Below, piece by piece: positions 1 to 64,000 of a DNA stretch of 64,000 nt (position 1 is its first letter; every line of letters starts with the position of its first letter). Where the stretch lies: positions 95,318-159,317 of the forward strand of contig NZ_QEAS01000005.1 of the NCBI RefSeq assembly GCF_003130405.1, written 5' to 3'. The notes beneath the pieces are model-generated. The model did no database searches and was not told the origin of the DNA. It was given only the letters and a program-made list of their open reading frames with translations. The position numbers and the translations under genes were made by a program. This DNA comes from Pararcticibacter amylolyticus (GTDB lineage Bacteria; Bacteroidota; Bacteroidia; Sphingobacteriales; Sphingobacteriaceae).

Positions 1-130
1 TTCAATAAAGTACCAGGCGATGTTTTTTAGCACCTTTTTCAACTCAACCAACAAGATGAAAGCAGGTTGAGATCCCCGCTGCATTCTTTTCAGCATCGTA
101 TCCTGAAAAAATAATTATCTTGATCTCTTT

Positions 131-1303
131 ATGAAAAGATTAATTGCAATCGTCATAGTTCTTTCTTTTTGCAGCCAGTTATTTGCGCAGAAAAAAGATC
201 TGAATTATTTGAAGTATTCGGTAGAAGAGGCGCCTGAATGGTCCGCACTTTTCAGGCGCAATTCAGGCTGGTTCGGAGGAGATGGGATTTACACTATTCC
301 ACTGAATTCCCCCGAAAATAAATCCGCAGGTCAGGGCACTCAAACGCTTTTCCTATTTAGCGATTCAATGATTGGGACCATTAAAAGCGATTCGCTCCGG
401 GACGGCTTTAGGATGATCCACAATTCAGTTGCAATATTGAATGGAAACAGTCCATTGTCTGAGAATATGAAATTTAACTGGAAGCGAAATTCAAAAGGAG
501 ATGCCGAATCTGTATTTGAACCCAGTACTCCAAAAACGCAAAAGGGAGATTATTATTGGTTAGGGGATGGTTTTATAAACCGAACACTGAATAACACTCT
601 GTATATATTTGGCTATCGGATTCATAATGTTTCTGAGGAAGCTTTCGGTTTCAGAGAAATCGGGAATACACTGATCAAAATACCGGCGGGTTCCAATCCT
701 CCGTTCTCTGATTATCAGCAAATGGATACCCCTTTCTTTTTACAGGACGGAGATAATGATATAGGCTCTTTTGGAGCGGGGATTTTTGATAATACAAAAG
801 GCTCGGGGGCTCCTTCTCCTGATGGTTACGTTTATATCTACGGTGTAAGGGGGAGGTCGAAGAACCTGCTGGTAGCCCGTGTAAAGCCCGGAGATTTTGA
901 GCGTTTTGGGCAATGGCGTTTCTGGGATGGTAAAGCTTGGAACGCAAACATTCACAAAGCTGCAGCCGTGACCGATGGTGTTTCAAATGAATTGAGTGTG
1001 TCCCCCTTGCCTGATGGCCGGTTTGCACTTGTATTCCAGTTGGGTGGGATAGGAACTACGGTTGGCTTGCGTTTAGGTGCCAGCCCGGCGGGGCCATTTG
1101 GGCCTGTTATTAAGATTTGGGATAGTAGTAAAGATGCGGAGGAGAAGACTTACATCATGTATAACGCCAAGGCACACCCCAGTTTGTCTGCTCCCGGAGA
1201 GCTTCTGATTAGCTACAACGTTAACTCTGTAGATTTTATAAAGGACCTTAAAAGGAACCCATATCTTTATCGTCCCCGGTTTATCAGGGTGAAGTTGCTT
1301 TAA
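131..1303 (+). CDS. Secreted DUF5005/DUF4185-like beta-propeller protein
   Basis: The 390-residue protein starts with a signal peptide (basic MKR, hydrophobic stretch, cleavage probably after SQLFAQ). It carries short aromatic repeats such as TLFLFSDSMIG, MIHNSV and YYWLGDGF, which resemble the five-bladed propeller families DUF5005 and DUF4185, relatives of GH43-like folds often found in polysaccharide loci. Catalytic residues cannot be assigned. It lies 50 bases upstream of an FHS sugar permease followed by a LacI regulator, so it probably handles a sugar or oligosaccharide in the periplasm for uptake by that permease. A weak -7-like TATCTTGA lies about ten bases before the start. The family assignment comes from recalled motifs and is moderate. 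Confidence 0.6.
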   Translation: MKRLIAIVIVLSFCSQLFAQKKDLNYLKYSVEEAPEWSALFRRNSGWFGGDGIYTIPLNSPENKSAGQGTQTLFLFSDSMIGTIKSDSLRDGFRMIHNSVAILNGNSPLSENMKFNWKRNSKGDAESVFEPSTPKTQKGDYYWLGDGFINRTLNNTLYIFGYRIHNVSEEAFGFREIGNTLIKIPAGSNPPFSDYQQMDTPFFLQDGDNDIGSFGAGIFDNTKGSGAPSPDGYVYIYGVRGRSKNLLVARVKPGDFERFGQWRFWDGKAWNANIHKAAAVTDGVSNELSVSPLPDGRFALVFQLGGIGTTVGLRLGASPAGPFGPVIKIWDSSKDAEEKTYIMYNAKAHPSLSAPGELLISYNVNSVDFIKDLKRNPYLYRPRFIRVKLL

Positions 1304-1353
1304 TTCATTCAGACGAATTGATCGTAGAATTTTTGCATCTTTACTAACCTTTT

Positions 1354-2592
1354 ATGAATTCGCGCGCCAATTTTCTAGAAAAGAGATACCGAACGGTTTT
1401 TTCATTTGTGGTTACTCTGTTTTTCTTCTGGGGGGTAGCCCTTACATTAGGGGACGTTTTAAACAGACATTTTCAGGCCGAGTTAAATGTTTCGAAATCC
1501 CGTTCCGGGTTAGTTCAACTGGCGATGTTCGGTGCTTATGCAGTAATGGGTATCCCTGCAGGGATTTTTTTGAAAAGGTTTGGTTATAAAAAAGGTATAT
1601 TACTTGGATTGTTTCTGTACGCAAGCGGAGCCTTTTTATTTGTTCCTGCTGCTGATGCGCGATCGTTTAATTTTTTTCTTCTTGCTTTATTTATCCTGGC
1701 ATGCGGATTAGCTACCCTGGAAACGGTGGCTCATCCCTTAGCTGCTGTGCTTGGTGAGGAAAGTACTAGTGATCGTCGTATTAATTTTTGTCAGGCTTTT
1801 AACGGTTTAGGCGGCGTTATAGGTCCGGCTATTGGTAGCTTTTTTATATTGAAAACTTCCGGTAGCGATCAGTCGGATCTATTAGCTGTCAAGAACCTTT
1901 ATCTTGTTATAGGGTTTGTTATTCTATTGGCGGGAATGGTGTTTTTTTTCGTACGCGTTCCTTCTTCATTAAATAGTCATACGGAAGATACCAGGGATTC
2001 TTTACCAGATAAGAATAACCTGCGTGATAAAAGGCTATTCTCTCAGAACCATTTCCTGTTTGCCGTAATCGCTCAGTTTTTTAACGTGGCAGCACAGGGA
2101 GGAACCTGGGCCTACTTCATCAATTATGGTCACGAAGTGATGCAGTTTACAGATGAGAAAGCGGGATATTTTTTTTCATTAAGTATCGCAATGCTAATGG
2201 CAGGGAGGTTTGTTGGCACTGCTTTAATGCGATTTATAACTCCCTTTCACCTGCTGGCTATATTTGCATTGGCGAATGTTGTCATGTGTCTCATAGTTGC
2301 GCAGGGGGCCGGGTGGGTGTCATTTGCTGCCTTATTATCCATCAACTTCTTTTTCAGCATTATGTTTCCCACGATCTTCAGCCTTGGCTTGAAGAATCTG
2401 GGGAAGGATGTGCAGCAGGCATCCTCGTTCCTTGTTATGGGAGTAGTAGGGGGAGGGCTTTTTCCTCCTCTGATGGGCTTGATAGCTAACCATAGTGTGA
2501 CTAAGGCATATTACCTGCCCATCATTTGTTATCTTGTTGTTTTTGCTTTTGGTTTTTTCTATCCGCGGCTGGTTGAAAGAGCAAAAGTTTGA
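1354..2592 (+). CDS. FHS family (FucP-like) sugar permease
   Basis: The 412-residue protein is strongly hydrophobic, with about 12 predicted membrane helices, as expected for the major facilitator superfamily. The first helix region (FFFWGVALTLGDVLNRHF) follows the pattern of fucose/glucose/galactose:H+ symporters (FucP, GluP), which carry FFLWG followed by an N/D-rich segment. It would import a monosaccharide across the inner membrane. It starts 50 bases after the propeller gene and is followed 80 bases later by a LacI regulator, so the three probably form one sugar-uptake unit. The substrate cannot be read from sequence. Identification as an FHS permease is secure. Confidence 0.88.
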   Translation: MNSRANFLEKRYRTVFSFVVTLFFFWGVALTLGDVLNRHFQAELNVSKSRSGLVQLAMFGAYAVMGIPAGIFLKRFGYKKGILLGLFLYASGAFLFVPAADARSFNFFLLALFILACGLATLETVAHPLAAVLGEESTSDRRINFCQAFNGLGGVIGPAIGSFFILKTSGSDQSDLLAVKNLYLVIGFVILLAGMVFFFVRVPSSLNSHTEDTRDSLPDKNNLRDKRLFSQNHFLFAVIAQFFNVAAQGGTWAYFINYGHEVMQFTDEKAGYFFSLSIAMLMAGRFVGTALMRFITPFHLLAIFALANVVMCLIVAQGAGWVSFAALLSINFFFSIMFPTIFSLGLKNLGKDVQQASSFLVMGVVGGGLFPPLMGLIANHSVTKAYYLPIICYLVVFAFGFFYPRLVERAKV

Positions 2593-2672
2593 GAGTTAAA
2601 AGGTAATCCTGGTACATCTATACACCATGGCAGCGCCTTATTTTTTTAAAGTATATTTAATAAAAAACAATA

Positions 2673-3710
2673 GTGAAGAAGTTATCAATTGCAGATATTG
2701 CTAACCAGCTTAATGTTTCTAAAAGTACAGTGTCATTTGTTCTTAATGGAAGAGCGGAAGAAAAGAGGATCAGTAAAGAACTGGTAAACCGGGTAGAGAA
2801 ATTTGTCAAAGAAGTTGGCTATACTCCCAGTCCAATAGCGCGCGGACTACGAACGGGTAAGTCTAATATTATTGGTTTAATGGTTGAGAGTATTTCGGAC
2901 CCTTTTTTTGCCGATATAGCTAAACTAGTGGAGAGCACTGCCTATAAAAAAGGCTACCGGATCCTTTATTGCAGTACAGATAACGACACCGAAAAAACAC
3001 GGGCGCTCATTGAGGTTTTCCGGGAAAGAAACGTGGACGGCTGTATTATTTCTCCGCCGGTAGACGTTGGTAGCGAAATTAATGCTTTAATAAAGGCAGG
3101 CATGCCTGTTGTGTTGTTTGACCGGAACTTACCTGATGCCGGCGCTGATTATGTTGAAATAAACAACGAGTCCAGTGCGTTTAATGCTATCAGGCTGTTT
3201 ATAGATCAGGGCTTCAAAAACATCGCATTTATCACATTCTCCTCTTTACAAACGCAGATGCTGGGCCGCTTATCCGGATATAAATCAGCGATCGGGCAGG
3301 AGGGAATGGAAGCTCATGTTCTGGAAATTGATTATAATCCCGACGAGGACAGTATGATAAAGACTGTGAACGAGTATTTTAGTAAGAATAAGAATATTGA
3401 CGCTGTCCTTTTCGGCGCAGTTCAGGCTGGAATTTGTGGATTAAAAGCTCTGACCCAATTGGGCTTGAAGATACCCGAGGACGTGGCGGTGATCTCATTT
3501 GACGATCATGACGTTTTTAAATTGTTTGCTCCTCCAATTACTGCCATAGCTCAGCCAATTGAAGAAATTGCCGGTCGTATTATCAGCCTTTTGCTGGAAA
3601 GGCTGAACCCCGGACAAAGTCATTCCCAGTCACAAAAAATAGTCCTGAACACCGAGTTTAAATTAAGACGTTCGCATGTAAACAAACATCTGCTTTTAGG
3701 GAAAGTGTGA
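2673..3710 (+). CDS. LacI family transcriptional regulator (GTG start)
   Basis: The 345-residue protein opens directly with a LacI helix-turn-helix (residues 3-27, SIADIANQLNVSKSTVSFVL), then the hinge and a periplasmic-binding-protein-like sugar domain (about 60-330) containing FDRNLP and ISFDDHD. The start codon is GTG. Because the DNA-binding helix begins at residue 3, this start is well supported and no ATG fits. LacI proteins bind palindromic operators and release them on binding a sugar or sugar phosphate. It lies 80 bases behind the FHS permease on the same strand, so it probably controls that permease and the propeller gene. It may also act on the GH3 operon 3 kb away, but no operator is certain. 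Confidence 0.9.
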   Translation: MKKLSIADIANQLNVSKSTVSFVLNGRAEEKRISKELVNRVEKFVKEVGYTPSPIARGLRTGKSNIIGLMVESISDPFFADIAKLVESTAYKKGYRILYCSTDNDTEKTRALIEVFRERNVDGCIISPPVDVGSEINALIKAGMPVVLFDRNLPDAGADYVEINNESSAFNAIRLFIDQGFKNIAFITFSSLQTQMLGRLSGYKSAIGQEGMEAHVLEIDYNPDEDSMIKTVNEYFSKNKNIDAVLFGAVQAGICGLKALTQLGLKIPEDVAVISFDDHDVFKLFAPPITAIAQPIEEIAGRIISLLLERLNPGQSHSQSQKIVLNTEFKLRRSHVNKHLLLGKV

Positions 3711-3769
3711 ATATTAGTCCTGGTTAAAAACACCTGACCTGAACGGGAGCTGGCAACACCTGTATGATA

Positions 3770-4660
3770 TTACCGGCGTCCCGCGATGCCTGAAGTGTAA
3801 TAGTCCCAGGCCGCTTTCGCGATATCTGCTATTATTTCTTCTCCGTCTTTATACCTTTCGGTCGTGTTGTGAACAAATACAGAGATGATGAAATAATTTC
3901 CATCCGGAAGCTTTACAATCCCGATGTCGTTTATGGCCCCTGTAAGTCCTTCTTTATTGGTAAAAGAACTTCCTGTCCTGTGGGCTACCTCTGTTTCTTT
4001 CGGTAGTTTACCTTTAATTCTGTTCAGGCCTACCGATGTTTCCACCAGCATTTCATAGAGCAATTTCGTTGACTTCCTGCTCAGGATTTTTCCGTTGTAA
4101 AAATCATCAAGCAGGCGCGTCGAAAAATTAGGGGTGGTAGTGTTCAGAAATTGTGCGTCCCAGCTTTTGTGCATTTCTTCTTCATTGTTTTTGATAATGA
4201 AGGAGGGATCATTCAGGAAGTTCGAAATCGCTCTTACGCCCCCTGCCAGCCTGATCAAGAGGTCGCCCAGATTATTGTCGCTATGAGAAACAGTCCAGCG
4301 TAGTGCTTCTTCCAGAGTGATCTGGATATCACCTTTCGGATACTTCTCTCTGAAGGGGCTCCATGTATCTTCCAATAACTCGTCTTTTCGTACAAAAATC
4401 TTTTGCTTCAGGGAAAGTTGCTTGTTGTCAACTTTATTTAAAACGGCCAGAGCTATATGGAATTTGAAGATGCTGATCATAGGATAGTGCTGATTCCCAC
4501 GTATATCCATGGTTTCTCCGGTTCCTGAACTCTGGATTGAAACGCCGATATCGGCTTTTTTAGTAGAGATTATTTGTTCAACCCGCTGTTTAAGATCGGT
4601 CTGTGCGAAAATTTGAGCGGTAGCTAACAGGGAAAGCAGTGTGAAAAATAGCCTTGTCAT
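3770..4660 (-). CDS. bla: Class A beta-lactamase (PER/CfxA-like)
   Basis: The 296-residue protein has an N-terminal signal peptide (cleavage near IFAQ). It carries the class A serine beta-lactamase signature: SIFK at 63-66 (catalytic Ser63 and Lys66), SDN at 127-129, an acidic omega-loop segment (EEE 160-162, containing the Glu166 equivalent), and RTG at 228-230 in place of the usual KTG. The omega-loop sequence EEEMHKSWDAQFLNTTTP is typical of the Bacteroidetes PER/VEB/CfxA branch. It would hydrolyse beta-lactams in the periplasm. The gene starts two bases after the stop of a CPBP membrane protein and is likely the last gene of an operon with an upstream Crp/Fnr regulator. The Lys-to-Arg change also occurs in carbenicillinases, so activity is expected but its spectrum is unknown. 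Confidence 0.9.
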   Translation of the reverse strand: MTRLFFTLLSLLATAQIFAQTDLKQRVEQIISTKKADIGVSIQSSGTGETMDIRGNQHYPMISIFKFHIALAVLNKVDNKQLSLKQKIFVRKDELLEDTWSPFREKYPKGDIQITLEEALRWTVSHSDNNLGDLLIRLAGGVRAISNFLNDPSFIIKNNEEEMHKSWDAQFLNTTTPNFSTRLLDDFYNGKILSRKSTKLLYEMLVETSVGLNRIKGKLPKETEVAHRTGSSFTNKEGLTGAINDIGIVKLPDGNYFIISVFVHNTTERYKDGEEIIADIAKAAWDYYTSGIAGRR

Positions 4661-4662
4661 TT

Positions 4663-5391
4663 TTAATGTTTCTCAGCAGAGGTAAATTTATTATCAGAAA
4701 TGCCCCGGTTAGCTGCTATAGTTTTATAGTTCCGGTTATACCAGATAATGAAACTGATCCAGATGGCCAGCAATACCGCAATTAATATTAATTCTGTTCT
4801 GTGCAGGCCATGCCTGAAAAAATTGTTCAGCGAATGGAGGCCGGCCACTGCAAGCAGCGAACAGGTGCTGCTGTACACTTTGCCTATTCCCCAGGTGCCG
4901 AAGAACAGAATGCCAAAGAAAATTAAGTTAGTGATGGTCCCTTCAAAGTTCAGATGCCAGACAAACCAGAGCACCGTGATGATGCTAATAGCTTGAAATT
5001 TTGGTAAGTGTTTTAGCTGTTCCTGCAAGAATCCACGCCAGCCAATCTCTTCGAGCAGGCCGTACACAAGAACGGTGAAGAGCAGCAATACCGGGAATTT
5101 ACTTTCCTGGATACTGCTTACTGTGCCTATCAGTACTACGGGTAATATCCAGAAGATCACGAACGGTAAAAGTATATTATTATAGTTGCCTTTCAGTGAA
5201 AATCGAACCGGTATGCGGAATGCTTTGACGGCCACCCAGGCTCCTATAGCGGGGCCGCATCCCCGCAGCAGTATTATCAGATACCCGTTGTCTGTAAAAT
5301 TAAGAAGGGTTGTTTTAACTGCCAGATAGCGAAACAGAACAGCAATTATATAAAACAAGATAATGCCCTTAATGTGGGTCTTTTTTTTCAT
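4663..5391 (-). CDS. CPBP family intramembrane metalloprotease-like protein
   Basis: The start is placed at the ATG at 5391, giving 242 residues. A longer reading from TTG at 5478 would overlap the upstream gene and add a poorly hydrophobic leader. Several membrane helices are visible. The CPBP (CAAX protease/bacteriocin-processing, ABI) motifs are present: EEIGWRGF with Glu114, Glu115 and Arg119, His146 in VWHLNF, and His186 in HSLNN. These fit a glutamate-histidine intramembrane protease. Family members process membrane peptides or give bacteriocin self-immunity; no substrate is evident here. It lies between a Crp/Fnr regulator and a beta-lactamase, with tight spacing to both, which suggests co-transcription. 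Confidence 0.85.
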   Translation of the reverse strand: MKKKTHIKGIILFYIIAVLFRYLAVKTTLLNFTDNGYLIILLRGCGPAIGAWVAVKAFRIPVRFSLKGNYNNILLPFVIFWILPVVLIGTVSSIQESKFPVLLLFTVLVYGLLEEIGWRGFLQEQLKHLPKFQAISIITVLWFVWHLNFEGTITNLIFFGILFFGTWGIGKVYSSTCSLLAVAGLHSLNNFFRHGLHRTELILIAVLLAIWISFIIWYNRNYKTIAANRGISDNKFTSAEKH

Positions 5392-5467
5392 GTCTTGAGT
5401 TTTGGAATTTGAGCGCCTAAAAATAGCGATAACAGGCTTATGTAAAATTGACGATAGGTAAGTTTTG

Positions 5468-6046
5468 TTATTCAACAAGTCTTTTCCTGAGCCTGCTCAA
5501 GCTTTCTGCCGTCAGTCCCAAATAAGATGCGATAATCTTGAGTGGCGTACGCTTAAAAATTTCAGGGCGTTGTTTGATCAATCTGAGATAGCGTTCCTCC
5601 GGGCTTAGAGTCAGAAGGTTGATCTGCTCCTGCTGCTTGCATAAAAACATACTTTCGGAGATGCTTTTGCCGATCCGTAAACCGATTTCATTGCGTGAAT
5701 ATAGCTCGTTTAAATCACGACAGCTGACAGACCACAGGGTGCAATCCTCCAGAGCTTCTGTTTTGATGCCTGAAGGTTGTTGTTTGAGGAAAGAGTAGTA
5801 ATCGGTCATAAAACTGTTTTCGTACAGCAGGTTGATACAGATGTTTTTTTTGCCATTCCATACAAAGAGTCCTGCAGAGCCGGTAACAATGATATTCAGA
5901 TACTTTTCGATTTCATCGTAGTCTTTGATGATTTCATTTTTCCCGAACTGCCGGATGATGATCTTCCTGGAAAATGTTTCCCAGATACTTAGTTCAGCAT
6001 CGTAGTACGGAGCAAAAATTTGCTGGAGCTGTTGTGGTGTGGGCAT
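5468..6046 (-). CDS. Crp/Fnr family transcriptional regulator
   Basis: The 192-residue protein has an N-terminal cyclic-nucleotide-binding beta-barrel (about 10-125, with the pattern YLNIIVTGSAGLFVWNG) and a C-terminal winged helix (PLKIIASYLGLTAESLSRLRKRL) that is truncated at the end, as in many Bacteroidetes Crp-like proteins. The classical phosphate-binding arginine motif for cAMP is not seen, so it may be ligand-free or sense another signal. There are no Fnr cysteine clusters. It is the first gene of a probable minus-strand operon with a CPBP membrane protein and a beta-lactamase, which makes it a candidate regulator of that beta-lactamase. Confidence 0.85.
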   Translation of the reverse strand: MPTPQQLQQIFAPYYDAELSIWETFSRKIIIRQFGKNEIIKDYDEIEKYLNIIVTGSAGLFVWNGKKNICINLLYENSFMTDYYSFLKQQPSGIKTEALEDCTLWSVSCRDLNELYSRNEIGLRIGKSISESMFLCKQQEQINLLTLSPEERYLRLIKQRPEIFKRTPLKIIASYLGLTAESLSRLRKRLVE

Positions 6047-6124
6047 TCGGTTTTGTTTTGCATTTTTTGACTATGCTAACGACGTCTCTGACAAACAGCT
6101 TTTATGGCAGGCATGACGGTCTGT

Positions 6125-6526
6125 TTATTTTTTTACAAGAGGGAAAATTTCCCTTAAACGATTGTTTCGAAGCCAGATGCTTGCCCACATCAATACTGCT
6201 ATATATACGGGAAACAGCATATGACTGAATAAAGGACTGTCTATACGTACTTGCGATGCGACCGCTCCACCAAGATGGGCTGTTAGCAGAACAGCACCTA
6301 AGATCCTGGTTCGGGGCATGATGAAAAGAATGGTAGATATAAGGGCTGTACAGCCGAGAATCAGAATATGATACTCCTTGTAGCCCAGTTCATTTACGGT
6401 AGTCCGGATCACTGGTTGGGGCTTGATAAATTTGATAATGGCGTCGAATAACATAAATAAAACGACTAACCAATGCATGATGATGCCTGTAAGGCGGCTC
6501 GTTTTTGAGATTTGATTGTTTTCCAT
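6125..6526 (-). CDS. DoxX-like membrane protein
   Basis: The ATG at 6526 (MENNQISKTSRL) is preferred, giving 133 residues; an upstream ATG at 6562 would add 12 residues. The protein has about four hydrophobic helices, starting with TSRLTGIIMHWLVVLFMLFDAIIKF and including LILGCTALISTILFIM, the pattern of DoxX-like family proteins (DoxX_2). These small inner-membrane proteins are linked to quinone or thiol redox in some bacteria, but most members have no known function. It is 78 bases upstream of the Crp/Fnr gene on the same strand. It might belong to the same transcript, but nothing shows a functional link. Confidence 0.75.
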   Translation of the reverse strand: MENNQISKTSRLTGIIMHWLVVLFMLFDAIIKFIKPQPVIRTTVNELGYKEYHILILGCTALISTILFIMPRTRILGAVLLTAHLGGAVASQVRIDSPLFSHMLFPVYIAVLMWASIWLRNNRLREIFPLVKK

Positions 6527-6960
6527 GATACCGTTGTTATTGGGAATAAGTAAAGCGATCATTCAGCACTCCGGATTTGCAGCATCTTTTCATTGCCGGA
6601 GCTTCCACAGCATCAATACCGGGTGAAGCTTCTTCATTATTCCGGCTGAGCTTGCAGCAAAATTACTAATTGAAAACCTTGTTTGGAAATAGCTTAAACT
6701 CTATCGCTATCCCACCGGTATAGCTGATCAGAAAAGAAATAAAATCCAACACTTGTAATGTATTCTCTGAGAGTTGTGGGAACGGTTCCATTTTACGGGA
6801 TCGTTCCCAGATAAAACAGGTTCTTTTTTGTCACGTTCTGCGGGAGTTGCTGTCTATTTTAGCCCAAATGATTCACTATTGCTGACATTTACTCTCTGCA
6901 TGGGAGCTGGTTTTCCACTCTTTATATGTTGCACAGGTGTTCAGTAAGTAAACTATTAAA
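6527..6960. other. Intergenic region upstream of the GH3 operon
   Basis: No convincing gene is seen between the divergent DoxX-like and GH3 genes. The stretch holds a pair of GGGA/TCCC-rich imperfect palindromes near 6778-6808 (listed separately) and a weak -7-like TATGTTGC about 30 bases before the GH3 start. The rest is ordinary noncoding sequence with no repeats I can recognise. Confidence 0.5.
6778..6808. promoter_or_regulatory. Paired operator-like palindromes upstream of GH3
   Basis: Two 12-base sites, GGGAACGGTTCC (6778-6789) and GGGATCGTTCCC (6797-6808), lie 19 bases apart start to start. The second is an imperfect palindrome centred on CG, the layout typical of LacI-family operators. 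The outer arms GGGAACG and CGTTCCC can also pair into a hairpin. They lie about 150 bases before the GH3 start. A binding site for the LacI protein encoded at 2673 is a guess; a chance palindrome is possible. Confidence 0.3.
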
Positions 6961-9264
6961 ATGAAGTCATATACATTTTTTCTTTTTGCGTTGCTCTTAT
7001 TCTCTTTTGCTGCTCAGGGACAAACGAATGCTCCTCAGTTAGGAAAGAATACAGTCAAAGAGGTAATTGCAGCGATGACGATTCAGGAGAAAGCGCAGTT
7101 GGTTGTTGGCGCCACCGAACTGAAAAAGGCATCTTCAGCAGATACCGGGACGACTATCGGTTTTACAGAACAGAAAGTGCCGGGAGCAGCAGGAATTATG
7201 GCTGCCATTCCCCGTCTTGGTATTCCTGCGCTTATTGTGAGTGACGGACCTGCCGGAGTGCGTATCAACGTTGTCCGTAAAACTGATAAGAGCAGGAGGT
7301 ATTATGCTACTGCCTTTCCCGTAGGAACGTCATTGGCATCTACCTGGGATACTGAGCTGGTGGAAGAAGTGGGGCGTGCCTTCGGAAATGAGGTAAGGGA
7401 ATACGGAATAGATATCCTTTTAGCTCCCGGTATGAATATCCACCGGAATCTGCTTAATGGGCGGAACTTTGAGTATTATTCTGAGGATCCCCTGATATCC
7501 GGAAAAATGGCGGGAGCCATTGTCCGGGGAATCCAGTCGAACGGGGTAGGAACCTCTATCAAGCATTTTTCGGGGAACAACCAGGAAGCCAACAGGAATG
7601 GTGTGAATGTTATTGTATCGGAAAGGGCATTGCGTGAGATTTATCTGAAGGGTTTCAGAATTGCGGTAAAGGAATCGAATCCCTGGACAGTGATGTCATC
7701 TTACAACAAGCTTAACGGAATTTTTACTGCCGAAAGTTACGACCTTCTGAGTACAATTTTGCGGGATGAGTGGAAATTTGAAGGGTTTGTCATGTCTGAC
7801 TGGGGAGGTGGAAGAGACCGTCCTGCTATGATCAGAGCAGGAAATGACCTTATTATGCCGGGAAGGCCCGGACAATCGGATATGATCGTTGCTGCAGTAA
7901 AAAATGGGACACTCAGTATGCAGGCCCTGGACAGCAGTGTTGAAAGGATCCTGAATATCATTTTAAAATCCCCCACTTTCAATAAGCGTCCTTATTCTGA
8001 CAAGCCGGATTTAAAAGCACACGCTGAAGTAGTAAGAAGGGCAGGGGCCGAAGCCATGGTACTTCTGAAGAATGAAAGGCAGACACTGCCCTTCGGCAGT
8101 AAAGTCAAGAGTATTGCTGTTTTTGGGAATACCTCATTCAAAACAATAGCCGGAGGCTGGGGAAGCGGCGATGTGAATAAAGCATATGTGATTTCGGTAA
8201 TAAAGGGGATCGGCAATGCCGGTTACAAACCGGATGCGGACCTTAAAAGGGATTATCTGCGATACTTTACGAAAGATTCTGCAGATCAAATGGCCGCAGG
8301 GGCGAAATGGCCAAAGGCAGCACCGGAACTGATGCTACAGGATAGTGTGATTTTTAAAAAAGCGGAAGAGTGTGATATCGCAGTGCTAACAATAGGAAGA
8401 AATTCGGGAGAGACCTCTGATCGTGATCTGGAAAAGAATTATCATCTACTGCCTGCCGAGATTGCACAAATGAATAAAATTGCAGCTGCTTTCCACGCAC
8501 GGGGGAAGAAACTGGTGATCGTTCTGAATGTTGCCGGAGTAATTGATATGAAAGGCTGGAAGGAGAGTGCGGATGCCATTCTGCTTGCCTGGCAGCCCGG
8601 CCAGGAAGCGGGAAACTCGGTCGCTGATGTTTTGAGCGGAAAGGTGAATCCTTCCGGAAAACTGGCCACTACCTTCCCGGTGAATTATGAGGATATATCA
8701 TCGGCAAAAAACTTCCCGGGAACACCAGTTGAGAAACCGTTGAATGTGACCTATCAGGAAGGTATTTATGTGGGATACCGGTATCACGATACGTTTAAAG
8801 TACCGGTAAGCTACGAGTTTGGCTACGGTCTGTCTTACACGAAATTTGCTGTTACAGACTTTAGACCAGGCAGGCCATCTGCGAATGGTAACTTTGAAGT
8901 GACTTGCAGGGTTAAGAATACCGGAACCGTAGCCGGGAGGCAGGTTGTGCAGCTGTATGTTTCTGCGCCGGTTAAAAACCTGGATAAACCAGCCCAGGAA
9001 CTGAAATCGTTCGCTAAAACCAAATTATTGGCTCCCGGCGAATCCCAGCAGATCCGGTTTTCTATAAAAGGAGCAGATCTGGCATCTTTTTATTCTGACC
9101 GGTCTGAGTGGATTACTGACGCAGGAAGGTATGAAGTCCGGATTGGATTCTCTTCAAGAGATATTGAGAAGAAGGGGACTTTTGTTCTGAACGCCAGCAT
9201 CCCTGTAGAGAAGACTCATAGAGTTTTACAGCCGGTTGAGCAGATTAAAGAATATAAACCATAA
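6961..9264 (+). CDS. GH3 family beta-glycosidase (beta-glucosidase-like)
   Basis: The 767-residue secreted enzyme has a signal peptide ending near FAAQGQ. It has the full three-domain GH3 layout: an N-terminal TIM-like barrel with the nucleophile Asp280 in VMSDWGG, a second alpha/beta sandwich with probable acid/base Glu484 in RNSGETSDRD, and a C-terminal fibronectin III-like domain (about 650-745). KHFSGNNQE and GRNFEYYSEDP are classic substrate-binding segments of beta-glucosidase-type GH3 enzymes. It removes beta-linked glucose or a related sugar from oligosaccharide ends in the periplasm. It is followed 26 bases later by an alginate-lyase-like gene, so both are probably translated from one mRNA. 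Family certain; substrate inferred. Confidence 0.93.
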   Translation: MKSYTFFLFALLLFSFAAQGQTNAPQLGKNTVKEVIAAMTIQEKAQLVVGATELKKASSADTGTTIGFTEQKVPGAAGIMAAIPRLGIPALIVSDGPAGVRINVVRKTDKSRRYYATAFPVGTSLASTWDTELVEEVGRAFGNEVREYGIDILLAPGMNIHRNLLNGRNFEYYSEDPLISGKMAGAIVRGIQSNGVGTSIKHFSGNNQEANRNGVNVIVSERALREIYLKGFRIAVKESNPWTVMSSYNKLNGIFTAESYDLLSTILRDEWKFEGFVMSDWGGGRDRPAMIRAGNDLIMPGRPGQSDMIVAAVKNGTLSMQALDSSVERILNIILKSPTFNKRPYSDKPDLKAHAEVVRRAGAEAMVLLKNERQTLPFGSKVKSIAVFGNTSFKTIAGGWGSGDVNKAYVISVIKGIGNAGYKPDADLKRDYLRYFTKDSADQMAAGAKWPKAAPELMLQDSVIFKKAEECDIAVLTIGRNSGETSDRDLEKNYHLLPAEIAQMNKIAAAFHARGKKLVIVLNVAGVIDMKGWKESADAILLAWQPGQEAGNSVADVLSGKVNPSGKLATTFPVNYEDISSAKNFPGTPVEKPLNVTYQEGIYVGYRYHDTFKVPVSYEFGYGLSYTKFAVTDFRPGRPSANGNFEVTCRVKNTGTVAGRQVVQLYVSAPVKNLDKPAQELKSFAKTKLLAPGESQQIRFSIKGADLASFYSDRSEWITDAGRYEVRIGFSSRDIEKKGTFVLNASIPVEKTHRVLQPVEQIKEYKP

Positions 9265-9290
9265 ATCAGGAAGGCACTTATAATCATACA

Positions 9291-10406
9291 ATGCACACAC
9301 TCAGATTTCGAATTTTTAATACATTAGCCGCGATACTGGTTGGTATACTGGCGAGTATGCAGCCGGACTTTGTGTTAGCGGCAGGAGCGGCTATGCATCC
9401 GCAGGAGCAGATTGATTTTGTGAAAAAGCAGTTAGAAGAAAGGAAAGAACCCTATGTATCGGCTTTTAGCCTGTTAATCCACAGGGCTGATTCCTCATTT
9501 TCTATCAGGCACCACGCTGTGGAGGATTTTAGTGTTCCTGGTTTCTACCAGGATAAAGAAGGACATCGCCGGTTATCTGTGGGACTGCAGGTAGATGGGA
9601 TGTCGGCTTACAGTTGTGCCCTTGCCTGGAAATTCACCGGGAAGAAAAAATATGCAGACAGAGCACTGTATTTTATGAATTCCTGGGCAAAAATGAACAG
9701 GAAGTACTCGCAGATGGACGGTTCCCTGGTGATGTCATACTCCGGGACTACGCTTATGATCGCTGCAGACCTTTTGAAGGATTATAAAAGATGGAGAACT
9801 GCCGATCAGGAGCAGTTCAAGGTGTGGACTAAAAATGTGTTTCGTCACGCTGCAAACAGTATTCGTTTCCGGGATAATAACTCGGGCGACTGGTCGAGAC
9901 TGGCGTCAGTGCTGGCGAATGCTTACTTAGATGATGCGGAAGATCTGCAGGAAGATATCCGTCTTATCAAAAAAGATCTTTTTGATAAAATAGCAGAAGA
10001 CGGCCACATGGTGGAAGAGGTGAAGCGGCAGGGGAATGGGATTTGGTACACTTATTTCTCGCTGGCACCTTTGACGGCATCGATGTGGGTGATTTACAAT
10101 GAGACGGGTGAAAATTTGTTTTTCGCCGAAAAGAATGGTGCTTCAGTTAAGAAGGCGCTTGATTACCTGTTATACTATAACCAGCATCCTCAGGAATGGA
10201 AGTATTTCAAAGATCCGGTAACGGGCAGTGTACATTCTATGTACGGGTTCTGGCCTGCGAATTTACTGGAGGCCATGAGTAATATATATGACAGTGAAGA
10301 TTATCGCGCGTATGTTGCCCCACATCGCCCTGTTATGTATGGAAAACACGACTATGCCTGGACATTTCCAACATTGATGCCTTTAAGTTTAAACGGATAT
10401 AAATAG
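9291..10406 (+). CDS. Alginate lyase family protein (PL38-like candidate)
   Basis: The 371-residue protein has an N-terminal export signal (to about residue 31, LAAGA). The mature part is an all-alpha toroid rich in Trp and Tyr, with NNSGDWSRLASV, GNGIWYTYFSLAPL and SMYGFWPANLLEAM, matching the Pfam alginate_lyase architecture. Its length and motifs recall PL38 (glucuronan and alginate lyases), but the PL5-type NNH catalytic pattern is not seen, so the exact PL family is uncertain. Enzymes of this group cleave uronate-containing chains by beta-elimination, leaving unsaturated uronates that GH105 enzymes such as the two in this window could remove. It is the second gene after GH3 and ends in a strong convergent hairpin. 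Confidence 0.72.
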   Translation: MHTLRFRIFNTLAAILVGILASMQPDFVLAAGAAMHPQEQIDFVKKQLEERKEPYVSAFSLLIHRADSSFSIRHHAVEDFSVPGFYQDKEGHRRLSVGLQVDGMSAYSCALAWKFTGKKKYADRALYFMNSWAKMNRKYSQMDGSLVMSYSGTTLMIAADLLKDYKRWRTADQEQFKVWTKNVFRHAANSIRFRDNNSGDWSRLASVLANAYLDDAEDLQEDIRLIKKDLFDKIAEDGHMVEEVKRQGNGIWYTYFSLAPLTASMWVIYNETGENLFFAEKNGASVKKALDYLLYYNQHPQEWKYFKDPVTGSVHSMYGFWPANLLEAMSNIYDSEDYRAYVAPHRPVMYGKHDYAWTFPTLMPLSLNGYK

Positions 10407-10425
10407 ATTTGATAGACTTGTATTT

Positions 10426-10461
10426 ATTCGTGCTAACCCCTCTAAGGGGGCTAGCACGAAT
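10426..10461. terminator. Bidirectional hairpin between convergent genes
   Basis: A 15-bp stem with one mismatch (left arm 10426-10440, right arm 10447-10461, six-base loop) lies between the end of the lyase gene (+) and the receiver gene (-). No clear U-run follows on either strand, but the position between convergent genes fits a shared terminator. Confidence 0.6.
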
Positions 10462-10463
10462 TG

Positions 10464-10835
10464 TCAATCTAAAGTTCCGTTAATAAGGTTTTTTACCTGA
10501 TTAACGAGTTTATCCAGATCAAATGGTTTGGACACGAAGTCAGTCGCTCCGGCGTTCATTGCAATACTCCTGCCGTCGTTGCTGGCTGATATGACAATGA
10601 CCGGCAGCTCCCTGGTTGCTGGATTATCACGCAGTGTGCGCAGTACCTGATCGCCGGAAAGTACCGGCATCCACAGGTCGAGCAGCAGCAGGTCCGGGTG
10701 CTCCCGGTCAACGATTTGGGCTACATTCAGACTATTTATCTCCGGTATTGTCTCATATCCTTCGTCGCGCAGTACGAGTTCCAGGAGATCCAGTATGCCT
10801 TCATCATCATCACAGATCATTATTTTAGCGCGCAT
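10464..10835 (-). CDS. Single-domain response regulator receiver (CheY-like)
   Basis: The 123-residue protein is one receiver domain with nothing attached. The acidic pocket is CDDDE (residues 8-12), the phospho-acceptor is Asp53 in LLLLDLWMP, and the conserved Lys103 lies in VSKPFD. The start codon overlaps the 3' end of the upstream PAS histidine kinase gene by 11 bases, so the two are translationally coupled and almost certainly partners. Without an output domain it would act by protein interaction or relay phosphate to another protein. Confidence 0.92.
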   Translation of the reverse strand: MRAKIMICDDDEGILDLLELVLRDEGYETIPEINSLNVAQIVDREHPDLLLLDLWMPVLSGDQVLRTLRDNPATRELPVIVISASNDGRSIAMNAGATDFVSKPFDLDKLVNQVKNLINGTLD

Positions 10836-12387
10836 CAGTTCCTCCTTCGGATTTGTTCATAGGCAGAGTGAAACTAAATGTGGAGCCTTTCTGCGGCTCG
10901 CTTTCTACCCAAAGGGTTCCATAGTGGTTACGGATAATTTCGGCACATATATAAAGGCCGATACCCATGCCGGGAAAGCGTTGTTGGATATCGCCGACCC
11001 TGTAAAATCGGTCAAAGATCTTGTTTTGCTCATCCCTCGGGATGCCGACCCCCTGATCGGTGACAGCCAGTTTTACATAATCACTAACAACAGACAGGTG
11101 CACATGAATGGTTTTATGGTCGGGTGAATATTTCACAGCATTGCTTAAAAGGTTGGTCACCACTTGAGTGATATGAGATTCATCGCCATTAACGTTTGAA
11201 TTCGTTTGGCCTGAGATGGTGATCTGGTAGGAACGGCTTCCCTGGCTAAACCCCTCGACTGCTTCGCGAACCATTTGGTCGAAGTCAAACGGCTCTTTAT
11301 GGAGTTCGATCTTACCAGCCTGTATGCGGGAAACATCGAGCAATTCGCCGATCAGGTTATTCAACCGTTCTACGTACATAGACGTTTTACCCACTGCGCT
11401 CTTCAATTTTTCGTCGCTATAATGGGCAGTTAACCGGTTGATGATCTGCACATATCCCTTAATGGTGGTCAGCGGCGTTTTTAGTTCATGACTGGCAATG
11501 GACAGGAAATCATCTTTGCGCTGTTCAATAGCCCGTCTGTCGGTAATATCTTCAATAGCGATCAGGATGCGGTCTTTATACTGACCTTCCAGTTCGATGC
11601 GGTGCGCATTGAGTAACATAAGCTTTCTGCCGATATGGGGAAAATCATGTGTCACTTCGAAATCAGTAACCGGATTATTAGTCGGCAGGATCTGTTCCAG
11701 TAATTTTTTTAATTCAGGAATATTCCACTGCCCGTTGCCGAGATCATATAATTTTTTGCCTTCAGTTTCTTCTCGGGAAACCTTAAATGTACGGATGAAG
11801 TGATCATTGACGCTAAGTACGTTCAGATCCCGGGAGAGCACCACGAGGCTCTCCCGGACTGTCTGTACAATACTGGATAAATATTCTTCATTTTCTCTCA
11901 GGTTGTTGGTTCGTTCTTCGATGCGCCTTTCCATTTTAACCTGATTCGCCTTCAACTCGTCTTCAGCCTTCTTACGCCGGGTAATATCATTCTGAACGCC
12001 GATAAAGTAGTTTACTCTACCTTTGCTGTCCCTTATCGGCGACATGTACAGTTCGTTCCAGAACAACGTGCCGTCTTTTCTATAATTGCGGATATCAACC
12101 ACGAGGTCGCTGCCGTTTTCAATAGCCTCACGCATTTTACTACGGACGGGCTGATCGCGATCTTCTTGTTGTAAAAAGCGGCAGTTATGACCGATGATCT
12201 CAGACCGTTTATAGCCTGTTATCTGCTCGAAAGCCCGGTTGCAATAAATGATCGGGTTGTCGGGCTGCTGGTTATCTGTAATGATAATACCAGACAGGGA
12301 GGCGTCCAGCGCCTTTGTCAGCAATTCAAAATCCTGTTTGTAAGTGTCATTAGAGAATTTGAATTCTCCTTTGTTTAAGCTATCCAA
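10825..12387 (-). CDS. PAS domain sensor histidine kinase (TTG start)
   Basis: The 520-residue protein has no signal peptide or membrane helix, so it is probably cytoplasmic. The first PAS domain (about 24-135) contains GHNCRFLQQEDRDQP, the LOV-like segment in which a cysteine forms the flavin adduct. A coiled linker follows, then a second PAS (about 165-280), HisKA with His300 in SIASHELKTPLTT, and HATPase_c (NLLSNAVKYS, DQGVGIP, GMGIGLYI). The start is the TTG at 12387, as no ATG lies before the first PAS domain. The LOV-type motif means it could sense blue light. Its partner is the receiver gene that overlaps its 3' end. Confidence 0.87.
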   Translation of the reverse strand: MDSLNKGEFKFSNDTYKQDFELLTKALDASLSGIIITDNQQPDNPIIYCNRAFEQITGYKRSEIIGHNCRFLQQEDRDQPVRSKMREAIENGSDLVVDIRNYRKDGTLFWNELYMSPIRDSKGRVNYFIGVQNDITRRKKAEDELKANQVKMERRIEERTNNLRENEEYLSSIVQTVRESLVVLSRDLNVLSVNDHFIRTFKVSREETEGKKLYDLGNGQWNIPELKKLLEQILPTNNPVTDFEVTHDFPHIGRKLMLLNAHRIELEGQYKDRILIAIEDITDRRAIEQRKDDFLSIASHELKTPLTTIKGYVQIINRLTAHYSDEKLKSAVGKTSMYVERLNNLIGELLDVSRIQAGKIELHKEPFDFDQMVREAVEGFSQGSRSYQITISGQTNSNVNGDESHITQVVTNLLSNAVKYSPDHKTIHVHLSVVSDYVKLAVTDQGVGIPRDEQNKIFDRFYRVGDIQQRFPGMGIGLYICAEIIRNHYGTLWVESEPQKGSTFSFTLPMNKSEGGTDAR

Positions 12388-12510
12388 TAGAATATCGCGG
12401 TAAATTTAACTTAAGGTAGTAACGCTCTTCAGGCTGATCAGTTTGATCAGAGATCAATTAATTTTCTTAGTTAGAATTCGTTACAAACCTGTACCTGGAA
12501 ATCTGCTGCG

Positions 12511-15489
12511 CTACTTTACCTGCGTTATTACTTTTGTCGCCGGCGGGCCGAGATAGGATCTTTTCATCCCACCGAAATCAAGCACAATCTTCGAAATAAC
12601 CAGGCCCGGATCGCCGCAAAGGATCCTGAGGGTATGTTTGCCCGGACTATTGATGTGAAGTACTGATTTTTTGACGGCACTGTTTCTCAGTACATTTTCG
12701 GACCATACCTGTGAGTATTCCATTGCCGATGTGGTGGGTTGTGATACAGGACCATCATCGATACATACACCATACTTGGTCTCTCCGCCCGAGGTTTCGT
12801 GCCCAAGAACCTTATCTGTACTTAGCGGAAAGGTTGGCAGGGCATAGGTATACACGTCCACCGAACCTGCATGGAATGTGTAAAAGTCGTATTCAAGACA
12901 TGGCACAGTGCTGCTCATCGGGTTTTGGAAAGGAGCAGCCGGATCACCCAGCTGTACAGAAGCGCCTTCGTAACCAAGCCCGGGCACAATCCTCATTTTA
13001 ATGTCTTCCGACTCCCGCTTATTCTGAAATTCCGATGCGTTGATGGAGATATACCCGTTGTCTTCCATAAACAGGCCATTGACATCAGCCAGGGTGGGGG
13101 ATGCCGGGTTGAACACAGAAATCAATACGGATTCTTTTTGCTTGCCGGAAGTGATCGCAACCGAGCCTGAAACTCGTTCTCCCACGGGAACTTTTTTCCA
13201 GTCTACCGATACCCATATCCGGTCTTCTGTATCCGTAGATCCTCTTTTTGACTTCACGACGATCCAGTCGGCGGAGCTCTTCAATACCCATTTCAACGGA
13301 CTTCTGCCTGAGTTAAAGATGTCGAAATAGTAAGATTGTCTGTTGTAGGTATTAAAAGAAGGAAGAGCATGAAAACTTCTCTGTCCTTTCAGTACATCCT
13401 CACCTTCAGCCAGGACGTTTAATACAGATGGTCCTGATAATGTAACCGAATCAAGGCGGGGAAGCTCAAAGTACGAAGCCGTAACTCCCTGCACCATGGA
13501 CATCATTTGGTTCCATTTGCCGTTCAGCAATGAATTATATCCCCGGGTGATCACCTGTAAGCTGTCGTAGTACACTTTCACCTGCTCTTTCAGCTCGTTG
13601 GTGGCTGTCCGTTGCTGCCGGGCATACCATCGGTTTTTCTGAGCAGTCAGGTGCATTTTGTTCATCAGTTCGGCTCCTTTTACCGGGTAGTACAGCAATT
13701 GGTAAAAGGATGGTTTCTGATCGTCGTTAAGCTTGTCCATCAAGCTCTTGGCTAAACCTCCGATCCTCCCGTATTCCTTCAGCCTGGATTCTGCTTCCTG
13801 GTAGTTGGAAAAGGAAAAGTCGGTATCGGTGGTTCGTTCTCTTCCGTTTTTGTAGGTGTTCCATTCATAGCCCCATCCCATGGCTTCCGGTTTGCGCGAA
13901 AAGGCCAGGTGATAGTAAGCGGTTGTGATATCCAGTAACTGGTCGTAATATTCTTTTCCGAACAGGTTGCTCAGCCACGTTGCATGGTATCCTGCAATTA
14001 CGTCATAATTGAATTTATCAATATCATAAGCCATGTCCATGAAAAGGGTAAAGGGGAATTCGCATGACTTAATATCTCCCACGTTGAGCAGCCACAGCCG
14101 GTCAGCGGAGGTGTCGTAAGCCTTGCGCAACTCTTCATACATAAGAGCCGGTGGCGTAGAGCTCAGCCATAAATAGTCGTGCGGTTTGCCCAGATAAGAC
14201 GCATGGTAATATACTCCCGACCGGCCTGAACGTTTCTGTTCGGCGGCGTTGCTCAAACGCTTTAAATATCCGTAATTGTCATCCGGCCAGACAATCGTGA
14301 CATCCTCAGGCAGTTCTAGCCCGTTGGTGTAGATATCAAGTACTTCCTTATAAGGGGTAAATGCCTGGGGGATTTGATTGGCGGGCTTCCCGAGCACATC
14401 TGTCAGGATCTTCCGCTGATCGCGCAAAGCCTCGCTTAATACTTTTACACGGTCACTTACCGAGCTGTTAACTGACATTGCTTTGTCATGTATTCCCCTG
14501 AGAGCTAGTGTGTAGACGTTTTCGAAAGCAGCATTGCTTCTAACACGGTCCCTGAGTACCTTATTAATGCCCTCTTTGTTCGTCATGTAGTCCCATTCAC
14601 CCATTGTTTTTTTATCCCATTCACTGGCATTGTTAAACAACAAAGGTTCGGCGTGTACCGAGCCCATCACAATCGCAAAACTATCGGCAAGGAGTTTGTT
14701 TTCAGGTATTTGGTTAAAGGCAGTACTTGCTTCGTGCATGGCCGGGCACAGGTAATTTGCCTTTGTCCGAAGTAGTAGCTCAAAAATCTTCGCGTATGTT
14801 TTTGGGCCAATATTTCCCTGTTTCACGTCGAATGTCTTTTTTGCCCAGCGAAGCAGACCCCAGTCTTCGTCGTTTACATAAATCCCGCGGTATTTGACAG
14901 AGGGCTCGCGCGACAGCGTGACTGGTACCCGGAGGGTAAGCTGTGATCTTTTTACGATCGGCGCATCTGCCCACCAGTACCATGGAGACACTCCGATTGC
15001 TTCTGAAATGGAAAAAACACCGTAGGCAGTACCCCGTCGGTCACTGCCTGCTATGACCAGTGCTTTCTTTACTCCCGGAGCGGGATTGACAACAAGTTGA
15101 ATGAGGTAAGATTCCCATTTTCCTTTTAAGCCATTGGCTTGCAGTTTTCCCTCCCGGGCCCACTTGTCAATCAGCCCGTTGCTGCCCAGTGTCCCGATAA
15201 TGACACTGTTCTCTGCAAGCCGGGATTCTGATGTGATGACAGAAGGGAGCTGTCCGGTTACATTCTGAATATCTCCGGCAAACAGGCGGGTGGTTCTTTT
15301 TACAACCTCATAGTCTTTGGAATCGCAGTAAAGTATAGTTTGGGTCTGTGGGCCGGCCAGTCGGAACTCATTTTGAGTGACAGCATTGCCGGCAGACAAG
15401 CTTACCTGTGCCCGGCCGGTTTGTACCAGCAGGCTGGATAAACCGATCATCAGGAACATCTTTATTTCTGTAAGATGAAAACTGTTCAT
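12511..15489 (-). CDS. GH115 family alpha-glucuronidase
   Basis: The 992-residue secreted protein has a signal peptide ending near TGRAQ. The sequence follows GH115: an N-terminal alpha/beta domain (ILYCDSKDYEVVKRTTRLFAGDI), a central barrel with SPWYWWADAP, YRGIYVNDEDWGL and VWPDDNYGYLKRL, a helical domain, and a C-terminal beta domain that includes TTSAMEYSQVW. Known members release 4-O-methyl-glucuronic acid from xylan, and some act on arabinogalactan. It stands alone on the minus strand, but a copy of the 59-bp element (15563-15621) lies 73 bases upstream in the correct orientation. That places it under the same control as the third glycan locus 26-42 kb away. Confidence 0.93.
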   Translation of the reverse strand: MNSFHLTEIKMFLMIGLSSLLVQTGRAQVSLSAGNAVTQNEFRLAGPQTQTILYCDSKDYEVVKRTTRLFAGDIQNVTGQLPSVITSESRLAENSVIIGTLGSNGLIDKWAREGKLQANGLKGKWESYLIQLVVNPAPGVKKALVIAGSDRRGTAYGVFSISEAIGVSPWYWWADAPIVKRSQLTLRVPVTLSREPSVKYRGIYVNDEDWGLLRWAKKTFDVKQGNIGPKTYAKIFELLLRTKANYLCPAMHEASTAFNQIPENKLLADSFAIVMGSVHAEPLLFNNASEWDKKTMGEWDYMTNKEGINKVLRDRVRSNAAFENVYTLALRGIHDKAMSVNSSVSDRVKVLSEALRDQRKILTDVLGKPANQIPQAFTPYKEVLDIYTNGLELPEDVTIVWPDDNYGYLKRLSNAAEQKRSGRSGVYYHASYLGKPHDYLWLSSTPPALMYEELRKAYDTSADRLWLLNVGDIKSCEFPFTLFMDMAYDIDKFNYDVIAGYHATWLSNLFGKEYYDQLLDITTAYYHLAFSRKPEAMGWGYEWNTYKNGRERTTDTDFSFSNYQEAESRLKEYGRIGGLAKSLMDKLNDDQKPSFYQLLYYPVKGAELMNKMHLTAQKNRWYARQQRTATNELKEQVKVYYDSLQVITRGYNSLLNGKWNQMMSMVQGVTASYFELPRLDSVTLSGPSVLNVLAEGEDVLKGQRSFHALPSFNTYNRQSYYFDIFNSGRSPLKWVLKSSADWIVVKSKRGSTDTEDRIWVSVDWKKVPVGERVSGSVAITSGKQKESVLISVFNPASPTLADVNGLFMEDNGYISINASEFQNKRESEDIKMRIVPGLGYEGASVQLGDPAAPFQNPMSSTVPCLEYDFYTFHAGSVDVYTYALPTFPLSTDKVLGHETSGGETKYGVCIDDGPVSQPTTSAMEYSQVWSENVLRNSAVKKSVLHINSPGKHTLRILCGDPGLVISKIVLDFGGMKRSYLGPPATKVITQVK

Positions 15490-15919
15490 TTGTCAGGAAT
15501 CTATATTTCTTAATTCTGTAGTTTTTGGTCAGCTACCCTCTTTTATTGGTTTTACTATGGAGCAAAGTAAGCCAATGAAACTTATAAAATCAGTTCAATT
15601 ATTTGTCGATTCGTATCAGTTTGAACGGAACTACCCGGTTGATTTTTTGCTGTGTCACACGATTAGCCAAAGAATCCTTTCGGAATCACACCTGAAATAC
15701 CGGCTGTGTGCTTTGATGAAATGTGATTATTGTCATGTTTTATGTTGGCATATAGAGATAAGTGTTGGATTTTTTAGTATTCGTTTGTATTTAACAGATT
15801 GTTTATCAAGTGTTTGTTGTTTTTGTTGGTGAGATTTTTTAAAGGTGGAGGTATCGGGCCATAATGAGGATAGAAGTAAATACACACCTTTGACTTGCTA
15901 ACCTCTAAATGCAATATAT
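15490..15919. other. Divergent intergenic region (GH115 and IPT lipoprotein)
   Basis: This 430-base stretch holds the 59-bp element facing GH115 (15563-15621) and a -7-like CACCTTTG (15885-15892) facing the IPT lipoprotein gene. An open frame spans 15557-15832, but it merely reads through the regulatory element and has no family resemblance. The middle part is AT-rich and shows no other structure. Confidence 0.6.
15563..15621 (-). promoter_or_regulatory. 59-bp regulon element, copy A (upstream of GH115)
   Basis: Read on the minus strand, this is a gap-free match to three other elements in the window. It carries the invariant core AATCGACAAA at element positions 11-20, TGAAC at 25-29, and the end box CTTACTTTG, which resembles the Bacteroidetes -7 box. 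It matches copy B at 53 of 59 positions. The GH115 start codon lies 73 bases downstream. It is probably an activator site joined to a promoter. The likely binder is the split two-component regulator at 45.8-49.8 kb (inference). Confidence 0.8.
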
Positions 15920-17296
15920 ATGAGAATTTTTACCAATTATTTACTTTTTTCAGTCATCTGTCTGCTCGCCCTAGGCGGATGTAAGAAGGATGAAGAAAAG
16001 AACAATGGCCCTGATCCTGGCCAGCCGGTTGTGTTCAGTGACTTCAGTCCCAAAAAGGGCTCTGTTAGTTCCAGGTTCTACATTTATGGAACAAATCTTG
16101 GTACCGATATTTCACGGATAAAAGTGTCTATCGGAGACCGAACCCTGAATGTTATAGGAGTTTCCGGCGATAAGGTTTATTGCATTGTTCCAAAGCGGAC
16201 TAACACAGGCCTGGTAAAGGTAGTGATCTCCGGTGATGACGGGACGCCTGTTGCCGAGCATGTCTTCAGTGATCAGTTTACGTATGAAGCAAAAACATCA
16301 GTAGGAACCCTTGTAGGAAAAGTAGACCAGTATGGAAATTCTGCTGTTGTAGATGGCACTTTTGAAGAAGCAGGCTTCAACAATCCAACCTGGGCCCTTT
16401 TTGAGCCGCATACAAATACGCTTTTTGTGGTAGAGAGGGATAGGCTTGTCCGAAAAGTAGACATTAACGAAAGGCAGGTGTCTACTCTTATCACAAACGG
16501 TCAGGCTTCATTTAAGCAACTTCAGACAGCAACGCTGAGCTTCGATAATGACACATTGTTTTTAGTAGACGATAATGGACAAAATAATAAGAATTTTGTA
16601 GCGATTGCCTACACGCTTCGGTCTGAAAACTTCAGAAGAGTGCATCCTTACCTGTATGATCGTACCAGCTACGCCTGTGCTCATCACCCGGTAGACCATG
16701 TGATGTTTTTTAATACCTGGTGGGGCGGGGGATTAATGAAAGCGTTTTATGATCCTGTAATTGGAGGTCTAAATTCAAAAGAACTTTTCAGGGTGGGGGG
16801 AAATAATGATATTAAGACAACCATCTTTTTCCACCCGTCGGGTAACTATGCTTACTTTCTGGAAGGCGGATGTGTGTACAAAAGCAGGTATAACTGGAGC
16901 ACCAGGGAACTGGAGGCACCTATTGTCTTTGCCGGGGCCCAGGGTTATCGAGGAGATATAGATGCTATCGGCACCTCGGCCAGATTTTCTTTCCTTTACC
17001 AGGGAGTATTCGTGAAAAATCCGGATTACGCCGGGAAGGAAGACGAATACGATTTTTATGTCTGTGATGTTGACAATCATAGTGTCCGTATTGTATCGCC
17101 CACAGGTGAGGTGTCTACATTTGCCGGAAAGGGAAGCCCTTCTTCCGATGGTAAAAAAGAGGGATATATCGATGGCGATCTGCGGAAAGAGGCTCGCTTT
17201 AACAGACCGAGCGGGATTGCGTACGATGCCGAGCATGAAATCTTCTACATCACTGAAATCAACAATAAAAGGATCCGTACCATTAGTGTTGAATAA
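15920..17296 (+). CDS. IPT/TIG and NHL-repeat surface lipoprotein
   Basis: The 458-residue protein has a lipoprotein signal peptide with lipid-modified Cys21 (LLALGGC). Next comes an IPT/TIG immunoglobulin-like domain (about 38-120, VFSDFSPKKGSVSSRFYIYGTNL), then NHL-type propeller repeats (about 140-458), seen for instance in TFAGKGSPSSDG and ARFNRPSGIAYDAEHEIFYITE. Such lipoproteins sit beside SusC/SusD pairs in Bacteroidetes glycan loci and are thought to bind the substrate at the cell surface. It starts 107 bases upstream of SusC and is probably the first gene of that locus. A -7-like CACCTTTG lies 28 bases before the start. Confidence 0.85.
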   Translation: MRIFTNYLLFSVICLLALGGCKKDEEKNNGPDPGQPVVFSDFSPKKGSVSSRFYIYGTNLGTDISRIKVSIGDRTLNVIGVSGDKVYCIVPKRTNTGLVKVVISGDDGTPVAEHVFSDQFTYEAKTSVGTLVGKVDQYGNSAVVDGTFEEAGFNNPTWALFEPHTNTLFVVERDRLVRKVDINERQVSTLITNGQASFKQLQTATLSFDNDTLFLVDDNGQNNKNFVAIAYTLRSENFRRVHPYLYDRTSYACAHHPVDHVMFFNTWWGGGLMKAFYDPVIGGLNSKELFRVGGNNDIKTTIFFHPSGNYAYFLEGGCVYKSRYNWSTRELEAPIVFAGAQGYRGDIDAIGTSARFSFLYQGVFVKNPDYAGKEDEYDFYVCDVDNHSVRIVSPTGEVSTFAGKGSPSSDGKKEGYIDGDLRKEARFNRPSGIAYDAEHEIFYITEINNKRIRTISVE

Positions 17297-17403
17297 GGTA
17301 TAAGCACTGTTTAACCAAAGTTTTTCAGAAAAATATTATCTGCTCCGTTTACGTGGTTGAAACGGCCATGGTATGGCATTTCAGATAATACAAATCATAA
17401 CAC

Positions 17404-20400
17404 ATGAAGAAATACATAATTATCCTTTTATGGATGTGGGGTTGTTTTGCGCAGGTATTTGGGCAAAACGACAGAATCCCTGTGACTGTCAAAGGCAGGG
17501 TAGTAGATAAAAATAATGAAGCCCTGCCAGGGGTTTCTGTAACTGTTAAAGATCAGCCCGGGCTGGGCGTTCCCACCGACGTGAATGGAAAGTTTACAAT
17601 TAAAACGGATAAGTACAGGGTTCTGGTATTTTCCTTTATTGGATTTGTAACCCGCGAAGTACTGATCAAAGATGAACTTGAGATTAATGTTGTTCTGAAG
17701 GAAGCAGAGTCAAATGCACTGGATGAAATTGTAGTGACGGCGACTGGTCCACAGAAGAAGGTGACCGTGACGGGTGCCGTTACCACCGTAGATCTTAGTA
17801 CATTAAAAACGCCTGGTTCCAGTATTACCAATGCATTAGCCGGGAATGTTGCAGGCGTTTTAACCATGCAGCGCTCAGGACAACCGGGTAATAACTCGGC
17901 AGAATTTTGGGTTCGTGGTATCTCTACTTTTGGCGCGGGTACAGCAGCCCTGGTTTTGGTGGATGGTTTTGAGAGAAGCCTGAATGAAATCAATATTGAA
18001 GATATTGAATCTTTCTCTGTACTTAAAGATGCTTCCGCTACTGCTATATATGGGTCACGCGGGGCAAATGGTGTGGTATTAGTTTCTACTAAACGGGGGA
18101 AAGCTGGTAAAGTGGCAATAAGCGGTAAGGCAGAGGGCTCTTATAATACCAGGACCTATACACCGGAGTTTGTAGGTGGATATATCTATGCTCAATTAAT
18201 GAATGAAGCGCGGAGTACACGCAACCAAACCTCTTTTTATACAGATGACGATCTCGGACTTATACGTGATGGTCTGGATCCGGATCTTTTCCCCAATATC
18301 AACTGGATGAAAATGTTCCTCAAAGATGGCGCCTACACCAAGAGAGGTTCATTAAACTTTGACGGCGGGGGAGCTACCGCAAGATATTTTGTGTCGGGGA
18401 GCTATATTGATGAGGGAGGAATGTATGCTGTCGACGAAACGATAAAAGATTACAATACCAATGCCAATTATAAAAGATGGAATTACAGGACAAATGTAGA
18501 TATGAACCTGACGAAAACAACCTTAGTGAAGGTTGGAATAGCAGGATCACTTGGTAAGCAAAACTTACCCGGAGGTACATACGATGAAATTTGGGCCTCA
18601 TTAATGGGGCAAAATCCTATCGCTATTCCGATTCGTTATTCCAACGGGTATGTAGCTTCCAGGGGAGGAGCGGAACGGAATAACCCCTGGACCTTAATTA
18701 CCCAGCAAGGGTACATCGAAAACTGGGAGAATAAGATCCAGACCAATGTGACCCTGGAACAGGATCTGAACTTTGTTGCCAAAGGACTCCGTTTTGTAGG
18801 AAGATATGGCTACGATACGAATAATAAAAACTATATCAGACGAATGAAATGGCCGGAAGGATGGGAAGCGGAAAGATCAAGGGATCCGGATGGTAACCTG
18901 ATATTTCATCAGCGTATTGGTGAAAGATTATTGTTCCAGGTTTCTGATGCCAGTGGCGAGCGCTTAGAGTTTTTGCAGGGCGAGCTTCATTATGCTAAAG
19001 ATATAGGCAATCATAACTTCGGGGGTACACTGCAATATACCCAGGAGAAAAAGGTAAATACCTCCAACTATGGCGGAGACCTGATTCAGGGTATCGAACG
19101 TCGTAATCAACGGCTTGCCGGTCGGTTTACATACGGGTACAAGTACCGGTACTTTGTTGATTTTAACTTTGGCTACAACGGTTCGGAAAACTTTGCAACC
19201 GGTCACCAGTTCGATCTTTTTCCTGCCATTTCTGGTGCATGGAACATTGCAGAAGAGCCATTTATAAAGAAAAACCTGAGTTGGATGAATATGTTCAAAC
19301 TTCGTTACTCTTATGGTAAGGTGGGGAATGACTACATGCCAACGCGTTTTCCATACCTGGCTTCTTTCAGAACTTTTAATAATACGGACGATCCTGACAA
19401 GGGGTTCAACTGGGGGGATATTGAAAGCAACTATAAGTTTCCTGGCTTAACCTATGACAATATAGCCTCTAATGCGGTGACCTGGGAAGTGGCAACTAAA
19501 CATAATTTGGGTCTCGATTTTTCATTGTTTCATGATAAGATCGGCGGTGCTCTGGATTATTTTCATGAACAAAGGGACGGAATCTATATGCCGCGGTATT
19601 TTGTCCCGGCAAGTGTTGGTCTGCAGGGAGCCGCGCCCAGTGCTAATGTAGGGTCTGCAGTATCAAGAGGCTTTGACGGGCAGATAAAGATTTCACAAAA
19701 TATAGGGAAGGTAAATTTCACCCTGCGCGGTACCATGACGTATGGTAAGAATGAGGTATTGGAGTTTGACGAGCAGTATAGTAATTACCCTTACAATACC
19801 AAAGCCGGATTTAGGGTCAACCAGAACAGAGGCCTGGTTGCTCTGGGGCTCTTTAAAGACTATGATGATATCAGGGATAGCCCGGTACAGACTTTTGGAT
19901 CCGTGATGCCCGGAGATATCAAATATAAGGATATAAATGGCGACGGTAAAATAGATGCTGATAATGATGTAGTACCTGTTGGGGCAACTCCTTACCCCAA
20001 CTTGGTTTACGGATTTGCTCTTGTCACCCAGTGGAAAAACCTGGATATCAATATATTTTTTCAGGGTGTAGGTAAATCGTCTTTTTTTATCGATGGTTAT
20101 ACCGTATACCCTTTCAGCCAGGGGGACTGGGGGAACATCCTGACAGACGTGGTCAGATCAAACCGCTGGGTCCTTGGTGAAAACGAAGATATAAATGCAG
20201 CATATCCCAGGCTAAGTTATGGTGGCAATTCGAACAATTACAGGCCTTCATCATATTGGCTGAGGGAAAGTTCCTATTTGCGTCTTAAAACAATGGAAGC
20301 GGGCTACACCCTGCCAAAGAGGATTATTAATAAATTCCATGTGAATAATCTAAGGCTGTTTTTCATGGGCACCAACGTGCTCACCTTCTCCAAATTCAAG

Positions 20401-20487
20401 TTGTGGGATCCTGAAATGAACAGTTCCAATGGTCAGCAGTATCCGCTCGCAAAGACCTTCACCTTTGGCGTAAGTGCAACCCTATAA
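17404..20487 (+). CDS. susC-like: SusC-like TonB-dependent outer-membrane transporter 1
   Basis: The 1027-residue protein has a signal peptide (cleavage after VFGQ), a CarboxypepD_reg-like Ig domain (about 27-105, VKGRVVDKNNEALPGVSVTV), a TonB-box region LDEIVVTATG, a plug domain ending in SRGANGVVLVSTKRGK, and a 22-strand barrel ending in FGVSATL. It imports oligosaccharides across the outer membrane with energy from TonB, covered by the SusD lipoprotein encoded next. The barrel C-terminus is intact. No anti-sigma STN domain is present, so control does not run through an ECF sigma/anti-sigma pair. Confidence 0.95.
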   Translation: MKKYIIILLWMWGCFAQVFGQNDRIPVTVKGRVVDKNNEALPGVSVTVKDQPGLGVPTDVNGKFTIKTDKYRVLVFSFIGFVTREVLIKDELEINVVLKEAESNALDEIVVTATGPQKKVTVTGAVTTVDLSTLKTPGSSITNALAGNVAGVLTMQRSGQPGNNSAEFWVRGISTFGAGTAALVLVDGFERSLNEINIEDIESFSVLKDASATAIYGSRGANGVVLVSTKRGKAGKVAISGKAEGSYNTRTYTPEFVGGYIYAQLMNEARSTRNQTSFYTDDDLGLIRDGLDPDLFPNINWMKMFLKDGAYTKRGSLNFDGGGATARYFVSGSYIDEGGMYAVDETIKDYNTNANYKRWNYRTNVDMNLTKTTLVKVGIAGSLGKQNLPGGTYDEIWASLMGQNPIAIPIRYSNGYVASRGGAERNNPWTLITQQGYIENWENKIQTNVTLEQDLNFVAKGLRFVGRYGYDTNNKNYIRRMKWPEGWEAERSRDPDGNLIFHQRIGERLLFQVSDASGERLEFLQGELHYAKDIGNHNFGGTLQYTQEKKVNTSNYGGDLIQGIERRNQRLAGRFTYGYKYRYFVDFNFGYNGSENFATGHQFDLFPAISGAWNIAEEPFIKKNLSWMNMFKLRYSYGKVGNDYMPTRFPYLASFRTFNNTDDPDKGFNWGDIESNYKFPGLTYDNIASNAVTWEVATKHNLGLDFSLFHDKIGGALDYFHEQRDGIYMPRYFVPASVGLQGAAPSANVGSAVSRGFDGQIKISQNIGKVNFTLRGTMTYGKNEVLEFDEQYSNYPYNTKAGFRVNQNRGLVALGLFKDYDDIRDSPVQTFGSVMPGDIKYKDINGDGKIDADNDVVPVGATPYPNLVYGFALVTQWKNLDINIFFQGVGKSSFFIDGYTVYPFSQGDWGNILTDVVRSNRWVLGENEDINAAYPRLSYGGNSNNYRPSSYWLRESSYLRLKTMEAGYTLPKRIINKFHVNNLRLFFMGTNVLTFSKFKLWDPEMNSSNGQQYPLAKTFTFGVSATL

Positions 20488-20497
20488 ACTAAAAGAA

Positions 20498-22501
20498 ATG
20501 AAAGCAAAGTACATCATCATTATACTGCTGGCTGGCTCAGGTCTTTTTACGAATTCCTGTAAAGATTACCTGAATGTAGAACATTACTTCAACGACAGGC
20601 AAAGCGAAGAACGGATATTTAACAGCAGAGACTATACGGAACAATGGCTGGCCTATTGTTATAATCAACTATTAAACTACAATCTCGAAATCGGACATAA
20701 AAACTTTACTGTTTCCAACTATGCAGATGACATGTTTTATAACGAAGGAGGAAACGGCGCTGATTACAGGAGATTTAAATTTGGAGAGTATGATTATAAC
20801 TGGTACAAAGACTCATGGTCGCAATCCTATGCCGGTATCCGTCAGGCCTCGGTCATGATCAACACCATGGCAGAAGGTGGTACTTTTTCTGATAAAGAAG
20901 TGGCTCAGTATAAGGCAGAGGCCCGTTTTATAAGGGCTTATTTATATTGGTTGCTCCTGCGAAAATATGGTCCGGTTCCAATCATGCCTGAAAAGGGAGT
21001 GGATTATGATCTGACTTATGATAAGTTGTCGTATCCCCGCAACACCTACGATGAGGTAGCTGATTTTATTTCGTCTGAAATGGTTTTGGCAGCTAAAGAT
21101 CTGCCATTAAAAAGGGACAATCGTAATATTGCCCGTCCTACACGTGGTGCTGCTTTAGCCACCAGGGCAAAGGCATTGCTGTATGCAGCCAGCCCCTTAG
21201 CTAACGGCAATACCGAGATGGCCATTTTTACTGATAGTGAAGGGAAGGTGCTGATCTCTCAGCAATACAGCGAAGAAAAGTGGGCGAGAGCGGCAGCCGC
21301 CGCTAAAGATGTTATGGATTTGAATGTGTACAAGCTTTATACCGCTGAAATAAAGAATAAAGGCACAACGGATTATCCGGCAACCATAATCCCTCCCTAT
21401 AATCCCAAATACTCGAACAAAAACTTCCCTGAGGGATGGGCTAATATAGATCCGTTCGAGTCATACAGAGCTTTATTCAACGGTGACCTGTATGCCGCCG
21501 AAAATCCTGAGATGATCTTCACCAGAGGTGAGAATCAGACCGATCAGGAACATGGTGTGATTGCCTTAACAAGGCATCAGATGCCCCAGATGGCCGGAGG
21601 TTGGAATTGTCACGGCCTTACATTAAAGCAATGTGATGCTTATGACATGTCGGACGGACGGCCGTTTAACCGGGCGGAGATTTTAGCCAAATATGGATCC
21701 AATATGTTTGTGCAAAGCAGCGAAGTAGATCAATTTAAGCCTCTTAAGGCGAATGTTTGGAAAGAATTTGCAAACCGGGAACCGAGATTCTATGCATCAG
21801 TAGCTTATAGCGGAGCAGTGTGGACTATGTCAAGTGCGACGAACGATCCGGGTAACAATACCAACAAGCAGGTGTTTTATTATCGTGGCGAGAATGAAGG
21901 CAGGGTAAACGGTGATCGCTGGCTGCCCACGGGGATTGGAATGATGAAATATGTCAACCCGAAAGATAATGCTTCTAACGGTGGTAATATCTATCCGAAA
22001 GTAGAGATTGCCATCCGGTATGCAGATATCCTTCTCATGTACGCGGAAGCGCTTAATGAACTGTCTGGCTCTTATAATATACCGTCCTGGGATGGAACGA
22101 CTACCCATGCCATCTCAAGAGATATTAACGAAATTGGCAAGGCTATTTCTCCTGTACGTATTCGCGCGGGGGTGCCTGATTATGAGATGCAGGTGTATGC
22201 AGACAGAAATAGTTTACGTAATAGTATTAAACATGAGAGGCAGATTGAATTGCTGGCAGAAAATCAGCGTTACTATGACTTAAGAAGGTGGAAAGACGCA
22301 CCTGTGGAAGAAGCGAAGCAGATCTACGGTTATAATACATTGATTACTAAAGGAAACGCAGCTCTCTTCTACTCGCCTATACCGGTACCTCTCCTGCAAA
22401 CCGCATTTTCCCTGAAAATGTATTTCTGGCCTATCGACTGGGATGAGTTGCGTAAGAATAAACGTATGACGCAGGCACCGGGTTGGCCCTCTTTTGATTA
22501 A
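20498..22501 (+). CDS. susD-like: SusD/RagB-like glycan-binding lipoprotein 1
   Basis: The start is placed at the ATG at 20498 rather than 20474, because the upstream reading adds eight residues ahead of a clean lipoprotein signal and overlaps susC. Lipid-modified Cys21 lies in FTNSC, and the mature protein has about 647 residues. SusD features are present: an N-terminal TPR-like helical part (EARFIRAYLYWLLLRKYGPVPI) and a C-terminal part with IRYADILLMYAEALNE and RQIELLAENQRYYDLRRWKD. It forms the lid of the SusC barrel and binds the glycan. It begins 10 bases after the susC stop. Confidence 0.95.
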   Translation: MKAKYIIIILLAGSGLFTNSCKDYLNVEHYFNDRQSEERIFNSRDYTEQWLAYCYNQLLNYNLEIGHKNFTVSNYADDMFYNEGGNGADYRRFKFGEYDYNWYKDSWSQSYAGIRQASVMINTMAEGGTFSDKEVAQYKAEARFIRAYLYWLLLRKYGPVPIMPEKGVDYDLTYDKLSYPRNTYDEVADFISSEMVLAAKDLPLKRDNRNIARPTRGAALATRAKALLYAASPLANGNTEMAIFTDSEGKVLISQQYSEEKWARAAAAAKDVMDLNVYKLYTAEIKNKGTTDYPATIIPPYNPKYSNKNFPEGWANIDPFESYRALFNGDLYAAENPEMIFTRGENQTDQEHGVIALTRHQMPQMAGGWNCHGLTLKQCDAYDMSDGRPFNRAEILAKYGSNMFVQSSEVDQFKPLKANVWKEFANREPRFYASVAYSGAVWTMSSATNDPGNNTNKQVFYYRGENEGRVNGDRWLPTGIGMMKYVNPKDNASNGGNIYPKVEIAIRYADILLMYAEALNELSGSYNIPSWDGTTTHAISRDINEIGKAISPVRIRAGVPDYEMQVYADRNSLRNSIKHERQIELLAENQRYYDLRRWKDAPVEEAKQIYGYNTLITKGNAALFYSPIPVPLLQTAFSLKMYFWPIDWDELRKNKRMTQAPGWPSFD

Positions 22502-22520
22502 CGTATAATGGTTTATTATT

Positions 22521-23525
22521 ATGAAAAGTTTCTATAAATATATCGTCGTACTGACGTTGATTATGCCTTTTGCGGCATGTAATGATGAATGGGAAGAGGA
22601 ATTATACACCAATTTGGTATCTTTTAAGGCTCCTGTTGGAGGTGAAGGCGTCACTGAAATCTATCTCCGTTATAAGAAGGATGGAGAGGTGGAATATAAC
22701 CTTCCTGTAATTGTCAGCGGTTCACAGGAGAGCGAAAAGGATCTGAATGTACAAATAGAGGTTGATAAGGACACGCTGAATATTTTCAACCAGGAAAAAT
22801 ACCAGTACCGGACAGATTTGTATTTTAAACAGTTACCTGCTCAGTTTTTTGAACTGCCTTCCGGTCCCTGCTTTATTGCGAAAGGATCACATACCGCAAA
22901 CCACAAGATTAAATTCAAGTTCTCAAACCTCAATCTTGTTGAGCGATGGGTACTTCCCCTCACAATTAAGGATGATCCCTCTTATAAAGTGAATTATCGG
23001 AAAGGCTGGAGGAAAGCATTGCTTTATGTAAAACCATTCAATAGCTATTCAGGAAGCTATTCTGCGACGTCAATGAATATTTATTTTGATGGTGAGAATA
23101 ATTCGAAGGCTATGGTTATGAGTACCAAAAACGCCTGGGTGGTCGACGAGAATACAGTGTTCTTTTATGCCGGGATGGTAGAAGAACGCTCTGAGGAGCG
23201 TGGTGATTATAAGATTTTAATGCGCTTTGGTGAACCTGTTGAAAATGCAGACGGTACTAAAACAGGCACTCTTACTGTAGTAGCAGAAAATCCTGCTATA
23301 AACTTCGAGTTGCTGAACCAGCCCACTTATCAGATCAAAAAGGTGGTAGATCCGACCTTGCCTTATCTGGTTAGTGAATACTGTACAGTTAACATTAATT
23401 ATAAGTATAACGATATCACATCCATTCCTAATATGCCCATTCGATATAGAGCAGAAGGTTCAATGACAATGGAGAGGAGAAAAAATACAACTATTCCCGA
23501 CGAGGACCAGGCGATACAATGGTGA
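22521..23525 (+). CDS. DUF4973/DUF1735-like surface lipoprotein
   Basis: The 334-residue lipoprotein has Cys20 in PFAAC. The N-terminal half has the beta-rich pattern of DUF1735 (YNLPVIVSGS, VQIEVDKDTLNIFNQEKY). The C-terminal half (KPFNSYSGSYSATSMNIYFDGENN, NAWVVDENTVFFYAG) matches DUF4973, a lipocalin-like domain in glycan-locus proteins. It probably binds substrate at the cell surface, as SusE-like proteins do. It lies 19 bases after SusD and is the last gene of this transcript before the hairpin at 23536-23575. No catalytic residues are recognised. Confidence 0.75.
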   Translation: MKSFYKYIVVLTLIMPFAACNDEWEEELYTNLVSFKAPVGGEGVTEIYLRYKKDGEVEYNLPVIVSGSQESEKDLNVQIEVDKDTLNIFNQEKYQYRTDLYFKQLPAQFFELPSGPCFIAKGSHTANHKIKFKFSNLNLVERWVLPLTIKDDPSYKVNYRKGWRKALLYVKPFNSYSGSYSATSMNIYFDGENNSKAMVMSTKNAWVVDENTVFFYAGMVEERSEERGDYKILMRFGEPVENADGTKTGTLTVVAENPAINFELLNQPTYQIKKVVDPTLPYLVSEYCTVNINYKYNDITSIPNMPIRYRAEGSMTMERRKNTTIPDEDQAIQW

Positions 23526-23535
23526 TACAATTTAT

Positions 23536-23575
23536 CATTCAGCATCTTCCCGTTTTATTGGGAAGATGCTGAATG
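23536..23575. terminator. Perfect 16-bp hairpin after the first SusCD operon
   Basis: Left arm 23536-23551 and right arm 23560-23575 are exact inverted repeats with an eight-base loop. They lie 10 bases past the stop of the DUF4973-like gene. There is no U-run after the stem, so it may work as a weak terminator or an mRNA 3'-end stabiliser rather than a textbook intrinsic terminator. Confidence 0.6.
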
Positions 23576-23691
23576 GATATTGCTGAATGAATTCGCACAA
23601 ATTTATCTTTCATTGTATGCGGGTGGTACTTTGCTGTCACAATGAGACAAATAGACAAAATCCTGAACAGTAGTTTACCGGAGTAATATGC

Positions 23692-23699
23692 TATTTTTG
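23692..23699 (+). promoter_or_regulatory. Bacteroidetes -7 box candidate upstream of GH89
   Basis: TATTTTTG matches the consensus TAnnTTTG exactly. It lies 85 bases before the GH89 start and after the preceding hairpin, so GH89 may have its own promoter. No clear -33 TTTG is present at the right distance. Confidence 0.4.
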
Positions 23700-23784
23700 A
23701 AATGAAAGGAACCATTTTGTAAACACACAAATGAAAGGGCATACCGGTGGAATAACGGAAATGACACGGTGGTAATGATAAACT

Positions 23785-25998
23785 ATGACTTTAAGATTCT
23801 GTTTAACATTAATTTTTGCTTTTCTATGCCTGAGCAAGGTAGGGGCTCAAACAGCAACTTCTTCTTCTTTAGATCAACTTATCAGAAGAGTGTTGCCCAG
23901 GCATTACACCTCTTTTTCAACTGAGCGTATCTCTTCTGAAAATGGGAAGGACGTTTACGAGATCGAAAGCATCGGTCACCGGATTGTATTAAGGGGAAGC
24001 AGCGGAGTTGCCACCGCATCTGCCTTGTATCAGTATCTTACTGAATTTTGCGGTGCACAGATTACCTGGAATGGAGTGAATCTGGAGCTTCCCGCAGATC
24101 TCCCGCTTCCGAAAGAAAAAATCAGGAAGGTGACACCCTACGATTACAGATACTACCTCAACTATTGCACGTTTAACTACAGCATGAGCTGGTGGGACTG
24201 GGAGAGATGGGAAAAGGAGATTGATTGGATGGCTCTGCACGGCCTTAACATGCCCCTGGCTATCACTGGCGAGGAATATACCTGGTACTTATTATATAAA
24301 GAAATGGGCTTCAGTGATGATGACTTGAAAGCCTTTTTTACCGGGCCGGCTTATTTCGGGTGGTTCTGGATGGGCAATATGGACGGTTGGGGAGGACCGC
24401 TTCCGGTTTCCTGGATGAAGAGCCATTTCGAACTGCAGAAAAAGATACTCGTGAGGCAGCGTTCTCTGGGTATGAAGCCTGTGCTTCCCGCTTTTACAGG
24501 TCATGTTCCTGCCGCCTTTAAAAAGAAGTTCCCAAATGCGAAGCTGAAAGCCACCAACTGGAATAACGGCTTTGCCGATACGTATATACTGGATGCAGAG
24601 GATCCGATGTTTGCGGAAATTGGAAGAAAATTCCTGGAGAAACAAACCGCCCTGCTGGGTACCGATCATCTGTATTCTGCTGATACATTTAATGAAAACG
24701 AACCTCCTTCTGATGAGCCGGAATACCTTGGTAAACTGAGTGCAAGGCTTTACGACGGCATGAGACAGGCAGATCCCGAAGCGGTTTGGGTAATGCAGGG
24801 ATGGCTGTTCTACAGCGATCGTAAATTCTGGAAGGAGCCGCAAACAGAAGCTTTGCTGAAGGCTGTGCCGGGAGATAAGATGATCCTGCTCGACCTTGCC
24901 ACGGAAATAGAACCTATATGGAAGCGCACTCGGGCTTTTTACGGCAAACCATGGATCTGGAACATGCTTCATAATTTCGGGGGGAACACGAATTTGTTTG
25001 GCCGGATGGATGTCATCGCCAAAGCCCCTGCAGAGGCATTGAATGACCCGAAGAGCGGAAGCCTGAAAGGAATAGGATTGACCATGGAAGGGATTGAACA
25101 AAATCCTGTCATGTATGAACTAATGGCGGCCAATATATGGCGAAATACAACAATAGACCTGGATAAATGGCTGCCCCGGTATGTTCGCAACCGTTATGGT
25201 TCATCCGACCCTCATGCCCTGAAGGCATGGGATATTTTGAGAAAGACAGTATACAGAGTGCCGGCTAACAAATACATCAGGGACGGAGCTGAGTCTATTG
25301 TGCAGGCAAGACCAACGCTTGACTCCATGACCCAATGGACTAAAACAAAACTGAATTACAATGCCGCAGACTTGTTACCGGCCTGGGACGAACTGATTAG
25401 CGCCGCTAAGACATGCAAAGCCAGCGATGGTTATCAATACGACCTGGTAGATTTAAGCAGGCAAGTATTGGCAAACTATGCACTTCCACTGCAGCGCGAA
25501 TTTGTTCAGGCTTACCGGGAAAAAGACCTGCGCCGGTTCCAGTCGGCATCTTCGATGTTCATTATCTTAATAGAGGATATGGACAGACTTCTGGCTACCC
25601 GGAGAGACTTTATGTTAGGTCCCTGGGTCGCGGATGCCAGAAAGTGGGGGACCAGCAACGCTGAAAAAAAACTGTATGAAATGAACGCGAAAGACCTCAT
25701 CACCCTCTGGGGCGGACCCGATAGTCCCCTGCATGAATATGCTTGCCGGCAATGGAGTGGATTGATGAATGATTTTTATAAACCCCGGTGGCAACTATTT
25801 TTCAGCAGGGTCTCAGAAGCTCTTCAATTGCAGAATGAACTTAACCAGAAAGCATTCCTCCAGGAAATCAAAAAATGGGAATGGCAATGGGTAAACCAGC
25901 AAAAGGAATATCCGGTGAAGACAAAAGGTGATCCCGTACAAACGGCGATCGCGATGCACCAGAAATACCGTAAATTGATGCAGGGGCTCCGTTTCTGA
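23785..25998 (+). CDS. GH89 alpha-N-acetylglucosaminidase
   Basis: The 737-residue secreted enzyme (signal peptide ending near VGAQ) has the NAGLU/GH89 layout. An N-terminal beta/alpha domain is followed by a barrel starting at YRYYLNYCTFNYSMSWWDWERWEKEIDWMALHG (first part NAGLU_N/TIM border) and a helical C-terminal domain. The catalytic pair fits known members: Glu304 in DTFNENEPP and Glu435 in GLTMEGIEQNP. It releases terminal alpha-linked N-acetylglucosamine. Together with the upstream SusC/D set it suggests a glycan capped by alpha-GlcNAc, perhaps a host or microbial glycoconjugate rather than a plant fibre. No frameshift is seen. Confidence 0.94.
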   Translation: MTLRFCLTLIFAFLCLSKVGAQTATSSSLDQLIRRVLPRHYTSFSTERISSENGKDVYEIESIGHRIVLRGSSGVATASALYQYLTEFCGAQITWNGVNLELPADLPLPKEKIRKVTPYDYRYYLNYCTFNYSMSWWDWERWEKEIDWMALHGLNMPLAITGEEYTWYLLYKEMGFSDDDLKAFFTGPAYFGWFWMGNMDGWGGPLPVSWMKSHFELQKKILVRQRSLGMKPVLPAFTGHVPAAFKKKFPNAKLKATNWNNGFADTYILDAEDPMFAEIGRKFLEKQTALLGTDHLYSADTFNENEPPSDEPEYLGKLSARLYDGMRQADPEAVWVMQGWLFYSDRKFWKEPQTEALLKAVPGDKMILLDLATEIEPIWKRTRAFYGKPWIWNMLHNFGGNTNLFGRMDVIAKAPAEALNDPKSGSLKGIGLTMEGIEQNPVMYELMAANIWRNTTIDLDKWLPRYVRNRYGSSDPHALKAWDILRKTVYRVPANKYIRDGAESIVQARPTLDSMTQWTKTKLNYNAADLLPAWDELISAAKTCKASDGYQYDLVDLSRQVLANYALPLQREFVQAYREKDLRRFQSASSMFIILIEDMDRLLATRRDFMLGPWVADARKWGTSNAEKKLYEMNAKDLITLWGGPDSPLHEYACRQWSGLMNDFYKPRWQLFFSRVSEALQLQNELNQKAFLQEIKKWEWQWVNQQKEYPVKTKGDPVQTAIAMHQKYRKLMQGLRF

Positions 25999-26073
25999 GC
26001 CAGACGCGAAAACCTTCAGAGAATGTTGTCTCAATCGGTATGCTTTGTATGGATCAGTTAAAGATCTGACTGG

Positions 26074-26895
26074 TTAGTAAGGAAATATCAGAAAAGGAAC
26101 AGCCGGAGGCATATCCTCCTGTCCGCCTTTAAACAATTCAATCACTTCATCACAGTGAAGATGATTATTCACCATTACCAGTAACTCGTTTTGCATACCA
26201 TGCACAAGTACGTCCAGAACTTTTTGCGTTTGCTTTTCTTTAATGTTATCGAATCCCAGTTTCTCATATCGTACAATAGAGCCGATTGTTTCTTTGAAAA
26301 GGGACCTGGCATATGTCTGTTCCATATCCGGAAGGCCTTTTGCAGCGAGGTGAGCAAGAAGAATATGCGCATTAAAAGGCTTTCCAAAAGAGGCAAGGAA
26401 GCGTACTATGTTTAACTGGCAGTATCGCAAGTCGGTGAGGTAGGCTATTCGTTCAAACGAAATGATCCCGCCTTTATCCGGTAAAAGCAGCAGCGGACAT
26501 CCTATCCTGGAAAGGATGGAACAAAATCCGCCAAATTCAGATGCAGAGCCACTGTCTGTTGCATATCCACGAACCACCATCCAGACATCCTGTCCGTTAA
26601 TGACATCTGCCAGTTCCGATATGACAAGGGCCGACGCATCCAATTCATTAATAGCAGGGACAAATTTATCCAGCGTTGCTTCAAACAGGTCAGAATTGAG
26701 GTCTTGCTCAAGCTCCAGTACCGGAAGACCCGGCTTTCCGCTCCTCCCTGCAGTTACAAACACTTGTTTAGGTTTCTTTTTTAAGTTTGCAATCAGGATA
26801 TTGGCCTGGTGCTGTTGGGCAATGTGCATGACATTTTTTGCAGCCATGACCGAAGCGTCCGAACCATCGTTGATAAAAAGGATCTTTTTCATCAT
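26074..26895 (-). CDS. Universal stress protein, UspA family
   Basis: The 273-residue cytoplasmic protein opens with the Usp start MMKKILFINDGSDASVMAAKNVMHIAQQHQANILIANL. Its length fits two tandem Usp folds, as is usual in Bacteroidetes, with the second one (from about 140, FERIAYLTDLRYCQLNIVRFLASFGK) more diverged. The ATP-binding G-2x-G-9x-G(S/T) motif is not clear. It is convergent with GH89 and has no visible tie to glycan use. Two consecutive ATGs make the start ambiguous by one codon. Confidence 0.85.
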   Translation of the reverse strand: MMKKILFINDGSDASVMAAKNVMHIAQQHQANILIANLKKKPKQVFVTAGRSGKPGLPVLELEQDLNSDLFEATLDKFVPAINELDASALVISELADVINGQDVWMVVRGYATDSGSASEFGGFCSILSRIGCPLLLLPDKGGIISFERIAYLTDLRYCQLNIVRFLASFGKPFNAHILLAHLAAKGLPDMEQTYARSLFKETIGSIVRYEKLGFDNIKEKQTQKVLDVLVHGMQNELLVMVNNHLHCDEVIELFKGGQEDMPPAVPFLIFPY

Positions 26896-27223
26896 TATTA
26901 TGAGGTGAATGTTTAATAACTCATGCCATTATTATTGGTTTTTCATGCCTCAGTTAATTAACAAAGCGATAATTCGCAAAATTGTTTGAAAGAAAGAGGT
27001 GTTTTGGCACTGTTGTGACACCACGGATGCTCCTGATATTTTACAAGATCTCAGGCTCTGGCGGAAATAAGGTTAAATGTATTTTTAACATTTAAAAAAT
27101 ATGATTAATCTTGCTTTAATGTAACCAATTTTCAACAGGTCATTTTCCTGGATAAAAGGAGGTGTTTTGCTTTTCGGGATGGTGGAAAAAGACTTGTTTA
27201 AATTTAACTGATTTATAGATCGA
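26896..27223. other. Divergent intergenic region (USP and GH97)
   Basis: This AT-rich 328-base region contains a -7-like TAATCTTG (27106-27113) facing GH97 about 110 bases before its start. Short open frames on the minus strand read into GH97 and show no family pattern. No gene, repeat or copy of the 59-bp element is found here. Confidence 0.5.
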
Positions 27224-27241
27224 ATGAGTTTCTTTATGAGC

Positions 27242-29200
27242 ATGATTAGAAATATCCTCTCCGTATTCCTGGTGTTTTGTTGTTTTTTTTGTGCTATTGC
27301 GCAGGATATCAGCGTCTCCAGCCCTGATGAAAAGCTTGTCGTCAAGCTCTCGCTGGATCAGGGCAAACTTTACTACAACATTTTCCTGCATGGAAAAGAA
27401 ATGCTCGAAAAATCTCCTTTGGGATTGCGTGGCGGCCAGGTTGACTTGTCTTCAAATCTGAAGCTGACGGATAAAAGCATATCGGTTATAGTTGAAACCT
27501 ATTCAGAACAAAAGATAAAGAGAAGCACCGTCCGGTATCTGGCAAACGAGCTGGTGTGCAAATTTGAGAATGGGAATAAGAATCGTTTGGAGGTGATCTT
27601 CCGGGTAAGTAACAATAACGTTGCCTTCAGGTATCATATTCCGCAAACGGGTGAAACCGCTAATCTTATTGTAGATGAGGAACTGAGTGGTTATAAGTTT
27701 CCGCCCGTCACTACCACTTTTTTAACACCCCAGGCTACACCGATGATTGGATGGATGAAAACGAAACCAAGTTATGAGGAAGAATATACGCCGGATCAGG
27801 CGATGGGCATTCCGTCCAGGTATAGGGTGGGGTATACCTTTCCTGCCCTGTTTCATGTGGGCGATATGGGCTGGGTATTACTATCCGAGACGGGTGTAAA
27901 CAGCTTGTATTGCGGATCTAAATTAAGTGAAGGAACAAAAGACGGATTCTACAAAATAGCTTTTCCCGAAAGTGGTGAAAACAACGGTATCGGCAGTGCC
28001 AGGCCTGCCATTGCTTTACCAGGCTATACGCCCTGGCGGACTCTCACCGTGGGGGCAGACCTGAAACCTATTGTGGAAACGACAATTCCGTTTGATCTGG
28101 TAAAGCCGGAATATAAGCCATCGCGCAATTATTCCTTTGGCCGCTCTACCTGGAGCTGGTTACTTTGGCAGGACGAAAGTATCAATTTTGAAGACCAGAA
28201 GAAGTTTATCGATCTTTCCTCGGCTTTGGGGTATGAATTTGTCCTGGTAGATAATTGGTGGGATACGAAAATTGGCCGTGAAAAGATTGAGCAGCTGGCA
28301 GCATACGGAAAAAATAAAGGTGTCAGTTTATGTCTTTGGTACAATTCCAATGGTTTCTGGAGCGACGCTCCGCAGGGCCCTAAGAATAAGATGAATACAT
28401 CTGCACCGAGGAAGGAGGAAATGGCCTGGATGCAGCGTACAGGAATAAAAGGAATTAAGGTTGATTTTTTTGGGGGAGATAAACAGGAAACACTGAAGCT
28501 ATATGAAGATATTCTTTCGGATGCTAACGATTACGGGCTGGCTGTTATCTTCCATGGCTGTACCTTGCCGAGGGGATGGGAAAGAATGTATCCGAATTTT
28601 GCATCCAGTGAGGCCGTATTGGCTTCTGAAAATCTGATCTTCACCCAGCATGCTAATGATACCGAGGCATTCAACGCGAGTCTGCATCCCTTCATCCGCA
28701 ACACAGTGGCTTCAATGGACTTCGGGCCTGTATTGTTAAATAAAAGGCATAACCGCGACAATAATGGAGGAACAGTACGGAAGACAACGGAAACATTTCA
28801 GCTCGCTACATCTGTATTATTCCAGTCGCCTGTTCAGAACTTTGGCATTACTCCCAATAACCTGGCCGAAATGCCTGCCCATGTGATTGATTTTATGAAA
28901 CAGGTGCCGACCACCTGGGATGAGACCGTTTTTCTTGATGGGTATCCGGGAAAGTATTGTGTGCTTGCCAGGCGCCATGGCAATACCTGGTATATCGCAG
29001 GAATAAATGCTGAAGAAAAGGAAAAAACGATATCCGTTTCTTTACCAATGTTATCTGGTAAAGACTTGCTGCTTTATTCCGATACTAAAAGCAGGGAACC
29101 CAGGCGGGAGTCTGTACGGCTTAACAACAACAAAAGTATAAAGCTTACGATGATGCCGGGAGGAGGGAACATCATTGTAGGCCGGGATGCTGGTACATAA
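27242..29200 (+). CDS. GH97 family glycoside hydrolase (retaining alpha-galactosidase-like)
   Basis: The chosen start at 27242 gives a clean signal peptide (MIRNILSVFLVF, cleavage near AIAQ) and 652 residues; ATGs at 27224 and 27236 are alternatives. The three GH97 domains are visible: N-terminal beta sandwich (ISVSSPDEKLVVKLSL), central barrel (from YSFGRSTWSWLLWQD to about 560), and C-terminal sheet. In GIKGIKVDFFGG the Asp408 lies where retaining GH97 alpha-galactosidases hold their nucleophile; the inverting alpha-glucosidases use a glutamate base instead. It probably releases alpha-galactose, though alpha-glucose or L-sugars are possible. It lies seven bases upstream of the fused sensor regulator, an operon arrangement. 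Confidence 0.9.
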   Translation: MIRNILSVFLVFCCFFCAIAQDISVSSPDEKLVVKLSLDQGKLYYNIFLHGKEMLEKSPLGLRGGQVDLSSNLKLTDKSISVIVETYSEQKIKRSTVRYLANELVCKFENGNKNRLEVIFRVSNNNVAFRYHIPQTGETANLIVDEELSGYKFPPVTTTFLTPQATPMIGWMKTKPSYEEEYTPDQAMGIPSRYRVGYTFPALFHVGDMGWVLLSETGVNSLYCGSKLSEGTKDGFYKIAFPESGENNGIGSARPAIALPGYTPWRTLTVGADLKPIVETTIPFDLVKPEYKPSRNYSFGRSTWSWLLWQDESINFEDQKKFIDLSSALGYEFVLVDNWWDTKIGREKIEQLAAYGKNKGVSLCLWYNSNGFWSDAPQGPKNKMNTSAPRKEEMAWMQRTGIKGIKVDFFGGDKQETLKLYEDILSDANDYGLAVIFHGCTLPRGWERMYPNFASSEAVLASENLIFTQHANDTEAFNASLHPFIRNTVASMDFGPVLLNKRHNRDNNGGTVRKTTETFQLATSVLFQSPVQNFGITPNNLAEMPAHVIDFMKQVPTTWDETVFLDGYPGKYCVLARRHGNTWYIAGINAEEKEKTISVSLPMLSGKDLLLYSDTKSREPRRESVRLNNNKSIKLTMMPGGGNIIVGRDAGT

Positions 29201-29207
29201 CGGATGT

Positions 29208-32200
29208 ATGAAGATATATATGAGGATCTTATTCCTTTTTATAGCTTTGTTTCAGGTCTTGTTTCTTGCAGGCCAACCTCCTACGGTTAAGTACTTGTCT
29301 TTACAAGAAGGTCTATCTAATCAGCAGGTACTTGATCTTGCTCAAGATGAATCAGGCTTTGTCTGGATTGCTACAGAGTTAGGACTCAATAGATTCGCCA
29401 GCAATTCCTTTAAGCAATATTATAAGTCGGAAAAGGCGGATGGAGTGTCTGTTAACAGTAATGAAATTAATACGCTTTTTTACAACAACGGTCAGCTTTA
29501 TATCGGTACGAGGGCCAATGGCCTTAATGTACTCAACCTGCAAACAAACAGGTTTTCCTATTATCTTCATGATCCCAATAACAACAAGTCTATTGCCACA
29601 AATGATATCACTGATATTATCAAAGGTGAAGATGGGTATTTATGGCTCGCCACCTATCACCAGGGAATACAGCGCTTCGATCCGGTAAAGAAAGAATTTG
29701 AACATTTCAATAAAAAGCGGATTCCGTCTCTGCCGGAAAACAGTATCTGGTCGCTGGCATTTGATCAACAGGGATTAATGTATGTCGGCCACGTCGGTAA
29801 GGGGCTGTCGGTCTTTCATACTCGAAGCGGCAAAGTGGAAGTTCTGAATAAGGAGCGTACTAATGGTATGCTGCCGGATGATGAGGTAAAAGCTTTGTTT
29901 TGTGATAGTAAAAATAATATCTGGATTGGGACGAGAAAGGGTTTAGCGGTCTATAATCCCCTTAAACGAAGCATACAGAGTATAAGCCTTGTCAGGCAGG
30001 TGAGACAGCCTTTTGTTTACTCCATTAAAGAAATAGATGGCGCCATTTGGGTCGGGGCTGAGTCTTCTCAGCTATTTATCGTCAAGCCTGAGTATGGTAT
30101 TAACAAGGATGTCCGTAATGTGCGGTCTGTTATTCCGTTTAATCTGGACAAGGGAACCAACTCCTCTGTCCAGCATATAGCCGCGGATAGCTTCGGCAAT
30201 ATCTGGTTAGCAGTATATGGTGTGGGGGTAGGAGTCGTCAGTCATCTTAAACCTTTTTTTAAGGTTTTTCCGGGGGAAGGCATGTCTGCTGGCAGCTTTG
30301 GAAAACTGACAGCTGTTAGTGGTATTCTTCTGAACAATGATAATAGTATGTGGCTGGCCACAGTAGGGAATGGGGTTGTTCAGATGAAGGAAGGAGAAGG
30401 ATTGAAATATCCCAGCCGGGCTAACGGAGGAGCAGACGATTTCCTGCTTTCTGCTTTTTGCGATCGTAAAAACAATAAGTGGTTTGGCTTGCAAAGTGGG
30501 GGAGTCGCTGTATTTAATAGCGAAGAAAAGCGTTGGCAGCAAAAGGGGAAGCTGGAGAATATGACCGAAGTGAGGGCTATGATAGAAGACAGCCACGGTC
30601 AAATGTGGTTTGCTGCCCAGGAAGGCTTGTTTACACTGGTTCCTGAACAACAAAAATGGCAGAAGCTGATTATCAACAATCCAATGCTGGGTGATTATGC
30701 ACCCCGTGCACTTGTGGAAGACAGTCGCGGTTACATATGGGCAGGTACTTATGGACAGGGACTTTATGTATTTAACAGGGATTTGAAGCTTGTCCGGAAA
30801 ATATCAAAGGATGATGGGCTAAAATCTAATACGATAAACCATCTGTTCCGTGATCATAGAAATAATATCTGGATTGCGACCAATGAGGGTATAGCAGTAC
30901 AGTATGTTAGCAGTGAGCTGGGTCGGATAGAAAATATTGTACCTCCCGGATCGGATGCATGGCTCATAGTTAACGCTATAGCGCAGGATCGGAGTGGAAA
31001 CCTCTGGTGTTCTACCAAGTCTGGCCTGCTGCGCTATTTGCCTGAAGAAAGACGCTTTCTCAGCTATGACCGCGCTTTTGGCCTGCCTCTCGGTGGTTTT
31101 GTAAACAACAGTGTTGCTGTAGATCACAAAGGACGGATGTTCTTTGGGATGCCGGGAGGAGTTTGCTATTTTGACCCCGGTGAAATTCCACTGAAGATAG
31201 CGATGTCTTCCATAATGGTGAGCCGCTTTACGGTATTTAACAATGGCGAATCTCACACTCAATCTGAAAAGTACCCTTCTCTGGCACAGGAGATCCTACT
31301 GAACCATGATGAGAATAGTTTTCGTATTGAACTTGCTGTAATGGATTATGCCCTGAACGATCTGGTAGAATTCAGTTATAAACTCCAGGGACTTGATGAA
31401 GACTGGATTTTTATGGGTAGTGAGAAAAACCTGGATTTTCGGAACATTCCATACGGAAAATATGAACTTCGGATACGTACTCGTCAAAAAAACGAAAACT
31501 GGCCGGATAACTACAAACGCTTATTTATTGTTATATCTCCTCCATTTTATTTAAGTCCTTATGCGTTCGTCTTTTATGGTCTGCTTGTAGCGACCATTGT
31601 TTTTGTTGTCGTTTTCTTCTATATAAAAAAAATCAAAGCAGAAGCGGAACTCAGGTTGAAGAAGCACCAGCTTGTGCATGACGAAAAACTATATACGGAA
31701 CGACTGAATTTTTTTACCAATATCACCCACGAACTTCGGACCCCTTTAACTTTAATTCTGGGCCCTCTTCATGATCTGCTTAACGAAGATAAGCTTTCAT
31801 CAAGGCATCGGGACCTGGTTCAAACTGTGCAGAAGAGTGCTAACCGGCTTTTTGCATTGGTCAGTCAGCTGCTGGAATTCAGGAAAGTAGAGTCCCAATA
31901 CAAGCAATTGGTGTTAGGAGAAGGCTTCATCGGTGAGATGCTGCAGGAGATTGTTGCCAAGTATGCAGAGTCAAATAGCAAGAAAGCTTTCTCTATCTCC
32001 TGCATAGTTCCCCGGCCTGACGTGAAGACTTCTTTTGATGCAGAAATCGTACAGCTGGTGATGGATAATTTGTTGTCGAACGCATGTAAATACACCTCTG
32101 CAGGTAGTATTGAGGTTCGATTGGAATATGAACAAGACCGGTTAAGCACATGGGCCGTCATTTACGTAAAGGACTCCGGCTGCGGCATTGCACCTGAATA

Positions 32201-33239
32201 TCTGGATAAGATATTTGATAAATTCTACCAGGTACCGCGTTCGGCCATGCAGGGGACGGGGGTGGGTTTGGCTTTGGTCAGGGAACTGGTTGCTATCCAC
32301 CATGGAAAGATTTTGGTCAAAAGTGAGCCTGAAAAAGGAAGTGAATTCTGTGTACGCTTGTTAACAAACGCTGTTGCGACAGGCGGCAACGAAAAGGATG
32401 AATCACTTTCTTTTACAGACGGGACACACCATGTGGATGGAGACCATTCTCCTTTGTTATTGCTGGTAGAAGATGATACGGATCTCCGGGAATATTTAAC
32501 ATCGTTGCTGCGGCATCGATATGAGATCATATCTGCAGAAAATGGCAGCAGTGGCTTTGACATGGCCACGAACCGGATCCCGGACCTGATCCTGAGTGAT
32601 ATTGTTATGCCGGATATGGATGGGTTCGGTATGCTCAAGAAACTGAAACAGGAAAGGGAAACAAGTCATATTCCGATTATATTCTTAACGGCTAAAGATG
32701 GAGATACTGACAGACAACATGGCTACGAATTGGGCGTTGACTCCTATTTAACTAAGCCGGTGAGTGCTCAACTCCTTTACCAGCGTATCGAAAACCTGCT
32801 GTTAAAGAGGAAGGAGACCTATGCTGAAGTCCTGGCACAATTGTCAGTGCAAAACGAGCCGGAGACAGCCCGGTCAGGGCGGGAAGAGGAATTGTGGCGG
32901 GAGAATGCTTTTGTGAGGGAGTTTGTAAGCCTGGTAGAAGAGTGCATCCTTGATGAAGTTTTAGACGCCGCTACTCTGGCGGAGAAAATGAACATGAGCC
33001 AGTCTACTCTATACCGAAAGCTCAAAGGCCTCACGGGTAAGAATATCAATCAGCTTGTTCGTAAAGTGAGAATTCAAAAAGCGGCAGAACTTCTGCGTTC
33101 GGGACAATATAATGTAACTGAAGTCTCTTTTATGGTCGGGATTAATAGTTCTATCTATTTCCGGCAATGCTTTAAAGAAGAGTTCGGATTGCTGCCTTCC
33201 GAATATCAAAAAGAAGCTTTAAACAGCAAACAACGCTAA
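29208..33239 (+). CDS. Hybrid two-component system regulator (fused HTCS)
   Basis: The start at ATG 29208 gives a clear signal peptide (MKIYMRILFLFIALFQ) and 1343 residues; a longer reading would overlap GH97. The order is two beta-propellers of Reg_prop repeats (WIATELGLNRF, LWLATYHQGIQRF, IWIGTRKGLAVY), a Y_Y_Y domain (about 705-775), one membrane helix (about 784-806), HisKA with His841 in NITHELRTPLT, HATPase_c, a receiver with Asp1131 in LSDIVMPDMDG, and a C-terminal AraC helix-turn-helix (about 1235-1340). The periplasmic propeller binds an oligosaccharide and the AraC domain switches on the locus. It probably controls the SusC/SusD operon just downstream. Confidence 0.95.
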   Translation: MKIYMRILFLFIALFQVLFLAGQPPTVKYLSLQEGLSNQQVLDLAQDESGFVWIATELGLNRFASNSFKQYYKSEKADGVSVNSNEINTLFYNNGQLYIGTRANGLNVLNLQTNRFSYYLHDPNNNKSIATNDITDIIKGEDGYLWLATYHQGIQRFDPVKKEFEHFNKKRIPSLPENSIWSLAFDQQGLMYVGHVGKGLSVFHTRSGKVEVLNKERTNGMLPDDEVKALFCDSKNNIWIGTRKGLAVYNPLKRSIQSISLVRQVRQPFVYSIKEIDGAIWVGAESSQLFIVKPEYGINKDVRNVRSVIPFNLDKGTNSSVQHIAADSFGNIWLAVYGVGVGVVSHLKPFFKVFPGEGMSAGSFGKLTAVSGILLNNDNSMWLATVGNGVVQMKEGEGLKYPSRANGGADDFLLSAFCDRKNNKWFGLQSGGVAVFNSEEKRWQQKGKLENMTEVRAMIEDSHGQMWFAAQEGLFTLVPEQQKWQKLIINNPMLGDYAPRALVEDSRGYIWAGTYGQGLYVFNRDLKLVRKISKDDGLKSNTINHLFRDHRNNIWIATNEGIAVQYVSSELGRIENIVPPGSDAWLIVNAIAQDRSGNLWCSTKSGLLRYLPEERRFLSYDRAFGLPLGGFVNNSVAVDHKGRMFFGMPGGVCYFDPGEIPLKIAMSSIMVSRFTVFNNGESHTQSEKYPSLAQEILLNHDENSFRIELAVMDYALNDLVEFSYKLQGLDEDWIFMGSEKNLDFRNIPYGKYELRIRTRQKNENWPDNYKRLFIVISPPFYLSPYAFVFYGLLVATIVFVVVFFYIKKIKAEAELRLKKHQLVHDEKLYTERLNFFTNITHELRTPLTLILGPLHDLLNEDKLSSRHRDLVQTVQKSANRLFALVSQLLEFRKVESQYKQLVLGEGFIGEMLQEIVAKYAESNSKKAFSISCIVPRPDVKTSFDAEIVQLVMDNLLSNACKYTSAGSIEVRLEYEQDRLSTWAVIYVKDSGCGIAPEYLDKIFDKFYQVPRSAMQGTGVGLALVRELVAIHHGKILVKSEPEKGSEFCVRLLTNAVATGGNEKDESLSFTDGTHHVDGDHSPLLLLVEDDTDLREYLTSLLRHRYEIISAENGSSGFDMATNRIPDLILSDIVMPDMDGFGMLKKLKQERETSHIPIIFLTAKDGDTDRQHGYELGVDSYLTKPVSAQLLYQRIENLLLKRKETYAEVLAQLSVQNEPETARSGREEELWRENAFVREFVSLVEECILDEVLDAATLAEKMNMSQSTLYRKLKGLTGKNINQLVRKVRIQKAAELLRSGQYNVTEVSFMVGINSSIYFRQCFKEEFGLLPSEYQKEALNSKQR

Positions 33240-33301
33240 TTTGACGAAAAACTAGATGCTAATTGACGGATCTCTATACGTTCGGCGATAGCTGGATCTC
33301 C

Positions 33302-33309
33302 TATGTTTG
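33302..33309 (+). promoter_or_regulatory. -7 box candidate for the second SusC operon
   Basis: TATGTTTG is an exact TAnnTTTG. It lies 52 bases before the SusC start and after the regulator stop. A partial -33 (TTCG) is found 17 bases upstream. The operon may thus be driven from here, with the fused regulator binding further upstream; no operator repeat was recognised. Confidence 0.55.
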
Positions 33310-33361
33310 ATTTCATAAATCAATTATAAATCCATTTACAAATGAGTAGAACTAACAGATT

Positions 33362-36300
33362 ATGAAAAACCTGAAGATTATTTTTATCTGCATAGCGGTG
33401 TGGGCGGTTCCCATATTGTCTTATGCGCAGCGTAAGATTTCAGGACAGGTAATCAACAAGGACAATGAGCCGGTTAATGGTGCTACAGTACTTGTCGAGG
33501 GCTCGCCTACTGAAATAACGGACACTGACGAAAAAGGTAATTTCAAATTAACGGCGTCAAAAGGCACGTTGCTGGTGACTTGCGTTGGTTACAAGAATCA
33601 GCGTGTTGCTATCGGGGAAAATACGCAGCTTTCTATCGTCCTGGAAAAGGATGATCGGTTGCTGGAGGAGGTCGTTGTTGTGGGGTACGGGACACAATCC
33701 AAACGCAACATTACAGGTGCGGTGAGCAATATCAAATCTGAAGATATTGTTCGGTCGTCTTCCTCCACAGCAGCGGGTGCTTTAGCGGGAAAGGTACAGG
33801 GGGTTTCTGTGCGTGCAAAAGACGCACGCCCCGGAAGAGGTGCAAGCATTGAAATCAGGAATATGGGAAACCCGCTGTATGTAATTGATGGGATAGCGTA
33901 TGGCGGACAAACCGGAACGGACTGGGTGGGAACACAAAATGGCTCTGGTGCTGATATTTTTAATTCCCTTAATCTGGAAGACATTGAGAGCATTTCTATC
34001 CTTAAGGATGCGGCAGCTGCAGTGTATGGTTTCAGGGCGTCGAGAGGCGTTGTATTGATCACTACGAAGAAGGGAAAACGTAACGAAACTGCAAAGATAA
34101 ATATCAATGGCTACCAGGGCTGGCAAAACCTGACGCGCTTTCCGGACATGGCGAATGCCGCCCAGTATACCCGGGGACTTGTTGAAGCTGCCCAGAATGA
34201 AGGACGGGACCCTAATTCCGTTTATTCGTCCCAGGAACTTGCGAAATGGCAGGCTGGTACAGAGCCCGGATATAAAAGTTATGATTACTATGATATGGTA
34301 ATCAGGAAAAATATTCCGCAGCGTTACATCAATGCAAACGTAACAGGAGGAGCAGAGAAATCTAGTTACTTCCTTTCCGCAGGACATATGGATCAGGAAG
34401 CCATGATGAAAGATTTCTCTTATAAACGGACCAATTTACAGGCCAATATGGAAGCTGCTATTTTTGAGGGCTTTAGTATTGGAACACAAATTTCGGGACG
34501 CCAGGAAACGACTAAGGATGTGGGCCTTCCCGGCGGTGACGGATATTTCTCTTCCATTATCGCTATATTCAAGAACAGACCAACAGTAGGTCCTTATGCA
34601 AATGATAATCCGGAGTACCCGAACCACACAAACGATTTTCCGTATAACCCGGCCTTGTTCAGCCGGGATATAGCAGGATATAAAGACAATATTTACCGTA
34701 GCGGGAATATTAACCTTTTTGCTTCTTATAAAACGAAGTTTGGACTATCTGCCAAAGGGACAGTCTCCTATAATTATACCAACAATAAATTCGATGGGTT
34801 TCAATATACTTATGATGTTTACAGATATGAAAATAGCAGCTATATACGTACCGGGGGAAGTGATGCGGGATGGCGATATGAAACACAACGTGAACTGGTC
34901 TCGCGGTTTGCTCAGCTTCAGGTAGATTATACAAAGCAGCTGGGTAATCACAATTTCTCAGCTATGCTGGGGTATGAAAGGTCTGACTGGGACAGAACCT
35001 ATAAGGGCTTAGGCGCTAATCCCTCAAGTGACTACATCCCCTTAATGAAGCTTTCGGAGCTGAATGGCCTTTCAGACGAATGGGCTTATGAAGCGCGTGC
35101 CGGATATATAGGACGAATCAATTACAATTACAGGGGGAAATATTTACTGGAATTGCTGGGACGTTATGACGGATCATATTTGTATTATAAGGGAAAACGA
35201 TGGGGTTTCTTTCCCGGCGTGTCTCTGGGATGGCGCATCTCCGATGAAAGTTTCTTTGAGCCGCTTAAGAATACTGTCTCTGATATGAAAATAAGAGCGT
35301 CTGTTGGGCAAACGGGGCTGGAGGAAGGGGTCGGTATGCACGACTATTTAGCCGGCTACAATTTTGGTCAGGGTGATGCCATATTAGATGGAAGTTATAT
35401 TCCGGGTGTTCAGCCCCGTGCATTGCCAATCCGGAATCTTTCATGGGTGAAGAACACCAATTATAACATCGGAGTGGATGTGGCACTATGGAATAATAAG
35501 CTGACCATTACGGCAGATGCTTTTAAGATCATACGCACAGGCGCCCCGGCCAAGCGATATGACGTATTGCTGCCGGTTGAAGTCGGATATGATCTTCCAA
35601 ATGAAAATCTTAATAAAAACGGATACTACGGAGCAGAAGGTATTGTTACATACAATAATAAGATTGGTGAGGTTAACTATGTTTTAAGTGGAAATGTCAC
35701 ATTTTCCCGCTACAAAAGTTTAGAAACTTATAAGCCGCGCTTTAGCAATTCCTGGGATGAATACAGGAACTCTGCTGAAGAACGCTGGGGTGGTGTCTGG
35801 TGGGGATATCAGGTGATCGGACGTTTTAAGTCGGAAGAAGAAATCAGGAACTATCCGATCAATAATGACGGAAATAATAACAGGACACAACTGCCCGGTG
35901 ATTTGATTTACAAGGATGTCAATAACGATGGTATTATCAACTGGATGGATGAACGCCCCATTGGATATCCAACGGGATGGGCGCCAATGATGAGCTTTGG
36001 AGGTCGTATAGGCCTGGATTGGAAAGGCATCGACCTGAACATAGATCTGGCTGGAGGAGCCGTTCAATCATGGTTCCAGGACTATGAACTGAGAAACGCT
36101 TTTCACGGAGGGGGAAATTCGCCGGCCTATCTTCTGGAAGACAGATGGCATCGTGCGAATCCTTACGATCCTAACAGCGAATGGATCCCAGGTTATTATC
36201 CGGCAATCCGTAATGGCAACACAGGACCCAACAGCGCGAACAGCGATTTCTGGCTCACTAATGTGCGCTACCTCAGGGTGCGAAACCTGGAGCTCGGATA

Positions 36301-36487
36301 TAATCTGCCCAGGGCGATAACAAGCAAAATCAGGGCTGAGAAAGTTCGCTTCTATGTCAACGGATCTAATCTGTTTTCTTTCGATAACGTAAGCAAGTTT
36401 CAGATCGATCCCGAAATTGAAGCACGGGCAGCTGTTGTGTATCCTCAACAAAAGGTATTTATGCTGGGATTCAATATGACATTTTAA
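33362..36487 (+). CDS. susC-like: SusC-like TonB-dependent outer-membrane transporter 2
   Basis: The 1041-residue protein has a signal peptide ending near SYAQ, a CarboxypepD_reg-like domain (about 23-95, KISGQVINKDNEPVNGATVLV), a TonB-box stretch EEVVVVGYGTQ, a plug domain with SILKDAAAAVYGFRASRGVVLITTKKGK, and a full barrel ending in FMLGFNMTF. The plug has YGFRASRGV where most family members read YGSRA(A/S)NGV, a small local variation. It is followed by its SusD partner after 10 bases. It belongs to the locus of the fused regulator and GH97. Confidence 0.95.
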   Translation: MKNLKIIFICIAVWAVPILSYAQRKISGQVINKDNEPVNGATVLVEGSPTEITDTDEKGNFKLTASKGTLLVTCVGYKNQRVAIGENTQLSIVLEKDDRLLEEVVVVGYGTQSKRNITGAVSNIKSEDIVRSSSSTAAGALAGKVQGVSVRAKDARPGRGASIEIRNMGNPLYVIDGIAYGGQTGTDWVGTQNGSGADIFNSLNLEDIESISILKDAAAAVYGFRASRGVVLITTKKGKRNETAKININGYQGWQNLTRFPDMANAAQYTRGLVEAAQNEGRDPNSVYSSQELAKWQAGTEPGYKSYDYYDMVIRKNIPQRYINANVTGGAEKSSYFLSAGHMDQEAMMKDFSYKRTNLQANMEAAIFEGFSIGTQISGRQETTKDVGLPGGDGYFSSIIAIFKNRPTVGPYANDNPEYPNHTNDFPYNPALFSRDIAGYKDNIYRSGNINLFASYKTKFGLSAKGTVSYNYTNNKFDGFQYTYDVYRYENSSYIRTGGSDAGWRYETQRELVSRFAQLQVDYTKQLGNHNFSAMLGYERSDWDRTYKGLGANPSSDYIPLMKLSELNGLSDEWAYEARAGYIGRINYNYRGKYLLELLGRYDGSYLYYKGKRWGFFPGVSLGWRISDESFFEPLKNTVSDMKIRASVGQTGLEEGVGMHDYLAGYNFGQGDAILDGSYIPGVQPRALPIRNLSWVKNTNYNIGVDVALWNNKLTITADAFKIIRTGAPAKRYDVLLPVEVGYDLPNENLNKNGYYGAEGIVTYNNKIGEVNYVLSGNVTFSRYKSLETYKPRFSNSWDEYRNSAEERWGGVWWGYQVIGRFKSEEEIRNYPINNDGNNNRTQLPGDLIYKDVNNDGIINWMDERPIGYPTGWAPMMSFGGRIGLDWKGIDLNIDLAGGAVQSWFQDYELRNAFHGGGNSPAYLLEDRWHRANPYDPNSEWIPGYYPAIRNGNTGPNSANSDFWLTNVRYLRVRNLELGYNLPRAITSKIRAEKVRFYVNGSNLFSFDNVSKFQIDPEIEARAAVVYPQQKVFMLGFNMTF

Positions 36488-36497
36488 GGAACCGGAA

Positions 36498-38330
36498 ATG
36501 AAAAGACTATATATATCTATTGTTTTATTAATATGCTTCTGCATGTCAAGCTGTAATCATGACGACTGGTTTGACCGTGATCCGAAACAGATGATTACCG
36601 ATGATCAATTATGGAATAACCCAAAATTGATAACATCTTTACTCGCAAACTACTATAACAGGTTGCCAACCCTGCATGGAGTATTCAATACAGGGGGAAT
36701 GACGGAGATTGACGATGCAATGTGGTCAGGTCATCGCGATCAGAACTGGAGAAATGATTTTCAGTTCGGAGATGATTACGGCCGCTATTGGGATTACGGA
36801 CTTATCCGCGACCTTAATCTCTCTCTGGAAAATATCGGGAAGTTAAGCACACAGCTGTCTGATGAGCAAAAGCGGCAGTTTATAGCTGAACTTCGCTTCA
36901 TTCGTGCTTTTGTTTATTTCGAAATGGTAAAGCGCATGGGGGGAGTGCCGATCGTGACGACTCAGCTGATCTACGACTTTAGTGGTGATCCTACGCCATT
37001 GCAGGTCCCGCGTGCGAAAGAATATGAGGTTTACGATTTTATTTTTACAGAACTGGAAGCCATTAAAGAAGATTTAGCCGGAAATATCAAAAGTAAAACC
37101 CGGGCTAACAGGTACGCGGTGCTCGCCCTTGAAAGCCGGGCTATGCTCTATGCCGCTTCTATTGCTAAATATAACAGCTTAATGGGCTCTCCTGTTACAA
37201 CTCCGGGGGGAGAAGTGGGAATTCCGGCCTCAATGGCAAATGATTATTACACTAAATCATTAACGGCTTCAAAAGAGATTATCAGCGGCCCCTACAAACT
37301 TTTTAACGAGAACCCTGATAAAGGCGCCAACTTCTACGACATGCTGAATAAGAAAACAGGAAGTGAGGTAATCTTCGCTAAAGATTACGTGACCGGTTTG
37401 AAAGTTCATCGTTTTGCTTATGATAATATTGTTAAAAGCCTTACCGAAGATAATGAATCTTCTTCGACGATATCTCCATCTCTCAGTTTCGTCGAGAGCT
37501 TTGATTATCTCGATGGAAGTAAAGGTGTTCTGCATGATAGAGACGCAGCTGGTAACTATATAGCTTACTCCCGGATCAGCGATATCTTCGCGAATAAAGA
37601 CGCCCGTTTGTATGGTACCGTTGTCTACCCCGGTACAACATTCAAAAATCTTCCGGTGAGCATACAGGCAGGCGTGGCTGTATGGAATGATGGAACTTAT
37701 CAGTTGACAACGGCGGCAGAACTGGGAAAAAACTATACAGATGGTCAGCTCTGGACTGGATTTGACGGGCCTAAGGACGATGCGATGGATGTAAGTAATA
37801 CAGGGTTTTATATTCGTAAATTCGTAAGTGATGCCCCGGCGGCAAGCACGAGGGGAACATCTGCCGCAAATTGGTGGCCGTGGTTTCGCCTTGGCGAGAT
37901 TTATCTGAATGCCGCGGAAGCTGCATTTGAACTGGGGCAGGCAGATGCACGCGACTATATTAATACATTGAGGGAGCGGGCTGGTTTTCCGGCGAATAGC
38001 ATTCAAACCCTGACAACGGATATTATCCGTAATGAGCGCCGTGTCGAACTTGCATTTGAAGACCATCGTTACTTTGATCTGAAAAGATGGCGTATTGCAC
38101 ATTTAGTTTGGGATGGATCTGAAAATGATCCTAACGCTGTAGTCCATGGGTTATTCGCGTACCGGGTGATAAGGCCAGGACATCCCGATAATGGCAAATT
38201 TATATTCGAGCGTGTAAGGCCAAGCCGCTTCCGGAGGGCGCGGTTCTTCCGTTTGGCTAATTACTATTCTTCTATTGCTCAGGACGTATTGAACAAAAAT
38301 CCAAAACTCGTTAGAAATCCATTTCAGTAA
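36498..38330 (+). CDS. susD-like: SusD/RagB-like glycan-binding lipoprotein 2
   Basis: The 610-residue lipoprotein has lipid-modified Cys19 (CMSSC). It has typical SusD segments: FIAELRFIRAFVYFEMVKRMGGVPIV in the helical N-terminal part (listed in two halves in families), WPWFRLGEIYLNAAEAAFELGQ and RRVELAFEDHRYFDLKRW near the C-terminus. It works as the lid and binding partner of SusC 2. It starts 10 bases after the susC stop, and is followed 10 bases later by the DUF3823 gene. Confidence 0.95.
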   Translation: MKRLYISIVLLICFCMSSCNHDDWFDRDPKQMITDDQLWNNPKLITSLLANYYNRLPTLHGVFNTGGMTEIDDAMWSGHRDQNWRNDFQFGDDYGRYWDYGLIRDLNLSLENIGKLSTQLSDEQKRQFIAELRFIRAFVYFEMVKRMGGVPIVTTQLIYDFSGDPTPLQVPRAKEYEVYDFIFTELEAIKEDLAGNIKSKTRANRYAVLALESRAMLYAASIAKYNSLMGSPVTTPGGEVGIPASMANDYYTKSLTASKEIISGPYKLFNENPDKGANFYDMLNKKTGSEVIFAKDYVTGLKVHRFAYDNIVKSLTEDNESSSTISPSLSFVESFDYLDGSKGVLHDRDAAGNYIAYSRISDIFANKDARLYGTVVYPGTTFKNLPVSIQAGVAVWNDGTYQLTTAAELGKNYTDGQLWTGFDGPKDDAMDVSNTGFYIRKFVSDAPAASTRGTSAANWWPWFRLGEIYLNAAEAAFELGQADARDYINTLRERAGFPANSIQTLTTDIIRNERRVELAFEDHRYFDLKRWRIAHLVWDGSENDPNAVVHGLFAYRVIRPGHPDNGKFIFERVRPSRFRRARFFRLANYYSSIAQDVLNKNPKLVRNPFQ

Positions 38331-38340
38331 TCTTATTGCG

Positions 38341-39018
38341 ATGAAAAGTAAGCTTTTAATATCCCTGGTCATAACGGCTGGTTTGCTGTTTACAGGTTGC
38401 GAATATGATAATTTTGAGGCTCCCGGAGCCATGCTTTCCGGGAAGGTGGTGTATGAAGGAAAGGCAGTTGGTGTGCGAAGCAACGGTCCCCAGCTGGAAC
38501 TTTGGCAGGATGGTTTTCCGCTTCGCTCGTTAATACCAGTGTTCATCAATCAGGATGGAACTTTTTCTGCCAGTTTGTTCGACGGAAAATACAAACTGGT
38601 TCGCAAAGGAGATTCACCATGGCTGCAGCAAGCGACAGATACGATCATTGTGAATGTTAAAGGGAATACCTATTTAGACGTCCCCGTAACACCCTATTTC
38701 ACCATTACTGATGAGTCTTTTCAAAAGTCCGGGAACACTGTTACGGCGCGGTTCGCTGTTAATAAGATCGTAGAAAATGCCAGGGTTGAATTGGTGCGCC
38801 TTTATTTAGGCAAGTCAATATTAACGGATCAGGTACAACGCGAACTCCGGGTAGATGGTAATGCTGATAACCTGGTGTTTGGCCAGCAAACTGTTATCGC
38901 GGGCGAGATTCCAGACAACCTGAAAAACCTGGACTATGTATTTGCAAGGCTGGGTGTTAAATCAACTTCATCCGGAGAGTATTATTACACCCCGGTACAA
39001 AAAGTTGCTCTGAAATAA
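38341..39018 (+). CDS. DUF3823 family lipoprotein
   Basis: The 225-residue lipoprotein has Cys20 (LLFTGC), then a beta-rich body beginning with LSGKVVYEGKAVGVRSNGPQ, which is the DUF3823 N-terminal domain pattern, and a second beta domain from about 118 (YFTITDESFQKSGNTVTARF). DUF3823 proteins come third after SusC and SusD in many Bacteroidetes loci and are surface proteins of unknown exact role, probably glycan binding. It lies 10 bases after SusD and ends the operon before the hairpin at 39034-39065. Confidence 0.88.
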   Translation: MKSKLLISLVITAGLLFTGCEYDNFEAPGAMLSGKVVYEGKAVGVRSNGPQLELWQDGFPLRSLIPVFINQDGTFSASLFDGKYKLVRKGDSPWLQQATDTIIVNVKGNTYLDVPVTPYFTITDESFQKSGNTVTARFAVNKIVENARVELVRLYLGKSILTDQVQRELRVDGNADNLVFGQQTVIAGEIPDNLKNLDYVFARLGVKSTSSGEYYYTPVQKVALK

Positions 39019-39033
39019 GACCCGGTTTTGCGG

Positions 39034-39065
39034 AAGAGCAATGCGGGATTCCCCTCATTGCTCTT
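39034..39065 (+). terminator. Hairpin after SusC/SusD/DUF3823
   Basis: A 10-bp stem (39034-39043 AAGAGCAATG with 39056-39065 CATTGCTCTT) lies 15 bases after the stop codon. Inner GGG and CCC can extend pairing. The following sequence is TA-rich but has no long U-run. It is a likely operon end or partial terminator before the tandem GH43 gene. Confidence 0.6.
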
Positions 39066-39128
39066 ATATTGTGATTTGACTCCATTGCAGATGTTTTATA
39101 ACATATTTTAACAATACGATTACCTTCA

Positions 39129-41060
39129 ATGATTAAGATGAAGAAAGAATACGGATGCACGCGCTTAGCGCTCCTCATTACTCTTATAACCGGTTTTCTT
39201 GCAAATTCCTTCGGGCAAAGTTATAGATATGGTCCGGCAGACAAAGATTTTGCAGGCTACCTGTTTGCCTATTTCAAAGGAAACGCAGTAGAAGATGAGG
39301 CGGTTTGCTTTGCGATCAGTACGGACGGGTACACCTACCGGGCGTTGAATGAAAACAAGCCTGTTATGGATTCAAAGAAGATCAGCAGCACAGGTGGCGT
39401 GCGCGACCCGCATATTCTTCGCGGAGAAGACGGCCGCTCGTTTTACATGGTTCTCACTGACATGACTTCGTCAAAAGGCTGGGATTCTAACCGTGCGATG
39501 GTTCTTTTGAAGTCTGATGATCTGTTGCACTGGAAACATACTGTCATTAATATACAACAGCGTTACAAAGGGCATGATAACCTGAAGCGCGTGTGGGCTC
39601 CTCAAACCATATATGATTCAACTGTTGGTAAGTATATGATATACTGGTCCATGCAACACGGCAATGGGCCTGATATCATTTACTATGCTTATGCGAACAG
39701 TGCATTTACTGACCTGGAAGCAGAGCCTAAGGTTTTGTTCCGTCCTAAAAATGGCAAATCATGTATTGACGGCGACATCATCAGCAAGAACGGACTCTTC
39801 TATCTTTTTTACAAAACAGAGGGCGATGGGAATGGAATAAAACTGGCAATTACCGATTCCCTGACATCCGGAAAGTGGATTGAACAACCTGGTTACAAAC
39901 AGCAAACCAGGGATGCTGTAGAGGGATCAAGTATATTTAAGCTGAACCATTCGGATAAATATATACTGATGTACGACGTATATGGCAAGGGAAAATATCA
40001 GTTTTGCGAAACGGTAGATCTGGATAGATTTAAAGTGATAGATCAGGATGTAAAGATGGATTTCCATCCCCGGCATGGATCTGTTATTCCGGTTACCCGT
40101 AAAGAACTAAAAGCCCTGACTGGGCGTTGGGGAGTGCCTCAGGGGATGGAAATAACGATGAGGAAGAATCCGGTGCTTGATGGATTTTATGCTGACCCTG
40201 ACGTGCTGTACTCCAATAAGACCAGGAAATATTATATCTATCCTACCAGTGACGGGTTTGACGGCTGGGGAGGCTACTATTTTAAAGCATTTTCTTCAGG
40301 AGACCTGACAAATTGGACCGACGAAGGAATTATCCTGGATTTAAAGAAAGATGTCTCCTGGGGAAACCGTAATGCCTGGGCTCCGGCCATCACTGAAAAG
40401 AAAGTAAAAGGAGGTTATAAATATTATTACTACTTCACTGCTGCTCAAAAAATTGGGGTTGCTGTATCGGACGGGCCTTCTGGTCCTTTTGCGGATTCGG
40501 GCAAACCTCTGATTGATTTTAAACCTGAAGGAGTGAAAGGAGGACAGGAGATTGATCCCGCTGTGTTCAACGATCCGAAAAGCGGCAAAAGCTATTTATA
40601 CTGGGGAAACGGGTACCTGGCAGTTGCAGAACTCAATAAAGATATGATTTCGGTTAAGAGAAACACCGTAAGAGTGCTGACGCCGGATAAAACGTTCAGG
40701 GAAGGTGCTTATGTGATATACCGGAATGGAACGTACTACTTTCTATGGTCAGAAGATGACACACGCAGTGAAAATTACCGGGTACGCTACGGGACGTCCA
40801 GATCGCCGTTGGGGCCTATAGATATACCGGAAAATAACCTGATTCTTCAAAAAGATCCCTCCCTTGGTATTTATGGTACCGGACATTGTTCTGTGCTGAA
40901 AATTCCCGGAAAGGATGAATGGTATATAGTCTATCACCGGTTTAATTACCCGGATGGAATACATATGGGGGATGCAGCGGGCTTTAATCGCGAGGTTTGT
41001 ATGGACCGCCTGTTTTTTGACAGCAAGGGATCTATTCTTCCAGTGGTTCCGACACTGTAG
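39129..41060 (+). CDS. Tandem two-domain GH43 glycosidase
   Basis: The 643-residue secreted protein (signal peptide to about NSFGQ) contains two five-bladed GH43 propellers. The N-domain (about 35-335) has Asp93 in VRDPHIL, Asp214 in CIDGD and Glu265 in VEGSS. The C-domain (about 345-640) has Asp356 in YADPDVL, Asp476 in EIDPAVF and Glu525 in REGAY. Both catalytic triads look complete and have near-equal spacing (121/51 and 120/49 residues), so both halves may be active. Typical GH43 activities are alpha-L-arabinofuranosidase, beta-xylosidase and exo-galactanase. It follows the second SusCD operon and is likely part of that locus. Confidence 0.9.
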   Translation: MIKMKKEYGCTRLALLITLITGFLANSFGQSYRYGPADKDFAGYLFAYFKGNAVEDEAVCFAISTDGYTYRALNENKPVMDSKKISSTGGVRDPHILRGEDGRSFYMVLTDMTSSKGWDSNRAMVLLKSDDLLHWKHTVINIQQRYKGHDNLKRVWAPQTIYDSTVGKYMIYWSMQHGNGPDIIYYAYANSAFTDLEAEPKVLFRPKNGKSCIDGDIISKNGLFYLFYKTEGDGNGIKLAITDSLTSGKWIEQPGYKQQTRDAVEGSSIFKLNHSDKYILMYDVYGKGKYQFCETVDLDRFKVIDQDVKMDFHPRHGSVIPVTRKELKALTGRWGVPQGMEITMRKNPVLDGFYADPDVLYSNKTRKYYIYPTSDGFDGWGGYYFKAFSSGDLTNWTDEGIILDLKKDVSWGNRNAWAPAITEKKVKGGYKYYYYFTAAQKIGVAVSDGPSGPFADSGKPLIDFKPEGVKGGQEIDPAVFNDPKSGKSYLYWGNGYLAVAELNKDMISVKRNTVRVLTPDKTFREGAYVIYRNGTYYFLWSEDDTRSENYRVRYGTSRSPLGPIDIPENNLILQKDPSLGIYGTGHCSVLKIPGKDEWYIVYHRFNYPDGIHMGDAAGFNREVCMDRLFFDSKGSILPVVPTL

Positions 41061-41122
41061 TGCCTGCAATCTCAGAATGAAACGCAGGTCGGCGGAGCCT
41101 TCTTCTGCACATACAATACCAG

Positions 41123-41148
41123 GGCCCGGATTTCAAATCCGGGCCTTT
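41123..41148 (+). terminator. GC-rich intrinsic terminator after tandem GH43
   Basis: GGCCCGGA (41123-41130) pairs with TCCGGGCC (41138-41145) around a seven-base loop that can pair further, followed by TTTCC. It lies 60 bases past the GH43 stop and before the promoter of the GH5-like operon, so it separates the second and third glycan loci. Confidence 0.75.
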
Positions 41149-41200
41149 CCTATTAAGACAAAACTCTTTGTTCTTGCACAGTAACCCCAATTTTTTCATA

Positions 41201-41259
41201 AACTGATACGAATCGACAAACGATTGAACAAATTTTATAAGTTTCATTGATTTACTTTG
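41201..41259 (+). promoter_or_regulatory. 59-bp regulon element, copy B (upstream of GH5-like operon)
   Basis: This copy carries the invariant AATCGACAAA (41211-41220), then TTGAACAAAT (41224-41233), and ends with TTTACTTTG (41251-41259). It differs from copy A at only six positions although the two lie 25.6 kb apart on opposite strands. The GH5-like start codon lies 82 bases downstream. GACAAA and AACAAA (starts 12 bases apart) could be two half-sites for an AraC-type dimer (inference). Confidence 0.82.
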
Positions 41260-41341
41260 ATCCTTAATAAAACCAATAATAACACGCAACGCAGGTGCAC
41301 AGGTATACAAGCATTACATCTGCAAGGCATAATGAACGTTT

Positions 41342-42457
41342 ATGAAATTAAAATCACTTACCTTAATTGTTGCAGGCTTAATTTTGCAGGCCACCTCTTT
41401 TGCTCAGGTCAATGTTGTTGAACCGGCTAAGGTATGGTCGGAAGAAAAAGCGAACGAATGGTACAAACAACAACCCTGGCTGGTAGGCGCTGATTATATA
41501 CCGGCAAATGCAATTAATCAATTGGAAATGTGGCAGGCCAGCACTTTTGATCCCCGTACCATAGATAAAGAGCTGGGTTGGGCAGAGGGCCTCGGGATGA
41601 ATACGATGCGGGTATTTTTGCATAGCCTGGCGTACAAAGCAGATCCTGCAGGTTTTAAGTCACGTGTAGGGCAATTTCTGAGCATTGCAGATAAGCATCA
41701 CATAAAACCGATGTTTGTGTTTTTTGATGATTGCTGGAATAAAGTCCCTCAAATGGGCAAACAACCTGAAAAGAAAACGGGAATACATAATTCAGGCTGG
41801 ATGCAGGATCCGGGCGATCCGGCTTATAATGAACCTGCAAATTATCCCGCTCTGGAATCGTATGTGAAAGATATATTGAAGACCTTTTCACATGACAAGC
41901 GTATCCTGCTTTGGGATCTTTACAACGAACCGGGAAACAGCGGGAAGAAGGGCACCAGTATAACTTTATTGACGAAAATCTTCACATGGGCACGGGAGAT
42001 TAATCCTGATCAGCCAATTACTGCCGGACTTTGGAGTTGGGGCGAAAGCTTTCAGGAGCTCAACAGGTTTCAGCTGGCTAACTCCGACGTCGTTTCATAC
42101 CATTGTTATGATGAACCGGAAAGGCATCTGCGCACTATAGAGCTGCTGAAGTATTACGGAAAACCACTGTTCTGTACAGAATATATGGCCCGTACCCGTA
42201 ACAGTACGTTTATCAACACGTTGCCATTACTTAAAAAGCACCAAGTTGCGGCTATAAACTGGGGATTTGTCGACGGGAAAACCAATACGAAATACGCATG
42301 GGATACCCCTATGGCAGATGGTGGTGAACCAAAATTGTGGTTTCATGAAATATTCAGAGCAGATGGTACTCCCTATAAAAAGGAGGAAACAGACCTGATC
42401 CGTAAATTAACCAGCACCAACAGTAGTGTTAATGCTACTGGCAGTCTAGTCAAATAG
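41342..42457 (+). CDS. GH5-like cellulase-family glycosidase
   Basis: The 371-residue secreted TIM-barrel protein (signal peptide to TSFAQ) has the clan GH-A signature: acid/base Glu196 in DLYNEPGN and nucleophile Glu280 in FCTEYMAR, with GMNTMRVFLHSLAY at strand 2. Such proteins are often labelled 1,4-beta-xylanase or cellulase family; the exact GH5 subfamily cannot be given. It is the first gene of a four-gene operon with DUF1080, a Gfo/Idh/MocA protein and GH105. It is controlled by copy B of the 59-bp element. It probably cleaves a beta-linked backbone or side chain in the periplasm. Confidence 0.82.
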   Translation: MKLKSLTLIVAGLILQATSFAQVNVVEPAKVWSEEKANEWYKQQPWLVGADYIPANAINQLEMWQASTFDPRTIDKELGWAEGLGMNTMRVFLHSLAYKADPAGFKSRVGQFLSIADKHHIKPMFVFFDDCWNKVPQMGKQPEKKTGIHNSGWMQDPGDPAYNEPANYPALESYVKDILKTFSHDKRILLWDLYNEPGNSGKKGTSITLLTKIFTWAREINPDQPITAGLWSWGESFQELNRFQLANSDVVSYHCYDEPERHLRTIELLKYYGKPLFCTEYMARTRNSTFINTLPLLKKHQVAAINWGFVDGKTNTKYAWDTPMADGGEPKLWFHEIFRADGTPYKKEETDLIRKLTSTNSSVNATGSLVK

Positions 42458-42499
42458 AAAACCATCATAAACACATACATAGAACACTAATTTAAATTC

Positions 42500-43270
42500 A
42501 TGAAAAGGTACAGATTCATTTATGCTGTATTATTGACGGTGTTTGCAGTGAACATTGCAAATGCTCAGAACAGCAGATCAACAAAAACACAGTCGCAGAA
42601 CAACACACTTAGTACACAAGAAAAGAAAGAAGGCTTTCAGCTGCTTTGGAACGGGAAAGATTCAAAGGGCTGGCGGGCCTTATTTAAGGACCATTTCCCG
42701 GAAAAAGGCTGGCAGATGAAAGACGGAATTCTCACCGTAAAATCATCAGACGGACAGGAGCAGGGGTCTGGCGGCGACATTGTGACCATCAAAGAGTACT
42801 CTGCTTTTATATTGAAATTTGATTTCAAACTCACTGAAGGTGCGAACAGTGGCGTTAAGTATTTTGTCACAGAAAGGGAAAAAACCAAACTGTCGGGTAT
42901 TGGCCTGGAATTCCAGGTGCTTGATGACGACCGTCACCCTGACGCAAAACTGGGTAAGAACGGAAACCGCAAACTGGCATCTTTATACGATTTGATCCCA
43001 TCGAATAAGCCAGCCTCAGTGATAAAGCCTATAGGTGAATGGAACTCCGGTGAGGTAAGAGTATACCCTAATAACCATGTTGAACACTGGCTGAACGGAG
43101 TTAAGGTGGTTGAGTATGAGCGTGGATCGAAGGAGTTTAAGAATCTTGTTGCAGGAAGCAAATACGCAAAGTGGGAAAACTTTGGTGAAGCGCCAAAAGG
43201 CCATATCCTGCTGCAGGATCATGGTAATGAAGTTTCATATAGAAACATCAGGATAAAAGAGCTTAATTAA
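42500..43270 (+). CDS. DUF1080 family protein (3-keto-disaccharide hydrolase-like)
   Basis: The 256-residue secreted protein (signal peptide to NIANAQ) is one DUF1080 jelly-roll domain (about 45-254), with [17 protein letters not shown], the [11 protein letters not shown] strand, [11 protein letters not shown] and [18 protein letters not shown] at the end, all standard for the family. Some members cleave 3-keto-glycosides formed by a sugar dehydrogenase. The next gene, seven bases away, encodes a Tat-exported Gfo/Idh/MocA oxidoreductase. The pair therefore fits the 3-keto oxidative-elimination route for glycosides. This is inference from family knowledge; no activity is shown by sequence. Confidence 0.9.
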
Positions 43271-43277
43271 CCGGTGA

Positions 43278-44633
43278 ATGGAGAAATCTAGAAGGGATTT
43301 TATTAAGACTGCGGCAATCGCCGCGGCTGGTACCTACGCAGGAACACTTGGCATGACGGCAAAAAGCTACGCTAGTATTCTGGGTGCTAATGACAGGGTA
43401 AGGGTAGGAGTGGTGGGTTTTTCAGACAGGTTTAAAGATACGCTGTTTCCATGTTTTCTGAACCATTACAAAGAACTGAACTTCGATATGGTTGCTGTTT
43501 CCGACCTCTGGAGCTATCGCCGGGAACTGGGAGCAGAGCATATTAAAAGTAAGATCGGTCATGGTGTTAAAACCTGCCGGAACAACGACGAGCTTTATGC
43601 TTTGAAAGATCTGGATGCCGTAATCATCAGCACTCCTGACTTTTCACACGCTTTAAATGCTATTGAGGCAGTACAGGCAAAAAAAGATGTGTACTGTGAA
43701 AAGCCTTTTGCAGAAACGATGGACGATGCGCGAGCTGCTTTGAAGGCCGTAAGGGCATCAAAACAAATCCTGCAAATAGGATCACAAAGGCGCAGCGGGC
43801 AGAATTATCAGGCTGCCGCTGAGTTTATCAAGCAGGGGAAATTTGGCAATATTACTATGGTCGAATTGAGCTGGAACGTCAACCAACCAGGGCGCTGGCG
43901 TCGCCCGGCCCTGGTAGCGAAGCTTAAAGAAGAAGATACCGACTGGAAGCGGTTTTTATTAAACCGGCCCTTTGAGCCTTTTGATCCGCGGATATACCTC
44001 GAATACCGGCTGTTCTGGCCTTACTCTTCCGGGATGCCCGGACAGTGGATGAGCCACCAGATCGATACTGTACATTGGTTTACCGGTTTACAGCATCCGC
44101 GCAGTGTAACCGCTAACGGCGGGATCTATCAATGGAAAGACGGCCGCCGTAACTGGGATACCACAACTGCCGTTTTTGATTACGGTCCGGCTGACGATTT
44201 GAATAAGGGATTCCAGGTGGTATTTACATCGCGGATGCATAACGGGGACGAAAAACCTGCTGAGATCTATTACTCCAACGGAGGAGAATTGAATCTTATT
44301 ACCAATACGGTATCGCCGCAGGGAGGCCTTACAGCCGGCGCTGCTTCAGCAATGGGCATGAAACCCAACTTATTGCCGGATGTAAAGCTGGCCGCGCCAT
44401 CTTCCGTGATTGCCTCGGCCAATACGGGCGCCGATATATTGAGTTCCAATCACATGCGAAACTGGCTGGAGTGCATCCGCAGCCGGAAAGAACCTAATGC
44501 GCCGGTAGAGGCGGGCTACCAGCATTCTATAGCAAACATCATGACCAACGCTGCTGTGCGTACTGGCGGAAAGGCAACATTTGATGCTGCCACCCAGGAA
44601 GTGATGGTAAACGGTAAAGTGTTTAAATATTAA
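43278..44633 (+). CDS. Tat-exported Gfo/Idh/MocA family oxidoreductase
   Basis: The 451-residue protein starts with a twin-arginine signal (KSRRDFIKTAAIAAAG). A Rossmann domain follows (VRVGVVGFSDR, DAVIISTPDF) with EKPFAETMDDA, the conserved segment holding the catalytic lysine, then the C-terminal alpha/beta domain (about 180-450, MVELSWNVNQPGRWRRP). The Tat signal implies the folded protein, with tightly held NAD(P), is exported. It would oxidise or reduce a sugar ring position, likely C3, acting with the DUF1080 protein. It lies seven bases after DUF1080 and 13 before GH105. Confidence 0.9.
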   Translation: MEKSRRDFIKTAAIAAAGTYAGTLGMTAKSYASILGANDRVRVGVVGFSDRFKDTLFPCFLNHYKELNFDMVAVSDLWSYRRELGAEHIKSKIGHGVKTCRNNDELYALKDLDAVIISTPDFSHALNAIEAVQAKKDVYCEKPFAETMDDARAALKAVRASKQILQIGSQRRSGQNYQAAAEFIKQGKFGNITMVELSWNVNQPGRWRRPALVAKLKEEDTDWKRFLLNRPFEPFDPRIYLEYRLFWPYSSGMPGQWMSHQIDTVHWFTGLQHPRSVTANGGIYQWKDGRRNWDTTTAVFDYGPADDLNKGFQVVFTSRMHNGDEKPAEIYYSNGGELNLITNTVSPQGGLTAGAASAMGMKPNLLPDVKLAAPSSVIASANTGADILSSNHMRNWLECIRSRKEPNAPVEAGYQHSIANIMTNAAVRTGGKATFDAATQEVMVNGKVFKY

Positions 44634-44646
44634 TATTACGACAGAG

Positions 44647-45753
44647 ATGAACAGAAGATTATTGACATTATTACTCCTCTTGCCCTTTCATGTTTTATTC
44701 GCGCAGAAGAACCTTCTGACGGATTTTCCGAAAGGCTATACACCCCAGGAAGTTGGAAAGCGTCTGGCACACCGTTTTGTAGGTGGAAAACATGCGCTTC
44801 ATGCAGGGAAATGGATCAGCTACCCGGAAACGTTCAATTGGAATGGTTCCCTTAAATTTGCTGCACTAACAAAAGATAAAGAGCTTCTCAAGCTTTTGCA
44901 GGATAAGTTTGAGCCGCTGTTTACGACTGAAAAGCAGTTGCTGCCTATTATGAACCATGTGGATCTGAACATGTTTGGAAGTTTACCTCTGGAGCTTTAT
45001 CAGATCACAAAGGAAAAGCGATACTTCGAATTAGGAATGCCATATGCCGATACTCAATGGATTGTTCCGGAAGATGCCAGTCCACAAGCAAAGGAATGGG
45101 CTGAAAAAGGCTATTCATGGCAAACACGCCTGTGGATTGATGATATGTATATGATCACCATCGTACAAACACAGGCTTATAAAGTGACCAAAGACAGGAA
45201 GTATATAGACAGGGCGGCCAAAGAAATGGTACTTTACCTGGATGAGCTGCAGCGCCCTAACGGACTTTTTTATCATGCTCCTGATGTACCGTTTTACTGG
45301 GGGCGTGGCAACGGATGGATGGCTGCAGGTATGACAGAGTTGCTTCGTTATCTGCCAAAAGATAACAAAGACCGCCCGCGTATTCTTAAGGGTTATCTGA
45401 CCATGATGAAGAGCTTGAAAGAACACCAGGCTCCATCCGGTATGTGGAATCAGTTGATCGACGACCCACAATGCTGGGCTGAGACATCAGGTACAGCTAT
45501 GTTTACATATGCTATGATTACAGGAGTGAAGCAGGGATGGCTGGATAAACAGGAATATGCACCTGTAGCCCGGAAAGCCTGGATGGCGATGGTCCCGTAT
45601 ATTAATGAGAACGGTGCAGTGAGGGAAGTTTGTGTCGGAACAAATAAGAAGAACGACAAACAGTATTATTATGATCGCCCCCGTAATGTAGGTGATTATC
45701 ATGGGCAGGCTCCCTATCTCTGGTGCACTGTTGCCCTTTTAGAAAAGATGTAA
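44647..45753 (+). CDS. GH105 unsaturated uronyl hydrolase, copy 1
   Basis: The 368-residue secreted enzyme (signal peptide to LFAQ) is an (alpha/alpha)6 barrel of the GH105/YteR type. Catalytic Asp candidates are Asp165-Asp166 in WIDDMYMI, with PNGLFYHAPD, WGRGNGWMAAG and ETSGTAMFTYAM as further conserved parts. It removes the unsaturated uronate left at the non-reducing end by polysaccharide lyases. It is the last gene of the GH5-like operon and ends in a strong terminator. A close paralogue is encoded at 57596, with similarity along the whole length. Confidence 0.93.
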   Translation: MNRRLLTLLLLLPFHVLFAQKNLLTDFPKGYTPQEVGKRLAHRFVGGKHALHAGKWISYPETFNWNGSLKFAALTKDKELLKLLQDKFEPLFTTEKQLLPIMNHVDLNMFGSLPLELYQITKEKRYFELGMPYADTQWIVPEDASPQAKEWAEKGYSWQTRLWIDDMYMITIVQTQAYKVTKDRKYIDRAAKEMVLYLDELQRPNGLFYHAPDVPFYWGRGNGWMAAGMTELLRYLPKDNKDRPRILKGYLTMMKSLKEHQAPSGMWNQLIDDPQCWAETSGTAMFTYAMITGVKQGWLDKQEYAPVARKAWMAMVPYINENGAVREVCVGTNKKNDKQYYYDRPRNVGDYHGQAPYLWCTVALLEKM

Positions 45754-45798
45754 AACAGACCTGAACCGCTTCATGTCAATAGTAGCGTGCTAATAGAT

Positions 45799-45824
45799 CC
45801 CGGGGCTTTTCCCCGGGTTTTTTT
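45799..45824 (+). terminator. Intrinsic terminator after GH105 copy 1
   Basis: CCCGGGG (45799-45805) pairs with CCCCGGG (45811-45817) around CTTTT, followed by a seven-base T-run. It is a textbook terminator for the GH5-like operon. The run touches the stop codon of the convergent response-regulator gene. Confidence 0.9.
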
Positions 45825-46602
45825 ATTCTTTTTTATCTTTTCCCAGTGAACTGATATATTCCTGCGGTGGTACATTGAAATATCTCTGGAAGTTTTTATT
45901 AAAGAGGCTCTGACTGCCGTATCCCACCATTTTTGCAATTTCAAACATTGAGAACTCATTTTGAGCAATGAGCTTTGTAGCCTTTTTGAGCCGCGTCACG
46001 TCTATCAGTTCTTTTGGTGATAACGCAGAAAGAGACTTGATCTTCCGGTAAAAAGTAGGCCGGCTCATATTCATGTGTTCAGCGAGCTGATCAATATTCA
46101 GATTAGGATCTTTGAGGTTTTTGCGGATATAATCATCCAGCTTCTTCAGAAAGGCCTCGTCTGTTTTTGAGTGAGCCATAACGCGGACATCCTCAAAAGG
46201 CGAGCTTGCGAAATGCGCCTTTATCTTTAACCGGTTAGCCAGCAGATTCGCAATCTGTACCAGCAGTAGCTCAGGAGAAAATGGTTTCTGGATATAGAGA
46301 TCGGCACCAACCTCTAATCCTTCAATATGCGACTGGTAAGTGTTTTTTACGGTTAGCAGCACCACAGGGATATGGCAATATTCTACATTCGTTTTAACCA
46401 GCCGGCAAAGCTCGAATCCGTCTATTCCCGGCATCATGATATCTGATATGATGAGGTCAACAACTTCAGTATCCAATATCTTTTGAGCCGCTTCTCCGTT
46501 TTCAGCAAGATACAGTTTATAGGTGTCACCCAAAACCTGAGACAAAAACTCCAGGATATCCTCGTTGTCGTCTACAATCAGAATTCTGTATGTCATGTTC
46601 AT
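45823..46602 (-). CDS. Response regulator with AraC DNA-binding domain (split HTCS, output half)
   Basis: The ATG at 46602 is chosen; a TTG reading at 46617 would add five residues. The start overlaps the kinase stop as ATGA, so the two genes are translationally coupled. The 259-residue protein has a receiver (Asp54 in LIISDIMMPG, Lys in IQKPFSPE), then an AraC helix-turn-helix (about 150-250, LNIDQLAEHMNMSRPTFYRK and the second helix pair SMFEIAKMVGYGSQSLF). This is the same receiver-AraC layout that forms the tail of fused hybrid regulators, here as a separate gene. It is the likely binder of the four 59-bp elements around it. Confidence 0.93.
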   Translation of the reverse strand: MNMTYRILIVDDNEDILEFLSQVLGDTYKLYLAENGEAAQKILDTEVVDLIISDIMMPGIDGFELCRLVKTNVEYCHIPVVLLTVKNTYQSHIEGLEVGADLYIQKPFSPELLLVQIANLLANRLKIKAHFASSPFEDVRVMAHSKTDEAFLKKLDDYIRKNLKDPNLNIDQLAEHMNMSRPTFYRKIKSLSALSPKELIDVTRLKKATKLIAQNEFSMFEIAKMVGYGSQSLFNKNFQRYFNVPPQEYISSLGKDKKE

Positions 46603-49600
46603 TTTATCTTTTTCCAATTGCTTAGTTTAAATTCAAATTCCTGATGAACCGGTAAAGTTAATTGGAAAACCACCATATTGGTATCACTTGATATCAATTT
46701 AATCGAACCATTATGTAATTCTGCCAGTGATTTAGCGAGAGGAAGCCCGATCCCGGTTCCAGGTTTGTCTTTGCCGCGTAACCTGAAGAATGGTTCAAAT
46801 ATGCGTTCACTGAATTCTTCAGGTATGCCTTTTCCATCATTGCTGAACAGAATGGTGAATTGATCGTCACCCGCCTGAACCTCATTTAAGCTTACTTTGG
46901 CCGTTGTTGCAGCATATTTAATAGCGTTCGAAATCAGGTTACTGCAGATCTTTATCAGCGCTTCCCTGTCTGTAAAGGCAACTACAGGAGTGGCAGGGAA
47001 CACCGCGTTTAAAGTTATATTGTTTTTTTCGGCTTCCTGTCTGAACGCTTCGATCTGGGTTTTCAGCAGACCGTTAATGTCGGTGTTCACGAAGTTTAAA
47101 CCGAACTGGTTCATTTCGGTTTTCCGGAAGTCAAGCAGCTGGCTGGTCAGTTCTGCCAGACGTTTCGCATTTCGTTCTACCATGCGTAAACTGCCTTTCA
47201 TGCTTTCCTCCGATGTTTTAGCTGCCATGAGCTGGACCGGTCCCAGGATCAACGTGATAGGCGTTTGTATCTCGTGCGCGATGTTGGTAAAAAACTCAAT
47301 CTTGGCCTGGTATATCTCTTTCTCTTTTTCGTGTTCAAATAGTTTCAGCTTATTCAGGTTTTTACGTTCAATATAACGATGGTAGTAACGCACAGACCAG
47401 AACAGGCAGAATCCCAATATAAGTAAGTAGAAGAAGTAAGCTGCATTGGTTTCCCAGAAAGGGGGAAGGATCTTAATGAAAAGACGGCGTTCCTGACCAG
47501 TCCAACTCCCTACATTACTCTTTGCCCTCACGATAAAAGTATAGTTTCCCGCTGATAGATCCGTAAAGTAAGCTTTACGGTTCCTGCTGAGATACGTACG
47601 GTTTTTATCAAGTCCCTGCATTAAAAATTCATACCGGGTAACTTCAGGAGATGAATAGTTCAGCGCAGCAAATTCAATACTGAAATTATTCTGATCGTAG
47701 GGAAGAACGATGGTATCGGTATACAGGATAGATTTGTTAAGCGGACTATCTTCTGTGTTGGGAACCACCTCTTTATTGTTGATCTGAAACCCCGTGATAT
47801 ACGTGGGCGGTCCTTGTTCTTTCCGTTCAAAATCTTTCGGATTAAAAGCGATCATCCCCTTTACCGACCCGAAATACATTTTGCCGTTGTTGTCTTTATA
47901 TGCAGAATTGAAATTGAACTGATCGGTGATCAATCCATTGGATTTCGTATAAACTTTAAAAGTTTCCGTGCGAAGGTCCATACAGATCAGACCTTTGAGC
48001 GAACTGATCCAGAGATGTTTGGAATCATCTTCCAGCATCCGGAATAATATGTTGGTGGGCAGACCTGTTTCGGTATTGAATTTTTTTATTGTTTTCCTGT
48101 CAGGACTTAACCTGATCAGTCCTCCTCCCTCGGTTGTAAACCACATAGCATGATCGCTGTCTTCCAGGATACCATATACGGCAAATTCATTTATGATCTT
48201 ATTATTGACAGTATCTCCGAAGCGAATGTTCCCATGAGCGCCTGTTTTGGGATTATAGTAGAATGCACCACGGACCACACTTCCGGCCCAGATGTTTCCC
48301 TTGCTGTCTTCTTTGATGTCAAAGACATAAGAATTGAGAGGTATTTCAGGAATGCGGGTAAACGTTTTACTTTTTCTGTTGTAAGAAAACAGGCCTGACC
48401 TGTTATAGGCTGTGCCGATAAGTAAGGTACTGTCTCTGGTGAGATAAATGGAGAGAACAAAGTCACTTGCTTTGTCGTCTTTTTCACCGATAAGCCTGAA
48501 CCTGTCTGTTACTTGTCCGGTGCGTATATTCATTATTTCCAGTCCCTTAAAGAAGGGGCCAATAAATAGCTGGTCTCCTAATGCGAGTAGTCCATGTATA
48601 TTGGGATAAGATATATCGCCTTTTTTTCCGGTCGATGTATAGTTCGTGAATTTTCCTGTTCGGAGGTTAAGCTTATTAAGTCCCGCATCTTCAGTACCGA
48701 TCCATAAATTGCCCCTGTTATCCGGACAAATTTCCCGAACTGCATAGCCGGATATGGAGTTAGTACCCGGTACCGGGTAATATTTCTCGAACCGCGCATT
48801 TTCCTTTGAATAATAATTTAAACCGCCGAAGAAGGTACCGGCCCACATGCCGCCCCGGTTGTCCCTGTATACTGCATAAACGGCATTGTCTGCAATAGAA
48901 TAAGGATCGCTTGCCCGGTTCCTCAAGCTTATACTTGTATTGGTTGCGATATTATAAATGTAGATACCTGATTCGGTAGCTATCCAGTACTCATCTTTGC
49001 CGCCGGCTGTGATATCACGGACATATACATCATTGTTGTCCCGTGAGCGCAACGGGAGTGTCCTGACTTCGCCCGTTTTGATATTATAGCTTTTTAGCCC
49101 CTGTTTAAAACATCCAATCAATACTGTGTTTTCGTCGACCGGAAGGATCTTGCTGATAGAGCGTGAGTTGGCCGGACTGTTCGGATCGCTGATCCGGACC
49201 TTTTTGACTAGTTTAATCTGAGGAGTATAGATGCTGATGACGCCATCATCATCACCAACCCATAGATTTTTCCTGCTGTCAATGGCAATACGCGAGGCGC
49301 GGATCTTCAGATCTTCAACCTTCTTCTCTTTCTGGTTATACCTGTAAACGGTTGCATTTGCCAGGTACCACAAGTTGTTTTCGCTGTCAACCAAAAGACG
49401 GAGGATAAAGGTCTGGAACGCCTTTTCCAGTGGAGTAAAGGTTTCCAGGTAGGGGTTAAACATGAAGAGTCCTTTACCTGTCCCTATCCACAGCATCCCG
49501 TTTTTATCTTCTGCAATAGTGGTTATGACATTGTTGCCGATATTGCCGAATTTGTTCTTTTTGTCTTTAAACGTTTTAAATGTATAGCCATCAAAACGGT

Positions 49601-49784
49601 TTAGCCCGCCCCGCGTACTCACCCATATCAGTCCTTTCTTATCCTGTATAATAGAGGTGACCGAATTGTGGGCCAACCCATCGTCCGCCTGATAATGTTT
49701 GAAATAGTAAGATTGCCCTTTGCAGGTGAGAACTGCAAAAAGGATCATTGCCGGGCAAAGAAAAAGTGAAAAAAGAAACCGCAT
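46599..49784 (-). CDS. Propeller-type sensor histidine kinase (split HTCS, sensor half)
   Basis: The 1061-residue protein has a signal peptide (MRFLFSLFLCPAMILFAVLTC), two Reg_prop beta-propellers (LIWVSTRGGLNRFDGY, MLWIGTGKGLFMF, LWIGTEDAGLNKL), a Y_Y_Y domain (about 690-765), a membrane helix (about 775-795), HisKA with His837, and HATPase_c (NLISNAIKYA, NDGKGIP, GTGIGLPLAKSL). The motif reads HEIQTP instead of HEIRTP or HELRTP. The protein ends right after HATPase with no receiver; that part is in the next gene, overlapping by four bases. It should sense an oligosaccharide in the periplasm and pass phosphate to that regulator. Confidence 0.94.
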   Translation of the reverse strand: MRFLFSLFLCPAMILFAVLTCKGQSYYFKHYQADDGLAHNSVTSIIQDKKGLIWVSTRGGLNRFDGYTFKTFKDKKNKFGNIGNNVITTIAEDKNGMLWIGTGKGLFMFNPYLETFTPLEKAFQTFILRLLVDSENNLWYLANATVYRYNQKEKKVEDLKIRASRIAIDSRKNLWVGDDDGVISIYTPQIKLVKKVRISDPNSPANSRSISKILPVDENTVLIGCFKQGLKSYNIKTGEVRTLPLRSRDNNDVYVRDITAGGKDEYWIATESGIYIYNIATNTSISLRNRASDPYSIADNAVYAVYRDNRGGMWAGTFFGGLNYYSKENARFEKYYPVPGTNSISGYAVREICPDNRGNLWIGTEDAGLNKLNLRTGKFTNYTSTGKKGDISYPNIHGLLALGDQLFIGPFFKGLEIMNIRTGQVTDRFRLIGEKDDKASDFVLSIYLTRDSTLLIGTAYNRSGLFSYNRKSKTFTRIPEIPLNSYVFDIKEDSKGNIWAGSVVRGAFYYNPKTGAHGNIRFGDTVNNKIINEFAVYGILEDSDHAMWFTTEGGGLIRLSPDRKTIKKFNTETGLPTNILFRMLEDDSKHLWISSLKGLICMDLRTETFKVYTKSNGLITDQFNFNSAYKDNNGKMYFGSVKGMIAFNPKDFERKEQGPPTYITGFQINNKEVVPNTEDSPLNKSILYTDTIVLPYDQNNFSIEFAALNYSSPEVTRYEFLMQGLDKNRTYLSRNRKAYFTDLSAGNYTFIVRAKSNVGSWTGQERRLFIKILPPFWETNAAYFFYLLILGFCLFWSVRYYHRYIERKNLNKLKLFEHEKEKEIYQAKIEFFTNIAHEIQTPITLILGPVQLMAAKTSEESMKGSLRMVERNAKRLAELTSQLLDFRKTEMNQFGLNFVNTDINGLLKTQIEAFRQEAEKNNITLNAVFPATPVVAFTDREALIKICSNLISNAIKYAATTAKVSLNEVQAGDDQFTILFSNDGKGIPEEFSERIFEPFFRLRGKDKPGTGIGLPLAKSLAELHNGSIKLISSDTNMVVFQLTLPVHQEFEFKLSNWKKIK

Positions 49785-49908
49785 GAGTTATACGAATATC
49801 AAAGATAAATAAATAGGCCGGTTTGTTGTCGTCCTTTAGCTGCCAGGTATAAATACCCAAAGCATTATAAGTGGCTTATCGTGATTTAGCTGTCCTTTCT
49901 GTAAGATG

Positions 49909-49967
49909 ATTTGAGACGAATCGACAAAAATATGAACAGAATATAAACGCACTATTCCTTTAATTTG
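49909..49967 (+). promoter_or_regulatory. 59-bp regulon element, copy C (upstream of ricin-GH43)
   Basis: Gap-free match to the other three copies, with AATCGACAAA at 49919-49928, TGAACA at 49933-49938 and the end box TTTAATTTG (49959-49967). It is the most diverged copy. The ricin-GH43 start lies 86 bases downstream. It lies in the divergent region between this gene and the split sensor kinase, so the sensor's own promoter could be influenced as well. Confidence 0.75.
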
Positions 49968-50053
49968 ATATGCAATTAACCATATTTATAAACAGTACCG
50001 CAAATCATCGTTTCCTGTAATCCGTATTTTTTGCTGGTACACAAACTTTTCTT

Positions 50054-51622
50054 ATGAAAGAAAGATCTTTTACCGCAATCCTGGCAGCCTTTCTTCTTTT
50101 AACAGCTGCTTGCCAAAAAGAAACGCTAAAAGGTGAAAATGATTCAGGTGATGGGGGGACAAAAAAGAACGGTGCCAAAACAAGTGATGCACCACCATTA
50201 GGCACACTTATAGACGGCGCGGTTTATCGCATCAGGGGAGTGTCATCGTTACCAGGCGGGCCGGTAGTGGAAGTAACCGGTAACTCAACTGCCGAAAATG
50301 CAAAAATCCAGCAATGGGGATGGTTCCCTAACAGCGGACAGAAATGGAAGCTTGTGAAAGTTGACGCTACGTATTACAAACTGATCAATATGACCAGTAA
50401 TAAATGCCTCGAGTCTCCTTCAGCTACCTCGGGTGATATTTTGCAGCAGGCTACCGATGACGGCTCCGACTCGCAGCTCTGGACAATCGCTTATTCCTCC
50501 GGCAGTACAAATCTTTTCTCTCTTACTAACAAAGCTACCGGTATGAAAATGGCGGTAGATCCCGGCGATAGTACCCCCGGCAGGAAAATAAGGCAGCTAT
50601 CCACCATAAGCGGCACTCAGGACTTATTTAATTTTCATAACGTTAACTTTCGGAATCCGCTGATCAATGCAAGCAGGGCAGATCCTTATGTTGCACAGAA
50701 GGACGGTAATTACTATTTCATGTATACCCGTGGCAGTAATTTAGCTATCAGAAAGACCACTTCCATGTCTTTACTGGCCAATGCAACAGATGTAGTAGTA
50801 TTTACACCGCCTTCAGGTACAGATCATTCTTCCAATCTCTGGGCTCCCGAGCTGCATTTCCTTTCAGGCAAGTGGTATATCTATTTTGCTGCAAATGATG
50901 GAAACGGAGATAACCACCGCATGTTCGTACTCGAAAATTCCAATTCAGATCCCACTACCGGTACCTGGACATTCAAGGGTAAAATTACTGACCCGAGTGA
51001 CCAATGGGCAATTGACGGTTCCGTGCTGACCGTTGGCTCATCCAATTACTTCATCTGGTCTGGCTGGGAAAGCGTTGCCTCCAGGTACAAGCAATATATC
51101 TACCTGGCCCCCATGTCGAACCCATGGACTATAAGCGGTCCGAGAGTGAAGATCTCTTCTCCAACCAATACCTGGGAAAAGCATGAACCAAGCTCAATAG
51201 GCGCCGGAGTGAATGAAGGGCCTATTATGCTGCAGAAAGATGCCAGCAGCCCGGTATTTGTAATATTCTCTGCCAGCCGTTATACCAGTGACGATTATTG
51301 CCTGGGTCAGATACAGCTGAAGGCCGGCGGAGATCCAACAGTAGCAGCCGACTGGATAAATAAAAAGCAGGTATTTGTGCGAAACGATGCCAATTCTGTG
51401 TATGGACCCGGTCATAATGGTTTCTTCACCAGTAGTTACACCGATCCCAATGGGGTATCTAAAACTGAAAACTGGTTTATTTACCATGCACGCAGTGCTC
51501 CGAATAACACCGGTTCAAGGACGCCGAGAATGCAAAAGCTGACATGGAACTCAGATGGTTCGCCGAATTTTGGTACAGCTGTGGCAAATGGTGTTGATAT
51601 ACCGATTCCTGTTGGGGAATAA
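50054..51622 (+). CDS. Ricin-type lectin plus GH43 lipoprotein
   Basis: The 522-residue lipoprotein has Cys20 (LLTAAC) followed by an acidic Gly/Asn-rich linker. Next comes a ricin-type beta-trefoil (about 53-195, with YRIRGVSSLPGGPVVEVTG, QQWGWFPNSGQKWKLVKV and a QLWTI repeat). A GH43 propeller follows (about 200-520), with a complete triad of Asp210 in RADPY, Asp321 in IDGSV and Glu388 in NEGP. The NEGP variant occurs in exo-alpha-L-arabinanase-like GH43 enzymes (subfamily not certain). Lipid anchoring suggests it works at the cell surface, with the lectin holding the polysaccharide. It is preceded by copy C of the regulon element. Confidence 0.9.
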   Translation: MKERSFTAILAAFLLLTAACQKETLKGENDSGDGGTKKNGAKTSDAPPLGTLIDGAVYRIRGVSSLPGGPVVEVTGNSTAENAKIQQWGWFPNSGQKWKLVKVDATYYKLINMTSNKCLESPSATSGDILQQATDDGSDSQLWTIAYSSGSTNLFSLTNKATGMKMAVDPGDSTPGRKIRQLSTISGTQDLFNFHNVNFRNPLINASRADPYVAQKDGNYYFMYTRGSNLAIRKTTSMSLLANATDVVVFTPPSGTDHSSNLWAPELHFLSGKWYIYFAANDGNGDNHRMFVLENSNSDPTTGTWTFKGKITDPSDQWAIDGSVLTVGSSNYFIWSGWESVASRYKQYIYLAPMSNPWTISGPRVKISSPTNTWEKHEPSSIGAGVNEGPIMLQKDASSPVFVIFSASRYTSDDYCLGQIQLKAGGDPTVAADWINKKQVFVRNDANSVYGPGHNGFFTSSYTDPNGVSKTENWFIYHARSAPNNTGSRTPRMQKLTWNSDGSPNFGTAVANGVDIPIPVGE

Positions 51623-51647
51623 AGTTTTATCCCTAAAGTAACTTAAT

Positions 51648-51686
51648 AACAAAAGCGGCCTGAAAAAGCTTCAGGGCGCTTTTGTT
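51648..51686 (+). terminator. Terminator hairpin after ricin-GH43
   Basis: A 16-bp stem with one mismatch (51648-51663 with 51671-51686) and seven-base loop lies 25 bases past the stop. The right arm ends in a CTTTTG T-rich stretch, so the hairpin can work as an intrinsic terminator on the plus strand. Confidence 0.75.
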
Positions 51687-51795
51687 GCAAATCATCGGTA
51701 ACAGGAACGAGTTACCTATCACTCATAAGCCTATGATTTTCGTTTCTATAAAGCAGTAAAATCACGACTTCAGATGTCCGAATCAGGCTGTTCAA

Positions 51796-51854
51796 AGTTG
51801 AGATAAATCGACAAAAGGTTGAACAAATTATAAAGTGACCATTCCTTTACTTTG
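51796..51854 (+). promoter_or_regulatory. 59-bp regulon element, copy D (upstream of third SusC)
   Basis: AATCGACAAA (51806-51815) is followed by TTGAACAAAT (51819-51828) and the end box TTTACTTTG (51846-51854), with the same spacing as the other copies. The SusC start is 254 bases downstream, much farther than the 73-86 bases seen for copies A-C, so this transcript would carry a long leader. Confidence 0.78.
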
Positions 51855-52108
51855 GCTCATGGGAGCATGACTGATTATTGAAGGGATGAAATATTAGAAC
51901 TTTTACAGCAAGACCTTTAAAAAATATGCTCATATAAACCCAATAGTAAACTATGTTCGCCCCCCTTTTGCGGTAGTATAAAGGGAGGGGAATGAAAAAA
52001 GGATTTTATGAAACTAAATTTACTTGCCGCATTTATAGCCGACGGATGATTTATCGGCGAATTATTTACACCAATTAAAATCAGAAAATTAACATTTCAT
52101 TTTTTATT
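51855..52108 (+). promoter_or_regulatory. Structured 254-base leader of the third SusC transcript
   Basis: If transcription starts just after copy D, this is the untranslated leader. It holds an inverted repeat (CCCCCCTTT at 51960-51968 against AAAGGGAGGGG at 51980-51990), a GCCGA/TCGGC stem (52038-52042 with 52054-52058), and a small frame encoding MKLNLLAAFIADG (52008-52049). It may be a site of post-transcriptional control, but no known riboswitch is recognised. Confidence 0.35.
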
Positions 52109-55100
52109 ATGATCAAGAACTACTTATTGTATAATAGAATAACAACAGCACGAGGGGTTATTTTATTTATATGTGCGTTCCTGGTGCCATTTCTGGTATT
52201 AGGACAAAACAAAGCTATAAAAGGAACTGTAACGGATGCTAAAACTGGTGAAGCGTTGGTGGGCGTTGCAATAAAGGTTCAAAACAGTTCTTCAGGAGCG
52301 AGTACTGACATGAATGGAACATTCAAACTTCAGGTATCGCCTAACGCTGTCCTTTCCGTGTCTTATGTCGGCTATGAATCGCAAACAATTGCAGTTGGAA
52401 ATAAAACGGATTTCCAGATTAAACTTAACCAAAGCAGTAAAGCACTGGAGGAGGTTGTTGTGGTAGGATATGGAACAATGAAAAAGAAGGACCTCACCGG
52501 TTCTGTTATTCAAATCCGCCCAGACAAGATTGCAAATGAAAATCCGAAAACAGTTCAGGATATCCTGCGTGGTACCCCTGGCTTACAGGTAGGATACGAT
52601 GCTTCTGCGAAGGGAGGTGGTACCATGCAGATCCGCGGTCAGCGTTCGGTTTATGATAAAGGTGGACATAATAATCCGCTGCTTATCCTTGACGGCATGT
52701 TGTTCTACGGAGAGCTTTCCGAAATCAATCCCGATGATATTGAGCAGATAGATGTCTTGAAGGATGCGTCTTCTGCGGCCGTTTATGGATCAAAAGCAGC
52801 GAGTGGTGTGATTATTATTACCACCAAGAAAGGTAAGCAGGGAAAACCGGTGATCAATATGACAATGAATGTAGGTACCACTCAACAAAGTGATTACCGG
52901 AAAAGGTTTGATACAGACTCATATTTGCAGCATCGTCAGGATTGGTTTACAAAGAATACATATGGTGTGAATCCTCAAACTGGTGCTTATGAAGCATACC
53001 AAGCGGGAGTTTACTCCAGCCAACCTGGCTTCTTTATGAGGCCTGACCAACTGCCTTCAACTGTTTCTCTGGATGCATGGAGGGCTTACACATCCAATGA
53101 AGCAGGTGAGTCAGATCAGAGTATCTGGGGAAAGAGGTTGGGATTCAGAGGTAATGCGCTTCAAAACTTCCTTGACGGTAAGACTGTCGACTGGGCTGAT
53201 ATAGCTTATAGAACAGGGCTTAATCAGGACTATAATGCCAGTGTTAGCGGCGCAGGTGAAAAAATAAACTATTATTTATCCATGGGATATTTGAAGAACC
53301 AGGGGGCCGTTATAAGTGATCAGTATCAGGCCGTTCGCTCTAATATGAAAGTGAATGCCAATGTGACTGATTGGCTGGAAATCGGTGCAAATGTAAATTT
53401 TCAAAATAGATCTGATGGTAATGTTGACCTTGATCTGGATTATTTCCTGCGCAATAGTCCGTATGCTGATTACACTGATGCGGCTGGTAACCCAGTTCAA
53501 TTTCCTCTGAGTTCTGAATATAGCCAAAGAGGTTATAATTATAATTTTGATAAACAATATTTGGAACTGGAAAAAGGCTACACGATACTGAACAGTATTT
53601 TTAATGCCAAAGTAAAACTTCCCTTTAATATTGCATACTCTTTCAACGCGACACCTAGGTATGAATTCTTCTACGATCGTTATTTTATGTCGGCGCAACT
53701 ACCAGGCTCCGATCCCGCATCCAGAGGAGCAAACAGGGAACAGGCAAAACGTTTTGACTGGGCGTTTAATAATACTATCAATTGGGACTACACTTTCAAT
53801 AAAAAGCATCACCTGAATCTTACCCTTGTGCAGGAAGCCGAAGAGCGCCGGTTCTGGAAAGATCGTATCGAAGCCCGCAACATAAAACCGTCTGATGCAT
53901 TAGGCTTTCATAACACTAAGAACGGTACAAAAGAAAACAGCACTTTCCTAAGTGAAGATACGCATCAAACAGCAGATGCACTGTTGGCTCGTTTGTTCTA
54001 TTCTTACGACAATCGTTACATGTTGACCACGTCCATCCGTAGAGACGGGTATTCTGCTTTTGGCACCTCAAATCCCTATGCTACATTTCCATCGGTAGCG
54101 TTGGCATGGGCATTTACAAACGAAAAGTTCTTCAAATGGACTGATATTATGAGTACCGGGAAGTTACGTGTTTCCTACGGCGAAAATGGTAACCGCTCGC
54201 TTGAGGATCCATACGTCGCTCTCTCAAACCTTTCTGAAGGTGCTGGCAAAATGCAGGGCTATATTAACTCTTCCGGGCAATTATCTTTATATCGGTACTT
54301 AATGGCTGATAGATTAAAGAATGCATCGTTGCAATGGGAGAAGACAGAGTCCTTAAATTTTGGACTCGATTTTGGATTCCTTAATGACCGCATATCCGGT
54401 AGTTTAGATTACTATGTCATGAAAACACATGATATGATTATGAATCAACGTCTGCTTAAGGCTACAGGATTTGATAACATTACCACCAATTTGGGGCAGG
54501 TTGATAATCATGGAATTGATGTGGCGTTAAATTCTCTCAATATTCGTAAGGATAATTTTCAGTGGTCTACTACTCTTGGATTCTCCTATAATAAGAATGA
54601 AATAAAGCATCTCTATTATCAATATGAGAATATTGTGGATTCCGAAGGTAATGTAACAGGCAGAAGAGAGATGGACGATATAAAGAACGGTTGGTTTATC
54701 GGAAAATCGATTAACACAATTTGGGACTACCGCGTCACTGGAATCTGGCAGGCTAATGAGGTAGAAGAAGCAAAAAGATATGGCCAGGTACCTGGGGATC
54801 CCAAAGTAGCTAATAATTATACAGCAGATGATGTTGTCAATGCCGACGGTTCGGTAACTCCCGTGTACAATGATAAGGATAAAGAATTTCTTGGGCAATC
54901 CACGTCACCTTACCATTGGTCAATACGAAATGAATTTGTCTTTCACAAAAATCTGAGTTTCTCATTCAATATTTACTCCTATATAGGACAGAAAAGGTTG
55001 GCAGGTGCTTACCTCAATAACGATGATGATGGGGGACGTATGACTTATGCTCTGCAAAACGTGCCTGCAAAGGAATACTGGACCCCGGATAATCCAACCA

Positions 55101-55390
55101 ATGACTATGGACGCATCGAAGCTAAAGGACCTACAGGGGCTTCCGGAGCTCAAAAATTGTATGACCGCTCGTTTGTTCGGCTTGACAATATTTCTGTAGG
55201 TTATACTTTACCTAAAATGTGGAGTTCAAAATGGAAATTAGGAAGTGTTAAACTTTACGGTACAGTCCGCAATGCTGCTGTTTGGACAAAAGAATGGGAA
55301 TATGGTGATCCGGAAACTGATCCTGCATTTGATAAAGGGGGAGGTTTGGCAACACGTGTCTATACATTAGGACTGAATTTAACTTTCTAA
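52109..55390 (+). CDS. susC-like: SusC-like TonB-dependent outer-membrane transporter 3
   Basis: The 1093-residue protein has a long N-terminal signal (cleavage after FLVLGQ), a CarboxypepD_reg-like domain (about 35-105, AIKGTVTDAKTGEALVGVAI), a TonB-box region EEVVVVGYGTMKKKDLTG, a plug with LLILDGMLFYGELSEINPDD and VYGSKAASGVIIITTKKGK, and a full barrel ending in TLGLNLTF. It is larger than the other two SusC proteins. It has copy D of the regulon element upstream and is therefore tied to the split sensor regulator rather than to the fused one. Confidence 0.95.
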   Translation: MIKNYLLYNRITTARGVILFICAFLVPFLVLGQNKAIKGTVTDAKTGEALVGVAIKVQNSSSGASTDMNGTFKLQVSPNAVLSVSYVGYESQTIAVGNKTDFQIKLNQSSKALEEVVVVGYGTMKKKDLTGSVIQIRPDKIANENPKTVQDILRGTPGLQVGYDASAKGGGTMQIRGQRSVYDKGGHNNPLLILDGMLFYGELSEINPDDIEQIDVLKDASSAAVYGSKAASGVIIITTKKGKQGKPVINMTMNVGTTQQSDYRKRFDTDSYLQHRQDWFTKNTYGVNPQTGAYEAYQAGVYSSQPGFFMRPDQLPSTVSLDAWRAYTSNEAGESDQSIWGKRLGFRGNALQNFLDGKTVDWADIAYRTGLNQDYNASVSGAGEKINYYLSMGYLKNQGAVISDQYQAVRSNMKVNANVTDWLEIGANVNFQNRSDGNVDLDLDYFLRNSPYADYTDAAGNPVQFPLSSEYSQRGYNYNFDKQYLELEKGYTILNSIFNAKVKLPFNIAYSFNATPRYEFFYDRYFMSAQLPGSDPASRGANREQAKRFDWAFNNTINWDYTFNKKHHLNLTLVQEAEERRFWKDRIEARNIKPSDALGFHNTKNGTKENSTFLSEDTHQTADALLARLFYSYDNRYMLTTSIRRDGYSAFGTSNPYATFPSVALAWAFTNEKFFKWTDIMSTGKLRVSYGENGNRSLEDPYVALSNLSEGAGKMQGYINSSGQLSLYRYLMADRLKNASLQWEKTESLNFGLDFGFLNDRISGSLDYYVMKTHDMIMNQRLLKATGFDNITTNLGQVDNHGIDVALNSLNIRKDNFQWSTTLGFSYNKNEIKHLYYQYENIVDSEGNVTGRREMDDIKNGWFIGKSINTIWDYRVTGIWQANEVEEAKRYGQVPGDPKVANNYTADDVVNADGSVTPVYNDKDKEFLGQSTSPYHWSIRNEFVFHKNLSFSFNIYSYIGQKRLAGAYLNNDDDGGRMTYALQNVPAKEYWTPDNPTNDYGRIEAKGPTGASGAQKLYDRSFVRLDNISVGYTLPKMWSSKWKLGSVKLYGTVRNAAVWTKEWEYGDPETDPAFDKGGGLATRVYTLGLNLTF

Positions 55391-55408
55391 CCATTAATAA
55401 CAATAAGT

Positions 55409-57427
55409 ATGAAAAAGATAACTCAAAAACTGAGTCATATATATATTGGTCTCACCCTGTTCTTAGGTGGTTCAATACTGATTAGTAGCTGTACAAAAGA
55501 TTTTTTGAAGCCCGATCCTCTTTCCGTTTATGAACCTGATGAAACCTTTACATCGGAAGCTGGTCTAATGGCGGTCCAGGCGATAGCTGACCGTCAGCTC
55601 AAACAATATTATGCAACAGATCATAATGAAATGCTTACCCTGGGTACGGAATACATTTTCTCAGAATTAATGGTTGCTGCAGCAACCGACAAGCGGAGCA
55701 TGCTTTGTGACGTGGCGAATATGCTTACTCCTACCAGTGATAATAGTACTACTAATAACTTGGATCGAACAAATAGTATCTGGCATTACTGGCAGGAAAC
55801 CTACAATGGCATCATGAATGCTAATACTATTATAAAATACGTAGATCAGGTGCCCGGCCTAGACGAACCCACCCGAAACGCTTACAGAGGGCGAGCTTAT
55901 TTTCACCGTGCTTTTCGCTATATGGCTTTAGTTTTTCAGTACGGAGACGTTCCGCTTATCACCAAGATATTAGAGGAGCCTAAGCTAAACTATAGGAGTA
56001 CAACCCGTGAGGCTATTCTGCAAATGATTACCAAGGATATGGAATTCGCGGTGCAGTGGGTACCTGAGCAAAAAAATATGAGCTTGATCGGCCTTGTAAA
56101 TAAGGGAGCTTGCCGTATGTTACTTGCAAAATGTTATCTGGCAATAGGGGAATATGCAAAAGCAAAGGAACAGACCGATATATTAATTAATCAGTCCGGT
56201 TATTCGCTTATGCAGGATAACTTTGGTACATTCAACGATGGTGGTGAACCACAGACATGGCAGATTACCCGGAATGTAATTTGGGATTTACATCGTCCCG
56301 AAAATAAACTGATATCAGCAAATAAAGAGGTTGTCATGGGGATACCTAATCGGGGGGCAGAAGCTGAATCTTTTATTAAAATGCTAACTATGAGGGTTCT
56401 ATATCCTTTTGCTTTTGACAATAGAGTACAGACAAAAGATGGTAAGCAGGCATTGTTAAATATTAGACGCAATGATGCAAGTTACAATCCAAATTATGAT
56501 TACATGCGGGCATTCGGACGTGGCATAGGTACTTTTCGTCCTACTTATTTTCAAACCAATTCTCTATGGCGTGTTAATGGTGTGATGGATGCGACCGACC
56601 TGCGTCATAGTTCTCAGTCTGGTAATTGGATCCGGATGGAAGATTATCGTGTTAATAACAAAGCGTCTTCTGAGTTTGGAAAACCACTTACATTGTACAA
56701 TCCGGCAAACGGAAAACTGTTGTGCAGTGACACTATCCGGCGTTGGTATGATGTCCCTCATTATAAGTTTTTTCTGGATGATCCAGTAAATGAAGCTAAT
56801 ATTAGTGGCTCTGACGGCCTCAGAGGGGCGACAAATGGGGGAATTGCCGATTGGTATTTGTATCGGTTGGCCGAAGCATATCTGCTTCGGGCAGAGGCCA
56901 AATACTACTTAAATCCTTCTGATGGAACTATTAAAGACGATCTGAATGTGCTTAGGCAGAGGGCGAAATGCAGCCAGCTATATCAGGGCACTGTTACGAT
57001 TGGAGATATTATGAACGAGCGTGCTCGTGAATTGTATTGGGAAGAATGGCGTAATGTAGAACTGAAGCGAGTATCGCTTTGTCTTGCACGGAGTGGTAAA
57101 CCCGATGAATGGGGTAATACCTATAGTCTTGAGAATTTTGATAAACAGAGTGGTACGGGCACTGCAGGAGGAAGCTATTGGTACCAACGTATCGTGCACT
57201 ATAGTATGTACAATAAAGGACCGATACAAATCAATGCTACTGGCAATAGTAACCCCAATTATACTATGGATAAAAAAAACATGTATTGGCCAATTCCATA
57301 CTCCGAGATAACTGCTAACACCAAAGGGAGACTTAGCCAGAACTATGGTTATGATGGTTATGATGCTAATACGCCTAAGTGGGATAAGTGGGAAGAAGCT
57401 GTGGCAGATGAAGATAAAACTAACTAA
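55409..57427 (+). CDS. susD-like: SusD/RagB-like glycan-binding lipoprotein 3
   Basis: The 672-residue lipoprotein has lipid-modified Cys28 (ILISSC). It has the SusD segments: YRGRAYFHRAFRYMALVFQYGDVPLI in the TPR-like part (shown here as a pattern), WYLYRLAEAYLLRAEAKYYLNP and IMNERARELYWEEWRNVELKRV near the end. It starts 18 bases after SusC 3. The final segment (WPIPYSEITANTKGRLSQN) is the usual SusD C-terminal loop. It is followed by the hairpin at 57519-57554 before the second GH105. Confidence 0.94.
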   Translation: MKKITQKLSHIYIGLTLFLGGSILISSCTKDFLKPDPLSVYEPDETFTSEAGLMAVQAIADRQLKQYYATDHNEMLTLGTEYIFSELMVAAATDKRSMLCDVANMLTPTSDNSTTNNLDRTNSIWHYWQETYNGIMNANTIIKYVDQVPGLDEPTRNAYRGRAYFHRAFRYMALVFQYGDVPLITKILEEPKLNYRSTTREAILQMITKDMEFAVQWVPEQKNMSLIGLVNKGACRMLLAKCYLAIGEYAKAKEQTDILINQSGYSLMQDNFGTFNDGGEPQTWQITRNVIWDLHRPENKLISANKEVVMGIPNRGAEAESFIKMLTMRVLYPFAFDNRVQTKDGKQALLNIRRNDASYNPNYDYMRAFGRGIGTFRPTYFQTNSLWRVNGVMDATDLRHSSQSGNWIRMEDYRVNNKASSEFGKPLTLYNPANGKLLCSDTIRRWYDVPHYKFFLDDPVNEANISGSDGLRGATNGGIADWYLYRLAEAYLLRAEAKYYLNPSDGTIKDDLNVLRQRAKCSQLYQGTVTIGDIMNERARELYWEEWRNVELKRVSLCLARSGKPDEWGNTYSLENFDKQSGTGTAGGSYWYQRIVHYSMYNKGPIQINATGNSNPNYTMDKKNMYWPIPYSEITANTKGRLSQNYGYDGYDANTPKWDKWEEAVADEDKTN

Positions 57428-57518
57428 GCCTGTAATAGCTAATAACGATATATACTTCGATGCTCCGGATCATTTTATAAACGTACGGACTATCGCGTAT
57501 TCATAAAGCATTATTTTT

Positions 57519-57554
57519 AGCCTCCTTTTGCGTATGTAGAAGGAGGCTTTCTTT
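57519..57554 (+). terminator. Intrinsic terminator after the third SusCD
   Basis: AGCCTCCTT (57519-57527) pairs with AAGGAGGCT (57540-57548), followed by TTCTTT. It ends the SusC/SusD 3 transcript, so the following GH105 gene needs either read-through or its own promoter, which was not recognised. Confidence 0.8.
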
Positions 57555-57595
57555 AATAAATTCAATAAAGTAAAGTTCGATATAACCCCATAACC

Positions 57596-58702
57596 ATGTA
57601 CAGAAGATTATTTTTATCGCTGCTTGCAGTACTCTCTTTTCAATTTTTGATTGCCCGGCAGAAAGACCTTGCGAGCTTTCCCAAGGGTTCCACTCCCCAA
57701 GAAGTAGGTAAGCGCCTGGCTTATCACTTTGTGGATGGCAGGCACGAACTTTATGCAGCCAGTTACATTCATTACGCCGAAGTTTGCAGTTGGAACGGTG
57801 CTCTGGATTACGCATTGAAAACAAAGGACGCGAAGCTAATCAAGCTTTTGCAGGATAAATTTGAACCGTTCTTTTCGAGAGAAAAAGCCCTGTTGCCGCC
57901 AATGAACCATGTGGATTACAACATGTTCGGAAGCCTGGCACTGAAGCTCTACCAGATCACAAAGGACGAGCGTTACCGGAAAATGGGACTGGAGTATGCC
58001 GATTCGCAATGGACCTTGCCTCAGAATGCAAAGCAGGAAGAAAAAGCCTGGGCCGATAAAGGTTTTTCCTGGCAGACACGCCTGTGGATAGATGATATGT
58101 ATATGATCACTGTTGTGCAAAATGAAGCCTATAAGGTAACTGGCGACCGCAAATATCTCGACCGGGCAGCAAGGGAAATGGTTATGTACCTGGATGAGCT
58201 GCAACGTCCGAACGGACTTTTTTATCATGCTCCCGACGTCCCTTATTATTGGGGACGGGGAGACGGATGGATGGCCGTAGGGATGCCAGATTTATTACGT
58301 GTGATGCCAAAAGATCATAAAGACCGTGCCCGTATAATGGAAGGTTACCTGAAGATGATGAAAAGCCTTAAAGAGTACCAGAGACCAAATGGAATGTGGA
58401 ACCAGCTCATTGATCAGCCTGATTTTTGGGCTGAAACCTCAGGTACCGCCATGTTTACCTACGCTTTCATCGCGGGTGTGAAGGAAGGATGGCTTGATGC
58501 AGTGGAATATGCTCCGGCGGCACGCAAAGCATGGTTAGCTATGGTACCTTACATCGACGAACGGAATAACGTAACAGAAGTGTGTATCGGTACAGGTAAA
58601 AAGAACGATAAACAATATTACCATGATCGTCCGCGCAATGCGGGAGACCTTCATGGTCAGGCACCTTACCTTTGGTGCGCAGCTGCTCTTATAGGCAAGT
58701 AG
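57596..58702 (+). CDS. GH105 unsaturated uronyl hydrolase, copy 2
   Basis: The 368-residue secreted paralogue of the GH105 at 44647 has the same length and shares long identical stretches, such as WQTRLWIDDMYMIT, YLDELQRPNGLFYHAPDVP and AETSGTAMFTYA. The catalytic Asp pair is at about 166-167. The motif WGRGNGW of copy 1 is WGRGDGW here, an Asn-to-Asp change beside the active site. It follows the terminator of SusCD 3 and has no copy of the 59-bp element. Duplication with later specialisation is likely. Confidence 0.92.
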   Translation: MYRRLFLSLLAVLSFQFLIARQKDLASFPKGSTPQEVGKRLAYHFVDGRHELYAASYIHYAEVCSWNGALDYALKTKDAKLIKLLQDKFEPFFSREKALLPPMNHVDYNMFGSLALKLYQITKDERYRKMGLEYADSQWTLPQNAKQEEKAWADKGFSWQTRLWIDDMYMITVVQNEAYKVTGDRKYLDRAAREMVMYLDELQRPNGLFYHAPDVPYYWGRGDGWMAVGMPDLLRVMPKDHKDRARIMEGYLKMMKSLKEYQRPNGMWNQLIDQPDFWAETSGTAMFTYAFIAGVKEGWLDAVEYAPAARKAWLAMVPYIDERNNVTEVCIGTGKKNDKQYYHDRPRNAGDLHGQAPYLWCAAALIGK

Positions 58703-58715
58703 CAGAGATTTTCTT

Positions 58716-58773
58716 ATTAGCCGTTGATGTTATAGTGAAACAGGGTCTAAGAGCGATGGCATCAACGGCTAAT
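58716..58773 (+). terminator. Long-stem inverted repeat after GH105 copy 2
   Basis: ATTAGCCGTTGATG (58716-58729) is an exact inverted match of CATCAACGGCTAAT (58760-58773), with a 30-base loop. A third partial arm (AACGGCTAA) follows directly. It may end transcription of the GH105 gene. The short T-run after it is weak. Confidence 0.5.
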
Positions 58774-58824
58774 TTTAACGGCTAACTAAACCAAACAATC
58801 AACTCCTTCAGCACAACGAAATGG

Positions 58825-58843
58825 ATAACCCCGACGGGGTTAT
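58825..58843. repeat. REP-like palindrome (ATAACCCC/GGGGTTAT)
   Basis: Arms ATAACCCC and GGGGTTAT around GAC form a compact palindrome between GH105 and purT. It resembles short extragenic palindromes that are abundant in some Bacteroidota genomes. Only this single copy was found in the window, so its nature as a genome-wide repeat is not shown. Confidence 0.35.
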
Positions 58844-58900
58844 AACATAGCCCTCGACGCCGAAACTCGCATTAAAATCGCCTTTTTAAACCGCATTTCG

Positions 58901-58908
58901 TAGCTTTG
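58901..58908 (+). promoter_or_regulatory. -7 box of purT
   Basis: TAGCTTTG is an exact TAnnTTTG match, 20 bases before the purT start codon. A T-rich stretch (CCTTTTTA) lies about 14-20 bases upstream and may serve as the -33. It gives a very short leader. Confidence 0.65.
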
Positions 58909-58928
58909 ATCCTTCATATTTAAGCTTT

Positions 58929-60104
58929 ATGCAAAAAAAGATCATGTTGCTGGGCTCGGGAGAGCTGGGTAAGGAATTTGTCATAGCAGCCCAGAGACTG
59001 GGACAATATATTATAGCTGTAGATTCATATAATGATGCACCTGCCCAACAGGTGGCTGATGAACGCGAAGTGATTAACATGCTGGATGGTGAGGAACTGG
59101 ACCGCATTGTTGCTAAACACCAACCAGATATTATCGTTCCTGAAATAGAAGCCATCCGTACAGAGCGCTTCTATGATTACGAAAAACAAGGTATCCGCGT
59201 CGTACCAAGCGCTAAAGCAGCCAATTTTACTATGAACCGGAAGGCTATCAGAGATCTGGCTGCCAAAGATCTTGGTTTGCGCACTGCGGCTTATCGCTAC
59301 GCCAATAATCTGGAAGAACTTCAGCTCGCGGTTGAAGCGGTTGGCGTGCCTTGCGTAGTGAAACCACTTATGTCATCCTCTGGCAAAGGTCAGTCAGTAA
59401 TTAAGAAAGAAGCTGACATTGCAAAAGCCTGGGATTACGCACAGAGCGGCAAGCGTGGTGACCAGTCGGAAGTGATTGTTGAAGCATTCGTGAAATTCAA
59501 CTCGGAGATAACACTGCTTACGGTGACGCAGGATAGTGGAATCACGTTGTTCTGCCTGCCTATAGGTCATCGCCAGGAAAACGGGGATTACCAGGAAAGC
59601 TGGCAGCCAGCACAAATAAGTCCTGAGCATTTAAAAGAAGCGCAGGAAATGGCTGCTAAAGTAACCCGCGAACTTACAGGATCCGGTATATGGGGCGTAG
59701 AGTTCTTTCTTGCCGATGAAGGAGTCTATTTTTCAGAATTGTCTCCAAGACCGCACGATACAGGAATGGTTACCATGGCAGGTACCCAAAACCTTTCGGA
59801 ATTTGAACTGCATGCCCGGGCTGTGTTGGGCCTGCCCATAGTTGAAATTACGCATGAGCGAAATGGGGCCAGCGCTGTGATCCTTGCTCAGTCCGAAGGG
59901 AGTGCACCCGTATTTACAGGTGTAGAGCAGGTACTTGCTCAGCCTAAAGCGGATATCCGCCTGTTTGGCAAACCTGTTGCGCGGCCTTACCGCCGGATGG
60001 GAGTGGTCCTTACATACGATTCTCCCGACACGGAAATTGATGCAGTTACCCAACGCGCAATAGACCTGGCGAAGCTGGTGAAGGTAACGCCCTCTAACCC
60101 GTAA
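58929..60104 (+). CDS. purT: Formate-dependent GAR transformylase PurT
   Basis: The 391-residue cytoplasmic ATP-grasp enzyme has the PurT start ([32 protein letters not shown]), the segment [12 protein letters not shown], the ATP-grasp parts [13 protein letters not shown] and [24 protein letters not shown], and the end [17 protein letters not shown]. It converts GAR to formyl-GAR with formate and ATP in purine synthesis. It is a standalone housekeeping gene with its own -7 box. Length matches the family's usual 390 residues. Confidence 0.96.
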
Positions 60105-60127
60105 TTCTATTTATTACAGAATATTAT

Positions 60128-60182
60128 CCGGCATAAAGCGGAGATCCTATACAGAGGTCAAAGCTTTATGCCGGTCTTTTTT
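60128..60182 (+). terminator. Intrinsic terminator after purT
   Basis: CCGGCATAAAGC (60128-60139) pairs exactly with GCTTTATGCCGG (60163-60174), followed by TCTTTTTT. The loop is 23 bases. It overlaps the 3' end of the convergent WYL regulator gene. Confidence 0.8.
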
Positions 60183-61203
60183 CGGGAATCTCCTGGTAAC
60201 ATTCCAATGCCTTCCTGAGGTTTTCCCTGATCTTTTTTACGAGGATCCTCGGACCCAGAACTTTTAATCTGCAGCCAAAGCCTAATAACTCACGCTCCAA
60301 CTCGTAGTTCAGCACAACGCGGATACTGAACACCTTACCATCTGCATTCTCAGTTAACAACTTTTGCGTATGATGAAGAGGTTTTGTTATCACGTATGGT
60401 GCATTTTCATGATCTACCTGGAACACTACTTCGCAATCGCTCTGCTTGGGAGACTTGGTAACCCCAATCAGATTTGAATAGTAGGTCGATAAGTCGACCT
60501 TGGTATTAGGCCTGTAGGCCTCTCCTGAATCGGGTTCAATGCTGATGATCCGGTCGAGCGCCAGCGTCAGCAATGGTGCATTTCTCTGGTGTGAGCTGCA
60601 AAGTACAAACCAGCGGTTCCGGTATTCCTTCAGTAAATAGGCGCTGATGCAAAAAGTACTTGCCTGCCGGGCTTTAAATGACTGGTAAGTGATGCACAGC
60701 GCCGTTTGAGAAATAATGGATTTCCTGATCACTTCTATAAATTCCAGGCCTTTCAGGTTATCATTCTTTTCAAAATCGATCACCGGTGCCGCTGCCGTTT
60801 TTTGCACATATATTTTATCTTCAAGTTTGCTTATCATTTCATTCACATCCGTAAAATGGCTGAAGCCTTTAAATTGCTTCAGCAGATCTGCCACCTCTGT
60901 AAGCACCTGCATATCCTGATTGGTTAAGGGGATATTCGTAATACTGTAATTCTTGTCTGAATAGGTATAGAATTTTTTATCCACGACAACAATCGGAGCC
61001 TCATACCCCAGTTTATTGCTGCGCATCATTTCTATATCAGCTTGTACCGTCCGCCGGCTTACACCCTTATCTATTCCCTGGAATTCATAAAGCGCATCTG
61101 AACATGCTTCTATCAGGTCATCAAGCGTCCACTTCTTGTATTTATGACGGAGACAATTGTCGATAGTCCGGTAACGGATAAGAGCATTGCGGTTAACAGG
61201 CAT
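60166..61203 (-). CDS. WYL-domain transcriptional regulator
   Basis: The 345-residue protein has an N-terminal helix-turn-helix (about 1-65, TLDDLIEACSDALYEF and the RRTVQADIEMMR recognition region), a WYL beta-barrel domain (about 145-225, AYLLKEYRNRWFVLC with LALDRIISIE), and a C-terminal WCX extension (about 250-335). WYL domains bind nucleic acids or nucleotide ligands. The gene is divergent from the RtcB-type ligase, with 96 bases between starts, and is the likely regulator of that gene. The intergenic region holds a CGCAA/TTGCG inverted repeat. Confidence 0.88.
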   Translation of the reverse strand: MPVNRNALIRYRTIDNCLRHKYKKWTLDDLIEACSDALYEFQGIDKGVSRRTVQADIEMMRSNKLGYEAPIVVVDKKFYTYSDKNYSITNIPLTNQDMQVLTEVADLLKQFKGFSHFTDVNEMISKLEDKIYVQKTAAAPVIDFEKNDNLKGLEFIEVIRKSIISQTALCITYQSFKARQASTFCISAYLLKEYRNRWFVLCSSHQRNAPLLTLALDRIISIEPDSGEAYRPNTKVDLSTYYSNLIGVTKSPKQSDCEVVFQVDHENAPYVITKPLHHTQKLLTENADGKVFSIRVVLNYELERELLGFGCRLKVLGPRILVKKIRENLRKALECYQEIPEKRPA

Positions 61204-61244
61204 AGAATAAAAATTTTCAGAAAAATATTAAAAAAAAGCTACTG

Positions 61245-61259
61245 CGCAAAAACATTGCG
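61245..61259. promoter_or_regulatory. Inverted repeat between WYL regulator and RtcB
   Basis: CGCAA (61245-61249) and TTGCG (61255-61259) form an inverted repeat with a five-base spacer, in the middle of the 96-base divergent region. A symmetric site here could be the operator of the WYL regulator. The short arms make chance possible. Confidence 0.35.
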
Positions 61260-61270
61260 TACCAGCCCTG

Positions 61271-61278
61271 TTATTTTG
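61271..61278 (+). promoter_or_regulatory. -7-like box of rtcB
   Basis: TTATTTTG lies 21 bases before the chosen start and differs from TAnnTTTG at the second base. It supports the start at 61300 rather than 61144, since the upstream reading would begin before this box and inside the regulator gene. Confidence 0.45.
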
Positions 61279-61299
61279 AATCGTCAAATAATAAAATTC

Positions 61300-62754
61300 A
61301 TGGAAAAGGAAAAGATCAGCAACGCGGAGATCAGCGCTTTAGGGGTAACCGAACTGGAATTACTGGTAAGCTTTAGCCGTGTCGCCAATGGTTTGTTGAA
61401 ACACAATGTAATGCCTAAGGAAATAATCCTGGCAAACCTTGAATCATTGATAGACGATCCCATGCCCTATGCTTTGAAAAAAGGGGGTAAGTTTAAGAAT
61501 CTCGCTGAAAAAGTTATCGAACTTCGTAAAGAAGGAAAGTTTGTAAAACAGCAGCGCAGCAACCATATATTAAGAGAAGCATTGATAGACTTTCCGGTTT
61601 TTGGAAAGGATCATATAGAAACCGGGGCCCTGGGGCAAATGAACACTGCTATGAAATTGCCCGTATCGGTGGCCGGGGCCCTGATGCCTGACGCTCATCA
61701 TGGATATGGATTACCCATTGGAGGTGTTTTGGCCACCAGGATTGATACGATTATCCCTTATGCCGTTGGTGTGGACATCGCCTGCCGGATGTGCCTGAGT
61801 ATTTTCGATCTCCCTGCAGAAACGGTTGATACCGAAAAAGAAAAACTTAAGAAGTTATTGACGGATCATACCGTATTCGGGATGGGAGGGGTAACTAAAA
61901 GTTATCATGACGCATCCTTATTTGATCATCCCGAATGGGAAGCAACCAAAGTGATCAGGTCCTTAAAAAATAAGGCCTATACACAGTTAGGGACTTCTGG
62001 CACAGGGAATCATTTTGTGGAATGGGGAGAATTGACAGTTTCGGATAATGTCCTGGATGGAATACCGGCAGGAAAGTATCTGGCTCTCCTGTCGCACTCT
62101 GGCTCCAGGGGATTTGGGGGAAGCATCGCCAGCCACTATTCGGAAATAGCTATGAAGAAAACGGAACTTCCGCCGGAAGCGAAACACCTGGCATGGCTGG
62201 ATATGGGTACGGAAGAAGGACAGGAATACTGGATTGCGATGAACCTTGCCGGAGAATATGCTTCTGCAAACCATCATGAAATTCATAATAAAATTTCCAA
62301 AGCACTCAATCTGTCTCCGGTTATGCGTATTGAAAATCACCACAATTTTGCATGGAAAGAAAGCCTGGCTGACGGTACTGAAGTGATGGTGCACCGTAAG
62401 GGGGCTACCCCGGCCGGCAAAGGGGTATTGGGGGTGATTCCTGGTTCGATGAGTACCCCGGGATTTGTAGTTCGCGGGAAAGGAGAGACAAGTTCTATCA
62501 ACTCCGCTTCACATGGTGCGGGAAGGTTAATGAGCCGGAGCGCTGCTTTCAAAACGATCAGGAAAGAGCTTGTGGAAGCTGAATTAGCCGATAAGAAAAT
62601 TACTCTTTTAGGTTCCGACCTGGATGAAGCTCCGATGGTATATAAGGATATTCATGCGGTAATGGCGGCTCAAACTGATTTGGTAGAGGTACTGGCATCT
62701 TTTCAGCCGCGTATTGTGAAGATGGCCGATCCTAAAGAAAGGCCGGAAGACTAG
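61300..62754 (+). CDS. rtcB: RtcB family RNA ligase
   Basis: The start at ATG 61300 gives 484 residues; a longer reading from 61144 would overlap the divergent regulator by 60 bases. RtcB metal ligands are all present: Asp159 and Cys162 in VGVDIACRM, His238 in GTGNHF, His266 in LSHSGSRG, His347/348 in ENHHNF. The guanylylated histidine is His405 in SASHGAGR. It joins RNA 3'-phosphate or 2',3'-cyclic phosphate ends to 5'-OH ends with GTP. The usual DIGCGM reads DIACRM here, so it belongs to a divergent subclass. Linked to a WYL regulator, it may be part of an RNA-repair response. Confidence 0.92.
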   Translation: MEKEKISNAEISALGVTELELLVSFSRVANGLLKHNVMPKEIILANLESLIDDPMPYALKKGGKFKNLAEKVIELRKEGKFVKQQRSNHILREALIDFPVFGKDHIETGALGQMNTAMKLPVSVAGALMPDAHHGYGLPIGGVLATRIDTIIPYAVGVDIACRMCLSIFDLPAETVDTEKEKLKKLLTDHTVFGMGGVTKSYHDASLFDHPEWEATKVIRSLKNKAYTQLGTSGTGNHFVEWGELTVSDNVLDGIPAGKYLALLSHSGSRGFGGSIASHYSEIAMKKTELPPEAKHLAWLDMGTEEGQEYWIAMNLAGEYASANHHEIHNKISKALNLSPVMRIENHHNFAWKESLADGTEVMVHRKGATPAGKGVLGVIPGSMSTPGFVVRGKGETSSINSASHGAGRLMSRSAAFKTIRKELVEAELADKKITLLGSDLDEAPMVYKDIHAVMAAQTDLVEVLASFQPRIVKMADPKERPED

Positions 62755-62769
62755 TTCTCGTAATATTTT

Positions 62770-62802
62770 CAGCTGCACAAAACACTGCGCAGCTGTTTCT
62801 CT
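62770..62802 (+). terminator. Hairpin after rtcB
   Basis: CAGCTGC (62770-62776) pairs with GCAGCTG (62789-62795), followed by TTTCTCT. The stem is seven bp with a 12-base loop. It is a moderate terminator for rtcB. Confidence 0.6.
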
Positions 62803-62849
62803 TATCCGTTTAGTAATAGCGGTGTTTATATTAAACCACCTGGATGCTT

Positions 62850-63329
62850 TTATTGGTTCAGCATCCGGTTAAGTTTGTTAAACATTTTAATCCAGCTTTG
62901 GTAAGCTCCTGTCTTCTTAGCTTCTTCTTCTGCAACGGTTTGATGGATCGATACCTTAGTTTGTGAACCGACAGGCTCGAACGTAACGGTTGTTACGAGC
63001 TCTTCCGGCCAGTCTTCGGTCTTACCGGCATTAAGCGAACTGACCGAATTTCCATGTTCATCGGAGAGTACCATGGTGAAAACCAGTCTCTGCGGAGGCG
63101 TCACTTCCTGGTATTTACCCTTAATCCAGCAGTCTCCGTGCACGGGGTCATGAATGCAGGAATGGAACGTACCGCCTTGTGTGACGTCAATAGCTTTGAA
63201 TTCAATCGTACATCCATCCGGAGCATACCATTTTTCTAACTTTTCTTTTTCAGTCCACGCCTGGAATACGACTTCGGCAGGTGCATCAAACAAATGAGTG
63301 ATGAAGAGTTCTTTTTTGTCTGTTTTCAT
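62850..63329 (-). CDS. SRPBCC/AHSA1 family protein
   Basis: The start is set at ATG 63329 (159 residues), four bases after the end of the ArsR gene; a longer reading would overlap that gene. The protein is one START-like SRPBCC domain of the Aha1-C (AHSA1) type: ELFITHLFDAPAEVVFQAWTE, WYAPDGCTIE, GGTFHSCI and TVTFEPVGSQTKVSIHQTV. Such proteins form a hydrophobic pocket for a small lipid-like ligand. The gene is co-transcribed with an ArsR-type repressor, a common pair in Bacteroidota. The ligand is unknown. Confidence 0.88.
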   Translation of the reverse strand: MKTDKKELFITHLFDAPAEVVFQAWTEKEKLEKWYAPDGCTIEFKAIDVTQGGTFHSCIHDPVHGDCWIKGKYQEVTPPQRLVFTMVLSDEHGNSVSSLNAGKTEDWPEELVTTVTFEPVGSQTKVSIHQTVAEEEAKKTGAYQSWIKMFNKLNRMLNQ

Positions 63330-63333
63330 AATA

Positions 63334-63651
63334 CTATTTCTTGGTTTCTTTAAGGAGCATGTCCAGCTTTTCAAAGCGCTGGTTCCATAGTTTTCGCGAT
63401 TCGGTCACCCAGTCTGCTACCTCATCAAGCTGGCTAAGTTTTGCCTCACAAAATTGTTCCCGCCCTTTCTGGACGACTGTTATAACCCCGCATTCGCTGA
63501 GGATCTTAATATGTTTCGCAACAGCCTGCCTGCTCATGTCAAAATCTTCGACTATCTGGCCAATGTTAAGCGGCCCTTTCGACAGTTTCTGAATGATCAT
63601 TCTCCTGGTCGGATCCGCTATCGCCTGAAAAACATCTCTTCTTTCAATCAT
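63334..63651 (-). CDS. ArsR family transcriptional repressor
   Basis: The 105-residue protein is a single winged helix-turn-helix: VFQAIADPTRRMIIQKLSKG, then IVEDFDMSRQAVAKHIKIL (recognition helix) and the wing GVITVVQKGREQFCEAKL. No metal-binding cysteine pair is seen, so it is probably not a metal sensor. It is the first gene of an operon with the SRPBCC protein, with which it is often paired. Its promoter is flanked by two near-identical palindromes, which suggests it represses its own operon. Confidence 0.9.
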   Translation of the reverse strand: MIERRDVFQAIADPTRRMIIQKLSKGPLNIGQIVEDFDMSRQAVAKHIKILSECGVITVVQKGREQFCEAKLSQLDEVADWVTESRKLWNQRFEKLDMLLKETKK

Positions 63652-63655
63652 AATA

Positions 63656-63669
63656 CAACCAAATGGTTG
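63656..63669. promoter_or_regulatory. ArsR operator candidate 1
   Basis: CAACCAAATGGTTG is a palindrome (CAACCA, AA, TGGTTG). It ends five bases before the ArsR start codon, so binding here would block the start of transcription or translation. It pairs with a second site at 63683-63696. Confidence 0.65.
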
Positions 63670-63670
63670 T

Positions 63671-63678
63671 CAAATATA
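63671..63678 (-). promoter_or_regulatory. -7 box of the ArsR/SRPBCC operon
   Basis: TATATTTG on the minus strand is an exact TAnnTTTG. It lies between the two palindromes and 20 bases before the ArsR start codon, so both operators would cover the promoter. Confidence 0.65.
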
Positions 63679-63682
63679 AATA

Positions 63683-63696
63683 CAACTATTTGGTTG
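63683..63696. promoter_or_regulatory. ArsR operator candidate 2
   Basis: On the minus strand this reads CAACCAAATAGTTG, one base different from site 1, with centres 27 bases apart. It covers the region just upstream of the -7 box. Twin sites suggest cooperative binding of two dimers. Confidence 0.6.
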
Positions 63697-63810
63697 TGCA
63701 ATAGCTTGTCGTTTTTTTTCTTACAAGCAGAGGCTGCTCTGCCGTTTTCGACTGTAAGGGTGCAAAAACTTATTGATGTGAAGCTGGTTTATACACCATA
63801 TAACCCTAAA

Positions 63811-64000
63811 ATGAAAAAACATAGCTTTTTCTACCGGAACGGGCTGAGCATTGTGTTTCTGTGTTTGTTCGTGGCGGCAATGCTGGCCCAGTCTCTTACT
63901 GGCTGGAAGGAACATAACCAGGAGCGTGAAGATGAACACGCGATGCCGCTTGATTTTAGCACCTATCTTACGAGCGGACATTTCATTTCATCAACATTTG
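63811..64000 (+). CDS. DUF6766-like membrane protein, 5' part only
   Basis: The frame starts at ATG 63811 and runs off the window, giving 63 residues. It has one membrane helix (NGLSIVFLCLFVAAMLAQSL), then GWKEHNQEREDEH and LDFSTYLTSGHFISSTF. The pattern of a short N-terminal helix, an Asn/Glu-rich loop and YLTSGHF matches the DUF6766 family of small membrane proteins of unknown function. The gene is cut by the end of the window, so no further statement is possible. Confidence 0.65.
   Translation, partial: MKKHSFFYRNGLSIVFLCLFVAAMLAQSLTGWKEHNQEREDEHAMPLDFSTYLTSGHFISSTF

Follow-up and report, generated by a model that had tools for sequence, protein, structure and literature searches.

A conserved DUF1080-Gfo/Idh/MocA gene pair of Pararcticibacter amylolyticus as a probable periplasmic oxidise-then-cleave module in a polysaccharide utilisation locus

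The window, i.e. the whole 64,000-nt stretch of DNA that was analysed (Pararcticibacter amylolyticus, contig NZ_QEAS01000005.1, positions 95,318 to 159,317), is the setting of a soil-type Bacteroidota polysaccharide utilisation locus. The genes and sequence elements considered were located in the window as follows:

12511-15489, minus strand: GH115 alpha-glucuronidase gene, about 26 kb away from the operon of the pair and provided with a copy of the promoter element
15543-15622, minus strand: copy of the element ahead of the GH115 gene, 88.8% over 80 nt
near 23643: weaker copy of the element
about 41200-41279, plus strand: copy of the element ahead of the operon of the pair
41342-42457, plus strand: exported TIM-barrel-like enzyme of 371 aa, first gene of the operon, with a sub-threshold match to PF02836
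42500-43270, plus strand: DUF1080 protein of 256 aa, single-domain and secreted
43278-44633, plus strand: Gfo/Idh/MocA protein of 451 aa, named GfoA here
44647-45753, plus strand: GH88/GH105-family protein resembling unsaturated uronyl hydrolases, encoded last in the operon (PF07470, 207.5 bits; PDB 3k11, YteR)
45823-46617, minus strand: response regulator with an AraC-type HTH
46599-49784, minus strand: two-component sensor with a Reg_prop/Y_Y_Y periplasmic part and a histidine kinase
49911-49970, plus strand: copy of the element ahead of GH43-CBM13
51798-51855, plus strand: copy of the element ahead of a TonB-dependent receptor/SusD pair

The operon was arranged in the order TIM-barrel-like enzyme, DUF1080, GfoA and GH105, with gaps of 42, 7 and 13 nt. 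A preliminary description of this DNA had reported a secreted DUF1080 protein followed after 7 nt by a Tat-type Gfo/Idh/MocA oxidoreductase, and the ORFs, Pfam matches and N-termini all agreed with it. The same description had named the flanking genes as GH5-like and GH105; GH105 was borne out by PF07470 while the GH5-like assignment was not established. The best Pfam match of the 371-aa protein was the Glyco_hydro_2_C TIM barrel (PF02836) with 18.4 bits, under the threshold, and neither a Pfam family above cut-off nor a PDB sequence match was found for it. Its gene was kept beside the DUF1080-GfoA pair in five loci of relatives (L081, L084, L087, L088 and L089), and the enzyme is possibly a candidate for an undescribed glycoside hydrolase family. 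In L088 and L089 the GH105 gene likewise adjoined the pair. A 300-nt stretch was 73% identical between two GH105-type genes in the window (44868-45167 and 57820-58119), and from this resemblance they are likely paralogues. With GH115, GH43, GH105 and SusCD genes present, the substrate of the locus is perhaps a glucuronic-acid-bearing arabinan or arabinogalactan, which is a guess.

A 59-bp element above the operon had also been described, and its copies were confirmed. The element was detected by blastn of intergenic regions, with the pattern AATCGACAAA-N4-TGAACAAATTTTATAA...TTTACTTTG, after being missed by a repeat search with a seed of 14, and was absent from shuffled sequence. A tighter exact pattern gave two sites only in the genome. 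In the Mucilaginibacter gossypiicola locus L081 the element was located 137 nt upstream of the so-called GH5-like gene that opens the operon of the pair, and a further copy was found at L084:5901. The two-component pair was also encoded beside DUF1080-GfoA in L079, L082, L086, L087 and L088. We infer that the AraC-type response regulator likely reads the repeated element.

The DUF1080 protein matched PF06439 ('3keto-disac_hyd') with 158.8 bits against a cut-off of 26.8 and covered the complete profile (1-187 of 187), and its N-terminus reads as a Sec-type signal. Sequence matches in the PDB were 4jqt and 3hbk (E ~1e-87) followed by 8rr2, 8tda and 3osd (E ~1e-40). Comparison with the two halves of 4jqt produced 264 bits for the C-terminal half and 36 bits for the N-terminal half. 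The printed stretch of 8tda was the same as that of 8rr2, which was deposited as a 3-keto-disaccharide hydrolase domain protein, and the 8tda sequence is presumably BT2157. Across 63 DUF1080 sequences, 50 positions were more than 95% conserved, kept in the window protein and common to the solved 8tda; these included E137, Q139, D142, H146, D148, K150, N156, R157, Y163, D164 and H241. The conserved motifs of the window protein were HPDAKLG-NR-SLYD and QDHG. The preliminary description had raised a DUF1080 protein with a binding role only, but its sequence makes this unlikely since the polar core is kept and is shared with solved 3-keto-disaccharide hydrolase relatives. DUF1080 proteins have been tied to the use or cleavage of 3-keto-lactose and 3-keto-trehalose (PMC9007349). 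One DUF1080 enzyme, THTE_1561, was reported as an endo-xanthanase/lichenase (PMC9007349), so cleavage by DUF1080 need not require a 3-keto group.

GfoA matched PF01408 (GFO_IDH_MocA) with 51.6 bits against a cut-off of 24. Its start, MEKSRRDFIKTAAIAAAG, is a twin-arginine signal, and TatC was present in the genome. The best NCBIfam match was the BT_2158 glycoside 3-dehydrogenase family (NF058561) with 90.7 bits, below the cut-off of 750, and by sequence GfoA is assigned to a separate clade outside this characterised family, so the site of its oxidation is one that we infer. The motifs G47-x-S49-DR, D76, EK142P and H260-x-x-D263 were identified, with K142, H260 and D263 invariant and with D76, after the second beta strand, as the acidic residue typical of NAD use. 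The Gly-rich loop of the clade read G47-F/Y-S/A49-D-R-F/H in 81 of 81 sequences, without the canonical G-x-G-x-x-G that is usual for Gfo/Idh/MocA proteins and is not demanded by the PF01408 model; since G-F/Y-S/A replaces G-x-G, cofactor binding by GfoA is not certain. A total of 193 of the 451 positions were more than 97% conserved in the window protein and 80 relatives. No enzyme assay for a member of the GfoA clade was found in the literature searched.

The AlphaFold (AF2) model of GfoA had a pLDDT of 75. VIA-align gave DgpA1 (9m3d) as the best match (Z 31.0, rmsd 3.3, 328 aligned) and DgpA with Z 30.3, while the top match with Foldseek was the glucuronide-3-dehydrogenase 8tdi. With both tools the scores of many Gfo enzymes lie only a few Z apart, which supports the fold and does not discriminate the substrate; as modelled, GfoA has the Gfo sugar-dehydrogenase fold. 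The NAD-dependent glycoside hydrolases 8qc8, 8qc2 and 8qc3 were also near the top rows (Z 28.8-29.4), as would fit a GfoA that acts on its own as a full NAD-dependent glycosidase of the GH109 or sulfoquinovosidase type, in which oxidation, elimination, water addition and re-reduction occur in a single active site, with DUF1080 as an accessory for binding or product handling. Such an enzyme would recycle its own cofactor and so account for the lack of an electron partner at the locus. However, Gfo folds all score alike, which leaves the ranking undiscriminating, and the polar core kept across the 63 DUF1080 sequences is not required for mere binding; we therefore regard a self-sufficient GfoA glycosidase as improbable.

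Among 150 related genomes, the GfoA clade was sharply bounded, with identities of 59-92% and the next step at 34%. Of 80 named relatives, 57 encoded DUF1080 as the next gene upstream of GfoA and on its strand, with a median gap of about 12 nt, and 62 had it at most three genes away. The other 18 loci had no DUF1080 inside three genes and some of them carried DUF6807 instead. This pairing far exceeds chance, and it occurred over several families and in quite different surroundings. Both protein families are large and common in Bacteroidota, so the two might simply be co-regulated neighbours in a glycan locus, a conventional hydrolase and a conventional sugar dehydrogenase without common chemistry. 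The immediate adjacency over several families in varied surroundings speaks against this, and mere neighbourhood is very improbable. DUF6807 (PF14100) replaced or accompanied DUF1080 beside GfoA in L123, L126, L131, L154, L002 and other loci, which suggests a role linked to GfoA.

The majority of the DUF1080 partners were tandem proteins, and a short partner was found in twelve loci. One of these, L124, was a contig-end fragment of 120 aa, and the 11 true single-domain loci were L079-L089. Together with the window they formed one clade of 12 rows with a support of 100, nested among tandem-partner loci, which indicates that the single-domain version arose once and kept the C-terminal-type domain. 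The earlier-branching members of this clade encoded ApbE and GfoB directly downstream of GfoA; GfoB is a Gfo/Idh/MocA protein that is the operon partner of GfoA in relatives and is encoded outside the window. Judging from this branching order, the window lineage probably lost both genes from the operon. Overall, the window pair is a pared-down form of a wider cassette of DUF1080 and GfoA, often with ApbE and GfoB or with DUF6807.

The pair resembles the BT2157-BT2160-type 3-keto-disaccharide pathway of Bacteroides, which also has a DUF1080 protein and an exported Gfo in the periplasm, and the DUF1080 core is conserved. It differs in the Gfo (90.7 bits compared with 750 for the BT_2158 family), in having neither a second Gfo nor a TIM-barrel isomerase in the window, and in its position in a SusCD/GH locus under a common promoter element. 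In the Caulobacter system of LacABC and DUF1080 (PMC9007349), a 3-keto sugar is likewise formed by oxidation and then cleaved by a periplasmic DUF1080 protein, but LacABC is a membrane-bound dehydrogenase and the window has no GMC, Gluconate_2-dh3 or cytochrome c, which the same genome has on contig C75. The Agrobacterium GlycDH/AtOGE/AtHYD/Gfo route (PMC10628242) and the DgpA C-glycoside route have 3-keto chemistry and aglycone elimination in common with the proposed reaction, and the GfoA model was closest to DgpA1 and DgpA; the AtOGE eliminase, however, is a TIM-barrel Mn enzyme and not a DUF1080 protein. The oxidise-then-split chemistry of sugars is itself of a known kind.

The large ORFs of the window included no GMC flavoprotein, Gluconate_2-dh3, cytochrome or isomerase, in accordance with the earlier remark that no sugar isomerase or cytochrome partner is seen nearby. 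This absence was local. The genome search identified a LacABC-like cluster (L001, contig C75) with GMC, Gluconate_2-dh3, a signal-less Gfo, a BT_2158-like Gfo (489 bits), a TIM barrel, cytochrome c and DUF1080, and a second cassette (L002, contig C21) with a 73% identical GfoA, GfoB, a tandem DUF1080 and DUF6807. The cytochrome set of L001 and the GfoB of L002 could be recycling partners in the same genome. The apbE gene of this genome was also on C21, in an unrelated neighbourhood. Genomes G006, G007 and G017 had GfoA with both GfoB and ApbE absent, which indicates that GfoA does not need GfoB.

With the gene content of L001, the roles could also be turned around: DUF1080 would cleave 3-keto-glycosides made by the LacABC-like oxidase of C75, and GfoA would reduce the released 3-keto sugar to an ordinary sugar, as a Gfo reductase of 3-keto-glucose has been described in Agrobacterium (PMC10628242). 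However, GfoA carries a Tat signal, and since the periplasm is not expected to contain free NADH, a cofactor cycle would be needed in this case too. In addition, GfoA-DUF1080 pairs with no GMC gene beside them are widespread. We consider it unlikely that GfoA serves as a reductase behind the C75 oxidase.

GfoB was found in the following loci outside the window, with an ApbE motif:

L081:10373-11572: GfoB
L002:8463-9671, minus strand: GfoB in the second cassette of the P. amylolyticus genome
about 50 other loci: GfoB

The ApbE recognition motif is D-x-x-[ST]-G-A-[ST] (PMC12052999). It was exact in 52 of 52 GfoB or GfoB-like sequences (32/32 in the clade and 20/20 in a second set down to 37% identity), as DGVTGAT or allowed variants, compared with 0 of 83 other Gfo proteins and 6 of 917 other ORFs in the same loci. 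A flavinylated GfoA was rejected on the same count, the motif being present in 0/83 non-GfoB Gfo proteins. At the phylum level the motif was exact in 16 of 18 GfoB hits, some of which were counted already; L186 had DGVAGAT, and the L196 hit is probably not a GfoB. In the GfoB model, motif residues 319-325 were part of a C-terminal-domain loop (314-331) modelled with low confidence, as would be anticipated if the ApbE target is exposed. Some GfoB proteins have TGAT once more, at about residues 366-372 (SNVLTGAT); this stretch was rejected as a flavinylation site, having no aspartate and not being constant.

GfoA, GfoB and a gene of about 340 aa were located in one locus in the close relatives L080, L081, L084 and L085, and also in L098, L117, L119 and L136. 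Two of the ~340-aa genes were scanned and identified as ApbE, FAD:protein FMN transferase (PF02424, 238 and 251 bits), while the rest matched these two by phmmer. In the set of 150 genomes, ApbE was present in all 30 with GfoB or a GfoB-like protein versus 61 of the 120 others (Fisher p 3e-8, overstated because the genomes are related), and it was present in 14/14 further GfoB genomes of six other families. In G004, G016 and G428 the sole ApbE found in the genome adjoins GfoB. A search of 26 genomes, of which 23 encode GfoB, gave no match to FMN_bind, the classical ApbE target domain; ApbE has other targets as well (NqrB, PepSY, DUF2271). Adjacency of apbE was not fully specific to the motif-bearing Gfo, as apbE was beside a motif-less Tat-Gfo in L202-L204; these genomes encode GfoB elsewhere. 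The cluster in question contains an FGE-like protein, the motif-less Tat-Gfo (~440 aa), ApbE and a TIM barrel (L202:4196-8574, L203:3543-6959 and L204:2754-7084), and in L204 the GMC and Gluconate_2-dh3 genes come next.

GfoB is similar to the known ApbE-flavinylated extracytosolic proteins (NqrC/RnfG FMN_bind and fumarate-reductase-like) in its exact 7-residue motif and in the often adjoining apbE, and unlike those proteins (PMC8238504, PMC12052999, PMC11334425) it is a Gfo/Idh/MocA protein. None of the three papers mentions Gfo/Idh/MocA proteins in its main text, and a combined search of the openly accessible literature on flavinylation and Gfo/Idh/MocA found none. On the strength of the motif, it is possible that GfoB is an undescribed covalent flavoprotein.

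Overall, the pair probably works in the periplasm as an oxidise-then-cleave module that breaks glycosidic bonds, within a polysaccharide utilisation locus under two-component regulation. This is the best supported reading based on the conserved pairing, the DUF1080 core residues, the Gfo fold, the export of both proteins and the co-regulation with hydrolases. The oxidation-elimination route of the preliminary description thus stands in outline, with the qualifications that GfoA does not belong to the characterised 3-dehydrogenase family and that the partner is missing only locally. GfoA would fold with its NAD cofactor and leave via Tat, and would then oxidise a sugar hydroxyl, most likely at C3, on an oligosaccharide freed by the hydrolases of the locus. 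The 3-keto-glycoside, thereby activated, would be split by the secreted DUF1080 protein through elimination and addition of water. The hydride may be recycled internally, with GfoA reducing a second sugar, e.g. the 3-keto product, in the manner of glucose-fructose oxidoreductase; the genomes with the pair and without GfoB support this option. Alternatively, it may be recycled in trans via the GfoB of the second cassette L002, which is supported by the genome content. Tentatively, and with somewhat less than even confidence, we propose that a Tat-exported GfoB loaded with FMN by ApbE re-oxidises the nicotinamide of GfoA and BT_2158-like dehydrogenases and passes the electrons to the membrane, and that the window pair, having lost its local ApbE and GfoB, uses the copy elsewhere in the genome.

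If the oxidise-then-cleave reading is true, one regulator switches on hydrolytic and oxidative glycan cleavage together in a polysaccharide utilisation locus, and such loci would reach further than is apparent from their hydrolases. With the GfoB lead, it becomes directly testable how NAD-dependent sugar dehydrogenases outside the cytosol dispose of their electrons. If GfoB is indeed covalently flavinylated, it would represent a novel type of ApbE substrate, would connect glycan oxidation with respiration in a new way and would answer the question of the missing partner.
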